Shown here in pieces: positions 1 to 48,323 of a DNA stretch of 48,323 nt. A program made the position numbers and the translations under genes. A model generated the notes under the pieces. The model was not told the origin of the DNA. It searched no databases and saw only the letters and a list, made by a program, of their open reading frames with translations. Position 1 is the first letter of the stretch. Every line of letters starts with the position of its first letter. This stretch comes from Oscillospiraceae bacterium (lineage in GTDB: Bacteria; Bacillota; Clostridia; Oscillospirales; Ruminococcaceae). Location of the stretch: positions 1-48,323 of the forward strand of contig JAIKWY010000186.1 of the NCBI GenBank assembly GCA_024684395.1. The letters run 5' to 3'.

Positions 1-1
1 T

Positions 2-229
2 GTGGATCTTGACACGAGCTATGTGGACTTCCCGACAGCGATCAAGGAAGCTGGCAATAACGGTTTTACAAAGCCCGAACCCGAAACGTCTCTCCCGTAC
101 ATCCCCGGCATCACAGCCAGCGAGGTGCAGCGATACCTAACATGGTGCGCTGCGAAGGGCGCAGGTAACTATCCGGATACTGAGGACGGATTTATGCAGT
201 TTATCAACGAAACATATGGAGGCAAGTAA
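2..229 (+). CDS. C-terminal fragment of a probable phage-type lysin (GH25-like)
   Basis: The reading frame is open at the left window edge and ends at a TAA, so only the last 75 residues are visible. The opening residues VDLDTSYVDFP resemble the end of a GH25 lysozyme barrel (the 'GNVDLDxxYxDFP' region), followed by a linker and a short tail domain containing ITASEVQRYLTWC. That family call is inference from a short stretch. A strong terminator follows at once, and two tRNA genes on the opposite strand lie beyond it. This is the arrangement seen when a late lysis gene ends a prophage inserted at a tRNA. It could equally be a chromosomal cell-wall hydrolase. Confidence 0.45.
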   Translation: MDLDTSYVDFPTAIKEAGNNGFTKPEPETSLPYIPGITASEVQRYLTWCAAKGAGNYPDTEDGFMQFINETYGGK

Positions 230-250
230 TGGAATACGCAACAAGCCAAA

Positions 251-293
251 ACCCGCCCGGGTATCGTTCAACCGGGCGGGTGGTTTGTTTTTG
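251..293 (+). terminator. Rho-independent terminator after the lysin fragment
   Basis: Ten-base arms ACCCGCCCGG and CCGGGCGGGT enclose an 11-nt loop and are followed by GGTTTGTTTTTT. It lies 22 nt after the stop codon of the preceding gene. Confidence 0.85.
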
Positions 294-370
294 GGTACAG
301 GTGTCGTACCTGGTGTCGTACTTATGATTGTGAGACCAAAAACAGGCACAATTCAGAGAAAAACAAAGAG

Positions 371-398
371 CCCCGGAATCGTGAAATTCCGGGGTTTT
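371..398. terminator. Terminator hairpin between the lysin fragment and the tRNA genes
   Basis: Perfect 9-bp stem CCCCGGAAT/ATTCCGGGG with a 6-nt loop, followed by TTTTCT on the plus strand and by CTCTTTGTTT on the minus strand. It probably ends the leftward tRNA transcript and blocks rightward read-through. Confidence 0.75.
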
Positions 399-400
399 CT

Positions 401-492
401 TGGCGGAAAGAGAGGGATTCGAACCCTCGGTGCGCTATTAACGCACACACGATTTCCAGTCGTGCGCCTTAGACCAGCTCAGCCATCTTTCC
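401..492 (-). tRNA. tRNA-Ser (anticodon GGA)
   Basis: On the minus strand the molecule runs from GGAAAGA to TCTTTCCGCCA. It has a paired 7-bp acceptor stem, a long variable arm as expected of tRNA-Ser, a TTCGAAT T-loop and an encoded CCA. The anticodon loop is CTGGAAA, giving anticodon GGA. It is the second gene of a two-tRNA transcript, 20 nt after tRNA-Leu. Confidence 0.95.
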
Positions 493-512
493 AGACATAT
501 AAAAAAGGAAAA

Positions 513-599
513 TGGTGCGAGTGACGGGACTTGAACCCACACGTCGTTTCCAACACTAGCACCTCAAGCTAGCCTGTCTGCCAATTCCAGCACACTCGC
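513..599 (-). tRNA. tRNA-Leu (anticodon GAG)
   Basis: The minus-strand molecule starts GCGAGTG and ends CACTCGCACCA with an encoded CCA. The anticodon stem CTAGC/GCTAG holds the loop TTGAGGT, giving anticodon GAG for leucine. A long variable arm and a GGTTCAAGTCC T-arm support class II tRNA-Leu. A consensus promoter lies just upstream. Confidence 0.95.
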
Positions 600-633
600 A
601 TTTTCCTTACAGCCTCGTTTGGACTGCTTTATT

Positions 634-662
634 ATTCTATCACAAATAACCTCCTTTGTCAA
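634..662 (-). promoter_or_regulatory. Sigma-A promoter of the tRNA-Leu/tRNA-Ser transcript
   Basis: Minus strand: TTGACA (657-662), 17-bp spacer ending TGA (extended -10), TAGAAT (634-639). The tRNA-Leu 5' end is 35 nt downstream. Confidence 0.85.
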
Positions 663-705
663 GCTAATTCCACAAAGTTATAGTTTTGGATACGATAGGT
701 CAGTT

Positions 706-1863
706 TTACCGCAGAAGCGCCTCCGGGACTGCCTCCGCCATGCGCTGGTAGGCAGCATTGCTCGGATGCAGATGGTCGCCGCTGTCAAAGCCCTTGGCAA
801 ACGCCGACGGTCTCTCCGGATCCCGCACCGCCGCATCGAAATCAATACAGCCGTCCGCTTCCTTGGTCGTCCGCATCCAGTCATTGACTTCGCAGCGGAG
901 GTCGTCACGGAACTTCGCATAGGTCCGCCAACCCTCGATCGGCAGGAGCGTCCCGAGGTACACCTTCAGCTTATGATCCTTCGCCATTGCAATGTAACGC
1001 CGCAGACCGTCGATCATCTCCTCCGCCGTCGGCAGGTCGCTCCAAGGACGGAACGGGTTGACATCGGTGCCGACCGGGTGGATGATGTCGTTGATGCCAT
1101 GCTGGATGATGATGGTATCCGCACCGGCGACCTCGATCTCGTGCGGGAAGCGGGTCGCACCCTTCAAGCCATAGGAATCATAGGTGATGCAGTCATACTG
1201 CCGCAGGATGCGTGTGCCGCTCGCTGCCTTGCGCACGGCGGCTGTATGCCCGTTCTCCTGCCGGAGCAGGCGCTTGATGAGATAGTCCGGCCATGCCTGT
1301 GCCGTGATGGAATCGCCGTAGCAGATGATCGTGCGGGACGCCTCGTCAGCCTGCACTTCCACATCGCTCAGGAAATAGTAGACATTCGTCTTGTTGGACA
1401 GATCCTCCGGCAGCTCAGGGCAGTCCGCAAAATCGCCCGTGGCAAAATAGCCCCCCGAGAGCGGTCCCGTGATGCTGACCGCAGAACGCAGCTCTGTGAA
1501 GTCGGCAAAATACAGGCTCACCGCCAGCTTCTCGCCCCGCTCGATGCGATACGGCAGCGGATCGCTCTTCACACGCTCACCGGGCTGGATGGTCACTGCC
1601 TCGCTGCCGTCAAAGGTCAGACGGCGGATGCTGCTCAGCTCTACGGTGGAGCCATGCTCGACCCGTGCAACGGTCACATAGCTGACGGTCACAGGCTCAT
1701 TGCCGCAGAAGTTGTCGAGCGTGATGCGCAGTGCGTCGCCGTTCAGCAGCATCGTCACCGGATAGCGCAGCGTCAGATGGCGTCCGTAGTTCTCCGGGCG
1801 CCGCATACGGATGGAGATCGCATTTCCCCACACGGATGTCCATTTGGTATATCTATCAGTCAT
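706..1863 (-). CDS. SGNH/GDSL-type esterase with N-terminal beta domain
   Basis: A 385-residue cytoplasmic-looking hydrolase without a signal peptide. The SGNH blocks are all present: GDSIT at 183-187 (nucleophile Ser185), GIND at 256-259 (oxyanion Asn258) and DHLH at 363-366 (catalytic Asp363/His366). About 170 residues of beta-rich sequence precede the catalytic domain, as in two-domain carbohydrate esterases that remove acetyl groups from polysaccharides; the true substrate is not visible. The chosen ATG has AAAGGAGAGG seven bases ahead; an upstream in-frame ATG 36 nt earlier lacks this. A perfect promoter sits in the gap to the upstream AraC gene, which may regulate it. Confidence 0.85.
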   Translation of the reverse strand: MTDRYTKWTSVWGNAISIRMRRPENYGRHLTLRYPVTMLLNGDALRITLDNFCGNEPVTVSYVTVARVEHGSTVELSSIRRLTFDGSEAVTIQPGERVKSDPLPYRIERGEKLAVSLYFADFTELRSAVSITGPLSGGYFATGDFADCPELPEDLSNKTNVYYFLSDVEVQADEASRTIICYGDSITAQAWPDYLIKRLLRQENGHTAAVRKAASGTRILRQYDCITYDSYGLKGATRFPHEIEVAGADTIIIQHGINDIIHPVGTDVNPFRPWSDLPTAEEMIDGLRRYIAMAKDHKLKVYLGTLLPIEGWRTYAKFRDDLRCEVNDWMRTTKEADGCIDFDAAVRDPERPSAFAKGFDSGDHLHPSNAAYQRMAEAVPEALLR

Positions 1864-1911
1864 TGCAGACCTCTCCTTTATAGTAAGCTTTTGGTGCATG
1901 ATAATACTACT

Positions 1912-1940
1912 ATTATACTATGCTCTACAATTCTTGTCAA
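1912..1940 (-). promoter_or_regulatory. Sigma-A promoter of the SGNH esterase gene
   Basis: TTGACA (1935-1940) and TATAAT (1912-1917) with a 17-bp spacer, both perfect consensus, lying between the AraC stop codon and the esterase start. Confidence 0.9.
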
Positions 1941-1961
1941 GTTTTTGTGAAATTATTGGGC

Positions 1962-2759
1962 TCAGCCCTTCTCCGCCGCATTCCTGTAAGCAAGCGGCGT
2001 GCAGCCGCAGTGCTCGTGAAACTGCCTTGCAAAATGCTCATAGCTCCGGTAGCCGGATTTGTAGGCAATGTCCCGGACGGTCATGTCTGTGGTCGTCAGC
2101 AGCATCTGCGCAAAAGCAATGCGGGCGTTGATGAGATCCTGCATGAATGTCACCCCGAAGTACTTCTTATAATAGTACTGGAACGCCGTGCGGCTCATGC
2201 GCACCTCGTGGGACGACCATTCCACCGTGCGCTGTACATACGGCTCCGTATAGATCTTGCTGCGGATCGTCAGCAGCATCTCATAGGTCAGATCTGTGCG
2301 GACGGTCTCGGTCTGATGGAGCATGTCGCTGATGCGGTTCAGCAGCAGCCAGAACCAGAGCTGTAGGTTCCCGGCACTGTTCCGCTGCCGTGCAGCATTC
2401 TCCTCCGAGATCATCTTCATGCAGTAGCTCAGGAACGATACATTCCCCATCGGCTCTGGCTTCCCTGCCGGGATGTCGAGGGAATCGAAGCGTTCCTGCT
2501 CCCCGGGCTCAAACGCAAAATGCAGCCAGTCATTCGCAAAGCTGTGCTGCGGCATACAGCGATAGAACTGCGGCATCCCCTCCGGGTAGACGATCATCGA
2601 GTTTTCCGGCACATAGACCTCCTTGCCGCCCAGCATGAACAGCGACTCGCTTTTGAGGATCAGCAGCAGCCAGTCACCGCTCCCGTCCGGTCGGTCGATG
2701 CGGAAATCGGCATCGTGGACATGGTCATAGCCAACATGATGTAAGAGCAAAACTATCAC
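1962..2759 (-). CDS. AraC-family transcriptional regulator
   Basis: 265 residues: an N-terminal cupin-like sensing domain (roughly 1-130; 'PENSMIVYPEGMPQFY' is typical) and a C-terminal double helix-turn-helix (about 165-262) ending with the family signature 'DIAYKSGYRSYEHFARQFHEHCGCTP'. It probably binds a sugar and acts on the neighbouring esterase gene; that link is inference from position. The start is uncertain: the GTG at 2759 has no clear ribosome binding site, whereas GGGGTGAT precedes an in-frame TTG at 2750. Its promoter overlaps a divergent plus-strand promoter for a putative small RNA. Confidence 0.85.
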   Translation of the reverse strand: MIVLLLHHVGYDHVHDADFRIDRPDGSGDWLLLILKSESLFMLGGKEVYVPENSMIVYPEGMPQFYRCMPQHSFANDWLHFAFEPGEQERFDSLDIPAGKPEPMGNVSFLSYCMKMISEENAARQRNSAGNLQLWFWLLLNRISDMLHQTETVRTDLTYEMLLTIRSKIYTEPYVQRTVEWSSHEVRMSRTAFQYYYKKYFGVTFMQDLINARIAFAQMLLTTTDMTVRDIAYKSGYRSYEHFARQFHEHCGCTPLAYRNAAEKG

Positions 2760-2791
2760 CCCGATTTTTTATTTTTCATCATCTATCCTGT

Positions 2792-2820
2792 ATTATACAT
2801 CATTGCAATTCTTTTGTCAA
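2792..2820 (-). promoter_or_regulatory. Sigma-A promoter of the AraC-family gene
   Basis: Minus strand TTGACA (2815-2820), 17-bp spacer, TATAAT (2792-2797). It interlocks with a plus-strand promoter whose -35 lies inside this spacer. Confidence 0.85.
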
Positions 2821-2831
2821 TCGTTTATAAT
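2803..2831 (+). promoter_or_regulatory. Divergent promoter for a putative structured RNA
   Basis: Plus strand TTGCAA (2803-2808), exactly 17 bp, TATAAT (2826-2831). The matching inverted octamers AATCGTTT (2819-2826) and AAACGATT (2852-2859) bracket the predicted start and could be an operator. Confidence 0.65.
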
Positions 2832-2837
2832 AAATAC

Positions 2838-3082
2838 ATGAAATGAGTCGAAAACGATTAAGCCAGCCTTTGAAGGAAACTGTGTGTGTGGGCACAGGTG
2901 AGGCTGCTGTCGTGGGATAATGCGGCGGGAACTGCGCTCCCTCCGCATACCAGACAGAAATGTCTGATGCAGAGCGATCTGCAAATTATCACACCTATCC
3001 TCGCACGTCACCTCCCCCCCGACGTTTGCGAAGATATAACCAAAACAGCAGACCCGCTGCATAATTTGCAGCGGGTTTGTTA
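2838..3082 (+). ncRNA. Candidate structured small RNA divergent from the AraC gene
   Basis: There is no convincing coding frame in this 245-nt stretch, but it has its own promoter, a chain of hairpins and a 3' terminator-like stem. Visible stems: CAGCCT (2873-2878) with AGGCTG, enclosing CTGTG/CACAG; an 11-position helix at 2920-2948 with one mismatch; CAGACA-GAAA-TGTCTG (2951-2966, GNRA loop); GCAGA-GCGA-TCTGC (2969-2982, GNRA loop); a hairpin at 3002-3030 whose 11-nt loop is ACCTCCCCCCC, complementary to AGGAGGU-type ribosome binding sites. I do not recognise the class. It could be a known Firmicute RNA family that I cannot match by eye. Confidence 0.55.
3052..3081. terminator. Terminator hairpin shared by the small RNA and the EAL gene
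   Basis: Perfect 10-bp stem ACCCGCTGCA/TGCAGCGGGT with loop TAATT. It is followed by TTTGTTA on the plus strand, ending the putative small RNA. In the minus direction it lies just past the EAL stop but has a poorer U-tract. Confidence 0.65.
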
Positions 3083-3084
3083 CG

Positions 3085-4704
3085 TTATGCGCCTTCTTTT
3101 TGCTCCGTCTCGTCGATGATGAGCGCAGCCGAGCCGTATGCTTTCAGGGGTCTGCCGGTCTCGTCAAATTCCGTGGTATAGCGCACACGGAACGGGATCC
3201 TGCCCACCGTGAGGGGGATGACCGCCTCGACCTCCTTCTCGCCGTTTTCGAGCTTCCGGAGCATCTCATGGTACATGTCGTAGTAATCCATCGGGAAGAT
3301 GCCGCACTCAAATGCCGAATCCGGGTAATTCTCCACCACCGGCGGCAGATGCAGGTCTCTCATGCAGCGGAAGCACGGGCGCATCTGCTTCGTCGCAAAG
3401 TAGTATTCCCACGCATAGACATTCACCTGCTCGATCGCATACCGGAAACGCCGCTCGCTGTCATACAGATCCTCATAACGCTTCTTCTCGGCGGTGACGT
3501 TCTGTACCATCGCATAGAACAGGTACTGGTCGCCCGCCTTGCCGATCATGCGGATAAAGCTCCGGATGCAGATCTTGTCCTCCCCGCAGGTCTTGGAGCA
3601 GATCTTCCGCCATGTTTCACAGGTCTGTTCCTCACCGGTCTCGATCGCCCGCTGCAAGGCATCCTGATAGATGCGCTTGTTCTCGTCATCGAGCATATCG
3701 CAGGGATCCATGCGCAGGATCTCCTTCTCGGTGAGGTTCATGCCGATCTCTTTGATATACTTCTGGTTGACACGCAGGATCTCCATGTGACAGTTCTGGA
3801 ACGAGAAGATCGCCGCACCGCCGACATAGTTGTTGAAAATGAGCGTCTCCATCGAATTGGGATCCCAGAACTTCCCGGCATCCATGACGCTGATGAGATC
3901 CATCGACTGAACCATCGGCTCCTGCTCATACTGCACGATCTTGCGGATAAATTCATCCTCCGGCACGGGCTTGGAGTAAAGATAGCCCTGTACATAGCAG
4001 CAGCCGATGCTCTTCATATAATCCGCCTGCTCGATCGTCTCCACGCCCTCTGCCACGGCAGGTGTACCGAGCCACTTGGTCATCTGCACCATCGAGCTGA
4101 TGATCGTTCCGCCCCGTCCGCCGATGTTGCCGCTGAGGAAGCGCATATCGAGCTTGATGACGTCCACCGCCAGGTCTTTCAGGACATTCAGCGAGGAATA
4201 GCCACTGCCAAAATCATCCATCTCAACCACATAGCCGATGGCGTGGAGCTTCTGGAGCACGTCGGAAACGAGCTCCATGCCCCCGATGGCGGAGGACTCC
4301 GTGATCTCCACATGCAGAAGCTTCACGGGGATGTCGTACTTCTTGCGGATGACCTCGATCTCGTCGAGGTAATTGTTCCGGAAGATGTCGTAGCGGGACA
4401 TGTTGACGGAGATCGGCACAGGCTTGACATCCTCGTCAAGGCATCTGCGCTGGAACCGGCAGACCTGCTCAAAGATGGCAAGGTCAGCCTTGTTGATGAG
4501 ATCATGCTGCTCCAGCACGGGAATGAAATCCGACGGGTACTGCATCCCGTGCTCCGGATCCTGCCACCGCATCAGCGCCTCTGCGCCGATCATTCTGCCC
4601 GTGGCATGGTTCACCTTCGGCTGATAGCACACAAAGATGTGCCCCTCCTGCAAAGCCTTGGAAAAGCCTTGCAGCAGCTCTTCCTCTGTCATACGTGTAT
4701 TCAT
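3085..4704 (-). CDS. EAL-domain c-di-GMP phosphodiesterase with C-terminal PAS-like domains
   Basis: 539 residues. The EAL domain comes first (about 12-262) and keeps the metal and catalytic residues: EAL at 42-44, Asn101 (SVNMS), Glu133 (EITES), Asp163-Asp164 in DDFGSGYSS, Lys184 and Glu219 (AEGVET). It is therefore probably an active phosphodiesterase cleaving c-di-GMP. Two PAS-like sensory segments follow (about 285-405 and 415-535). EAL-then-PAS is the reverse of the usual order. There are no membrane segments, so it is cytosolic. GGGAGGT precedes the ATG by six bases, and a perfect promoter lies upstream. The gene stands alone. Confidence 0.9.
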   Translation of the reverse strand: MNTRMTEEELLQGFSKALQEGHIFVCYQPKVNHATGRMIGAEALMRWQDPEHGMQYPSDFIPVLEQHDLINKADLAIFEQVCRFQRRCLDEDVKPVPISVNMSRYDIFRNNYLDEIEVIRKKYDIPVKLLHVEITESSAIGGMELVSDVLQKLHAIGYVVEMDDFGSGYSSLNVLKDLAVDVIKLDMRFLSGNIGGRGGTIISSMVQMTKWLGTPAVAEGVETIEQADYMKSIGCCYVQGYLYSKPVPEDEFIRKIVQYEQEPMVQSMDLISVMDAGKFWDPNSMETLIFNNYVGGAAIFSFQNCHMEILRVNQKYIKEIGMNLTEKEILRMDPCDMLDDENKRIYQDALQRAIETGEEQTCETWRKICSKTCGEDKICIRSFIRMIGKAGDQYLFYAMVQNVTAEKKRYEDLYDSERRFRYAIEQVNVYAWEYYFATKQMRPCFRCMRDLHLPPVVENYPDSAFECGIFPMDYYDMYHEMLRKLENGEKEVEAVIPLTVGRIPFRVRYTTEFDETGRPLKAYGSAALIIDETEQKEGA

Positions 4705-4749
4705 GGACTGACCTCCCTTGGTTTCGTTTTGGGTGTTGCATCACTCACA

Positions 4750-4778
4750 ATTATAACACATTTCACAAATCATGTCAA
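4750..4778 (-). promoter_or_regulatory. Sigma-A promoter of the EAL gene
   Basis: TTGACA (4773-4778), 17-bp spacer ending TGT (extended -10), TATAAT (4750-4755). Confidence 0.9.
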
Positions 4779-4809
4779 GCTATGTGCATAGATGTTCACA
4801 GAAACAGCA

Positions 4810-4843
4810 CAAAAAAGCTGCCGCATCCTGGGATGCAGCAGCT
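4810..4843 (-). terminator. Terminator after the S26-like gene
   Basis: Minus strand: 12-bp stem AGCTGCTGCATC/GATGCGGCAGCT with loop CCAG, then TTTTTTG. A closely similar sequence ends the ABC permease gene near 25.5 kb. Confidence 0.85.
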
Positions 4844-4850
4844 GTTGTTT

Positions 4851-6200
4851 TTAGAGCTTCTTTCTCTCGTTTTCGAGAACGGCGATCAGATCGTCGATCG
4901 AGCCGGAGGAGGCGATGTCGGAGCTTGTCTTGCCCTTGCTCGATGCAGCACGGTAGGTCGAGCTGAGAATATCGTCGATATTCGGGGAAGAGAAGTGCGA
5001 CGGCTCGGATGCCTTCGGAGCGGGAGCCGGTGCCGGTTCCGGCTTGGGTGCCGGTGCGGGCTCTGCCTTGAGTGCCGGAGCCGGTGCGGGATCATCATCC
5101 GGGATGGTCACCTTGAACGGCTTACGGGCAGGCTTCGGTGCGGGCTCGTCCTCCTTGGGTGCGGCGCTGCGCTTCGGCTTGGGTGCCGGATCCTCGGATG
5201 CCATGTTCAGCTTGAACGGCTTCGGAGCCTCATCCTCCTGCGGAGCAGGTGCCGGACGCTTGGTACCGCCCTGCTTTGCACGGCGTACAGGCTTGGCAGC
5301 CTCCTCTACCTCAGAGGGGGTAAATACCTGCGTACCGCCGGGACGTGCGGGAGACTTGCCCTTCTTGCGGTCCTCTTCCTCCTGCTTGGCACGTTCCAGA
5401 TCCTCCTGCTGGGGCGCCTTGAACTTCATGGTGCGCTCCTGTACAGCCTTCTGGTACGGGGAATTTTCGTTGACAGGCTTTGCGGAAAAATGCTCGGAGA
5501 TAGAGCTCTTCTTCTTTTCGAGCGTATCATCCTCGCCGGTGGATTCCTCGGGGTCAAACAGCGGTGCCTTCTTGGACTTTGCCGGCTTCTTCACGATGGG
5601 CTCTACCTCGGATTCGTCGAAGAAGAAGTCATCCTCGTCAAGCTCCTCCTTGCCGCTTCTGGCGATCTTCACCAGCAGCAGTGCGATCAGGATGATGCAC
5701 GGTACCACGAGCAGCAGCATCAGACCGGGCACAGACGTTGCAAAGGTCACAAAGCTGTACAGATCCTCGCTCGCCCAGGTGCAGAGCGCAATGATATTGC
5801 TGCGGGGGATGCTCAGCGACTCCTCCCCGCCTGCGATCGTGGCAGGATAGTAAACGGTCTCGCCGCTTGCATCCATCGTCAGATCATAGATGACACGGGG
5901 CGCTAAATTGCCGTCAGGCAGATAGCACAGCACCTTGTTTCCCTGCGCAATGCTTGTCGTGCTCGCAGCGCTCGAACGGACAGGTGCCTGCTTGGCAAAT
6001 ACCAGAGATTTTTCAGGGATATCCGGCGCCATGTCTGCCGAATCGTTCAGATACAGATAATACCCGCCGACCATCGGCACGGAATCACCGGAGAAGATCA
6101 CGTTGGCAGTGACTGTCACACCGATCAGCATCAGCATCAAGATCACGGCGATCACGACGAATACTGATTTTCCCTTTTTGGCTTTGGTTTTCGTACTCAT
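4851..6200 (-). CDS. Signal-peptidase-like (S26) membrane protein, probably inactive, with Pro/Ala-rich tail
   Basis: 449 residues: membrane segment at about 12-34, extracytoplasmic domain at 35-155, second membrane segment at about 157-179, then a 270-residue cytoplasmic tail rich in Pro, Ala, Lys and Glu with PAPAPKPEPAPAPAP runs. The outer domain resembles the archaeal/SipW-type signal peptidase fold ('GYYLYLNDSADMAPDIP'). However, the position that should be the catalytic Ser before Met is Asp56 (ADMAP), so cleavage is unlikely. It may be a scaffold or regulatory relative; the role is unknown. The start was chosen for AAGGAG eight bases ahead of the inner ATG rather than the ATG ten codons upstream. 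It is transcribed alone. Confidence 0.6.
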   Translation of the reverse strand: MSTKTKAKKGKSVFVVIAVILMLMLIGVTVTANVIFSGDSVPMVGGYYLYLNDSADMAPDIPEKSLVFAKQAPVRSSAASTTSIAQGNKVLCYLPDGNLAPRVIYDLTMDASGETVYYPATIAGGEESLSIPRSNIIALCTWASEDLYSFVTFATSVPGLMLLLVVPCIILIALLLVKIARSGKEELDEDDFFFDESEVEPIVKKPAKSKKAPLFDPEESTGEDDTLEKKKSSISEHFSAKPVNENSPYQKAVQERTMKFKAPQQEDLERAKQEEEDRKKGKSPARPGGTQVFTPSEVEEAAKPVRRAKQGGTKRPAPAPQEDEAPKPFKLNMASEDPAPKPKRSAAPKEDEPAPKPARKPFKVTIPDDDPAPAPALKAEPAPAPKPEPAPAPAPKASEPSHFSSPNIDDILSSTYRAASSKGKTSSDIASSGSIDDLIAVLENERKKL

Positions 6201-6235
6201 TGGGCGTTCTCCTTCCCTCTTTACATTCAATTTGT

Positions 6236-6264
6236 ATTATACCACACTCGGAGCTATTTTGCAA
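6236..6264 (-). promoter_or_regulatory. Sigma-A promoter of the S26-like gene
   Basis: TTGCAA (6259-6264), 17-bp spacer ending TGG (extended -10), TATAAT (6236-6241). Confidence 0.8.
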
Positions 6265-6356
6265 GTGATTTCCGGAAAAATATCCGGGGATTTTCAGAAA
6301 CACGCTTCTTATGGAGGAAAAGTGAGAAAATCATCGGATATTTCACCGGTAATACT

Positions 6357-6384
6357 GAAAAAGCCGGCAGGGACTCTGCCGGCT
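6357..6384 (-). terminator. Terminator of the rpsB-tsf operon
   Basis: Minus strand: 9-bp stem AGCCGGCAG/CTGCCGGCT with a 5-nt loop followed by TTTTTC, 22 nt after the tsf stop. Confidence 0.9.
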
Positions 6385-6405
6385 TTGTGCAGCAATTATC
6401 CAGAC

Positions 6406-7332
6406 TCAGCCGATCATGCTTGCTACTTCAGCAGCGAAATCGTCAGCCTTCTTCTCAATGCCCTCGCCGAGCTCGAAGCATACGAAACCGGTCACCTCGA
6501 TCGGTGCGCCAGCCTCCTTTGCCTTGGAGTCAACATACTGCTTGACAGTCATCTTGTTCTCCTTGACAAAAGCCTGCTCCATCAGGCAGATCTCGGAATA
6601 CAGCTTGCCGATCTTGCCCTCAGCGATCTTTACCTTAGCCTGCTCCGGCTTGGAAGCGAGCTTCGGATCCTCTTCCATCTGCTTGAGGATAACTTCCTTC
6701 TCCTCGTCAACACGAGACTGCGGAACGTCCTCACGGTTCAGGTACTCCGGATGCATAGCAGCAACCTGGAAATCGCAATCCTTCAGAGCCTCGAGGACTG
6801 CCGGAGCAGCGCCTGCGGTGGTCTTAGCGGATACGAGCGCACCTGCGAGACCGCCCTGGTGGATATACGGAACAACAGCATCGCCGGTCAGACGAGCGAA
6901 GCGGCGGATCTTCATGTTCTCACGGATGGAGAGGAACAGCTCCTGGAGCTCCTCGGCAACGGTCTTGTCGCCGCCCTCGATGGTGCATGCATTCAGAGCA
7001 TCCACATCAGCCGGATCCTGTGCGATAACGGTCTTTGCAACGTTCTCAACGAACTCCTTGAACTTCGGGTTCTTGGCAGCGAAGTCGGTCTCGATGTTGA
7101 CCTCAACAACAGCGCCAACGGTGTTGTCATCGTTCACAACTGCGAGAGCCAGACCCTCGGCAGCAACTCTGCCAGCCTTCTTAGCCTGGGTAGCCAGACC
7201 CTTCTCACGCAGGATCTTGACAGCCTCATCCATATTGCCGTCTGCCTCAGTCAGTGCCTTCTTGCAGTCCATCATGCCGGCACCGGTCATCTGACGCAGC
7301 TCATTGATCTCCTGAACAGAAATTTTAGCCAT
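6406..7332 (-). CDS. tsf: Translation elongation factor Ts
   Basis: 308 residues. It acts in the cytosol as the nucleotide exchange factor that recycles EF-Tu-GDP. The N-terminal UBA-like segment (ISVQEINELRQMTGAGMMDCKKAL) and the core motif ETDFAAKNPKF, a variant of the usual TDFVAKN, identify it. The length fits the family. It follows rpsB by 97 nt on the same strand, the classical S2-EF-Ts operon, and ends in a strong terminator. The ribosome binding site is weak (AAGAGTGAT), consistent with dependence on rpsB transcription. Confidence 0.97.
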   Translation of the reverse strand: MAKISVQEINELRQMTGAGMMDCKKALTEADGNMDEAVKILREKGLATQAKKAGRVAAEGLALAVVNDDNTVGAVVEVNIETDFAAKNPKFKEFVENVAKTVIAQDPADVDALNACTIEGGDKTVAEELQELFLSIRENMKIRRFARLTGDAVVPYIHQGGLAGALVSAKTTAGAAPAVLEALKDCDFQVAAMHPEYLNREDVPQSRVDEEKEVILKQMEEDPKLASKPEQAKVKIAEGKIGKLYSEICLMEQAFVKENKMTVKQYVDSKAKEAGAPIEVTGFVCFELGEGIEKKADDFAAEVASMIG

Positions 7333-7429
7333 TTGAAATCACTCTTTCTATCTTGTATTTTTAAGAATGGGCATGTGGTGACGCTGCCCCACGCCCGGTT
7401 CCGGAGCATATCCGGAGTTATAAAGTCAA

Positions 7430-8179
7430 TTACTCAGCAGCCTCTTCAGCAGCCTCATCCGCAGCAGCGGCAGCTTCCTCGGCAGCAGTCTCGTCTGCGC
7501 CCTGTCTGCCCTCGATGATAGCGTTTGCGATGGTGCCGGCGATCAGCTTGACGGCACGGATAGCGTCGTCATTGCCCGGGATCACATAATCCACCTCGTC
7601 CGGATCACAGTTGGTATCAACGATCGCAACGATCGGGATGTTCAGCTTCTTAGCCTCTGCTACAGCGATCTTCTCCTTGCGGGGGTCAACGATGAACAGC
7701 GCACCCGGGAGCTTCTTCATGTTCTTGATACCGCCCATGAACTTTTCCAGACGCTCGATCTCGAGGTTCAGCTTGACAACTTCCTTCTTCGGCAGCAGAG
7801 CGAAGGTGCCGTCCTCAGCCATCTGATGGAGCTGCTCCAGTCTCTGGATACGTCTCTGGATGGTCTTGAAGTTGGTCATCATGCCGCCCAGCCAACGTGC
7901 GTTGACATAGTGTGCGCCTGCACGGGTAGCTTCCTCACGGATGGAATCGCTTGCCTGCTTCTTGGTGCCGACGAACAGCACTTCCTTGCCCTCAGCAGAG
8001 ATTTCACGAACGAAGAGATAAGCCTCCTCGAGCTTCTTTACAGTCTTCTGGAGATCGATGATATAGATACCGTTTCTCTCGGTGAAGATGTAAGGAGCCA
8101 TTTTCGGGTTCCAACGTCTGGTCTGATGACCGAAGTGTACGCCTGCTTCCAGCAGCTGCTTCATAGATACTACGCTCAT
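7430..8179 (-). CDS. rpsB: 30S ribosomal protein S2
   Basis: 249 residues of the 30S subunit protein S2, recognised by '[22 protein letters not shown]' at the N-terminus and '[23 protein letters not shown]' further on. The C-terminus is a low-complexity Ala/Glu tail, common in Firmicute S2. AGGAGG lies eight bases ahead of the ATG. It heads the rpsB-tsf operon, with a promoter about 130 nt upstream and a leader containing inverted repeats that may serve feedback control. Confidence 0.98.
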
Positions 8180-8313
8180 TTGTAGTTCCTCCTAAAAAAT
8201 GTTTGGTTTTTGGTCGCTTTTCATAGCGCCTTATGGATCCTCCGCCCGTTGTCCGTCCGACAACCCGGTTGTGGTCCGGGCACCACGCCACGGAATCACG
8301 AGCGTGCGAAATC
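8180..8313 (-). promoter_or_regulatory. Structured 5' leader of rpsB-tsf
   Basis: From the predicted transcript start to the rpsB start there are about 134 untranslated nucleotides. They include the local inverted repeats TTGTC/GACAA and GCCCGG/CCGGGT, with the ribosome binding site at the 3' end. Ribosomal protein operons often carry such leaders for autogenous control. I do not recognise a named class. Confidence 0.45.
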
Positions 8314-8319
8314 TTTTAT

Positions 8320-8348
8320 ATTATACCATATATTTCTGGTCATTGCAA
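8320..8348 (-). promoter_or_regulatory. Sigma-A promoter of rpsB-tsf
   Basis: TTGCAA (8343-8348), 17-bp spacer ending TGG (extended -10), TATAAT (8320-8325). Confidence 0.85.
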
Positions 8349-8355
8349 GAGGGAG

Positions 8356-8390
8356 AGAAAAGATCGCACGCCAAAGTTTTCGGCGTGCGA
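8356..8390 (-). terminator. Terminator after the small membrane peptide gene
   Basis: Minus strand: 9-bp stem TCGCACGCC/GGCGTGCGA, 9-nt loop, then TCTTTTCTC. It lies between this gene and the rpsB promoter. Confidence 0.75.
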
Positions 8391-8417
8391 GTCTGAATAT
8401 TTGTGCAGGACTAACAA

Positions 8418-8603
8418 TTACTTGTCGTCATCCTTCTTCTGCGGCTGGTCGTCCTCTTTCTTTTTCTTGCCGACCACGGACATCACCGCCGACGCCACGA
8501 TCAGCACAACAGCGATGGCACCGATCACGATCCAGAGCACGACATTGCTCGCATCGCCGGTCTGTGCGCTCTGTTCCAGAGCAGTGATAGATTCTTCGAT
8601 CAT
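8418..8603 (-). CDS. 61-residue single-span membrane peptide with sorting-signal-like core
   Basis: The sequence begins MIEESITALEQ, then SAQTGDASN, a hydrophobic stretch (about 21-43) and a long basic/acidic tail starting GKKKKEDD. The QTGDASN-hydrophobic-Lys layout mimics the C-terminal sorting signal of sortase substrates in related clostridia. There is almost no mature domain in front of it, and the charged tail is unusually long. It may instead be a simple membrane anchor or regulatory peptide. The gene is genuine: GGAGGAG eight bases before the ATG, a promoter with 17-bp spacing upstream and a terminator downstream. Function unknown. Confidence 0.7.
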   Translation of the reverse strand: MIEESITALEQSAQTGDASNVVLWIVIGAIAVVLIVASAVMSVVGKKKKEDDQPQKKDDDK

Positions 8604-8650
8604 GATGTATCTCCTCCTTATTTCTCAAAGCATGAGCTTTTCTGCTTTTG

Positions 8651-8679
8651 AGTATAGCACATTTTGGATGATACGTCAA
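8651..8679 (-). promoter_or_regulatory. Sigma-A promoter of the 61-residue membrane peptide gene
   Basis: TTGACG (8674-8679), 17-bp spacer ending TGC, TATACT (8651-8656). Confidence 0.8.
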
Positions 8680-8699
8680 GTCTCGTTTTGCAAAGCGGC

Positions 8700-10160
8700 T
8701 CACGCCTGCTGATGCTCAGCTTTCATTGCAGTCTTCCGCTCGTACATGTTCCGATCGGCACGCTTGAATACATCGTCCGAATAGAGGTCATCCTCCGCAT
8801 CGAACAGCGCATAGCCGAATGCCGCAGAGATGCGCTCCCACGGCTGCAAAGTCTCATCCGCCGAGTTCTGTTCCATCCTGCGGTTGAACTCCGCTTCGAG
8901 CTCTTCGATATGCTGATAGTCATGGTTTTTCAGGATCACGGCAAATTCATCGCCGCCGATGCGGAACACCGGCGAATGCACGAACACATCGCAGATCAGC
9001 CGGCTCAGGCTGCGGATGGATCCGTTGCCGCACTCATGTCCGTAGCTGTCATTGATCGCCTTCAGATCATTCAGGTCGATCATGGCGATGCCGAACGTCG
9101 TCAGACCCTCCTGGATCTCGCTGTCGATCCGCTCGATCTCCTTATCGTAGGCGAGCTTGTTCCGGATGCCCGTCAGTGCATCCATATGCGCAAGCTCATG
9201 CATGTCATCCGCCTTCTGACGGACACTGATGAGCTGTTCCTGCGTGCGGGTCAGGTAGTCGATATACTTGTCGATGTCCGCTTCCATATGCACCATCGAA
9301 TGCAGCAGCGCTTCGATCTCATCGCCCGTTTTGATCTCCAGCGAATCGAACACATGCCGCTTTTCGGTCGTCTTGCTGGATACATACCGTCCGGCAGCCT
9401 CCGTGAGCATGTTGATGGGCTTGACGATATGTTTTCTGACAAGGAAGATCGCCAGCACACAGATCACCGCCGTCAGCAGAAGCTGGAGCCCGGTCAGCAC
9501 CATCTGCGTTCTGGTCGCTACCTGTCGTACCTCGTTCATGCTGAAATCCACCGCAGCATAGCATACGACTTCGCCCTTACTGTTGTGGATCGGTGCCGCA
9601 GCCGACACCTGCCAGCCATATTCCGGCGTATCGGAGACAAACGCCGGGAGCCCCTTCTCCGGATCCTGCACATTCTCATAGTTGAACTCGTCGAGATTGT
9701 CAAAGCTCACCGGCGGGACATTCTCGTCACCATAGGCAGCATCCACGATATAGATCGCAGTATTGTCCACCGGATCCAAGCCGAGCAGATAGACGCAGTC
9801 CGCCTCGCTGACATCCTGGATCGTGCGGATCCGCTGCCGGATCGCCAGATAGTCCTCATCCTCCATGAGATAGGCAAACTGACCGATGTATGCCGCAAAA
9901 GCGGGATCCTCCCACTCTTCGTTGCTCATCTTGTGATCGGCAGCATGATACGCTGCCATGACTTTTTCGGTAAACGGCTGTATCTCATCGCCGTCCATGA
10001 AAATGGCGACTGTCGCCGCCATGCAGTCGGCAGTGATCTTATACTCATCATCCATCGTATCCTGGTTGACGAGCGCACTGACCACGATACAGGCGCCGCT
10101 GAGCAGCACAGCCATTGCAATGATCAGCAGCATGATCTTTTTACCCAAAGATAGCTTCAT
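8700..10160 (-). CDS. Membrane diguanylate cyclase: extracytoplasmic sensor, HAMP, GGDEF
   Basis: 486 residues. Membrane segment at about 8-28, a Cache-like outer sensor domain (about 30-215), second membrane segment at about 222-243, HAMP (about 244-300), a short coiled linker, then a GGDEF domain with intact GGDEF at 402-406 and the usual 'HMDALTGIRNKLAY' start. It should make c-di-GMP from GTP in response to an external signal. The allosteric RxxD site normally found upstream of GGDEF is not seen, so product inhibition may be absent. GGAGGTGA precedes the chosen ATG; an ATG seven codons upstream lacks a site. It could oppose the EAL protein encoded 4 kb away. Confidence 0.92.
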   Translation of the reverse strand: MKLSLGKKIMLLIIAMAVLLSGACIVVSALVNQDTMDDEYKITADCMAATVAIFMDGDEIQPFTEKVMAAYHAADHKMSNEEWEDPAFAAYIGQFAYLMEDEDYLAIRQRIRTIQDVSEADCVYLLGLDPVDNTAIYIVDAAYGDENVPPVSFDNLDEFNYENVQDPEKGLPAFVSDTPEYGWQVSAAAPIHNSKGEVVCYAAVDFSMNEVRQVATRTQMVLTGLQLLLTAVICVLAIFLVRKHIVKPINMLTEAAGRYVSSKTTEKRHVFDSLEIKTGDEIEALLHSMVHMEADIDKYIDYLTRTQEQLISVRQKADDMHELAHMDALTGIRNKLAYDKEIERIDSEIQEGLTTFGIAMIDLNDLKAINDSYGHECGNGSIRSLSRLICDVFVHSPVFRIGGDEFAVILKNHDYQHIEELEAEFNRRMEQNSADETLQPWERISAAFGYALFDAEDDLYSDDVFKRADRNMYERKTAMKAEHQQA

Positions 10161-10210
10161 CCGTCGTTCACCTCCGCTCATTTATGTACAGTCTATTACG
10201 ATACTATTAT

Positions 10211-10239
10211 ATTATAGCATACTGGTGCGAAAAAAGCAA
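10211..10239 (-). promoter_or_regulatory. Sigma-A promoter of the diguanylate cyclase gene
   Basis: TTGCTT (10234-10239), 17-bp spacer ending TGC (extended -10), TATAAT (10211-10216). Confidence 0.75.
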
Positions 10240-10304
10240 GCTTATTTTGCTATATTTTTATGCAATTTTCATGATACACGGATTTTTAGCGCTTTCAGAC
10301 GCCA

Positions 10305-10335
10305 ATGAGCCGGATACCCAGTGTATCCGGCTCAT
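10305..10335 (-). terminator. Hairpin after the pectate lyase gene
   Basis: Perfect 12-bp stem ATGAGCCGGATA/TATCCGGCTCAT with a 7-nt loop, 15 nt past the stop. There is no U-tract, so it may stabilise the mRNA 3' end rather than act as a simple intrinsic terminator. Confidence 0.6.
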
Positions 10336-10350
10336 CTCTCAATATGACAC

Positions 10351-13300
10351 TCAGTCCCCCAGCGGGAGCGTGATCAGCTCAACCACTGCTTTCAGGATAT
10401 TCAAGGAATCGGTCTCATCCGGCGCATACGGGTTGCTCCGGTCAACATCGGCATTGACTCTGCCCTGATCGGTGATCGGATCGCCGGTCATGAGGTTCTT
10501 GTTCAGCGCAATGACATCGAGGATGTCAAGCTTGCCGTTGCAGTCCACATCGCCGTACATGGTCACCTCCGGCAGCGTATCAGAAGGCTCCGGATCAGTC
10601 GGCTGTGCCTGTGTGGGCTGCTCGGTCGGCTGTTCAGTGGGCTGCTCTGTCGGCGGCTCGGTCGGATCCTGCTGCTGAGCAGGCAGACCGATGGCAGGCG
10701 TTGCCGTCTGGGATACGCCGTTCACCATGTGATAGCCGAGCTTCGCATAGGTGCCGTTCGCCGGGGTCTCCGCAAAGCCGCCCGGGTTCGGGGAACCGTC
10801 CGCATTACGCCATGCCTTGTGGAATGCCGTGCTGCCCATCGCCGGAACGTTCAGCGTGATGAAATCGCTGTCAGAAACGGTCGGGTTCGTGCCGAGCTTC
10901 GCACCGTTGGTCATGGTCTCCTTGGAAGCGAGGTAGTACTTGCTGTTGTAGTAGAGGCCATCGGTCATGGTGCCGACGAACTTGTCATTGCCCGCCTTGA
11001 TCGTGGAGATCTTGGTCTGGCTCACCTTGCCGACGCTGTAGTAGGATACCATGTTCTGGAAGGTGGCAGAGGTCGAGCATCTGTAGACCATGTAATTTGC
11101 TTTGGCGCCCTTGAGGTTGTTGTTATAGGCGGTGCAGTTCTTCATATCGCCGAACTCGGGGTTGTTGTTGTCCGTGAAACCGCAGTTCAGATTCTCGAAC
11201 GCAAGGCAGTTCTCCACCTTGTGACGGGTGCCAATACCGCCGCCGCCAAGCTTGAAGCCATTGCCGTCGCAGTCGCCGTAGCCTCTGCCGTCCTCGGTAA
11301 AGCCGTTGCGGAAGGCGATGCAGTTTTTCAGCGTTACCACGCCGATCGGACCTGTCTCCTCCTTGGCATAGAGATCCCAGCCGTCATCGGAGTTGTTGTA
11401 GGAGATACATCCGTCAAAGACATTGCCCTCGCCGCAGGTGAGCTTCGCTGCGAAGCCGTCGGCATTCTCCATCGTGGCTTCATCGCAGTTGTTCAGGGAG
11501 GTGCAGTTCTTGACGAGGTTGTTGGAGGGCCAGGAAGCGAGGTTGGCGGCATCCGTTCTGTAGCGGGAGATCTGGAGACCGGTGTCCTCGTTGTCGTTGA
11601 AGACCATCATCTCGATGATGTTGTTGTTGCCGGACAGGAGCATGCCGTTGTCGCCGGCCTGCGTGATCTCGAAGCCGTAGAAATGCCAGTAGCTGCCGTC
11701 GAGGACAAAGCCTCTTGCCGAGCTGCTGACCGCCTGACCGGTGAAGTCAAAGACAACATCGGCGCCCTTGTAGGCGGCAATGGTCTTGTACTTCCCTGCC
11801 TGACCGGAATTGTTCTGCTCGATGAGAATGGTATTGGTATATTTATAACTACCGCCCAGCAGATAGATGATACCGCCCGCCGGAACGCTCTTGATGGCAG
11901 TGAGCACATCGGTCGGATCGTTCTCGGTCTTGCCGGAGCCGCCGCCGTTCGGGGAAGCATAGATCACCTGCGCATAGTCCACTGCCGGGATGTCGATCGG
12001 ATCGGTCGGCTGCGGCTGCGGCTGTGTGGGCTGCTGCGTGGGCTGCTCGGTCGGCTGGGGATCGGTCGGCTGGGGCTGTGTCGGCTGCTCGGTGGGCTGC
12101 TCGGTCGGGGTCACAGGATCGGTGGAATCGGTAAAGCCCGTACCGATGGCTACGATGGAATCCTTGTAGGCAACGAGCGCCGCCTTGAGCTGTGCATCGA
12201 CTGCATAGCTTTCATCAGCAGTCGCATTATCGAATTTCCACTGGAAATCACCGCCCTGTACACGGCCTGCACCCGCCATGACGATGTTCGGAACGTCCTC
12301 CGCCTTGTCCGGGGTGTACTTGTAGCTCATGGCGCCGTTGGTGTCGAAGTTATTATAAGTAGTGCCGCCCTGCTTTGTCTTCACGCTGCCGGGGACCTGC
12401 TCAGAGGCACTGTTTGCCTCGTAGGCATCGAACTCTGTATTGTTCTGCTGATAGGTGGTGTAGCTCTTCTGGCCACTCATATAATTGCCGAAGGACTTGA
12501 TGATACCGCCGTCCTCGTCGGAGAATGTGCCGCCGGTCGCTACATCAGAGCCCTGCATGGAAGCGAGCATCGGATACTTACAGTTACGGAAGTAGTTGTT
12601 CTCTACGAACGCAGAAGCACCCATCGTCACGCCGACGCCGTACTTGGCATTGCCATCGAAGTAGTTGTTGAAGATGTGGACGGAGCAGGTACGGATTCTC
12701 GGATGACGGGAGTCGGAATGGTCATACCAGTTGTGGTGGTAGGTGATGTAATTCTCGGTCGATTCGGACTTCATGCCCTGGAGATTGCACTTGCCGTTAT
12801 CCCAGAAATGGTTGAAGGAGTGCGTGATATAAGTCGAGGTCTTGGTATCAAGTGCGCCGTCGCCCTTGACCTGGTCGGCATCGGAGCCGGCATCGCCGTA
12901 GAACATGTCGCAGTTATGTACCCAGATGTGGTTATTGCCCTGCTGGAGACCGCAGTTGTCGCCCTCGGAGCTGTTGCAGTTCATGAAGCCGATGTTGCGT
13001 ACCTCCACGTTGGAGCAGTTCTTCATGACCAGACCGAAGCCGTTGAAGGTCGTGTCCTTGCCGATGCCCTCGACGGTCAGGCCGCAGGTCACGGTATCCA
13101 CGAGCAGATCGCCCTTCGGCATGTCGCCCGGATCGGTGATGTTGCCGATGAAGCGGATGCAGACGGGCTGGCACTTGGTGTTGCTTTTCAGGTTGGTGAT
13201 GATATTCTGGACGCCCGTCAGCTCGGTGGCCGTGCCGCTCTTGTTGGGGAGGGTCACCTTGACGGAATCCTTGGTCTTTTCGGTCACATAGATGACAGCT

Positions 13301-13779
13301 GCATTGGATTTCAGCGTGCCGTCGTCGTTGTAGGCGCCGGAAGAGCTGCCGTTCACAAAGCCAAAGCCCGTGCGCAGATGCGCTGTAGTGGTGACATTGA
13401 CCTCAGCCGCCTTGGAGTCGTCCTCCTTGCCGCTGATGACAGGAACGACCTTGATCTTATGGCTGCCTGCCTTGAGACCGACCACATCCGCACGGAAACG
13501 GTCGGCATACTGGCGGATCAGCATGTCGTCGATCTTATTACCGTCGGCATAGACGGTGTACGCCGATGCGCCGGAAACTGCCGACCACTCGGCATAGGCG
13601 CCCTCGCTGTAGCCTGCATAGCCGATCATGGTGACAGCGTTCGTGCTCGCCTCAGCCGTGAGGAACACTTCCCCTGCCGGCACAACCGTGGCAGCCTGCA
13701 CGGTCATGCCCACGGACGAGATCACGGTCGCTGCTGCCAGCATGGTAGCAAGTGCTTTTCTCATCGCTTTCATCTTCAT
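10351..13779 (-). CDS. Secreted bifunctional pectate lyase, PL1-PL9, with C-terminal dockerin
   Basis: 1142 residues. Signal peptide 1-29 (ends VQA-A); fibronectin-like domain at about 31-132; PL1 pectate lyase at about 138-545 with the YHHNWYDHSDSRHPRIR region (probable catalytic Arg361); PT/QP linker at 552-595; PL9 right-handed beta-helix lyase at about 600-1030 with NADGFAAKL (likely catalytic Lys779); second linker at 1035-1070; type I dockerin at 1074-1138 with two calcium-loop repeats (GDVDCNGKLDILD and NADVDRSNPYAPDETDS). It cleaves polygalacturonate by beta-elimination and should dock onto a cohesin scaffold of a cellulosome. The second calcium loop is longer than usual. The ATG is preceded by AAAGGGG at a rather long spacing. 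Monocistronic. Confidence 0.95.
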   Translation of the reverse strand: MKMKAMRKALATMLAAATVISSVGMTVQAATVVPAGEVFLTAEASTNAVTMIGYAGYSEGAYAEWSAVSGASAYTVYADGNKIDDMLIRQYADRFRADVVGLKAGSHKIKVVPVISGKEDDSKAAEVNVTTTAHLRTGFGFVNGSSSGAYNDDGTLKSNAAVIYVTEKTKDSVKVTLPNKSGTATELTGVQNIITNLKSNTKCQPVCIRFIGNITDPGDMPKGDLLVDTVTCGLTVEGIGKDTTFNGFGLVMKNCSNVEVRNIGFMNCNSSEGDNCGLQQGNNHIWVHNCDMFYGDAGSDADQVKGDGALDTKTSTYITHSFNHFWDNGKCNLQGMKSESTENYITYHHNWYDHSDSRHPRIRTCSVHIFNNYFDGNAKYGVGVTMGASAFVENNYFRNCKYPMLASMQGSDVATGGTFSDEDGGIIKSFGNYMSGQKSYTTYQQNNTEFDAYEANSASEQVPGSVKTKQGGTTYNNFDTNGAMSYKYTPDKAEDVPNIVMAGAGRVQGGDFQWKFDNATADESYAVDAQLKAALVAYKDSIVAIGTGFTDSTDPVTPTEQPTEQPTQPQPTDPQPTEQPTQQPTQPQPQPTDPIDIPAVDYAQVIYASPNGGGSGKTENDPTDVLTAIKSVPAGGIIYLLGGSYKYTNTILIEQNNSGQAGKYKTIAAYKGADVVFDFTGQAVSSSARGFVLDGSYWHFYGFEITQAGDNGMLLSGNNNIIEMMVFNDNEDTGLQISRYRTDAANLASWPSNNLVKNCTSLNNCDEATMENADGFAAKLTCGEGNVFDGCISYNNSDDGWDLYAKEETGPIGVVTLKNCIAFRNGFTEDGRGYGDCDGNGFKLGGGGIGTRHKVENCLAFENLNCGFTDNNNPEFGDMKNCTAYNNNLKGAKANYMVYRCSTSATFQNMVSYYSVGKVSQTKISTIKAGNDKFVGTMTDGLYYNSKYYLASKETMTNGAKLGTNPTVSDSDFITLNVPAMGSTAFHKAWRNADGSPNPGGFAETPANGTYAKLGYHMVNGVSQTATPAIGLPAQQQDPTEPPTEQPTEQPTEQPTQAQPTDPEPSDTLPEVTMYGDVDCNGKLDILDVIALNKNLMTGDPITDQGRVNADVDRSNPYAPDETDSLNILKAVVELITLPLGD

Positions 13780-13816
13780 AAGGTCCTGGACCCCTTTCTA
13801 TGATGTGTATGCTATC

Positions 13817-13845
13817 ATTATAGCAAAATGCACAAATAATTGCAA
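13817..13845 (-). promoter_or_regulatory. Sigma-A promoter of the pectate lyase gene
   Basis: TTGCAA (13840-13845), 17-bp spacer ending TGC (extended -10), TATAAT (13817-13822). The start codon is about 30 nt past the predicted transcript start. Confidence 0.85.
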
Positions 13846-14105
13846 GTGGTATAATCCACAAAAATATAATTTTTTAACACAACCGTTAAGCAAAAATATA
13901 CAATTACTGTGTATTATCTTTTGCAAAATCAAATATTCGTTTTGACTAAATTTAGCTAAATACAAAAAGTGCAATATTTTGTTGCAAAATGACGCTCGGC
14001 GCTGTGCATGTCCCCCAATTGCATTTCTGACACTCAAAAAATAGATACACTGCACAAAAAGCAATATTTGCAATTGTAGGATACGGACAAAAACGCCCGG
14101 AATGC
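13846..14105. promoter_or_regulatory. AT-rich intergenic region between divergent pectinase and rubrerythrin genes
   Basis: No credible gene is seen here. The stretch is far more AT-rich than its surroundings. It contains repeated TTGCAA-like words, the inverted repeat TGCAA-N7-TTGCA (13970-13986) and the palindrome CTAAATTTAG (about 13946-13955). These could be regulator sites for the pectate lyase promoter. Confidence 0.4.
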
Positions 14106-14134
14106 TTGACAAATTATGCAAAGAATGCTACAAT
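14106..14134 (+). promoter_or_regulatory. Sigma-A promoter of the rubrerythrin gene
   Basis: TTGACA (14106-14111), 17-bp spacer ending TGC (extended -10), TACAAT (14129-14134). Confidence 0.85.
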
Positions 14135-14192
14135 AAATATATCATCATGGCAGATTTGCACATAAATCGCCGTGCAAGGAGGTAGATCCACT

Positions 14193-14855
14193 ATGAAAAA
14201 ATATGTATGTCCCGTTTGCGGTTATGTTCACGAGGGCGATGCGCCGCCGGAGCAGTGCCCGCAGTGCAAGGTACCCGGTGAGAAGTTCATCGTGCAGGAA
14301 GAGACCAAGACCTATGTCTGTCCGGTCTGCGGCTATGTTCACGAGGGTACTGAGCCCCCGGAGAAGTGCCCGCAGTGCGGCGTTCCCGGTGAGAAGTTCA
14401 TCGTGAAGGAGAAGAACGACAAGCTCGAGTTCGCATGTGAGCATGTGCTCGGCGTGGCAAAGGCTGTGGAGGATCCCGAGATCCTGGAGGGTCTGCGCTC
14501 CAATTTCACCGGTGAGTGTACCGAGGTGGGCATGTATCTGGCGATGGCTCGTGTGGCATTCCGTGAGGGATACCCGGAGATCGGCATGTACTGGGAGAAG
14601 GCTGCTTTTGAGGAAGCAGAGCACGCTGCCAAGTTTGCCGAGCTGCTCGGCGAGGTCGTTTCCGATTCCACCGAGGAGAACCTGAGAGTCCGTATGCTGG
14701 CGGAGCAGGGTGCGACCGAGGGCAAGCTGAAGCTCGCCAAGCGTGCCAAGGAGCTTGATCTTGATGCGATCCATGACACCGTTCATGAGATGGCAAAGGA
14801 CGAGGCTCGTCACGGCAAGGCGTTCGAGGGACTTCTGAAGCGTTACTTCGGCTAA
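14193..14855 (+). CDS. Reverse rubrerythrin with two tandem rubredoxin modules
   Basis: 220 residues. Two near-identical rubredoxin-like modules (1-36 and 38-73) each carry CPVCGY...CPQC iron ligands (Cys6, 9, 22, 25 and Cys43, 46, 59, 62). They are followed by a four-helix di-iron domain with Glu108/Glu111, EEAEHA (140-145) and DEARH (203-207). Rubrerythrins reduce hydrogen peroxide in the anaerobe cytosol, using electrons passed through the rubredoxin iron. The N-terminal rubredoxin marks the 'reverse' type; having two copies is unusual and looks like an internal duplication. AAGGAGG precedes the chosen ATG; a GTG-like extension seven codons longer is less likely. It is monocistronic with its own promoter. 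Confidence 0.93.
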
Positions 14856-14867
14856 ATACCAATTCTG

Positions 14868-14904
14868 TGTATTGTTCTCCCGCCGAAGAAGGGAAATCAA
14901 TACA
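14868..14904. repeat. Dispersed palindrome, copy 1 (TGTATTG...CAATACA)
   Basis: A hairpin with arms TGTATTG and CAATACA around a CCC/GGG inner stem, 12 nt after the rubrerythrin stop codon. It is followed by TAAAATAG and a GCAGCAA segment. The same arrangement occurs twice in tandem near 40.3-40.4 kb. Confidence 0.75.
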
Positions 14905-14971
14905 TAAAATAGCCGTTTCAGGTTTGCAGCAATACAGTACAGATTTTGGAGGCGGCTAATAACAGATACAA

Positions 14972-14993
14972 GAGGGCAGGTCTCCCCTGCCCT
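14972..14993 (+). repeat. Direct repeat hairpin, copy 1 (GAGGGCAGG...CCTGCCCT)
   Basis: A 22-bp hairpin with stem AGGGCAGG/CCTGCCCT, repeated identically at 15165-15186. The two copies frame a 171-bp block that contains a dispersed GC-rich repeat. Confidence 0.7.
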
Positions 14994-15025
14994 CAGTCTT
15001 TAAAAATAGTGCCGAAGGCATTAAA

Positions 15026-15133
15026 CGGGGTTTTTAGGGGCGAAGCCCCTAAAGCGGCTGCTGTGCGCAGCACCGCCACTCATCCCTCCCCCGTTGGGGG
15101 AGGTGCCGCCGAACGGCGGCGGAGGGGGTGGCA
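15026..15133 (+). repeat. GC-rich dispersed repeat, copy 1
   Basis: It starts CGGGGTTTTTAGGGGCGAAG and ends in the palindrome GCCGCCGAACGGCGGC plus GGAGGGGGTGGC. A related copy lies inverted at 46778-46945 with matching ends and a longer middle. It is non-coding, strongly hairpin-forming and without a transposase. Confidence 0.75.
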
Positions 15134-15164
15134 GAAGCATGGAACCTGACTTTATCTACAAGCT

Positions 15165-15190
15165 GAGGGCAGGTCTCCCCTGCCCTTTCT
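15165..15190 (+). terminator. Direct repeat hairpin copy 2, terminator-like
   Basis: Same 22-bp hairpin as at 14972-14993, here followed by TTTCTTT, so it can act as a rightward terminator ahead of the XRE regulator region. Confidence 0.6.
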
Positions 15191-15208
15191 TTACAGCGCC
15201 ATGAATTT

Positions 15209-15254
15209 TGTAACTATTCACAAATCGGGGCTGTCGGATTTGTGAATGCTTACA
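15209..15254 (+). promoter_or_regulatory. Large palindromic operator-like site upstream of the XRE gene
   Basis: The arms TGTAACTATTCACAAATC (15209-15226) and GATTTGTGAATGCTTACA (15237-15254) are complementary at 16 of 18 positions around a 10-bp centre. The site lies about 105 bp ahead of the XRE start. TTGACC (15289-15294) and TAGAAT (15310-15315) follow at a short 15-bp spacing, a doubtful promoter. It is likely a regulator binding site, perhaps autoregulatory. Confidence 0.6.
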
Positions 15255-15358
15255 AATTTGAAGTTTTTTTCTGAAAATGTGTCAATTTTTGACCTTCTGC
15301 TGTGTCTTATAGAATAGAGCCGCCCAAACGGCAAAATTTTATGCAGGAGGTCATCGTA

Positions 15359-15592
15359 ATGGAAGCATATCAGGACATCAGAGAAACAATGTACAAAAGG
15401 ATCCGCACACTCCGCAAACGGGAGCATTTTACGCAGCTCGAAATGGCACAGCTCCTCCGGATCAGCCGGAGAACATATGCCAACTACGAGCGGGGTGTCC
15501 ACGCAATGCCTGCGGAGGTGCTCGTCATGATCGCCGACCAGTTCGGCACGAGTCTTGACTACCTCACAGGCAGGTCTGTAAAGGAGCACTGA
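15359..15592 (+). CDS. Small XRE-family DNA-binding regulator
   Basis: 77 residues, essentially one Cro/CI-type helix-turn-helix: RIRTLRKREHFTQLEMAQLL, then ISRRTYANYERG and a C-terminal DQFGTSLDYLTGR typical of XRE repressors. There is no effector domain. AGGAGGT is seven bases ahead of the ATG. It lies 32 nt before the large PBP-AraC regulator gene on the same strand, so the two are probably co-transcribed. An 18-bp-arm palindrome upstream is a candidate operator. Confidence 0.88.
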   Translation: MEAYQDIRETMYKRIRTLRKREHFTQLEMAQLLRISRRTYANYERGVHAMPAEVLVMIADQFGTSLDYLTGRSVKEH

Positions 15593-15624
15593 CAGCACAG
15601 ACCTCCGGATCCGTGGAGGGAATT

Positions 15625-17820
15625 ATGCAGAAACGTATCGGGATCATCATGGGAAAAGCCTATAAGGAGATCAACCGGCAGCAGCTCTGCGGTATCCTTG
15701 ACGAGGCTTATCCAAGAGGTATCAGCGCATTCGTCTTCACGCTGACCGAGGAGAATGACAACACCAGCATCATCACCGGTGAGGAGAATCTGTTCAACCT
15801 CATCAACTTCTCCATGCTCAGCGGCATCGTGTTCTTGCCGTATACCTTCTCTTCAACGGAATACTGCGACTATATCCAGCGCTTTCTCCAAAAGCACTGC
15901 ACACTGCCCGTTGTACGGATCGGTACGGAGCAGGAGCCGTTTTCTGCCATCTGGTTCCGTGACCGTGACGAGGTGAAGGAGATCACCGAGCACCTCATCC
16001 GGGATCACGGCTGCCGGAAGCTCATCTGCCTGACCGGTCAGGATTTCCAGCAGGTATCGCATGAGCGTGCCGCCGGCTTCCTCGAAGCGATGGAAAAGGC
16101 AGGGCTCCCCGCCGGTAAGGAATCCGTCATCTTCGGCGATTTCTGGGTCTACAGCGCCCGTGAGCTCGCCAAGGAGATCTCCGAGGGCAATCGCCCCATG
16201 CCGGACGGCATCGTCTGCGCCAATGATACCATGGCGATCGCACTCTATGATGCGCTCAATGACTACGGTATCCGTGTGCCGGAGCAGATCCGCATCACCG
16301 GCTATGACGGTACCCTCGAATCCGAGATCCATGTCCCGCCGATCACCACCTACCGCACATCCTGGCGGCAGCTCGGACGCAGTGCGTTCTGTCAGCTCTG
16401 GTCGCTCATCAGCGGTGAAAAGGCGAGACCCCGTTCCTTTGAACGTGGCAAACTGCTCACAAGAGAGAGCTGCGGCTGCAAGTCGGAGCTCCATCCGGCA
16501 AGCGGCTCGGAGTTCAATTACCAGCAGCTCGAGGATCACTACCTCGATACAAACCTCTCGACACGGCTGCTCTCGTGCAACAATCTCGACAGCTTTGTCA
16601 AGACGATGTATGACTGTACATTCGTCTTTGCCGAGCCGGAATACTACGGGCGGGAGGACTTTTTGCTCTGCCTGTGTACCGACTGGGATCAGGCGGACGG
16701 CGACAGCAATGCCTACCGGACATGGGGCTACTCCACCGAGATGACCGCCATGAACTACCTGAGCAATCACCAGAACTTCCCGCTCGAAAAGATGCTCCCG
16801 GACGGCTTCATCCGGACACCGGGACCATCTGTCACGTTCTTCACGTCGGTGCATTTCCTTGACCGCTGCTTCGGCTATGCGGTGCTGAATCTGTCCGGCG
16901 TCATCGACAGCTTCAATGCGCACTACCTGCGGTTCTGCCGTGAGGTCAACAATGCGCTCGAATTTCTGCGGGTGCAGAATGCCCTGCGCAGCCTTGCCTA
17001 TCACAATCTGCTGACACAGGTACGTGATACGCTCACGGGTCTCTACAATCTGCGCAGTCTGCCGCATATCTGGGATGATCATCTGCGGCTGCTCCATGCG
17101 GAATATGAGAAGAACTACTGGATCGCCCTGAGCATCGGCGGACTGTACCGTCTGACCGAGGCTTACGGCAGTCTTGAAAAGGATAAGCTGCTCGTCTCCT
17201 TTGCGGAGCTGTTGCAGAATGCGTGCAGCCACGGCGAAAAATGCCTGCACGCCGGCGAGGGCGACTTCATCGTGCTCGGACGTGAGCCGCAGAGCTCCTA
17301 CTATCACAATCTGCTGATCCAGAACGTGCGGGAGCAGTTCGAGCAGTACCAGACCTCGCTCAATCAGCCGCTCCTGCCGCTGCAATATGCGGTGCTGCTC
17401 GAAGATCAGGTGCCTGCAAATGCGGAAGCGGCAGAAAAGACCGCCGAAGCGCTCCTCGAACAGGCGAAGTCCGTGCAGCCGACCTACTCCGAACAGCTCC
17501 ACTATGCCGACTTAGCGGAGCTGCGCCGGAACATCTACAAATATCCCGAGCGGAACTGGACGCTTGCTTCGTGCAGCGAACAGCTCAACATCTCGAGCTC
17601 CTATTTCCACCGCATCTACCAGAAGGCGTTCGGCGTGAGCTGTGCCAACGACATCCACCGCAGCAAGCTCGAACATGCCAAGTGGCTGCTGCTCCACACC
17701 TCCGACACCTTGCAGGAGGTCGCACGGAAATGTGGGTATGACTATTCGCACTTCATGCGGACGTTCAAGAAGGAGTTCGGCATGACACCCACGGAATACC
17801 GCCGGGGGAAAACGGAATAA
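15625..17820 (+). CDS. Hybrid regulator: LacI-type sugar sensor, degenerate GGDEF, AraC DNA-binding domain
   Basis: 731 residues. The first 285 or so form a periplasmic-binding-protein/LacI effector fold ('RIGIIMGK', 'DGIVCANDTMAIALYDALNDYGIRVPEQIRITGYDG'). A middle segment (about 310-465) is unassigned. About 470-620 is GGDEF-like ('RDTLTGLYNLRSLP'), but the signature reads AGEGDF, so cyclase activity is unlikely. The last 100 residues are an AraC double helix-turn-helix ending GYDYSHFMRTFKKEFGMTPTEYRR. It probably senses a sugar and may still bind a nucleotide. GGAGGG precedes the chosen ATG, four codons after an alternative GTG. A strong terminator follows. Confidence 0.88.
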   Translation: MQKRIGIIMGKAYKEINRQQLCGILDEAYPRGISAFVFTLTEENDNTSIITGEENLFNLINFSMLSGIVFLPYTFSSTEYCDYIQRFLQKHCTLPVVRIGTEQEPFSAIWFRDRDEVKEITEHLIRDHGCRKLICLTGQDFQQVSHERAAGFLEAMEKAGLPAGKESVIFGDFWVYSARELAKEISEGNRPMPDGIVCANDTMAIALYDALNDYGIRVPEQIRITGYDGTLESEIHVPPITTYRTSWRQLGRSAFCQLWSLISGEKARPRSFERGKLLTRESCGCKSELHPASGSEFNYQQLEDHYLDTNLSTRLLSCNNLDSFVKTMYDCTFVFAEPEYYGREDFLLCLCTDWDQADGDSNAYRTWGYSTEMTAMNYLSNHQNFPLEKMLPDGFIRTPGPSVTFFTSVHFLDRCFGYAVLNLSGVIDSFNAHYLRFCREVNNALEFLRVQNALRSLAYHNLLTQVRDTLTGLYNLRSLPHIWDDHLRLLHAEYEKNYWIALSIGGLYRLTEAYGSLEKDKLLVSFAELLQNACSHGEKCLHAGEGDFIVLGREPQSSYYHNLLIQNVREQFEQYQTSLNQPLLPLQYAVLLEDQVPANAEAAEKTAEALLEQAKSVQPTYSEQLHYADLAELRRNIYKYPERNWTLASCSEQLNISSSYFHRIYQKAFGVSCANDIHRSKLEHAKWLLLHTSDTLQEVARKCGYDYSHFMRTFKKEFGMTPTEYRRGKTE

Positions 17821-17825
17821 CAGAA

Positions 17826-17866
17826 ACGGTCTTATCTGTAGGGGTACAGATAAGACCGTGTTTTAT
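17826..17866 (+). terminator. Terminator of the XRE/PBP-AraC operon
   Basis: Perfect 15-bp stem ACGGTCTTATCTGTA/TACAGATAAGACCGT with loop GGGG, followed by GTTTTAT. Confidence 0.9.
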
Positions 17867-17892
17867 ACGCCTCCGCACATGTGAGATGACGT

Positions 17893-17937
17893 AAAAGGAA
17901 AAGTTGGTGAAGGGGGGCTGCGTCCCCTTCACCAACT
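17893..17937 (-). terminator. Terminator of the valS-folC operon
   Basis: Minus strand: 14-bp stem AGTTGGTGAAGGGG/CCCCTTCACCAACT, 8-nt loop, then TTTTCCTTTT. It lies 12 nt past the last gene. Confidence 0.88.
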
Positions 17938-17948
17938 ATGTTTTAGTA

Positions 17949-18425
17949 TTACTGCTTCACCGCCGTGAACGCCGTCACGCCGCAGAGGGTCAGTATTGTG
18001 ATGATGACCGCCGCCAGCGCCACGCCGCTCAGCACGGCGATCACAGTTTTCTTGAAATCCAGATCGAGCATACTCGCAGCCAGCGTTCCCGTCCATGCGC
18101 CTGTGCCCGGGAGCGGGATGCCCACGAACAGCAGCAGCGCCCAGAACATGCCACGTCCCGCCTTGGCTTGCAGCTTCTCACCGCCCTTGTGCCCCTTTTG
18201 CAGGCACCAGGTGAAGAACTTGCCGATCACCGGCTTGTCTGCGCCCCATTCGAGCACCTTTCTTGCAAAGAAGAAGATGAACGGCACCGGGATCATGTTG
18301 CCGATCATGCTGATGATGACTGCGTGCCACCATGTCACGCCCATGCTGACACCGATCGGGATGGCGCCTCTCAGCTCGACGATCGGCACCATAGACACCA
18401 GAAATGTCACGATATAACCTTTCAT
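17949..18425 (-). CDS. Small multidrug-export family membrane protein (COG2426 type)
   Basis: 158 residues with about four hydrophobic segments. The family hallmarks are 'PIVELRGAIPIGVSMG' near the N-terminus and 'FVGIPLPGTGAWTGTLAA' in the second half. The family is annotated as putative small multidrug export, with little functional proof. It is the last gene of the valS-folC transcription unit. The chosen ATG has AGGAAAG upstream; a longer frame starting 13 codons earlier would overlap the preceding gene. Confidence 0.8.
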   Translation of the reverse strand: MKGYIVTFLVSMVPIVELRGAIPIGVSMGVTWWHAVIISMIGNMIPVPFIFFFARKVLEWGADKPVIGKFFTWCLQKGHKGGEKLQAKAGRGMFWALLLFVGIPLPGTGAWTGTLAASMLDLDFKKTVIAVLSGVALAAVIITILTLCGVTAFTAVKQ

Positions 18426-18447
18426 AAACACACTCACTTTCCTAATT

Positions 18448-18903
18448 CTATCCAAATGCACCAAGCAGCACGGGAAGCAGATAGCCGAGCACCACAGCCA
18501 GCAGTGCAGAGAGCGGCAGTCCGACGCCGATCACGATATAGCTGTACCAGTCGAACAGCATGTACTTCTTTTTCCCTTTTTTCAGCCTTGCGGAGTAAAC
18601 TTTGCCTGGGATATAGATCTTGTCCACGAACATGATCTCCGCCGGGAAGGTGTTCTTGTACTCCTCGCCGTCGATCTTGTAGATGGCATAGGTGCCGACG
18701 ACCTCATGCTCGAAGATGCGCAGAAATTCCGCCTTGACCGGCTTTGCGATGAACAGCAGCACGAGCGACACGATGAAGAAGCCCGTCATGAAGATCAGCA
18801 GCAGCTCGATCAGTACCAGTGCGCCTGCGATGATGAGCCACGGGCTGACACCAAGCACCAGCAGCAGCACGACGATGATGATGATGGCAATGAGTATCTC
18901 CAT
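18448..18903 (-). CDS. Uncharacterised membrane protein in the valS-folC operon
   Basis: 151 residues. Two N-terminal hydrophobic segments (about 3-22 and 24-54), a soluble stretch (about 55-115, HEVVGTYAIYKIDGEEYKN) and a C-terminal membrane segment (about 120-149). I do not recognise the family. The ATG follows the folC stop by one base, with GGGAGG seven bases ahead, so translation is probably coupled to folC. The middle segment could form a small beta domain, inside or outside the membrane. Confidence 0.7.
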   Translation of the reverse strand: MEILIAIIIIVVLLLVLGVSPWLIIAGALVLIELLLIFMTGFFIVSLVLLFIAKPVKAEFLRIFEHEVVGTYAIYKIDGEEYKNTFPAEIMFVDKIYIPGKVYSARLKKGKKKYMLFDWYSYIVIGVGLPLSALLAVVLGYLLPVLLGAFG

Positions 18904-18904
18904 G

Positions 18905-20161
18905 CTACACCTCCCGGTTCAGTACCGCACTCACCAGAAACAGTGACCCGAAAATGACCGCAGGGCTCCCCTGCTGCTGCGCCGTTCCGAGCACATCGCC
19001 CGACAGGATCTCCGCCTGCACGCCCTCGCTCCGGAAGGCACGGCAAAGCGTTTCTGCCGGGACTGCCTGCGGGACAAAGCCGTCCACGCAGTATACCTTT
19101 GTGAGCAGCGGCGCCATTTTGGCAGCCGTATGCGCCACCGCATCCGCATGGGTCATGCCGCAGATACCGACCCACGCCGGGAAGCTGCTCTCGCCAAGCG
19201 CTTCGGCTAATTTTGCCACGCCGTCACGGTTATGCCCGCCGTCCAAAATGACAGGCGGCTCCGTTTGCAGCACCTGGATCCTGCCGGGGATCTGCGTTTC
19301 GGCAAGTCCCGCCTGTGCCGCTTCGACCGGGATGGCATAGCCCTGCTCCCGCAGCACATCGGCAGTGACGAGCGCCGTCATGGCGTTGTCGATCTGGTGC
19401 ATCCCGCCCATACGAGTCTGATAGCGGGTGTCCTTGTAGATAAATTCGTTCCCGGTCAGACCGGTCTGCACGATGCCGCTGCCGTCCTGCATGAACGCAA
19501 ACAGCTCCTGCCAGTGCAGGTCACAGTGCAGCGCCTCTGCACGGGCTTTGAAGCTTGCAAGCTTCGCCTCGCCGAAGGGATCCCATACCACAGGGCTCCC
19601 CTGCTTCATGATGCCTGCCTTCTGAGCGGCGATCTCCTCGATGGTATCGCCTAAGATCGCCATATGGTCATAGGAAACGGACGTGATGACCGAGCAGAGC
19701 GGCGGCTGTATGATATTCGTGCAGTCGAGCAGACCGCCGAGACCTGCTTCGAGCACAACGATCTCTGCCTTTGCCTCTGCATAATACAGCATGGCAATGG
19801 CAAAGGTGATCTCAAACTGTGAAAATCCCTCGTCCCCCGTCACGACCGCTGCCACCTGTGCACAGGCACGGCAGAGCGCATCCTCCGGGATGTTGTCCCC
19901 ATTCAGGCGGATCCTGTCCTCATAACACAGGATATAGGGCGAGGTGAAAGTCCCCGTCCGGTACCCGCTGCGGCGCAGGATGTTGGTCAGATACTCTGCC
20001 ACAGAGCCCTTGCCGTTCGTACCGGCGATATGGATAAAACGCAGGCTGTCCTGCGGATCACCGAGCCTGTGCATCAGACCGGCGATCCGGGACAGATCCT
20101 TCACAGGCTTGCCGCTGCGGCTGAAACCGTCCACAAAGGCAAGCGCTTCGCTGCGTGTCAT
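18905..20161 (-). CDS. folC: Bifunctional folylpolyglutamate/dihydrofolate synthase
   Basis: 418 residues. It adds glutamate to dihydropteroate and to reduced folates using ATP in the cytosol. The Mur-ligase P-loop GTNGKGS is at about 47-53. 'GTFTSPYI', 'EAGLGGLLDCTN' and 'PGRIQVLQTEPPVILDGGHN' are standard FolC motifs. The length is typical. Its start is three bases past the valS stop, with a GAGG element inside the end of valS, so it depends on valS transcription and translation. Hence it is under valine T-box control. Confidence 0.95.
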   Translation of the reverse strand: MTRSEALAFVDGFSRSGKPVKDLSRIAGLMHRLGDPQDSLRFIHIAGTNGKGSVAEYLTNILRRSGYRTGTFTSPYILCYEDRIRLNGDNIPEDALCRACAQVAAVVTGDEGFSQFEITFAIAMLYYAEAKAEIVVLEAGLGGLLDCTNIIQPPLCSVITSVSYDHMAILGDTIEEIAAQKAGIMKQGSPVVWDPFGEAKLASFKARAEALHCDLHWQELFAFMQDGSGIVQTGLTGNEFIYKDTRYQTRMGGMHQIDNAMTALVTADVLREQGYAIPVEAAQAGLAETQIPGRIQVLQTEPPVILDGGHNRDGVAKLAEALGESSFPAWVGICGMTHADAVAHTAAKMAPLLTKVYCVDGFVPQAVPAETLCRAFRSEGVQAEILSGDVLGTAQQQGSPAVIFGSLFLVSAVLNREV

Positions 20162-20164
20162 GCC

Positions 20165-22780
20165 TCAGCTGTAGGCACGGATGGATGCCAGGATCTTGTC
20201 CATCTTCTCCTGTGCCTTGGCGAGCTTTGCCTTCTCGGCTTCGATGAGCTTCTCAGGCGCCTTGGACAGGAAGCCCGGGTTGTTCAGCTTGCCGGACAGG
20301 AAGTCGATGTCCTTCTGCACCTTCTCCTGCTCCTTGGCAAGACGGGCAAGCTCCTTCTCCTTGTTCACGAGCTGATCCATCGGGATGAAGATACGTGCCG
20401 CATCCGTTACCGCACCGGCGGCATCCGGGATGTTGAACTGTGCGCCGACCTCGATGCCGGACGCAGAGGCAAGCTTCTCAAAGAACGGCTCAGCGCTCTC
20501 GAACAGTGCCGCAGCGGCAGTCTCGATGTAGAGCTTTGCCTTGACAGACGGCGGAACGTTCAGCTCCGTTCTGGTGTTGCGGACTGCCTTGATGGCGGCG
20601 ATGACCTTGTCGAAATCGCCTGCTTCTGCGAAGTCAAGCTTTTCGTCGTATACCGGATAGCTCTGGAGCATGATCATGCTGCCGTCGCCGACCAGTACCT
20701 GCCAGATCTCCTCGGTGATGAACGGCATGAACGGATGGAGGAGCTTCAGCATACCCTGCATCGTCCAGACGAGTACCTGCTGTGCATTCTCGCCGTCCTG
20801 ACCGCCTGCCTGGATCCTCGGCTTGGTCAGCTCGATGTACCAGTCGCAGAACACATCCCAGATGAAGTCATACAGCTTCGTGCAGGCAACGCCGAGCTCG
20901 AAGGCATCGAGGTTCGTGTTGACCTCCTTGGCGAGCTGGTTGAAGCGGGATACGACCCACTTGTCCTCCATCGTGAGCGTCTCCGGCAGACCCTTGAACT
21001 CGAAGTTCTCCGGGAGGTTCATCATGATGAAGCGGGATGCATTCCAGAGCTTGTTGGCGAAGTTGCGGGCAGCCTTCACCTTGTCGTCGATATAGCGCAT
21101 GTCGTTGCCGGGGGCATTGCCGGTCGCCAGCATGAAGCGCAGTGCATCGGCACCGTACTGGTCGATGACCTCGAGCGGGTCGATGCCGTTGCCGAGGGAC
21201 TTGGACATCTTTCTGCCCTGGGAATCACGGACAAGACCGTGGATGAGAACGGTATCGAACGGCACCTTGCCGGTATTCTCCAGTGCGGAGAACATCATGC
21301 GGATGACCCAGAAGAAGATGATGTCATAGCCGGTAACGAGCGTGTTGGTCGGATAGAAATAGTCGAAGTCCTCGGTCTTTTCCGGCCAGCCGAGCGTGGA
21401 GAACGGCCAGAGCGCAGAGCTGAACCAGGTGTCGAGGGTGTCGGGATCCTGCCGCATGGGCTTGCCGCACTTCGGGCAGACAGCGGAGGATTCCTTGGTA
21501 ACGACCATCTCGCCGCAGTCGTCGCAGTAGAACGCCGGGATCTGATGGCCCCACCAGATCTGACGGGAGATGCACCAGTCCTTGATGTTCTCCAGCCAGT
21601 GATAATAGATCTTGTCGAAGCGCTCCGGAACGAACTTGGTCTCGCCCTTCTTCACAGCATCGATCGCCGGCTGTGCGAGCGGCGCCATCTTCACGAACCA
21701 CTGGGTGGACACTCTCGGCTCAACGGTCGTGCCGCAGCGATAGCAGGTGCCGACATTGTGGTTGTAGTCCTCGACACGAACGAGCGCACCCTCTGCCTCC
21801 AGATCTGCAACGATGGCTTTTCTTGCCTCGTAGCGATCCATGCCGGCATACTTCGGATAGTCCTCGGTGATCTTCGCATCCTCGGTCAGGACGTTGATGA
21901 CCGGCAGATCATGGCGCTTGCCGACCTCGAAGTCGTTGGGGTCGTGTGCCGGGGTGATCTTTACAACACCGGTACCGAAGTCTGTCTCTACATAATCATC
22001 CGCAACGACCGGGATCTCACGGTGAACGAGCGGCAGGATCAGCGTCTTGCCGACCAGATGCTTGTAGCGCTCATCGTTCGGGTTGACAGCCACAGCGGTA
22101 TCGCCGAGCAGCGTCTCCGGACGGGTGGTCGCCAGCTCCAGATATTCATCAGAATCCTTGAACTTATAACGCAGATGCCAGAAATGACCTGCCTGATCCT
22201 CATAGTTGACCTCTGCATCAGAGAGAGAGGTGCAGCATTTCGGGCACCAGTTGATGATGCGCTCGCCACGGTAGATCAGACCTTTTTCATAATACTTGAC
22301 GAAAACGTCCTTGACCGCCTTGGAGCAGCCCTCGTCCATCGTGAAGCGCTCTCTGTCCCAGTCGCAGGAGGAGCCGAGCTTCTTGAGCTGCTCTACGATG
22401 CGACCGCCGAACTTTGCCTTCCATGCCCAGGCGCGCTCCATGAAGCCGTCACGTCCGAGGTCCTCCTTGGTGACGCCCTCCTCACGCATCGCAGCCACGA
22501 TCTTGGCTTCCGTTGCGATCGCTGCATGATCCGTACCCGGCAGCCAGAGCGTGCAGTAGCCGCTCATGCGCTTGTAGCGGATGAGGATGTCCTGTAAGGT
22601 CTCGTCAAGGGCATGACCCATGTGGAGCTGTCCGGTAATGTTTGGGGGCGGGATGACGATCGTGTAGGGCTTCTTCTCACGGTCGATCTCTGCATGGAAG
22701 CAGCCCTTCTGCATCCACTCTGCATAGATCCTGTCCTCGAATTGCTCGGGGGCATAGTTTTTTGCCAGTTCCTTTGCCAT
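20165..22780 (-). CDS. valS: Valyl-tRNA synthetase
   Basis: 871 residues of a class I synthetase charging tRNA-Val. The HIGH motif appears as HMGH in [16 protein letters not shown] and the second signature is [12 protein letters not shown]-terminal coiled-coil (from about residue 805, '[20 protein letters not shown]') is the usual tRNA-binding arm. The start was set at the ATG with GAAGGAGAG ahead; the frame stays open further upstream but into the T-box leader. A T-box riboswitch precedes it, and folC plus two membrane proteins follow in the same unit. Confidence 0.98.
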
Positions 22781-22812
22781 AAATATACTCTCCTTCTTGT
22801 GATCGGGGCACG

Positions 22813-23110
22813 AAAAACGCCCCGAAGCGTTGATAGCTTCAGGGCGAACAATAGTCCGTGTTACCACCTGAATTCGGATGCACTGCATCCGCACTCGTGC
22901 AGCGGGAGAATCATGTGCCATGTGACGGCGCCGCTCTCTGACTGCATTCTCTGTAACGGGAGAACCCGTCGGGGACTACTTGGCGTGAGCCGTTCGACCC
23001 GATGCTCAGGGGCTACCTTCCGCACCATCCCGCACGCATCCTTACACCAGCCGGATGCTCTCTTTGCCGCAGAAATGGCGGTACTCCTCCCCGTCATTGC
23101 ATGTGAATGT
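22813..23110 (-). promoter_or_regulatory. T-box riboswitch controlling valS
   Basis: On the minus strand, stem I begins near 23100 (GACGGGGAGGAGTA) and closes with GTAGTCCCCG. The conserved T-box AGGTGGTAACACGG lies at 22856-22869. The competing terminator (22813-22846) is CGCCCTGAAGC/GCTTCGGGGCG followed by TTTTTCG. Uncharged tRNA-Val should favour the antiterminator. I could not fix the specifier codon by eye; GUC at 22996-22998 and GUA or GUC at 22974-22979 are candidates. Confidence 0.93.
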
Positions 23111-23115
23111 TATGC

Positions 23116-23221
23116 TGGGCATCTCTAAACCTTCTGTTTTCCTTTTCTGCGAAAAGCAAAACGGCTTAGGTGTGGGGCTTCGCCCCACGCCCCACCTCTA
23201 AAAACAAGTTTTTAGAGGTAC
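23116..23221 (-). repeat. Dispersed repeat 'TGGGCATCTCTAAA...TTTTTAGAGGTAC', copy 1
   Basis: It begins TGGGCATCTCTAAA on the plus strand and ends CCTCTAAAAACAAGTTTTTAGAGGTAC, with a GGGGC/GCCCC hairpin inside. A second copy with the same ends and core lies between leuB and ilvE (31476-31552). Here it occupies the segment between the valS transcript start and T-box stem I. Confidence 0.75.
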
Positions 23222-23225
23222 ACTT

Positions 23226-23254
23226 ATTATAGCGTATTTTACAGGATTTGTCAA
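23226..23254 (-). promoter_or_regulatory. Sigma-A promoter of the T-box-valS-folC operon
   Basis: TTGACA (23249-23254), 17-bp spacer, TATAAT (23226-23231). It gives a leader of about 440 nt before valS. Confidence 0.88.
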
Positions 23255-23261
23255 GGGGGTG

Positions 23262-23395
23262 GAAGGAAAAAAGTGGCGACGGGGTTTCGGTCGGCTGTCG
23301 CCGACTCAGGGGGCTTTGCCCCCTAAACCCCTACAAGGGGCGCTGCCCCTTGACCCCGGCAGGAGGCTGAGCCCCCTGCACCCACATCTTTTTTC
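23262..23395. repeat. GC-rich hairpin-rich intergenic repeat
   Basis: Successive hairpins AGGGGGCTTTGCCCCCT and AAGGGGCGCTGCCCCTT, with CCCCTA/CCCC spacers, occupy the gap between the valS promoter and the metallophosphoesterase stop. There is no open coding frame with a ribosome site. It resembles the short palindromic blocks scattered elsewhere in the window. Confidence 0.5.
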
Positions 23396-23404
23396 TCTGC
23401 GAGG

Positions 23405-24094
23405 TTATCCCTGTATCTCCGTATTCTTCACCGTCACCGGAAGCACCTTGTCAAAGACGGCATAGAACTTCACGGGGATGTACTTGTTGATATGGCACTT
23501 CCCGAAGAACCACTTCCGGTAGATGCAGGCACGGATCATGTCCTCGAAGAAGGCATGTACCTCCAGACGCTGCCCGATGTCCACACCGAGACAGTCTTTC
23601 AGCGAAGCGGGCGGCTCGTGGGTGATGACATAGTCCACCTTGTTGCCGATGGAGGACAGCCGGTGGATCGCCGAGGCGATCTCCTGCTGGGTCGGGCGTT
23701 CCTCCCGCCACCAGGTCTCCTTCTCCGTGCGGTATTCCTGATCCTGGCTATGTCCGCCGCCGAATGCAAAATAGGTATGCTCCTCGATCGTGTAGATCTG
23801 CCCCCGCTTCAGATGCATGATATTATGGGCGATCTTGTGGACGGGCGCACCGTTCCACTCGATGGTCGGGTACTTGGCAAGCAGGTCGAAATTCTCGTGG
23901 CAGCCGTCCACGAATGCGATCGTATACGGCAGCGTTCCGAGCTTTTTCAGCTTGGCACGCTCCTGCCGGCTGCCGTCCCAGATGAAGCCGAAATCCCCGC
24001 ACACCAGCAAAGTGTCACCGGCTTTCAGCTTCTTCATCTCCTTGGACTTGAAGCGCTCCCACTCGCCGTGCAGATCACTTGTCACATAGACCAT
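23405..24094 (-). CDS. Calcineurin-like metallophosphoesterase
   Basis: 229 residues. Metal-binding motifs in order: DLHG (Asp7, His9), CGDFGF (Asp34), DGCHEN, THEPP and GKCH. It should hydrolyse phosphomono- or diesters; the substrate is not evident. The third motif is normally GNH(D/E); here Asn is replaced by Cys (GCHE), removing a usual metal ligand. GGGAGG is six bases ahead of the ATG, 14 nt after pyrE, so it is the last gene of the NYN-pyrE operon. Confidence 0.85.
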   Translation of the reverse strand: MVYVTSDLHGEWERFKSKEMKKLKAGDTLLVCGDFGFIWDGSRQERAKLKKLGTLPYTIAFVDGCHENFDLLAKYPTIEWNGAPVHKIAHNIMHLKRGQIYTIEEHTYFAFGGGHSQDQEYRTEKETWWREERPTQQEIASAIHRLSSIGNKVDYVITHEPPASLKDCLGVDIGQRLEVHAFFEDMIRACIYRKWFFGKCHINKYIPVKFYAVFDKVLPVTVKNTEIQG

Positions 24095-24108
24095 GATGTT
24101 CCTCCCGG

Positions 24109-24762
24109 TCAGTTGACGCCGTACTGCTCCCTGTAGGCAAGCATCTGCGGGAGGTATTCCTTGCCCGGGATCACCTCGTCACGGATGGCAGCGATGATGT
24201 CCTCCATCGTCACGATCGGATAGACGGTCACGCCGAATTCTGCCTTGACCTCCTGCACCGCAGAGGTCGTGCCGGTGCCACGCTCCTGACGGTCAACGGT
24301 GATGATCATGCCGGTCACATCCACCTTGGCAGCGCTCATGAGCTTTGGCATGGATTCACGCAGCGCCTTGCCGGAGGTCATCACGTCGTCGATGATGACG
24401 ACCTTCTCGCCGTCGGTCAGCGTCTTGCCGACGAACATGCCGCCCTCGCCGTGATCCTTGGCTTCCTTGCGGTCGAAGCAGTAGAAGACCTCCTGGTCAT
24501 ACTTGGCGCTCAGCGCCGTCGCAGCCGCAACAGCCAGCGGGATGCCCTTGTAAGCCGGTCCGAAGAGCGTCTCCACCGGGACATTGTTCTCGTGGATGCA
24601 GGCGGCATAGTACTCGCCGAGTCTCCGGAGCTGACCGCCGGTGCGGTAGTTGCCGCAGTTGATGAAATACGGCGCCACTCTGCCGCTCTTGAGGGTGAAC
24701 TCACCGAAGGTCAGTACACCGCACTCGGTCATGAACTGGATAAAGCTTTCTTTGTAGGTCAT
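24109..24762 (-). CDS. pyrE: Orotate phosphoribosyltransferase
   Basis: 217 residues. It converts orotate plus PRPP to OMP in pyrimidine synthesis. The PRPP loop VVIIDDVMTSGKAL and the N-terminal FTLKSGRVAPYFINCGNYRTG are diagnostic, and the length is standard. AGGAGG precedes the ATG. It lies between an NYN-domain protein and a metallophosphoesterase with about 14-nt gaps, not in a larger pyr cluster. No pyrimidine attenuator is visible nearby. Confidence 0.97.
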   Translation of the reverse strand: MTYKESFIQFMTECGVLTFGEFTLKSGRVAPYFINCGNYRTGGQLRRLGEYYAACIHENNVPVETLFGPAYKGIPLAVAAATALSAKYDQEVFYCFDRKEAKDHGEGGMFVGKTLTDGEKVVIIDDVMTSGKALRESMPKLMSAAKVDVTGMIITVDRQERGTGTTSAVQEVKAEFGVTVYPIVTMEDIIAAIRDEVIPGKEYLPQMLAYREQYGVN

Positions 24763-24776
24763 GGTTGGTTCCTCCT

Positions 24777-25385
24777 TTATTTGATCAATGGACGTATCGC
24801 ATTGAAAATGACTTTCGTCTTTTCGCTGCCGAAGTGCGACAGCAAGTCGTTGTTGATGCCGACCTTGATGTGGGAGAGATGCGGCGAGCCGGTTTTCAGA
24901 TGCCGCCAGATCACATCGGCTGCATCCTGCTTCTCGGAATCATCGAGCACCTCGAGCGCCGAGACAGCCTTCTGGACATCGGGCTTCTTCGCCGCCGCAA
25001 GCTGCCGCTGGCGGATGCTCGGCACAAGGCGCACACGCTGCCCCTGCTTGAACCAGAAGATCTGCACATTGTTATAGCCACGGTCATTGCTGACGATGAA
25101 GACCTTGCAGCCCTCATTCATGCCGAGCAGATAGCCGACATAGGAGGCAAGCTGGAAATCCAGCGCATTGCGTCCCATCGTATCGACCTTGATGTATTCG
25201 ATCTGTGCCTTGGATGCCGAAAGGAGCTGCATCACCTCGAACGAGAGCGAGTCTGCGTTCTGGCTGTAGAACAAAATGACCTTGTCGGAACGCCGCAGCT
25301 CGTCAATGCCGTCAAGTCCGGCTTTGTTGACATTCTCATAGTCGATCAGGAAGTAACGGCGCTTCCTATCTTTTTTCACTGACAC
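24777..25385 (-). CDS. NYN/PIN-like domain protein, putative ribonuclease
   Basis: About 202 residues. The N-terminal half has the NYN/PIN-like pattern: FLIDYENV (first acidic patch), KVDTMGRNALDFQLASYVGYLL and FIVSNDRGYNNV, which supply conserved Asp residues for a metal-dependent RNase site. The C-terminal 70 residues are an unassigned helical tail. The start is taken as GTG because GGAGG sits eight bases ahead of it; an ATG five codons upstream overlaps that site and has none of its own. First gene of an operon with pyrE. The RNA target is unknown. Confidence 0.78.
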   Translation of the reverse strand: MSVKKDRKRRYFLIDYENVNKAGLDGIDELRRSDKVILFYSQNADSLSFEVMQLLSASKAQIEYIKVDTMGRNALDFQLASYVGYLLGMNEGCKVFIVSNDRGYNNVQIFWFKQGQRVRLVPSIRQRQLAAAKKPDVQKAVSALEVLDDSEKQDAADVIWRHLKTGSPHLSHIKVGINNDLLSHFGSEKTKVIFNAIRPLIK

Positions 25386-25428
25386 GGTTTTAGCCTCCAT
25401 TCTGATCGGTAAACGATCCTATTTCTCT

Positions 25429-25457
25429 ATTATACCATAATCCGTCAGCTTTTGCAA
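25429..25457 (-). promoter_or_regulatory. Sigma-A promoter of the NYN-pyrE operon
   Basis: TTGCAA (25452-25457), 17-bp spacer ending TGG (extended -10), TATAAT (25429-25434). Confidence 0.85.
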
Positions 25458-25517
25458 GCAGTTTTGATGCATGTCTTGCATTTTTCTGTGGAAAATGCCG
25501 TTTTGCCTGCTTTGACA

Positions 25518-25550
25518 CAAAAAACTGCCGCATCCGGAAAGATGCAGCAG
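25518..25550 (-). terminator. Terminator of the ABC export operon
   Basis: Minus strand CTGCTGCATC/GATGCGGCAG around a short loop, followed by TTTTTTG. It is nearly the same cassette as the terminator at 4810-4843. Confidence 0.85.
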
Positions 25551-25565
25551 CTTTTGTAGGATAGA

Positions 25566-26849
25566 TCAGTCGTAACGCAGTGCGTCGATGGGGTTCATTT
25601 TTGCGGCCTTGTTCGCCGGGTAATAACCGAAGAACACGCCGGTCAGGATCGAGAAAAACACCGAAACGAGGATCGCGGGGATGGATGGCTGGATGGTGAT
25701 GGAGATCAGCTCGGCATACTCGGAATAGAACTCCGTTACGAGCATCTTGGCGAGCCAGCCAATGGCAAGACCGCCTACTATTCCCATGAGGATGCCTATG
25801 ATACCGCCGATCAGACAGATCATGATCGCCTCAATGACAAACTGCATCCGGATGGCGGAATTCTGAGCGCCGAGCGCCTTGCGGATACCGATCTCCTTGG
25901 TACGCTCGGTGATGGAAACCAGCATGATATTCATAACGCCCACACCGCCGACAATCAGCGAGATCGCAGCAATGACGGAGATCGCGATCGTCACCACGTT
26001 GATGATCGTGTCCATCATGCCAAGGTACTGCTGCTCATTGATGATCAGGAACGAGAAACCGGGCTTCTCCTTGTACTTATCTTCAAAGAATTCCTTCAGG
26101 AGCTTCTGCTGCATATCAATGTCATAGTCTGTATTGTAGCGGATCTGTGCATAGTAGGTCGGCTCCGGCTCCTGATGCACCATCTCGTTGTAGGTGTCGC
26201 ACGGGATGCAGACCGGGGAGGTCTTCTCCATCTTCTTCATTCCCGGCGGATACTGCTTCTCATAGATCTGCGGCAGCTTGTCATAGCCGACGATGACGAA
26301 ATCTCCGGAAAGACCGTTGTCCACAAACGTGAGGTTGACCGTCTGTCCGATGGGATCAACACCCGGCTCAAAATACTGACTGATGAACAGATCGCTGACA
26401 TAGATCGCATTCTTCTTGTTGACGTTGTCCTTGTACTGGATGGTCCTGCCGCGCAGGTGATCAAGCGCCGGCTTGATGTCCAATGCACCGGACACTGCCA
26501 CGGTGACTGTCTCACCCTTGGGTGTGCGCACCGTTGCCTGACCGCAGTCTGTTGACATCTCGATGGAAAAATACTCCGGATATTTTGTGATAAGCTCATC
26601 GAGCATCTCGCGGGAGATCATATCGTCCTCCGAGGCGGTATCCTCCCAGTCGAGGATGACATCGAAGATGTTGAAGCTGCCAATGGAGTTGAACGTATTG
26701 GACAGCGTTTTCTGAATGGATGTACCGATGGTGGTGATCATGATGACCGCACTGATGCCGATGATGATGCCCAGCATGGTCAGCAGCGCACGCATCTTGT
26801 TGGCGAGCAGCGAGGTGAACGCCAGACGGATATTCTCAATCAACTGCAT
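25566..26849 (-). CDS. MacB-type ABC transporter permease
   Basis: 427 residues. Membrane segment at about 20-42 ('MRALLTMLGIIIGISAVIMI'), a 230-residue extracytoplasmic MacB-like domain, then three membrane segments in the C-terminal FtsX-like domain ('GGVGVMNIMLVSITERTKEIGIRKALGA' is diagnostic). It works with the ATPase and adaptor encoded just upstream, exporting or handling a substrate such as a peptide or drug across the membrane; the cargo is unknown. The ATG overlaps the end of the ATPase gene by 14 nt, implying coupled translation. Confidence 0.93.
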   Translation of the reverse strand: MQLIENIRLAFTSLLANKMRALLTMLGIIIGISAVIMITTIGTSIQKTLSNTFNSIGSFNIFDVILDWEDTASEDDMISREMLDELITKYPEYFSIEMSTDCGQATVRTPKGETVTVAVSGALDIKPALDHLRGRTIQYKDNVNKKNAIYVSDLFISQYFEPGVDPIGQTVNLTFVDNGLSGDFVIVGYDKLPQIYEKQYPPGMKKMEKTSPVCIPCDTYNEMVHQEPEPTYYAQIRYNTDYDIDMQQKLLKEFFEDKYKEKPGFSFLIINEQQYLGMMDTIINVVTIAISVIAAISLIVGGVGVMNIMLVSITERTKEIGIRKALGAQNSAIRMQFVIEAIMICLIGGIIGILMGIVGGLAIGWLAKMLVTEFYSEYAELISITIQPSIPAILVSVFFSILTGVFFGYYPANKAAKMNPIDALRYD

Positions 26850-27546
26850 TCACTCTCACCCCCGTATCATTGATGATGCTGCCGTCACTGATGGTGACGA
26901 TGCGGTCGCACTCGGAGGCAAGCTCCGGGCTGTGTGTGATGAGGACGATGGTCGTCCCCTCCTCCTTGTGGAGCTTGTGGAACAGATCCATGATCATTCT
27001 GCCGGTCTTGGAATCCAGTGCGCCGGTCGGCTCGTCGGCAAGCAAAATCGACGGCTTGTTTGCCATCGCTCTGGCAATGGCAACACGCTGCTTCTGACCG
27101 CCGGACAGCTCGTTCGGCTGGTGGTCGGCACGGTCCTCCATCTCCACGATCTTGAGCAGCTCCTCCGCACGCTTGATGCGCTCCTTGCGGGGGATGCCCG
27201 CATACATCATGGGCATCTCGACATTTTTCAGAGCATCGGTGCGGGAGATCAGGTTGAAGGTCTGGAACACAAAGCCGATCTCCTTGTTCCGGATGCGGGA
27301 AAGCTCCGTATCATCGAGCGTGCTGATGTCCACACCGTTGAGGTAGTACGTCCCCTCGGTCGGACGGTCGAGCGCACCGATCATATTCATGAGCGTACTC
27401 TTACCGGAGCCGGACTGTCCGACGATCGCCAGGAACTCGCCCTCGGTCACATCGAGGTCGATGCCGTTGAGGATCTGGAGCTCGTTGGGCTTGCCGATAT
27501 AGTAGCGCTTGATGATGCCCCGCATTGAAATGACTGTTTTACTCAT
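26836..27546 (-). CDS. ABC transporter ATPase of the MacB/LolD type
   Basis: 236 residues. Walker A GQSGSGKST (43-51), signature LSGGQKQRVAIARA, Walker B ILLADEPTGALD and the switch-His region are intact. It powers the adjacent MacB-like permease. The start codon overlaps the adaptor stop as ATGA, and the 3' end overlaps the permease gene, so the three genes form one tightly packed operon. Confidence 0.95.
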   Translation of the reverse strand: MSKTVISMRGIIKRYYIGKPNELQILNGIDLDVTEGEFLAIVGQSGSGKSTLMNMIGALDRPTEGTYYLNGVDISTLDDTELSRIRNKEIGFVFQTFNLISRTDALKNVEMPMMYAGIPRKERIKRAEELLKIVEMEDRADHQPNELSGGQKQRVAIARAMANKPSILLADEPTGALDSKTGRMIMDLFHKLHKEEGTTIVLITHSPELASECDRIVTISDGSIINDTGVRVNAVD

Positions 27547-29054
27547 TCTGCGCTCGCCTCATCTTCTGCTTTACTTTCCTCTGCCTGGCTCTCACCGCCG
27601 GCAGCGCTGTCTGTCAGAGAGTTCATGTTGGGCATCACGAGCAGTACGGAGCCGTCGTCATAGGCGCTGGCATCCATAACGATCTTGTCGCCTTCCTTGA
27701 CCTCAGTGGACTCGATCTCGGTGAAATAGCTGCCCTCCATGCCGGTGGTGACATTGGCACGCTTTGCGGTGGTCACGCCGTTCTTTTCATCGGTGATGGC
27801 CAGCAGGACATACTTGTTGCCGTCATCGTCTTCCTTGATGGACTCATACGGAACGGACAGCACGTCTGCCTTCTCTTCGAGGATGATCTGCACCTTGGCA
27901 GTCATGCCGATCAGCAGGGCGGTGTCCTTGTCGTCAATGACGATCTCTGCGGAATAGCCTGCGCCGGAAGTCCTGCCGAGCACATCCGTGGTGCCGCCGC
28001 TGACGATGTTGACAACACGCTTCACGGTCGCATTGAACTCCTGGTCGCCGGTCGCAGTGGTCTTGACGATCGCCTTCTGACCCTCGTGGATCTTGAGGAT
28101 ATCGCCCTCGGCGATGGTTACGGTGATCTTGAGGGAATCCTTGTTTTCGATGGTCATGAGTGCCTCGGAGGTCGGGATGGAGCCCTCTGCCACGTTCAGG
28201 GCGGTGATGATGCCGCTCTTCGGCGCACGGACGGTGCAGTCCTTGATGGCATCGGCAAGCTTCTTCAGCTCGGTCTCGCCGGAGTTATCCTTGGAGTATT
28301 CCTCGTTGTCGAGGATGTCCTGATAGCTCTGGATCTGCATGTCGCAGGAGCGCTCGGTCTGGGTATAGGCATCCTTGGCAGCCTGCACGGCATCCTCATA
28401 GCTGGAGATGGAGGCATCCGCCTGCTCAAAGGCTGCTTCAAGGCTTGCGAGCTGCTGCTGAGCCGCTTCGTACTTGAGCGGATCCTCGTTGAAATCGCCG
28501 CGGTTGATCTGCTCGAGCAGCGAGTTGTACTTATTTCTGTAGTCATCACGGGTGCTTCTTGCCTTGTTCAGCGCATTGTTGGCACTGTCGATGCTGCGCT
28601 GTGCCTGCTGGAGGGACGTGGTCTTGTCTCTCTTGGCATTCTCAAGGTTACGCACGTTGATGTCATGGGTATGGGCTGTCAGATTGTCGGAATTTTCGAG
28701 GTTCTTCTTTAAATTGTCATACTGGGTCTGGAGATCGTCGCTGTCAAATTCCAGCAGTACTTCGCCTGCCTTGACCTCCTTACCGATCTCGGCATTGACC
28801 TTCTTGACCTTTGCGGTGACGGTGCTGGTAACCTTCACGAGATCCTCGCTCTCCACCTGACCGGATACGCTGATGTAGTTGGACAGGTCACGGCGCTCCA
28901 CCGTGCTCAGCTCGGTCATGCCTGCCGAAAGCTGGCTGAGCGAATCGGAAAGCGCCTTCGAGCACGCTACGATACCGAAGACGATCGCCGCCAGGATCAC
29001 CACAACGATGACCACGATGATGATTGTCTTCTTTTTCTTTTTTGACTGATCCAT
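27543..29054 (-). CDS. Membrane-fusion (HlyD/MacA-like) adaptor
   Basis: 503 residues. Membrane anchor at about 10-30 after a Lys-rich start, then a biotinyl/barrel-sandwich half, a long coiled-coil (about 95-230), the second sandwich half ('VRAPKSGIITALNVAEGS') and beta-barrel domains, ending with an acidic Glu/Ala/Ser tail. In Gram-positive bacteria such adaptors couple to MacB-type ABC pumps. The start was chosen for GGAGG six bases ahead of the ATG; the frame is open for 145 codons upstream but through promoter DNA. First gene of the operon. Confidence 0.92.
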   Translation of the reverse strand: MDQSKKKKKTIIIVVIVVVILAAIVFGIVACSKALSDSLSQLSAGMTELSTVERRDLSNYISVSGQVESEDLVKVTSTVTAKVKKVNAEIGKEVKAGEVLLEFDSDDLQTQYDNLKKNLENSDNLTAHTHDINVRNLENAKRDKTTSLQQAQRSIDSANNALNKARSTRDDYRNKYNSLLEQINRGDFNEDPLKYEAAQQQLASLEAAFEQADASISSYEDAVQAAKDAYTQTERSCDMQIQSYQDILDNEEYSKDNSGETELKKLADAIKDCTVRAPKSGIITALNVAEGSIPTSEALMTIENKDSLKITVTIAEGDILKIHEGQKAIVKTTATGDQEFNATVKRVVNIVSGGTTDVLGRTSGAGYSAEIVIDDKDTALLIGMTAKVQIILEEKADVLSVPYESIKEDDDGNKYVLLAITDEKNGVTTAKRANVTTGMEGSYFTEIESTEVKEGDKIVMDASAYDDGSVLLVMPNMNSLTDSAAGGESQAEESKAEDEASAE

Positions 29055-29097
29055 AGTTCGTTCCTCCCCCCGATACCGGGTCATGAAATGCATTGGT

Positions 29098-29116
29098 GTA
29101 CTATTCGTATTAGTAC
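29098..29116. promoter_or_regulatory. Operator-like palindrome at the ABC operon transcript start
   Basis: GTACTA-N7-TAGTAC, a perfect 6+6 inverted repeat immediately downstream of the -10 element. It covers the expected transcript start, a typical place for a repressor. Confidence 0.5.
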
Positions 29117-29123
29117 GGGTATC

Positions 29124-29152
29124 ATTATAGCACAGATTCCGGCGCTTGTCAA
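29124..29152 (-). promoter_or_regulatory. Sigma-A promoter of the ABC export operon
   Basis: TTGACA (29147-29152), 17-bp spacer ending TGC (extended -10), TATAAT (29124-29129). Confidence 0.9.
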
Positions 29153-29247
29153 GAGAAATCCGGAATTTTTTACAGAAATAAATCGTTTTCGATAAACAGC
29201 TGTGCCTTTTCTGAAAAATGTAAAATACATTTACACCAACAAGATAC

Positions 29248-29276
29248 AGTATAGCATAATTCTGCGGAATTGTCAA
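29248..29276 (-). promoter_or_regulatory. Second, upstream promoter facing the ABC export operon
   Basis: TTGACA (29271-29276), 17-bp spacer ending TGC, TATACT (29248-29253). The 95 bp between the two promoters holds no gene, only the hairpin AAATGTA-TTT-TACATTT and an ATCG-TTTT-CGAT palindrome (29182-29193). Confidence 0.7.
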
Positions 29277-29344
29277 GAAATCCCCCTGGATTCCCCTAAC
29301 TATCACGATGAAAAATCTAACAGGATGTGGACTGTGTTTTTGTA

Positions 29345-29388
29345 CAAAATGACAATATAGCGCTGTCCTTTCGCAGACAGCGCTGTAT
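29345..29388 (-). terminator. Terminator after the YitT-family gene
   Basis: Minus strand stem AGCGCTGTC/GACAGCGCT, extended by flanking A/T pairs, then TATTGTCATTTTG. It overlaps the very end of the preceding reading frame region. Confidence 0.75.
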
Positions 29389-29391
29389 TGT

Positions 29392-30318
29392 TCAGGATTT
29401 GTCAGTCTCCTCCGGCTCCTCGATCGGCGGGAGCTGCTTGAAGAGCGGCGCATTGTTCTTGATGTGCTTGCCGATGATCTCCGAGACATCGCTCACGGAC
29501 ATAAATGCCGAATAATCGTCCTTTTCGATGATCTTGCGCATCGTGGAGAGCTCGATGCGGGTGATGACGCAGTACAGCACGACCTTCTCACCCGAGATCA
29601 GACCGCTGCCCTGGATGATCGTCACGGTGCGTCCGAGGGTGTCGTAGATGTCCTGTGCGATCTGCTCGCCCTGGTTGGTGATGATCATGACAGCCTTGCC
29701 CTGCTGCATCCCGGTGTTGACAAAGTCCTCGATGCGGGACACGATGATGTAGGTCAGCAGCGAATACAGCGCCCTGTCCATGCCGAACAAAATGCCGGCT
29801 GTCAGGTAGATCAGCACGTTGAAGAACAGCACGACCTGGCCGACGGAGAAGTTCATCTTCTTGCTGATGAGGATGGCGACCGCTTCTGTACCGTCCAGGC
29901 ATCCGCCGCTGAGCAGCACGAGCCCGACGCCCAGACCGAGCAGCAGACCGCCGAACACCGTCGCAAGGAGCTTGTCCTCCGTCAGCACGATCTTCTCGAA
30001 GAAGCCGTGCCCGAACAGGTCGATCGAGAGCGAGAATGTCACCATCGCCGTGATCGTCCGGATGAGGAAGGAGCGTTCGAGCTTGCGACCGCCGATCCAG
30101 ACGAGCGGCAGGTTCAGAGCGATCGTCAGGACGCTGAGCGGGAGCTTGGTCAGCGTGGAAATGATCATGGCGATGCCGACCATGCCGCCGTCCATGATCT
30201 GCACGGGGATCAGGATCTTTTCCAGCGCAAATGCAGCGATCATGCTGCCGAGGATCAGAATGACGTAGTGCAGCGCCTCCTTGAAAACGGAATCCGCTGT
30301 GTTCGTATGGCTTGTCAT
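29392..30318 (-). CDS. YitT-family membrane protein (DUF161 plus DUF2179)
   Basis: 308 residues. About five membrane segments (within 15-205), including 'MDGGMVGIAMIIS' and 'SGGCLDGTEAVAILISKK', then a soluble C-terminal DUF2179 domain (about 220-285) with 'VTIIQGSGLISGEKVVLYCVITRIEL'. The family is widespread in Firmicutes with no settled transport substrate. AAGGAGG is five bases before the ATG. No separate promoter is visible, so it may rely on read-through from ilvE. Confidence 0.9.
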   Translation of the reverse strand: MTSHTNTADSVFKEALHYVILILGSMIAAFALEKILIPVQIMDGGMVGIAMIISTLTKLPLSVLTIALNLPLVWIGGRKLERSFLIRTITAMVTFSLSIDLFGHGFFEKIVLTEDKLLATVFGGLLLGLGVGLVLLSGGCLDGTEAVAILISKKMNFSVGQVVLFFNVLIYLTAGILFGMDRALYSLLTYIIVSRIEDFVNTGMQQGKAVMIITNQGEQIAQDIYDTLGRTVTIIQGSGLISGEKVVLYCVITRIELSTMRKIIEKDDYSAFMSVSDVSEIIGKHIKNNAPLFKQLPPIEEPEETDKS

Positions 30319-30365
30319 AGCGCCTCCTTACATTTATGAAGCCGGGTTGCAGGGGCGAAGTCCCT

Positions 30366-30400
30366 GTAAAAACCAAGCCCCCTCCCCGATGGGGAGGGGG
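30366..30400 (-). terminator. Terminator after ilvE
   Basis: Minus strand: 10-bp GC stem CCCCCTCCCC/GGGGAGGGGG with a 3-nt loop, followed by CTTGGTTTTTA. Confidence 0.8.
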
Positions 30401-30418
30401 TTGGGGATGGGGCAAAGC

Positions 30419-31444
30419 TTACTTGATCTCGTGGATCCAGCCCTCGGGAGCTTCGATGCGACCCATCTGGATGCCGGTGAGCGTGTCATACAGCTTCTTG
30501 ATGGTCGGACCCATCTCCTCCATGCCGGACGGGAAGTTGATCGTCTCGTCGTGGTTCACGATGCGGCCTACCGGGGAGATAACCGCTGCCGTGCCGCACA
30601 GACCGCACTCTGCAAAATCCTTGACCTCCTCGAAGAGCACCTCACGCTCCTCGACTTCGAGACCGAGGTAGTGCTGTGCAACGTAAACGAGAGAACGTCT
30701 TGTGATGGACGGGAGGATAGAGTTGGACTTGGGGGTTACGACCTTGCCGTCCTTGGTCACGAACAGGAAGTTCGCACCGCCGGTCTCCTCTACCTTGGTG
30801 TGGGTAGCCGGATCAAGGAACATGTTCTCGTCAAAGCCCTGACGATGTGCATCCATCAGAGTATGCAGGCTCATGGCATAGTTCAGACCAGCCTTGATGT
30901 TGCCGGTGCCGTGAGGTGCGGCTCTGTCGAGGTCGGATACACGCAAAGTGATCGGCTTTGCGCCGCCCTTGAAGTACGGACCTACCGGTGTGCAGAATAC
31001 ACGGAACTGGTACTCGGTCGCCGGCTTTACGCCGATAACGGAATTGATACCGAACATGAACGGACGCAGATACAGCGTTGCACCGCTGCCATACGGCGGA
31101 ACATAAGCCTTGTTGGCAGCAACGACCTGCTCGACTGCCTCGATGAAGCGATCCTTCGGGAAGGTCGGCATTTCGAGACGGGAGGCAGACTGCTCCAGAC
31201 GCTCTGCATTCAGGTCGGGGCGGAATGTCACGATGCGGCCGTCCTCGGTGGTGTATGCCTTCAGACCCTCGAAAACGGTCTGTGCATACTGAAGCACGCA
31301 GGCGCACTCGCTCATGGTGATGGTGTTATCCTCGGTCAGATAACCCTCGCCCCATGCGCCGTCCTTGTAGTCGGCAACGTAGCGCTTGTCAGTCGGCATG
31401 TAGCCAAAGCCTAAATTGCCCCAGTCGATGTTTTTCTTCTCCAT
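30419..31444 (-). CDS. ilvE: Branched-chain amino acid aminotransferase
   Basis: 341 residues of a fold-type IV PLP enzyme. It transfers the amino group between glutamate and the keto acids of valine, leucine and isoleucine. 'VFEGLKAY', 'YLRPFMFG' and 'GTGNIKAGLNYA', with the likely PLP lysine Lys184, mark the family. It lies downstream of leuB on the same strand, probably co-transcribed across a 131-bp gap that holds a dispersed repeat. The ribosome site is AAAGAGGG at long spacing. Confidence 0.96.
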   Translation of the reverse strand: MEKKNIDWGNLGFGYMPTDKRYVADYKDGAWGEGYLTEDNTITMSECACVLQYAQTVFEGLKAYTTEDGRIVTFRPDLNAERLEQSASRLEMPTFPKDRFIEAVEQVVAANKAYVPPYGSGATLYLRPFMFGINSVIGVKPATEYQFRVFCTPVGPYFKGGAKPITLRVSDLDRAAPHGTGNIKAGLNYAMSLHTLMDAHRQGFDENMFLDPATHTKVEETGGANFLFVTKDGKVVTPKSNSILPSITRRSLVYVAQHYLGLEVEEREVLFEEVKDFAECGLCGTAAVISPVGRIVNHDETINFPSGMEEMGPTIKKLYDTLTGIQMGRIEAPEGWIHEIK

Positions 31445-31475
31445 TGAAAAAACCCTCTTTCGTATAAATAGATGT

Positions 31476-31552
31476 TGGGCATCTCTAAAAATGGCTCAGG
31501 CATGGGGATGCGACCCATCCCCCAACTCTAAAAACGCAGTTTTTAGAGGTAC
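31476..31552 (-). repeat. Dispersed repeat 'TGGGCATCTCTAAA...TTTTTAGAGGTAC', copy 2
   Basis: Shares its 5' end, the GGCTcAGGcaTGGGG core and the 3' hairpin CTCTAAAAACGCAGTTTTTAGAG with the copy at 23116-23221. It lies in the leuB-ilvE gap and should form two hairpins in the mRNA. Confidence 0.75.
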
Positions 31553-31575
31553 CCTGTGATAAATGGAAGCGAAAT

Positions 31576-32658
31576 TCAGATGCGCTCGGCGATGAGCGTG
31601 CCCATCTCGTCGCACATCACCTTCGTGCAGCCCTCGCTCATGATGTCACCGGTGCGGTAGCCCTCGGCGAGCACCTGCTTGACGGCGTTCTCGATGGCGT
31701 CTGCCTCTTCATTCAGATCGAAGGAATAGCGCAGCAGCATCGCACCGGAAAGGATAGCTGCGATCGGGTTGGCGATGTTCTTGCCTGCGATGTCCGGCGC
31801 AGAACCGCCGCTCGGCTCGTACAGACCGAACTTGGTCTCGTTCAGTGATGCGCTCGGCAGCATACCGAGGGAACCGGTCACCATTGCCGCCTCGTCCGAC
31901 AGGATGTCGCCGAACATGTTCTCCGTCACCATGACATCGAACTGCGAAGGATTGCGGACGATCTGCATGGCGGTGCTGTCCACGAGTGCATGTTCGAGCG
32001 TCACCTCCGGGTATTCCGCAGCGACCTCGGTCACGACCTTTCTCCACAGACGGGAGGAATCGAGCACATTCGCCTTGTCCACGCTCGTGACCTTCTTGTT
32101 GCGCTTCATAGCGACCTCGAATGCCTTCACAGCGATGCGGCGGATCTCGTTTTCGTCATACTTTAATGTATCAATGGCAGTCATCACGCCATCGACCTCC
32201 TCGGTCTTGCGTGTACCGAAGTACAGACCGCCAGTCAGCTCACGCATGATGAGCATATCAAAGCCCTTGACGCTGATGTCCTCACGCAGCGTGCAGGCTG
32301 CACGGAGCTCCGGATACAGCACGCACGGACGCAGGTTCGCAAACAGCCCCAGCTCCTTGCGCAGCGCCAGCAGACCAGCCTCGGGACGCAGATGCGCCGG
32401 CAGCTTGTACCACGGCGAAGTCGTCGTATCGCCGCCGATGCTGCCCATCAGGACGGCATCGCTGTCCTTGCACACAGCAACGGTCTCTTCCGTCAGAGGC
32501 TCTCTATATGCGTCGATCGAGCAGCCGCCCATGAGCAGCTCGGTATAGCGGAATGTATGACCAAATTTCTCGGCGACCTTGTCCAGTACCTTGACCGCCT
32601 CTGTCACGATCTCAGGTCCGATACCGTCACCCTTGATCACGGCTATTTTCTTATGCAT
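31576..32658 (-). CDS. leuB: 3-isopropylmalate dehydrogenase
   Basis: 360 residues. An NAD-dependent enzyme that oxidatively decarboxylates 3-isopropylmalate in leucine synthesis. '[14 protein letters not shown]', '[10 protein letters not shown]', '[28 protein letters not shown]' and '[18 protein letters not shown]' are family signatures. The start at MHKKIA was chosen by alignment with the family; the frame is open 14 codons further upstream. The other leu genes are not in the window; ilvE follows. Confidence 0.97.
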
Positions 32659-32720
32659 GTTTCCGGTTCCACCCTTCGTATCAAGTTTCTGTACAGACAT
32701 GTGTCCGCACAGGACATACT

Positions 32721-32749
32721 TATTATACTACTTCCGCCCAGAAATGTCA
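32721..32749 (-). promoter_or_regulatory. Sigma-A promoter of leuB-ilvE
   Basis: TTGACA (32744-32749), 17-bp spacer, TATAAT (32721-32726). The leader is only about 55 nt and has one hairpin, TGTCC-TGTGC-GGACA; there is no room for a T-box. Confidence 0.9.
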
Positions 32750-32851
32750 ATACAAAATCTGGATTTTTCTTGCAGACCGCTGCCCTGCCCCGCTTTGCCG
32801 GCTGACAGATGGGAGCAGAATGTCATTTTCATGAGAATTTTGTGAAACGCC

Positions 32852-32880
32852 TTGCATTTTTCCATGTACTGTGTTATAAT
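32852..32880 (+). promoter_or_regulatory. Sigma-A promoter of the membrane protein/foldase/nth unit
   Basis: TTGCAT (32852-32857), 17-bp spacer ending TGT (extended -10), TATAAT (32875-32880). Confidence 0.82.
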
Positions 32881-32923
32881 AGAGATACTGCCGCCCGGAT
32901 ACACCGGGCAAGGAGGGATGACG

Positions 32924-33298
32924 ATGCGTCATTATATGAAGGCATATGAAAAATATCTGCGGGATTTCACAGAACACCCGGATCCTGCGCAGCTCTCCGC
33001 TGTCAGGAAGGAAACGCTCGTGCAGCTCGGCTTTATGCAGCATGAGCGGTTCGTACATTTTCTGGTCTGCACCTTAGTGGGACTGGCATTCATCCTTGTT
33101 CTGGGAATGGCGCTGTATTTCAAGACGCTCGGGCTCGGGCTGCTCGCTCTGCTCCTGCTCGGACTGCTGGCGCCCTACCTCTGGCATTATTACTTCCTCG
33201 AGAACACCACGCAGCGTATCTATTTATTGTATAATAAGCTCGCTGCGCTTGAGGACGGCATTGCGTATCCCAACACCGACCCTGACGGGAAGATCTGA
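32924..33298 (+). CDS. Small two-span membrane protein
   Basis: 124 residues. A charged N-terminal 45 residues, two hydrophobic segments (about 46-66 and 69-92) and a short C-terminal tail. I do not recognise the family. AGGAGGG lies about six bases ahead of the chosen ATG; another ATG two codons upstream overlaps the ribosome site. First gene of a likely operon with the foldase and nth, 32 nt apart. Confidence 0.72.
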   Translation: MRHYMKAYEKYLRDFTEHPDPAQLSAVRKETLVQLGFMQHERFVHFLVCTLVGLAFILVLGMALYFKTLGLGLLALLLLGLLAPYLWHYYFLENTTQRIYLLYNKLAALEDGIAYPNTDPDGKI

Positions 33299-33330
33299 AC
33301 GGGTCACGTTTTTCAGAAAGGAAGGTTTTC

Positions 33331-35208
33331 ATGAGCGAAAAGAAGAACAAGAAGAATCCTGATGCCAAAGCCGAGGGCTCTGCTGTCGAGCTTTCCAAAA
33401 AGGCAGAAGCAGCAGCCGATGCCGCTACGGAGACTGCCGAGAAGGCTGCCGATGCAGTGACAGAAACTGCCGAAAAGGCTGCTGATGCTGCGAAGGAGGG
33501 CGAGAACTACTCCGGCATCCTCGGCGACTACACCGAGCCCGAGGAAGAGGAGATCGGCGAGACGCCCAAGCCCGAAGATCCGCCCAAGGAAAAGAAGAAG
33601 GGCGGCAAGAAGGCACTCGTTGCCACCGGCATCGCAGCTTCCGTGGTACTCGTGGGCTGCCTGAGCTGGATCGGTATCCGTGCCATGCAGAAGAACAAGC
33701 CCGTACCGGTGATCTCTTCGGACAACTACACCATCACCAAGGAGCAGCTCTCCTGCTATTATCAGGATACGCTGGACATGTTCCGTGAATACTACGGCGA
33801 AGAAACGCTCCTGTCCTACTACCAGCTCGACCTGAGCAAGCCCCTGAAGGAGCAGGCATACCCGAATAATGACGGTTCGACCTGGTTCGACAACATCATC
33901 GAGGACACCATCTCGACCATCACACAACAGATGCGCTTTGCAGAAGCCGGCAAGGCAGCAGGCTATGAGCTGCCGGAGAAGGACAAGGAGATGCTCGAGG
34001 AGAAGCTCAAGGAAGTGGACCTCTCCAAGTACGGTGAAGGCGTCACGCTCGACGACGTGCGCACCTCGCTGTATCTCCAGGCATACAGTGCTTCGTATTA
34101 CAACTTCTATATCGACAGCCTGACCTTTACCGACGAAGAGGCAGAAGCCTATTATGCTGCCAATACTTCCACCTATAACACCTGCGGTGTGATGGGCTTC
34201 TCCATCAATTACGAGGAGCCGGAGAGCTCTGAGGAAGCATCTGACACAGATGCAGCATCCGCTGAGGAAGCATCCGCTGCCGAGGAGGAGACTTCCGCCG
34301 AGGGTGAGACCTCTGCCGCTGAGGAAGAGACCGCCGCTGAGGGCGAGAGCTCCGCTGCCGAGAGTGAAAGCACTGCCGAAGATGCATCTTCCGAGAGCAG
34401 CGATGAGGAGCTGGACACCCCGATCGCCGAAGAGGATCGTGCCCTGACCAAGGAAGAGGCACTGGCACTTGCCAACGAGCTGAAAGCCTGCAAGGATCCG
34501 GCTGCATTCGAGGCAAAGGTGCGTGACATCCTGAATAAGACTGAGCATCTGACTGATGAGGAGATGGAGTACCGCATCAGCACCATTTCCAACAATGAGT
34601 ACGGCTACACCGAGGGCTCCGAGCTGGGCGAATGGGCATTCAACGGCGGTGCAAAGCCCAATGATACCAAGGTCATCGAGGCGACCGGCGCATATTATGT
34701 ATATATGCTGACAAGCGAACCCGGCAGAAATGAGGACAACGTGATCGATGTGCGTCACATCCTCTTCTCCACCGACCAGCATACCGGCGAAGACGGCGAT
34801 ACGGATGCCGCACTCGAGGAGTGCCGCAAGCTCGCGGCTGACTGCCTTGCAGAGTGGGAAGCCGGCGACAGAACGGAGGACAGCTTCGCAGAGCTTGCCA
34901 CTGCCAAGACCGAGGATACCGGTTCCCAGAGCACCGGCGGTCTCTATTCCAATGTATACCGTGGACAGACCGTCCCGACCTTCAACGACTGGTGCTTCGA
35001 TGCATCCCGTCAGCCTGGTGACACCGGCATCGTGGAGACGACCTACGGCGTACATGTAATGTACTTCGTCAAGGACAACGGTCCGAAGTGGAAGGTCAAC
35101 GTTACCAATACGCTGAAATCTCAGGCATACGAGAACTGGATCACCGATCTCGAAGGGAAGTATGCTGTCAACGTGGATACTGAGGCTGCACACAGCATCA
35201 ACGGCTGA
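33331..35208 (+). CDS. Membrane-anchored parvulin-type peptidyl-prolyl isomerase
   Basis: 625 residues. A cytoplasmic Ala/Glu/Lys-rich N-terminus (1-90), one membrane segment (about 93-114), then an extracytoplasmic SurA/PrsA-like chaperone region, a Ser/Glu/Ala-rich acidic low-complexity insert (about 292-365) and a PpiC domain (about 470-590: 'DVRHILFSTD', 'STGGLYSNVYRGQTVPTFNDW', 'VETTYGVHVMYF'). It should help fold exported proteins. The long cytosolic N-terminus instead of a lipoprotein signal differs from PrsA. Its stop TGA overlaps the nth start. Confidence 0.88.
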   Translation: MSEKKNKKNPDAKAEGSAVELSKKAEAAADAATETAEKAADAVTETAEKAADAAKEGENYSGILGDYTEPEEEEIGETPKPEDPPKEKKKGGKKALVATGIAASVVLVGCLSWIGIRAMQKNKPVPVISSDNYTITKEQLSCYYQDTLDMFREYYGEETLLSYYQLDLSKPLKEQAYPNNDGSTWFDNIIEDTISTITQQMRFAEAGKAAGYELPEKDKEMLEEKLKEVDLSKYGEGVTLDDVRTSLYLQAYSASYYNFYIDSLTFTDEEAEAYYAANTSTYNTCGVMGFSINYEEPESSEEASDTDAASAEEASAAEEETSAEGETSAAEEETAAEGESSAAESESTAEDASSESSDEELDTPIAEEDRALTKEEALALANELKACKDPAAFEAKVRDILNKTEHLTDEEMEYRISTISNNEYGYTEGSELGEWAFNGGAKPNDTKVIEATGAYYVYMLTSEPGRNEDNVIDVRHILFSTDQHTGEDGDTDAALEECRKLAADCLAEWEAGDRTEDSFAELATAKTEDTGSQSTGGLYSNVYRGQTVPTFNDWCFDASRQPGDTGIVETTYGVHVMYFVKDNGPKWKVNVTNTLKSQAYENWITDLEGKYAVNVDTEAAHSING

Positions 35209-35837
35209 TGACCAAGAAAGAACGTGCGCTCGAAGCAGTGCGGGTGCTGGAGGAACGCTATCCGGATGCGATCTGTTCGCTGGAGTATGAAAAACCGTAT
35301 GAGCTGATGATCGCTGTGCGGCTTTCGGCACAGTGTACGGATGCAAGGGTCAACCTCGTCACCCCGCTGCTCTTTGAGCGTTATCCCACGCTGGAAAGCT
35401 TTGCGGAAGCAGATCTTGCGGAGCTCGAAGAGATCGTCAAACCCTGCGGGTTCTACAAGACCAAGGCGCAGAGCATCAAGGCAGCGGCACAGCGGCTCAT
35501 CGAAGTCTACGGCGGCGTGCTGCCGGACACGATGGAAGAGCTGCTGACGCTCCCCGGCATCGGGCGCAAGACAGCCAATCTCCTGCTCGGCGATGTCTAC
35601 GGCAAGCCGGCTGTGGTGGCGGATACGCATTTCATCCGCATCACCGGACGGCTCGGACTGACCAAGCACAAGGAGCCCGAAAAGGTCGAAGCCGACCTGC
35701 GGAAGCTCCTCCCGCCGGAGAAGTCCTCGGATTTCTGCCACAGGGTCGTGCTGTTCGGGCGTGAGATATGCAGCGCCAGAAAGCCGAAATGCAGCGAATG
35801 CCCCCTCTCCGGATGCTGTCCGTCAGCGGGGAAATGA
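35208..35837 (+). CDS. nth: Endonuclease III
   Basis: 209 residues. A DNA glycosylase/AP lyase for oxidised pyrimidines. The helix-hairpin-helix LPGIGRKTAN carries catalytic Lys121, Asp139 sits in ADTHFIR, and the iron-sulphur cluster cysteines are Cys188, 195, 198 and 204 (C-x6-C-x2-C-x5-C). The ATG overlaps the preceding stop as TGATG, so translation is coupled. No terminator follows directly; the gap carries tandem repeats. Confidence 0.97.
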   Translation: MTKKERALEAVRVLEERYPDAICSLEYEKPYELMIAVRLSAQCTDARVNLVTPLLFERYPTLESFAEADLAELEEIVKPCGFYKTKAQSIKAAAQRLIEVYGGVLPDTMEELLTLPGIGRKTANLLLGDVYGKPAVVADTHFIRITGRLGLTKHKEPEKVEADLRKLLPPEKSSDFCHRVVLFGREICSARKPKCSECPLSGCCPSAGK

Positions 35838-35874
35838 GCATTGAGCTGTGGACCTGCGCTCTCCATTTATGCAA

Positions 35875-36179
35875 ATACATAGGCGATGGATGCCGGCTAT
35901 TGACAAAGCAATGGAACGTGTGCGAAGCACACAAGGGGGTTCAGGGGCGCAGCCCCTCCCTGACCGAGCCGTTCGCCGTCATATCGCTGAAATTCAACAC
36001 CTATCATTTGTGCGATACATAGGCGATGGATGCCGGCTATTGACAAAGCAATGGAACGTGTGCGAAGCACACAAGGGGGTTCAGGGGCACAGCCCCTCCC
36101 TGACCGAGCCGTTCACCGTCATATCGCTGAATTTCAACACCTATCGTTTGTGCAATACATAGGCGATGAACGTCGGCTA
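35875..36179 (+). repeat. 140-bp tandem repeat, two full copies and a truncated third
   Basis: Units begin ATACATAGGCGATG at 35875, 36015 and 36155, a period of exactly 140 bp. Copies 1 and 2 are nearly identical, with hairpins GTGTGC-GAA-GCACAC and AGGGGC(G/A)CAGCCCCT. Copy 3 diverges after GGCTATTGACAAAGCA, where it becomes the secA promoter. Short open frames across it show no independent evidence of coding. Confidence 0.9.
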
Positions 36180-36208
36180 TTGACAAAGCAGGCAAAATCA
36201 TATACAAT
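36180..36208 (+). promoter_or_regulatory. Promoter of secA, -35 derived from the tandem repeat
   Basis: TTGACA (36180-36185), 17-bp spacer, TACAAT (36203-36208). The same TTGACAAAGCA occurs in both complete upstream repeat copies, but there the -10 position reads GTGCGA. Confidence 0.82.
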
Positions 36209-36267
36209 AATAGAATAGGCGTATTATGCAGCAAAGCTGCAAATTCAAATAAAGGCGGTAACATGAA

Positions 36268-39009
36268 ATGGGTATTCTGACCTCCATTTTCGGCTCCTAC
36301 AGTGCCAAGGAACTTGCTCGGATCGAACCGATCAAGAAGCAGGTGTTGGCTCTGGAGGAGGAATATAAAGCGCTCTCCGATGCAGAGCTGAAAGAAAAGA
36401 CGTATGAATTCAAGGAACGTCTGGCTGACGGTACCGACACGCTCGATACGCTGCTGCCGGAGGCACTGGCGACCGTGCGTGAAGCGGGCGACCGTGTACT
36501 CGGCAAGCGTGCATTTGAAGTGCAGATCATCGGTGCGATCGTGCTCCATCAGGGTCGTATCGCCGAAATGAAGACCGGTGAAGGTAAGACCCTCGTGGCG
36601 TGTCTCGCTGCCTATGCCAATGCGCTCAGCGGCAAGGGCGTTCACGTTGTCACCGTCAACGACTACCTCGCAAAGACCCAGTCTGAGGAAATGGGCAAGG
36701 TACACCGCTTCCTCGGTCTGACAGTCGGCTGTATCCTGCACGGTCTGACCAATGCGCAGCGCCGTGAGGCTTATGCCTGCGACATCACCTACGGTACGAA
36801 CAATGAGTTCGGTTTCGACTATCTGCGTGACAACATGGTCACTTATAAGAAGGACATGGTTCAGCGTGACCCGAACTTCGCCATCGTCGATGAGGTGGAC
36901 TCCATTCTGATCGACGAAGCAAGAACCCCGCTGATCATCTCCGGTCAGGGCGACAAGTCCACTGACCTGTACAAGCGTGCAGACGTCTTCGCAAAGGGTC
37001 TGAAATCCGTCACTGTGGTGGAGATGGATGACAAGGTAGAGCAGGAAGATGTCAGCGAGGATGCCGATTACATCATCGACGAGAAGGCAAAGACTGCGAC
37101 CATCACCCGTCAGGGCGTGGAGAAGGCAGAGAAGTACTTCGGCGTCGAGAACCTGATGGCACAGGAGAACATGACCCTCCTGCACCACATCAACCAGGCG
37201 CTCAAGGCGAATGGTATCATGAAGAACGACATCGACTATATCGTTGAGGACGGCGAAGTTGTCATCATCGACGAGTTCACCGGCCGTAAGATGCTCGGTC
37301 GCCGTTTCAACGACGGTCTGCATCAGGCGATCGAGGCAAAGGAAGGCGTTGAGGTACAGAAGGAGTCCAAGACCCTGGCGACCATCACCTTCCAGAACTA
37401 CTTCCGTCTGTACCAGAAGCTGTCTGGCATGACCGGTACCGCTATGACCGAGGAAGACGAGTTCAAGGAGATCTACAAGCTCGACGTTATCGCCGTTCCG
37501 ACCAACCGTCCGGTCATCCGTATCGACCATCCGGATCAGGTATACCGCTCCGAGAAGGGCAAGTTCCAGTGCATCATCGACCAGATCGTGGAGTGCCACG
37601 AGAAGGGTCAGCCGGTACTGGTCGGCACCATCTCCATCGAGAAGTCCGAGATCCTGTCTCAGCTCCTGAAGCGCCGTGGCATCAAGCATGAGGTGCTCAA
37701 TGCAAAGTACCATGCCAAGGAAGCAGAGATCGTTGCACAGGCTGGTAAGCTCGGTGCCGTGACCATCGCAACCAACATGGCTGGTCGTGGTACTGACATC
37801 ATCCTCGGCGGCAACGCTGAGTTCAGCGCAAGAGCAGCGCTCCGGAAGCTCGAAAAATATGACGATGCAGTCATCAACGAGGCGATCGGCTTTGCAGATA
37901 CCACCGATGAGGTGATCCTCGAAGCCCGTGCCGAGTACAGAAAGCTGTATGAGAAGTTTGACGCACAGGTCAAGGAAGCAGCCGTGGCTGTCCGTGAGGC
38001 AGGCGGTCTGTTCATCATCGGTACCGAGCGTCATGAGTCCAGACGTATCGACAACCAGCTCCGTGGCCGTTCCGGACGTCAGGGCGACCCGGGCGAGAGC
38101 CGCTTCTTCCTCTCTGTCGAGGACGATCTGATGCGTATCTTCGGCGGCGACCGCATGGAGGTCATGATGCGCTCCCTCGATGTCGAGGAGACACAGCCCA
38201 TCGAGAGCCGCTTCCTGACCAAGATCATTGCTTCTTCCCAGAAGAAGGTCGAGGGCAGAAACTTCTCCATCCGTAAGAATACCCTGAACTACGACGATGT
38301 TATGAACGCACAGCGTGAGATCATCTACAAGCAGCGCCGTCAGGTGCTCGACGGTGAGGATCTGCACGAGTCCATCCTCTCGATGATGGACGAGCTGGTA
38401 GACAACATCGTACCGCAGTACCTCGGCGAGGAGTCCATCCAGGATGACTGGAATCTGGTCGGTCTGCGTGACTACTTCCTCGGCTGGGCGATCGAACAGG
38501 ACGATCTGGTCTACTCCGAGGAGGAGATGCCCAAGCAGACACGCTCCTCCATCAAGACAGACCTCAAGACCAAGATCCGCGCCAAGTATGCTGCCAAGGA
38601 AGAGCAGTACGGCGAGCAGATCATCCGTGAGCTCGAGCGTGTTGTCATGCTCAAGGTCGTGGATACCAAGTGGATGGCACACATCGACGACATGCAGGAG
38701 CTCAAGCGTGGTATCTCCCTGAGAAGCTACGGTCAGAAGAATCCGGTCGTTGAGTATCGTTATGAAGGCTTCGACATGTTCGATGCCATGATCGAGAGCA
38801 TCCGTGAGGATACCGTCCGCACGCTGCTGACCATCCAGATCCAGGGTGCGCAGCCGCCCCAGCGTGAGCAGGTCGCAAAGCCGATGGCACCCAATGCCGG
38901 CAGCCCCGAAGCAAAGGCAGCTGCCAAGAAGGTCGGTCCGAACGATCCCTGTCCGTGCGGCAGCGGCAAGAAGTACAAGCTCTGCTGCGGTCTGAACAAC
39001 AAGAACTAA
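36268..39009 (+). CDS. secA: Preprotein translocase ATPase SecA
   Basis: 913 residues. It drives export of unfolded preproteins through SecYEG. Walker [11 protein letters not shown] (Gly104-Thr108), the DEAD-like [14 protein letters not shown], '[14 protein letters not shown]', '[10 protein letters not shown]' and '[15 protein letters not shown]' are all present. The C-terminus keeps the zinc/SecB-type motif [13 protein letters not shown]. The length is typical. The ribosome site AGGCGG is somewhat distant. A hairpin with a short U-tract separates it from the methyltransferase gene. Confidence 0.98.
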
Positions 39010-39016
39010 CATCGTC

Positions 39017-39046
39017 AGCCCTCTCCGATTGGAGGGGGCTGCTTTT
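39017..39046 (+). terminator. Terminator or attenuating hairpin after secA
   Basis: 10-bp stem AGCCCTCTCC/GGAGGGGGCT, loop GATT, followed by GCTTTTGG. The U-tract is short, so read-through into the next genes is plausible. Confidence 0.65.
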
Positions 39047-39062
39047 GGAACCGGAGGAAACG

Positions 39063-39836
39063 ATGGATTACATGAATTTTGCTGCCTACTATGACAGGCT
39101 GACCTTCAATGTGGAATATGACAAGCGTGCGGCAAAGCTGCACTATCTCATCCGGAAGTACATCCGCACGGAGACAGACGGCACCCTCCTGACCGACCTT
39201 GCCTGCGGGAGCGGTTCGCTGAGTGAGGCGCTGGCAGAGCTCGGCTACGATGTCATCGGCGTGGACAACTCCCCTGCCATGCTCGGTCTTGCGATGGAAA
39301 AGAAGCTCATGAGCGGTCATTCCATCCAGTATCTCTGCCAGGACATGCGGGAGCTCGACATGTTCGGGACGATCGACGTGACCGTCTGTATGCTCGACAG
39401 CCTGAACCACCTCGAAACGCTCGAAGACTGGCAGCAGGTCTTTGATAAAGTATCGCTGTTTGCGCAGCCGGGCGGGCTCTTTCTCTTTGATATGAACACG
39501 CTCTACAAGCACCGTCATGTCCTCGCCGACAAGATCTTCCTGTATGATCTCGAGGATGTATTCTGTGCATGGGAAAATCGCCTGCTGCCGGACAATGCGA
39601 CAGTAGAGGAGCAGCTCACCTTCTTCGAGCCGGCTGACGGCTGCTATTACCGCTCGGATGAACTCATCCGGGAGACTGCCTACCCGGAGGAGACGATCGA
39701 GGCGCTCATTCAGAAGGCAGGGCTGGAGTTTGTGGCAAAATTCGATGCCGACAAGGATCTGGACGATCCGGAGGACCTCTCCCCTGTCACCGACACGACC
39801 GAGCGGATCCTGTATGTGACCCGAAAGCCTTTATAG
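39063..39836 (+). CDS. Class I SAM-dependent methyltransferase
   Basis: 257 residues. The Rossmann motif I LTDLACGSGSLSEALAELG is followed by VIGVDNS and 'CQDMRELD', typical of small-molecule or tRNA methyltransferases related to the 'YDRLT/MNFAAYYD' family often found in Firmicutes. The substrate cannot be read from sequence. GGAGG lies five bases before the ATG; a longer in-frame extension runs back into secA and is rejected. Ten bases separate it from the acetyltransferase gene. Confidence 0.88.
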   Translation: MDYMNFAAYYDRLTFNVEYDKRAAKLHYLIRKYIRTETDGTLLTDLACGSGSLSEALAELGYDVIGVDNSPAMLGLAMEKKLMSGHSIQYLCQDMRELDMFGTIDVTVCMLDSLNHLETLEDWQQVFDKVSLFAQPGGLFLFDMNTLYKHRHVLADKIFLYDLEDVFCAWENRLLPDNATVEEQLTFFEPADGCYYRSDELIRETAYPEETIEALIQKAGLEFVAKFDADKDLDDPEDLSPVTDTTERILYVTRKPL

Positions 39837-39846
39837 GAGGTAACGC

Positions 39847-40317
39847 ATGACCATCAGACGTTTCACGAATGAGGATGCCCCTGCTGCTGCGGCTGTTATC
39901 GCAAAGACTCTGCGCACGACCAACAGCAAGGACTATTCCCCGGACGAGATCGAAGCCGCTGTCCGGAGCCTCAGCCCCGACAAGCTGATCGAACGTGCCG
40001 GCTGGATGCATTTCTATGTGGTATGCGATGCGGAGCAGATCATCGGCTGCGGCGGCATCGGTCCGTACTGGGGCAAGGAGGACGAGAGCAGCCTGTTCAC
40101 CATCTTTGTCCACCCGGACTATCAGGGCAAGGGCATCGGGCGCATGATCATCGGAACGCTCGAACAGGACGAGTTCTTCCTGCGGGCAAAGCGCATCGAG
40201 ATCCCCTCGTCTATCACCGCCGTGGCATTCTACCAGAAGATGGGCTATGACTATAAAAACGGCAAAGCAGAGCCGGATGAGGACAGATATTATCCTCTTG
40301 AAAAATTCCGATCCTGA
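39847..40317 (+). CDS. GNAT-family N-acetyltransferase
   Basis: 156 residues with the GNAT fold. 'GCGGIGPYWG' leads to the acetyl-CoA loop 'IFVHPDYQGKGIGRMII' and the C-terminal 'AVAFYQKMGYDYKNG'. The target amine is unknown. AGGAGG sits six bases ahead of the ATG, directly after the methyltransferase stop, so the two are co-transcribed. Two palindromic repeats follow its stop codon. Confidence 0.9.
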   Translation: MTIRRFTNEDAPAAAAVIAKTLRTTNSKDYSPDEIEAAVRSLSPDKLIERAGWMHFYVVCDAEQIIGCGGIGPYWGKEDESSLFTIFVHPDYQGKGIGRMIIGTLEQDEFFLRAKRIEIPSSITAVAFYQKMGYDYKNGKAEPDEDRYYPLEKFRS

Positions 40318-40319
40318 CC

Positions 40320-40354
40320 TGTATTGTCCCCCCCTTCGGAGGGAAAACAATACA
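40320..40354. repeat. Dispersed palindrome, copy 2 (TGTATTGT...ACAATACA)
   Basis: Hairpin with 8-bp outer arms and a CCCTTCGGAGGG centre, three bases after the acetyltransferase stop. It is directly repeated 45 bp downstream. Confidence 0.75.
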
Positions 40355-40364
40355 TATCCTGACC

Positions 40365-40398
40365 TGTATTGTTCCTCCCTTCGGGGGAAAACAATACA
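40365..40398. repeat. Dispersed palindrome, copy 3 (TGTATTGTT...AACAATACA)
   Basis: Tandem copy of the preceding element, each introduced by ATCCTGACC. It is followed by TAAAATAG and GTTAGCAGCAA, as at the rubrerythrin copy. It lies in the hslO leader. Confidence 0.75.
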
Positions 40399-40453
40399 TA
40401 AAATAGAAGTTTTATGTTAGCAGCAAAACGTAACAGAAAGGGTGTCATATAGA

Positions 40454-41332
40454 ATGAGCATCATCAAACGTGCCATTTCCGCAGACGGCAGCGTCGTTGC
40501 CTCTGCGATCGACTCCACCGACATGGTGGCAATGATCGAACAGTACCACAAGCCCTCCGCCGTGGTGACAGCGGCGCTCGGACGGCTCGCAACGGCTGCG
40601 TCCCTCATGGGCTACGGACAGAAGAACGAGGGCGATCAGCTCACACTGCGCATTGACGGCGACGGGCTCATCGGCAGCATGTACGCTGTTGCAGACAGCT
40701 GGGGCAATGTCAAGTGCTGCGCCGATAACTATATCGCCGAGCTGCCGCTGAATGCCAAGGGTAAGCTCGATGTGGGCGGTGCCATCGGCAACGGCACGCT
40801 CTCGGTCATCAAGGATCTCGGTCTGAAGGAGCCGTATGTCGGCACGATCCCGCTCGTTTCCGGCGAAGTGGCGGAGGATATTGCCACATATTATGCATCG
40901 AGCGAGCAGATCCCGACCGTGCTGAGCCTGGGCGTGCTGGTGGCGCCGGATCTGACGGTGCAGCATGCAGGCGGCCTGTTTCTGCAGCTTCTGCCGTTTG
41001 CGGATGAAGCATGCATCCCGATCCTGGAGAAGAACATCGCTGCCATGCCGCATTTCACCGAGATGCTCAAAGCCGGCAAGACCCCCGAGGACATTGTCCT
41101 GCAGGCGCTTGACGGGCTGGAGCCGAATCTGCTTGACGGCGCAGAAGCGGTCTACCACTGCGACTGCAGCCGGGAGCGCACCTCCCGCATCCTCATCAGC
41201 ATCGGCAGGGAGGAACTGCAGAAACTGGCGGACACCGGCGAAGATATCGAGGTCTGCTGCCATTTCTGTGACAAGAAGTACAAATTCACACCGGAAGAAA
41301 TCTTAGCATTGATGAAGGAGGAACAATCATGA
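40454..41332 (+). CDS. hslO: Hsp33 redox-regulated chaperone
   Basis: 292 residues. It is a holdase switched on when oxidation releases zinc from four cysteines. The zinc site is CDC (Cys236, Cys238) and CHFC (Cys269, Cys272). 'YAVADSWGNVKC' and 'GGLFLQLLPFADE' are typical. The start was set at MSIIKRA by family alignment, with GAAAGGG ahead at a long spacing. The stop overlaps the next start as ATGA. Confidence 0.95.
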   Translation: MSIIKRAISADGSVVASAIDSTDMVAMIEQYHKPSAVVTAALGRLATAASLMGYGQKNEGDQLTLRIDGDGLIGSMYAVADSWGNVKCCADNYIAELPLNAKGKLDVGGAIGNGTLSVIKDLGLKEPYVGTIPLVSGEVAEDIATYYASSEQIPTVLSLGVLVAPDLTVQHAGGLFLQLLPFADEACIPILEKNIAAMPHFTEMLKAGKTPEDIVLQALDGLEPNLLDGAEAVYHCDCSRERTSRILISIGREELQKLADTGEDIEVCCHFCDKKYKFTPEEILALMKEEQS

Positions 41333-41796
41333 TCATCAAAATTAGCGAATGCCTGTTCTCGCCCACGGAGCGCTGTGTCGTGCGGGACGAGATGAAAACC
41401 GAGCTCTACCGTGTTGCCAAAAAATTCCTGAGCAAGGATCAGATCATCCTGACCCCGCAGAAGCAGGAGGCTGCCATCATCCGGAAGCTGAAAAGCAACG
41501 AGTACGCCATCCTCATAAACGGACAGGAGCAGGCGGTCGTCCGGAAGCACTTCGGCAGCAAGTTCGATGTTGACAAGGTGGGCTGGCATGTTGACTGCAG
41601 CTCCTATTCCGACCGCTATCACACGCTTCTGGATGCGCAGAACAACCAGATCGCCGAGATCAACCGCACCAGCGGCGCCAACGGTGACTATGAGCTGAAG
41701 ATCACGGACGGCATAGATCCGTTCCTGCCGATCGCCATTACCGTCGCCATTGATACGATGTCCACTGCCAGCAAGCTGGTCAATTCCCACAGCTAA
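41329..41796 (+). CDS. LURP-one/YxjI-like protein
   Basis: 155 residues. The pattern 'YRVAKKFLSKDQIILT', later 'GDYELKITDGIDPFLPIAITVAID', matches the LURP-one-related (Tubby-like barrel) family, often described as YxjI-like in Firmicutes. The function in bacteria is unclear; membrane or lipid association has been suggested for the fold. The start overlaps the hslO stop by four bases, so it is translationally coupled to Hsp33. Confidence 0.72.
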   Translation: MIIKISECLFSPTERCVVRDEMKTELYRVAKKFLSKDQIILTPQKQEAAIIRKLKSNEYAILINGQEQAVVRKHFGSKFDVDKVGWHVDCSSYSDRYHTLLDAQNNQIAEINRTSGANGDYELKITDGIDPFLPIAITVAIDTMSTASKLVNSHS

Positions 41797-41829
41797 CAAC
41801 AGCCGCATTCCTGAGAGGAGGTAAACAGA

Positions 41830-43767
41830 ATGACCGACTTCCTGCCTGTCACCCCGGAAGAGCTGGCCGAACGTGGCATCACACAGCCGGATTTTGTCTA
41901 CATCATCGGGGATGCCTATGTGGATCATCCGAGCTTCGGTGCGGCGATCATCTCCCGTATCCTCGAATCGCAGGGCTATTCCGTGGCGATGCTGCCGCAG
42001 CCGGACTGGCGCAGGGATGACGATTTCCGGCGATTCGGCAAGCCCCGGCTCGGATTTCTCGTCACGGGCGGCAACATCGACAGCATGGTCGCCCACTATA
42101 CTGCTGCCAAGAAGAAGCGCAGCGATGATGCCTATTCCCCGGGCAACCGTGCGGGCTACCGGCCGGACAGAGCCGTGCTGGTCTATTGCAGGCGGCTGCG
42201 GGAGCTTTACGGCAAGGACATCCCGATCCTCATCGGCGGACTGGAGGCATCGCTGCGGCGGTTTGCGCATTATGACTACTGGGACAATGCCGTGCGGCCG
42301 TCGATCTTAGCGGAGAGCGGCGCTGATCTGCTCATGTACGGCATGGGCGAGCACAGCATCACCGAGATCGCAGCGCTCCTGCGGGACGGTGTGCCTGTCT
42401 CGGAGATCACGGATGTGCGTGGCACCTGCTATCTGACCGCACCCGAAAACACGCCCTACGGCGGCGCACAATGCCCTTCCTGCGAGGAGGTGCAGCGCAG
42501 CAAGACGGCCTATGCCAAGGCCTGCCGCATCCAGTACGACCAGCAGGACGAGGTCTACGGCAAGATCATCCTGCAGCGGCACGGTGATCGGATGCTCGTG
42601 CAGAATCCGCCGGCGCTCTCCCTGACGAGAGAGGAGCTCGATGCGCTCTATGAGCTGCCGTTCACACGCACCTATCATCCGATGTACGAGCCGATGGGCG
42701 GTGTGCCCTCGATCAAGGAGGTACGCTTCTCCATCACGCACAACCGGGGCTGCTTCGGCTTCTGCAACTTCTGCTCGATCGCACTGCACCAGGGACGGCG
42801 CATGACGACCCGCAGCGAGGAATCCGTCATCCAGGAGGCAAAGCTCCTCACGACCTTCCCCGATTTCAAGGGCTATATTCATGATGTGGGCGGCCCCACG
42901 GCGAATTTCCGGCATCCTTCCTGCGAAAAGCAGCTCACGAAGGGGCTGTGCAAGGGGCGGAAATGTCTTGCGCCGGAGCCGTGCCGGAATCTCTATGTCG
43001 ATCATCAGGAATATCTGGATCTGCTGCGCAAGCTGCGGGCATTGCCGAAGGTCAAGCGTGTCTTCATCCGGTCGGGCATCCGGTATGATTATCTGATGTG
43101 CGACAAGGATGACAGCTTCTTCCGGGAGCTGGTGCGCCATCATGTCAGCGGTCAGCTCAAGGTCGCACCGGAACACTCCTCGAACCATGTCCTCGACCTC
43201 ATGGGAAAGCCCCATATCGAGGCGTATAAGGCGTTCCAGAAGCGCTTCTATGAGCTGACCAAGAGCATGAACAAGGAGCAGTACCTTGTGCCGTACCTCA
43301 TGAGCAGCCATCCCGGCAGCACGATGAAGGATGCCATTGATCTGGCGCTGTTCCTGAAAAAAGAGGGCATCCACCCGGAGCAGGTGCAGGACTTCTACCC
43401 CACACCGGGCACGATCTCGACCTGCATGTTCTGGACGGGGCTCAATCCCTACACGATGGAGGAGATCTACGTTCCCCGCACCCCGCAGGAAAAGGCGGAA
43501 CAGCGTGCGCTCCTGCAATACTTCAAGCCGGAGAACCACGACAAGATCCGTGCTGCCCTGATGAAAGCCGGACGGCGTGACCTCATCGGCAGCGGCCCGA
43601 ACTGCCTCGTTCCCGCCGCTCCGCAGTCCGCAAGACCTGCGAAGCCGGGCGGAAAGCAGCAGCCCTCCCGCTCTGCCAAACAGCAGCCGGCACGCAATGG
43701 CGCCACAAAACAGCGCCCAGCACCCGGCGGAAAGCCTGCACAGAAGCCAAAGGGGAAGAAGAAATAG
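41830..43767 (+). CDS. YgiQ-family radical SAM protein
   Basis: 645 residues. N-terminal B12-binding-like region, then the radical SAM cluster motif in RGCFGFCNFCSI (Cys-x3-Cys-x2-Cys), then 'HDVGGPTANFRHPSC', 'APEHSS' and 'DFYPTPGTISTCMFWTGLNPYT', which are strongly conserved in YgiQ proteins. The reaction is unknown. The last 40 residues are an unusual Pro/Gly/Gln/Lys-rich basic tail ending KPKGKKK. AGAGGAGG precedes the ATG. Last gene of the secA-downstream run. Confidence 0.93.
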   Translation: MTDFLPVTPEELAERGITQPDFVYIIGDAYVDHPSFGAAIISRILESQGYSVAMLPQPDWRRDDDFRRFGKPRLGFLVTGGNIDSMVAHYTAAKKKRSDDAYSPGNRAGYRPDRAVLVYCRRLRELYGKDIPILIGGLEASLRRFAHYDYWDNAVRPSILAESGADLLMYGMGEHSITEIAALLRDGVPVSEITDVRGTCYLTAPENTPYGGAQCPSCEEVQRSKTAYAKACRIQYDQQDEVYGKIILQRHGDRMLVQNPPALSLTREELDALYELPFTRTYHPMYEPMGGVPSIKEVRFSITHNRGCFGFCNFCSIALHQGRRMTTRSEESVIQEAKLLTTFPDFKGYIHDVGGPTANFRHPSCEKQLTKGLCKGRKCLAPEPCRNLYVDHQEYLDLLRKLRALPKVKRVFIRSGIRYDYLMCDKDDSFFRELVRHHVSGQLKVAPEHSSNHVLDLMGKPHIEAYKAFQKRFYELTKSMNKEQYLVPYLMSSHPGSTMKDAIDLALFLKKEGIHPEQVQDFYPTPGTISTCMFWTGLNPYTMEEIYVPRTPQEKAEQRALLQYFKPENHDKIRAALMKAGRRDLIGSGPNCLVPAAPQSARPAKPGGKQQPSRSAKQQPARNGATKQRPAPGGKPAQKPKGKKK

Positions 43768-43792
43768 TAGCAGCGTGCGTGCCCGCACAGGG

Positions 43793-43855
43793 CAGGATTC
43801 TCCCAATGCGCCTTACGGCGCAAAGGTCGAATAAGTGTCTTGCTAAATCAGCATT
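43793..43855 (+). repeat. Inverted repeat arm A (left)
   Basis: 63 bp, matched in reverse complement at 44210-44272 with three differences. Starts CAGGATTCTCCCAATGCGCC. Confidence 0.9.
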
Positions 43856-43856
43856 T

Positions 43857-43994
43857 GTGCGTGCCCGCACAGGACAGACGCATTGTCAGGCACCCGGCAA
43901 GGGTAGTCCTGATCTTGCGCTGTGAATGCGGTTTACCGCTTGCTCCCAATGCTTCGCAAAGGGAGCAATGCTATTGGGGAGATAAATCGAAATT
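43857..43994 (+). repeat. Inverted repeat arms C and B (left)
   Basis: B (43934-43994, 61 bp) matches 44292-44352 in reverse complement with two differences. C (43857-43925) matches 44353-44430 less exactly. C-B before the gene and B'-C' after it form a true nested inverted repeat around the small zinc-ribbon gene. Confidence 0.88.
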
Positions 43995-44007
43995 GATAGG
44001 TGAGAGT

Positions 44008-44217
44008 ATGGAAGATAATATAATTGGGACTTGTGCAGAATGCGGCAGTGCGTTTCTTAAATCAAAGTCTAAAATGGAAGAATTATGTCCGGAATGTGCT
44101 TATTGGTTATATGGATATGAAAATTGTAAGCATATCTTCAAAGACGGAAAATGCACAAAATGTCTTTGGAACGGAAACAAAAGTGAATATATCATATCTT
44201 TATCAGAAAAATGCTGA
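44008..44217 (+). CDS. Small zinc-ribbon-like protein inside an inverted-repeat element
   Basis: 69 residues with three Cys pairs, CAEC, CPEC and CTKC, plus CKH, suggesting one or two zinc ribbons; the core 'CKHIFKDGKCTKC' resembles short hypothetical proteins seen in clostridia. Function unknown. Codon use is strongly AT-rich, unlike every neighbour, suggesting recent acquisition. GATAGGTGAGAGT gives a usable ribosome site. The stop codon lies within the right arm A' of the inverted repeat (from 44210), so the repeat and the gene are physically joined. Confidence 0.7.
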   Translation: MEDNIIGTCAECGSAFLKSKSKMEELCPECAYWLYGYENCKHIFKDGKCTKCLWNGNKSEYIISLSEKC

Positions 44218-44272
44218 TTTAGCAAGAAACCTATTCGACATTTGCGCCGTAAGGCGCATTGGGAGAATCCTG
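44210..44272 (-). repeat. Inverted repeat arm A' (right)
   Basis: Reverse complement of 43793-43855 at 60 of 63 positions. It begins inside the 3' end of the small gene and is followed by the hairpin GCGGGG-GCT-CCCCGC. Confidence 0.9.
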
Positions 44273-44291
44273 CCAGCGGGGGCTCCCCGCA

Positions 44292-44430
44292 AATTCCGAT
44301 TTATCTCCTCAATAGCATTGCTCCCTTTGCGAAGCATTGGGAGCAAGCGGTAATTTGCACTCATAACGCGAGCCAAGATCTTCCCTAACCGGATGCCTAT
44401 CAACGCGTCTGCTCTGTGCGAGCACGCACA
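44292..44430 (-). repeat. Inverted repeat arms B' and C' (right)
   Basis: B' (44292-44352) is complementary to 43934-43994 at 59 of 61 positions. C' continues to GAGCACGCAC, the counterpart of GTGCGTGCCC on the left. Confidence 0.88.
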
Positions 44431-44464
44431 AAAAGCTGCCAGGTGGTGAAAACCTGGCAGCTTT
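44428..44464 (-). terminator. Terminator of the cell-wall-binding protein gene
   Basis: Minus strand 11-bp stem AGCTGCCAGGT/ACCTGGCAGCT, 7-nt loop, then TTTTTGTG. It abuts the end of the inverted-repeat element. Confidence 0.85.
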
Positions 44465-44515
44465 TATTGTTTTGGTTGCAGGATCCGTGCGGTCAGTGCA
44501 GGACCCGCGGGTGGA

Positions 44516-46402
44516 TCAATACATGAGATTGAAAAATTCCTGCCACCAGTCGCCGTTTTTACCGGAGTTGCCGCACTCTACCATGTAGGTGTGACCGTCG
44601 ATCTCGACCTGTGTCCAGAAATGCTGGTTACCGGAGTCGGTGTAGCCCTTGACCATGTAGACATCAAAGCCGTAGTACGCCAGTACCGAAGCCATAGCGC
44701 CGTTGTACTGTACACACTGACCCTTGCGGTGGTTGAAGATCGCATCTACGTAGGAGCAGCCCACGATCTCGTTCCACTTCCAGCCTGCATAGGCGTAGTC
44801 GTTGTTATAGTGGATCCACTGGTGCGTGATATAGAGCTTCTCCGCCAGAGAAGCATTCTCCGGGAAGTTCTCGGCAGCAAACTGCTCGATGATCTCAATG
44901 TCACGGTCGCTCAGCGTGAAGGTGAAGTCCACCTTGGACTTGCCGGTGCCCTTCTGCTGGTCGTAAACGGTGATCGTGCGTCTCGGGCTCAGGGATGCGG
45001 TGTTCAGCAGGTCATCCTTGCCCGTGCCGGTGTTGGATACCGGAGGAACATACTCGCCCTTGGAAACGCCGTCCGTGCCGAAGTCGTACTTCGTGCCGTC
45101 AACCTCAACGATGCCCTTGACCATTGCACCGTTCTCGTCGAGATAATACTTGTTGCCATCGACCTCGACCCAGCCCTTCTGCTGGATGCCGTCTTCACCG
45201 AAGTAGTAGCGCTTGCCGTCCACATCGAGCCAGCCGGTCGCCATGACAGCATTGTCGCTGGTGAAGAAGTAGGTCTTGTCGTTGATCGTCTGCCAGCCGG
45301 TGCAGCAGATACCGTCTGCATCGAGGTAGCAGGTGCCGTTCTCGGAATCCACAAAGCCGCTCATGCGCAGGCCGTTGTCATCGAAGCAGTAGCGAATGCC
45401 GTCAGCCAGTGCCCAGCCGGTACACATCTTGCCGTTCTCGTCAAAGTACCGCAGACCGTCATCGAGCTTGACCCAACCGCCTTGCAGTCCGAAGCCGTTG
45501 CCAAAATAATAGGTAGCGCTGTCGATCTTCTGTACGCCCTGTACCAGAACGCCGTCCTTGCCGGCATAGCAGCGGCGCTCACCGATGGTGATCCAGCCGG
45601 TCTGGAGCGCATTGTTCTCGAAATAATAGGGCTTCTCGTCCAGGATGCGCAGCCCGTCAGCAGGTGTGCCGTCCGTATCGAACCAGCAGCGGCCGTTGTC
45701 GGTATCCGCCCAGACACCGGCAGCCATCTCGCCGGTCGCAGTCATCCAGAGCTTCTGGTCATTCTTGACTTCGAGCCAGGTGTTCTTGTACATCACACCC
45801 TCGTTGTCGAAGCAGTATGTCTGCTCGTCATCATCAAACCAGCCTGTGATGAGCTGGTAATCCTCACCTGCATAGTAGCTCTCGCCGGAGGGATCGTCGA
45901 TCCGTCCCTTAAGGAGCTTGCCGTTTTTATCTGCATAATAATACGCAAAGCCGAAGGGATGAACTTCCTCGCCGGCGCCTACCAGAGCGCTGTAGCGCAG
46001 GATATTGGCGGAATCGGAAGCATTGACATCGCCGTTCTCGTCCACATCGCCGTAGAGCTCGTCCATTTCGGAGATGCTGCCGTCCGCAGATGCGCCCTTG
46101 GAAGCGGAAAGGATCAGCAGCACGGCTGCATCCTGTGCATCGACCTTGCCGTCGTGGTTCATATCGCCGAGCATGTAGTTCGGCTCAAGACTAAATTTAC
46201 CGGTAACGAACTCATCCCCCTGCTCATAGCAGACAGAACCGTCCGATTTTACGGTGAGACGGTCAGCCGCCTTCATGGCAGTGGCAGTGCTGATCTCGAG
46301 ATCAGATGCAGAAAGCTCCTGCGGGCTGAGCAGCATAGGTGTACCGCAGGCACACAGCGCAGCCACAAAAACGGGGACGAGCTTCTTGGTAATCGGGTTC
46401 AT
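44516..46402 (-). CDS. Secreted protein: dockerin-like segment, cell-wall-binding repeats, transglutaminase-like domain
   Basis: 628 residues. Signal peptide (about 1-32); EF-hand pair at 78-142 (GDMNHDGKVDAQD and GDVDENGDVNASD), dockerin-like but N-terminal; about 14 CW-binding/glucan-binding repeats of roughly 20 residues at 150-445 ('GWVEVDGNKYYLDENGAMVKG' pattern); then a transglutaminase/protease-like domain at about 490-628 with GQCVQYNGAM (Cys563), His594 and Glu609 as the likely triad. It probably sits on the cell surface and cuts or crosslinks wall peptide or protein; this is inference. AGGAGG is 11 bases ahead of the ATG, and a 195-nt structured leader precedes it. Confidence 0.88.
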   Translation of the reverse strand: MNPITKKLVPVFVAALCACGTPMLLSPQELSASDLEISTATAMKAADRLTVKSDGSVCYEQGDEFVTGKFSLEPNYMLGDMNHDGKVDAQDAAVLLILSASKGASADGSISEMDELYGDVDENGDVNASDSANILRYSALVGAGEEVHPFGFAYYYADKNGKLLKGRIDDPSGESYYAGEDYQLITGWFDDDEQTYCFDNEGVMYKNTWLEVKNDQKLWMTATGEMAAGVWADTDNGRCWFDTDGTPADGLRILDEKPYYFENNALQTGWITIGERRCYAGKDGVLVQGVQKIDSATYYFGNGFGLQGGWVKLDDGLRYFDENGKMCTGWALADGIRYCFDDNGLRMSGFVDSENGTCYLDADGICCTGWQTINDKTYFFTSDNAVMATGWLDVDGKRYYFGEDGIQQKGWVEVDGNKYYLDENGAMVKGIVEVDGTKYDFGTDGVSKGEYVPPVSNTGTGKDDLLNTASLSPRRTITVYDQQKGTGKSKVDFTFTLSDRDIEIIEQFAAENFPENASLAEKLYITHQWIHYNNDYAYAGWKWNEIVGCSYVDAIFNHRKGQCVQYNGAMASVLAYYGFDVYMVKGYTDSGNQHFWTQVEIDGHTYMVECGNSGKNGDWWQEFFNLMY

Positions 46403-46598
46403 GTTGATCAGATCCTCCTGTTTTCTGATAGCGTGGGGATCCGGGCTTGTTCCTGTTCGGATCCTCTCGATGGTTTTTTGGCGATACTTCCGGGAAATAC
46501 CGCTGTCTCTCCGGCTCGGTCACAGGCAGGAAACTGCCGCCGGGAGCTGACCTTTCAGTCACGGATTCAGTGCTTGCACCCCTCCTGGAGTGCCTCAC
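46403..46598 (-). promoter_or_regulatory. Structured 5' leader, riboswitch candidate
   Basis: About 195 untranslated nucleotides. Visible stems on the minus strand: GCACTCC/GGGGTGC near the transcript start, GAC-TGAAAG-GTC, and CTCC(C)GGC paired with GCCGGAG enclosing GGCAG-TTTC-CTGCC. No Rho-independent terminator is evident before the start codon. I considered the c-di-AMP class, which controls wall enzymes elsewhere, but could not match its consensus. Confidence 0.5.
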
Positions 46599-46605
46599 AA
46601 TGAGT

Positions 46606-46634
46606 ATTATACCACATCTGGGCTCGTTTGTCAA
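46606..46634 (-). promoter_or_regulatory. Sigma-A promoter of the cell-wall-binding protein gene
   Basis: TTGACA (46629-46634), 17-bp spacer ending TGG (extended -10), TATAAT (46606-46611). Upstream lies AT-rich DNA with AATCGTTT (46651-46658) and TTTGTAA...TTACAAA arms. Confidence 0.9.
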
Positions 46635-46777
46635 TACTTTGTAACTAATTAATCGTTTACGTAACTCATATATTACAAAAAGGTTACTACTATCACGAAG
46701 GGGATACATTTCATTAGAGGGGGGGGAGTGTACATGAAAACCATTTTGTGTGCTATATTATGCATAATCTCTGTAAA

Positions 46778-46945
46778 GCCGCCCCCTCCGCCGCCGTTCG
46801 GCGGCACCTCGCCTAACTGGCGCCCGTCCCCTCTGTCCTTCGGACATCTCCCCACACTGTGGGGAGTCACCCGCAGGCGGGGGAGGGATTATTGGCGGCG
46901 CTGAGCGCCGCCACCGCTTTATGGGCTCCGCCCCTAAAAACCCCG
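46778..46945 (-). repeat. GC-rich dispersed repeat, copy 2
   Basis: On the minus strand it starts CGGGGTTTTTAGGGGCGGAG and ends GCCGCCGAACGGCGGCGGAG, matching 15026-15133, with a longer middle containing extra hairpins. It fills the gap between the cell-wall protein promoter and the phosphatase terminator. Confidence 0.75.
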
Positions 46946-46965
46946 ATCAGTACTTTCAGTTCTTT

Positions 46966-47003
46966 TGAAAATAATAACAGCGACCCGAAGCCGAGCCGCT
47001 GTT
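46966..47003 (-). terminator. Terminator of the TerD-phosphatase operon
   Basis: Minus strand AACAGCG/CGCTGTT stem with an inner C/G helix around GCTTCGG, followed by ATTATTTTC. Confidence 0.75.
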
Positions 47004-47038
47004 TTACATTTATATAGTATACCGGAGCAGATCCGCTA

Positions 47039-47518
47039 TCATTCCCCTGCCAGCATCCTGAACTGTCTCCGCACGTCGGCGGCTTCGAGCACATCATAAA
47101 CATACTGGTTAAGTGTGCCCTCCTCAAAATATTTGCTGTTGTCGCCGCCGAGGAACTCCACCGCAAAGGCGCCGACCGCCCTGGAGCGGGACTGCCCCGC
47201 ATAGCAGTGGACGAGCAGCGTATCCACCGAACGCTTATGCTGTTCGATAAAATCGAGGATCCGGTCTGCCATCTCATCCGTGAACAGGACGGCGCCCTCC
47301 ACCTCGGTGAAAATATCATCGAAGAACAGCGTCAGCACGCCTTTGCAGTACCGGTTCTCCGTGAACTGCACACCGAAGCCCTGTGTATGGGAATCCTGGA
47401 TCGAGATGACGGCATAGGTATCTCTCCGCTCCACCTGATCCTCCAGCCCGAACGGATAATAATGCTGCATGACATATCCGAATGCGCCAAAAACCGACTT
47501 GACAACGACCCGCTTCAT
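47039..47518 (-). CDS. Tyrosine/dual-specificity phosphatase-like protein
   Basis: 159 residues. The signature HCYAGQSRSRAVG fits the HC-x5-R active-site loop of cysteine phosphatases (Cys at about 104, Arg at about 110). The preceding 'DEMADRILDFIEQHKRSVDTLLV' corresponds to the usual helix and strand. The first 75 residues are atypical. It starts three bases after the TerD gene stop, with AAGTAAGG as ribosome site, so it belongs to that operon. It may dephosphorylate a protein or a nucleotide-like metabolite; the target is unknown. Confidence 0.75.
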   Translation of the reverse strand: MKRVVVKSVFGAFGYVMQHYYPFGLEDQVERRDTYAVISIQDSHTQGFGVQFTENRYCKGVLTLFFDDIFTEVEGAVLFTDEMADRILDFIEQHKRSVDTLLVHCYAGQSRSRAVGAFAVEFLGGDNSKYFEEGTLNQYVYDVLEAADVRRQFRMLAGE

Positions 47519-47521
47519 GCC

Positions 47522-48323
47522 TTACTTCTTTCCGTAGCCCCACTGGAGACCCCAATGGAAGGCTTTGTCCATGTTCGGCTTGTTCTCATAGTACTCCACA
47601 CGCTTCTCCACAGAGAATCCGCCCCTGCCGTTGTTTTCGAGCAGCGCAATGGCGCAGATCTTGCGGCTCGGGTGGTACTCGTCCATGCGGACGATGATGT
47701 CCGGGTTGCCCGGGCACTTGATCGTCACCACGCCCTGTGCTTCTGCCCAGTTAGCAACGCCCTCGTAGATCGAGGTATAGATCAGGATCCGGCGGATCCT
47801 CGGGATCATCTCGCTGTTGATGCGGAGGTTCTCGCCGGCGCTGTTGGCACCGCTGCGGTCATCGCCGTCGAGCATGATGTACGGCTCTCTCGAATACGAG
47901 CCGAAATGGTTGCCGATCGCCTGGACAGCGCCCATGCCGCCGTTTTCGAGCTCATACAGGCATTCAAGGTCGAGGTCGATGGAAGCATTGCTGAAGCCGA
48001 ACAGCCCTTTGCGCTGCGGCTGGCTCCAGTTCAGGTTCACGACGATCTCACCGCCGCCGCTGCCCTTCTTTTCAAGGCTGACCTTCTGCCCCTTGCGCAG
48101 CTCCACCTTGGTCGGCATGGGTGCCGGTGCAGGTGCGGGCGCCGGTGCAGGCGTGGGAGCGGGAGCCGGTGCTGAACGATTGATCTCCGAACCGAAGTTG
48201 CGGTTGCTGTAATTCGGACGGTTCATGCCGGAAGGCGGCGTTGCGGACGGGATCGCCGGAGAAGGTGCAGGCGCCGGAGCCGGTGCGGGAGCCGGTGCCG
48301 GTGCATCGGCGATCTCTCCGCCA
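47522..48323 (-). CDS. TerD-family stress protein, 5' end outside the window
   Basis: The frame runs off the right edge, so the start is missing. Visible order: Pro/Ala repeat linkers (PAPAPAPAP), a short NRPNYSNRNFGSE segment, another PAPAPTPAP linker, then a complete TerD domain: 'VELRKGQKVSLEK', 'DLDLECLYELENG', 'YIMLDGDDRSG', 'GENLRINSEMIPRIRRILIYTSIY', ending WGLQWGYGKK. TerD domains bind calcium and occur in membrane-linked stress and phage-defence-type clusters. It is coupled to a cysteine phosphatase gene. A second domain upstream of the linker is likely but unseen. Confidence 0.88.
   Translation of the reverse strand, partial: GGEIADAPAPAPAPAPAPAPSPAIPSATPPSGMNRPNYSNRNFGSEINRSAPAPAPTPAPAPAPAPAPMPTKVELRKGQKVSLEKKGSGGGEIVVNLNWSQPQRKGLFGFSNASIDLDLECLYELENGGMGAVQAIGNHFGSYSREPYIMLDGDDRSGANSAGENLRINSEMIPRIRRILIYTSIYEGVANWAEAQGVVTIKCPGNPDIIVRMDEYHPSRKICAIALLENNGRGGFSVEKRVEYYENKPNMDKAFHWGLQWGYGKK

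Follow-up and report, generated by a model that had tools for sequence, protein, structure and literature searches.

The window analysed here, a stretch of 48,323 nt, contains a spacer flanked by an AraC-family regulator gene and a convergent EAL-domain gene, both on the minus strand (Table 1). Comparison by eye with the AraC orthologue of a second species (genome G008) indicates that translation of the regulator probably starts at a TTG codon at 2750. Two tRNA genes, tRNA-Ser (GGA) at 401-492 (-) and tRNA-Leu (GAG) at 513-599 (-), adjoin the GDSL and AraC genes. An initial annotation of this DNA had proposed that the spacer encodes a small RNA transcribed divergently from the AraC gene. The plus-strand promoter on which this proposal was built (TTGCAA-17-TATAAT, 2803-2831) was confirmed at this position, as was the interlocking of the two divergent promoters, the plus-strand one overlapping that of the AraC gene (2820-2792). 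A promoter scan found 2 promoters, compared to 0.8 +/- 0.9 in shuffled sequence, and the -35 box of the plus-strand promoter is weak, with 4/6 consensus matches.

Table 1. Genes and sequence features at the AraC/EAL spacer, in window coordinates.
Feature	Position	Strand	Basis
AraC-family regulator	1962-2759	-	Pfam HTH_18 and HTH_AraC
Operator-like 27-bp element with ATCAT direct repeats at 21-bp spacing, extending into the plus-strand -35 box	2778-2804		pattern also at G008:C9 and G008:C80
AraC gene promoter, TTGACA-17-TATAAT, overlapping the plus-strand promoter	2792-2820	-	perfect consensus match, 12/12
Putative promoter of the RNA, TTGCAA-17-TATAAT	2803-2831	+	consensus match 10/12; aligns with G008:C9 and G008:C80
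Proposed small RNA	2838-3082	+	promoter and folding; both ends inferred, 3' end taken as the stem common with the EAL gene
C-rich hairpin, stem of 4+5 pairs with UU bulge, loop ACCUCCCCCCC at 3010-3020	3001-3031	+	folding; C7 loop counterpart in the G008:C80 unit
Terminator stem, chiefly that of the EAL gene; may serve both sides	3052-3076		called on the minus strand only
EAL-domain protein, convergent	3085-4704	-	Pfam EAL; orthologues within the genus

Folding of positions 2838-3090 yielded -99.8 kcal/mol and a z-score of -6.3, with 0/200 shuffled sequences folding as well. Much of this value is due to the 3' stem: without it, positions 2838-3040 reached z -3.7 on the plus strand and -2.9 on the minus strand, and values of -3.74 or lower were obtained for 19 of 482 segments of 203 nt when both strands of the window were scanned with 30 shuffles per segment. 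The strong folding ascribed to the RNA holds for the full stretch, but without the 3' stem the fold is only moderately unusual. The 3' stem itself is present; as a feature of the RNA it is nevertheless weakened, as it belongs primarily to the EAL gene. It sits just past the EAL stop codon, the scan calls it only for the minus strand, and it is weak as a plus-strand terminator. Hairpins are also visible by eye 3' of the EAL stop codon in several orthologues.

The hairpin said to expose ACCTCCCCCCC is present as described, with seven Cs in its loop. Folded alone, positions 2995-3040 gave -12.9 kcal/mol (z -5.3) and left the loop sequence unpaired, so that the hairpin carries the C-rich single-stranded stretch which characterizes the C-rich-loop small RNA class of Firmicutes.

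A known structured class had been considered as an alternative; the covariance search with Rfam 15 at gathering scores matched no family in the RNA stretch, and at a permissive threshold it returned only two chance matches to snoRNAs (E 0.89 and 1.9). The proposed RNA is outside every Rfam family. In the window, the Rfam search also detected a T-box leader at 22837-23106 (-), with 107.5 bits. Comparison of the locus among relatives, advised for the recognition of conserved stems, yielded no homologue of the RNA body in 38 genomes of the genus and 394 genomes of the order. Here, a covariance model derived from the single sequence (R1) gave no other match at E 1 among the genus genomes, with two weak ones at E 1.7 and 4.5, and recovered the window only from the order genomes under stricter filters (E 0.1). 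Nucleotide searches returned only the window itself plus two weak, short matches of 27 and 33 nt from the own genome and 60 relatives, and no match from phage and plasmid collections. The remaining hairpins and GNRA loops of the structured body likewise had no relative detected in the searches run. One match to the C-rich hairpin, on G008:C53, was rejected, since the frame whose end it occupies is transposase-like by eye.

The neighbouring genes were followed separately. In 13 loci bearing EAL genes, comprising nine orthologues at 66-72% identity and four more, neither the AraC gene nor the RNA was found beside the EAL gene by eye (<=600 nt inspected at each; 305 nt at L035), and the order sample yielded no further match to the AraC protein at E 1e-70. 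Its nearest orthologue, at 55% identity, is encoded on contig C9 of G008, divergently from a GH5 cellulase gene (Pfam Cellulase, 3e-54); more distant AraC relatives (L021, L007 and L008) are also divergent to such a GH5 gene. The window promoter region (2760-2860) aligned to the G008:C9 AraC/GH5 spacer with a score of 73, against 33.8 +/- 5.1 for shuffled sequences (0/300 as high), and the RNA body scored 24 against 24.2 for shuffles. The two regions are thus alike in their orthologous regulator, in their divergent promoter region with the 27-bp element and in a structured plus-strand leader, which at G008:C9 is ~225 nt long (z -3.5 over 186 nt of it). They differ in that the G008:C9 leader enters the GH5 gene and has no C-run, its longest C stretch being 3. 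Local alignments of the RNA to 13 GH5-bearing loci, nine of them from the own genome, did not exceed the maximum of 10 shuffles, except at L052 (24 vs 19) and L056 (19 vs 16). Among the GH5 genes of the own genome, L053 (G000:C132) and L051 (G000:C65) have long leaders that are hairpin-rich by eye.

The C-rich loop had been proposed from the window sequence before a further G008 site, on contig C80, was known. This site was recovered with a promoter-only query (2740-2862) that ends well before the C-run: in the five genomes searched, the best match not from the own genome lay at G008:C80:1216-1276, with 77% identity over 61 nt and E 9.5e-7, the G008:C9 site not being among the matches listed. 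In order, the G008:C80 site comprises the 27-bp element with its ATCAT repeats, TATAATAAATACA, ~80 nt, an 11-bp hairpin and a T-rich tail. The terminal hairpin is perfect over its 11 bp, exposes the loop CTTCCCCCCCTTTGT and is followed by the tail TTGTTTTT (z -5.1), and the ~80-nt unit contains no ATG. Upstream, a gene with dockerin and carbohydrate-binding domains is followed by a hairpin and T-run (by eye), and a convergent tRNA-Thr lies beyond the unit. Neither a plus-strand promoter nor a terminator was called by the scanner at this site, because the -35 box is poor (3/6 by reading) and the hairpin loop exceeds the scanner limit.

Runs of seven Cs are rare in both genomes: with both strands counted and the two sites among them, G008 has 4 within 465,391 bp and the own genome has 9 within 448,323 bp, which corresponds to an expectation of ~4e-4 per 85 nt of G008 and 2.5e-3 per 245 nt of the own genome. 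As controls we used the 34 other loci returned by the window promoter and G008:C80 searches, 27 of them including the -10 box and one ending at 123 nt; over the stretch from each match to 300 nt beyond, C7 occurred in 0/34 and C5 in 2/34. In the genus search with G008:C80:1195-1360, the next matches were G008:C9 (1.1e-7), the window's own genome, G000 (2.2e-6), and G033:C82 (3.4e-6), the last covering the promoter core only, before another gene. As the promoter core alone reaches such a value, a common origin of the sites rests on the upstream element together with the C-run. The common element and promoter, the C7 hairpin loop after two of the three element sites (the exception being G008:C9) and the rarity of C7 are direct observations. 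Elsewhere in the window, a further run of at least seven Cs lies at ~40328 (+), between TGTATTG and CAATACA, and a C8 run is found on the minus strand at 46720-46733.

Sites for AraC-type activators consist of two direct half-sites ~21 bp apart that adjoin or overlap a weak -35 box. The 27-bp element, whose pattern comes from the three sites themselves, has this layout: by reading of the sequences, the ATCAT repeats are 21 bp apart at 3/3 sites and reach into a weak -35 region. With up to 3 mismatches, the element occurs as a single copy in the window (0 expected), and no further copy was found in 913,714 bp covering parts of both genomes. The pair AATCGTTT/AAACGATT, first put forward as the common operator, was not supported, AATCGTTTNCGAYT with at most 1 mismatch having 9 genome matches compared to 11 for a reversed-pattern control; TCACCTCC alone is not rare either (4 in the window vs 1.78 expected). 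Of the two candidates, the ATCAT repeat at 2778-2804 is the likelier joint-control element. The proposal of a C-rich-loop RNA under joint control with the AraC gene is strengthened by the C7-loop unit in a second species, found through the promoter alone, and probably needs revision as to the element. The presence of the element at G008:C80 without an adjacent AraC gene fits binding of the AraC protein in trans.

Taken together, these results are best explained, with moderate confidence, by a small RNA under AraC control that masks Shine-Dalgarno sequences through its C-rich loop. The main alternative is that the spacer preserves the remnant of an ancestral cellulase messenger with a long structured 5' leader, of which the enzyme gene was lost while promoter and leader remain, up to the terminator of the neighbour, and have no function today as an independent RNA. 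The G008:C9 promoter region, which runs into GH5 after just such a leader, and the divergent GH5 genes beside the distant AraC relatives speak for this origin. On the other hand, the RNA body and the G008:C9 leader, which lacks the C-run, do not align, and the separate G008:C80 unit has the C-run together with its own hairpin and T-rich tail; we consider it unlikely that the RNA is such a remnant. We give still less credence to the view that the spacer holds no RNA gene at all, its hairpins having arisen by chance between the AraC promoter and the EAL terminator. The modest z-score remaining without the terminator, which 19 of 482 window segments attain, and the absence of detected homologues of the body from the own genome, the 60 relatives and the genus and order samples agree with it, yet the plus-strand promoter region is conserved in G008, leading there to a gene or to an RNA-like unit, and the C7 coincidence between the window and G008:C80 argues against chance. 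A small-protein messenger is highly improbable: open frames are present, e.g. one of 34 residues at 2960-3064 and one of 25 residues at 2843, but neither start is preceded by a clear Shine-Dalgarno sequence, the 34-residue frame stops within the terminator stem, the 34-, 77- and 81-residue frames have no Pfam match (the 25-residue frame lay outside this search), and the G008:C80 unit is devoid of ATG.

Returning to the small RNA with a Shine-Dalgarno-masking loop, we analyzed candidate targets by pairing the window loop with start regions. The neighbouring genes scored -13.6 (EAL) and -12.2 kcal/mol (AraC, using the chosen TTG start), ranking 5th and 7th among the 29 window genes; random stretches have their 10th percentile at -12.8 kcal/mol, which places the pairing with the neighbours within background. 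With first-ATG starts, EAL ranked 4th and AraC 29th of 33. Exported proteins appeared as preferred targets in a first G008 set (10/19 vs 18/96, p 0.003); this signal was not replicated in a fresh set of 196 G008 genes (6/32 vs 31/164, p 0.59). In the own genome, exported genes paired slightly better, and a plain anti-Shine-Dalgarno control did so equally (p 0.008 against 0.015; 0.040 against 0.008). The hypothesis of secreted targets was dropped on these two grounds. The pattern GGGGGGAGN{2,10}ATG had 9 sites vs 2 for its control, before a mixed set of genes. As a target pattern, GGGGGAGGTN{2,10}ATG was discarded, since it yielded a dispersed palindromic repeat instead. This repeat has the core CCCCC..GGGGGAGGTGYCGCCGWATG, mostly GCGGCGGAGGGGG, and lies between genes at nine G000 sites (L060, L061, L064-L070). 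In the window, a minus-strand gene at 44516-46402 has a product that combines choline-binding repeats with a match to dockerin and others of transglutaminase/acetyltransferase-like type.

In the model that we favour, the plus strand from ~2838 to 3082 would be transcribed from the promoter with the weak -35 box as a stand-alone non-coding small RNA, which the divergently encoded AraC protein would turn on by binding to the ATCAT repeats at 2778-2804. The RNA is predicted to form several hairpins, with the C-rich loop at 3010-3020 as its active part; this loop would pair with the G-rich Shine-Dalgarno sequence of target mRNAs and block their translation. As the same element precedes a GH5 cellulase gene and the C7 unit in G008, the circuit may couple plant-fibre enzymes with a brake on translation. 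It is conceivable, although we put this forward only tentatively, that cellulose-degrading gut Firmicutes possess a regulon in which one AraC protein and the 27-bp element drive both a cellulase and fast-changing C7-loop RNAs that brake genes with G-rich Shine-Dalgarno sequences, i.e. a mixed transcription-RNA feed-forward loop. If the model is true, a regulatory RNA is tied to an AraC regulator which adjoins a cellulase in a related species, in hosts that look like fibre-degrading gut bacteria; moreover, the operator and the seven-base loop would have persisted as the remainder of the RNA was replaced, and such RNAs are missed by sequence-based RNA searches. The dockerin and cellulase genes suggest a Ruminococcus-like bacterium. 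A literature search, at the level of its search results, returned no paper on such an RNA in such bacteria.

The small RNA is probably real and of a functional kind already known, with an operator link to the AraC regulator and to the AraC-cellulase pair. In Firmicutes, the C-rich loops of small RNAs are able to base-pair with Shine-Dalgarno regions, one example being IsrR of staphylococci (PMC9410917). IsrR resembles the RNA proposed here in having single-stranded loops with 4 to 7 C; it ends in its own terminator, and its modelled interactions include the Shine-Dalgarno sequence of target mRNAs (PMC9410917). It differs in being Fur-regulated, with three C-rich regions and conserved first stem-loops (PMC9410917). 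A sequence relation is not expected. FsrA of Bacillus is comparable to the mode of action predicted here in that its C-rich motif binds a Shine-Dalgarno sequence, and differs in that it serves the iron response, needs FbpA, FbpB and FbpC, and belongs to another genus (PMC9410917).
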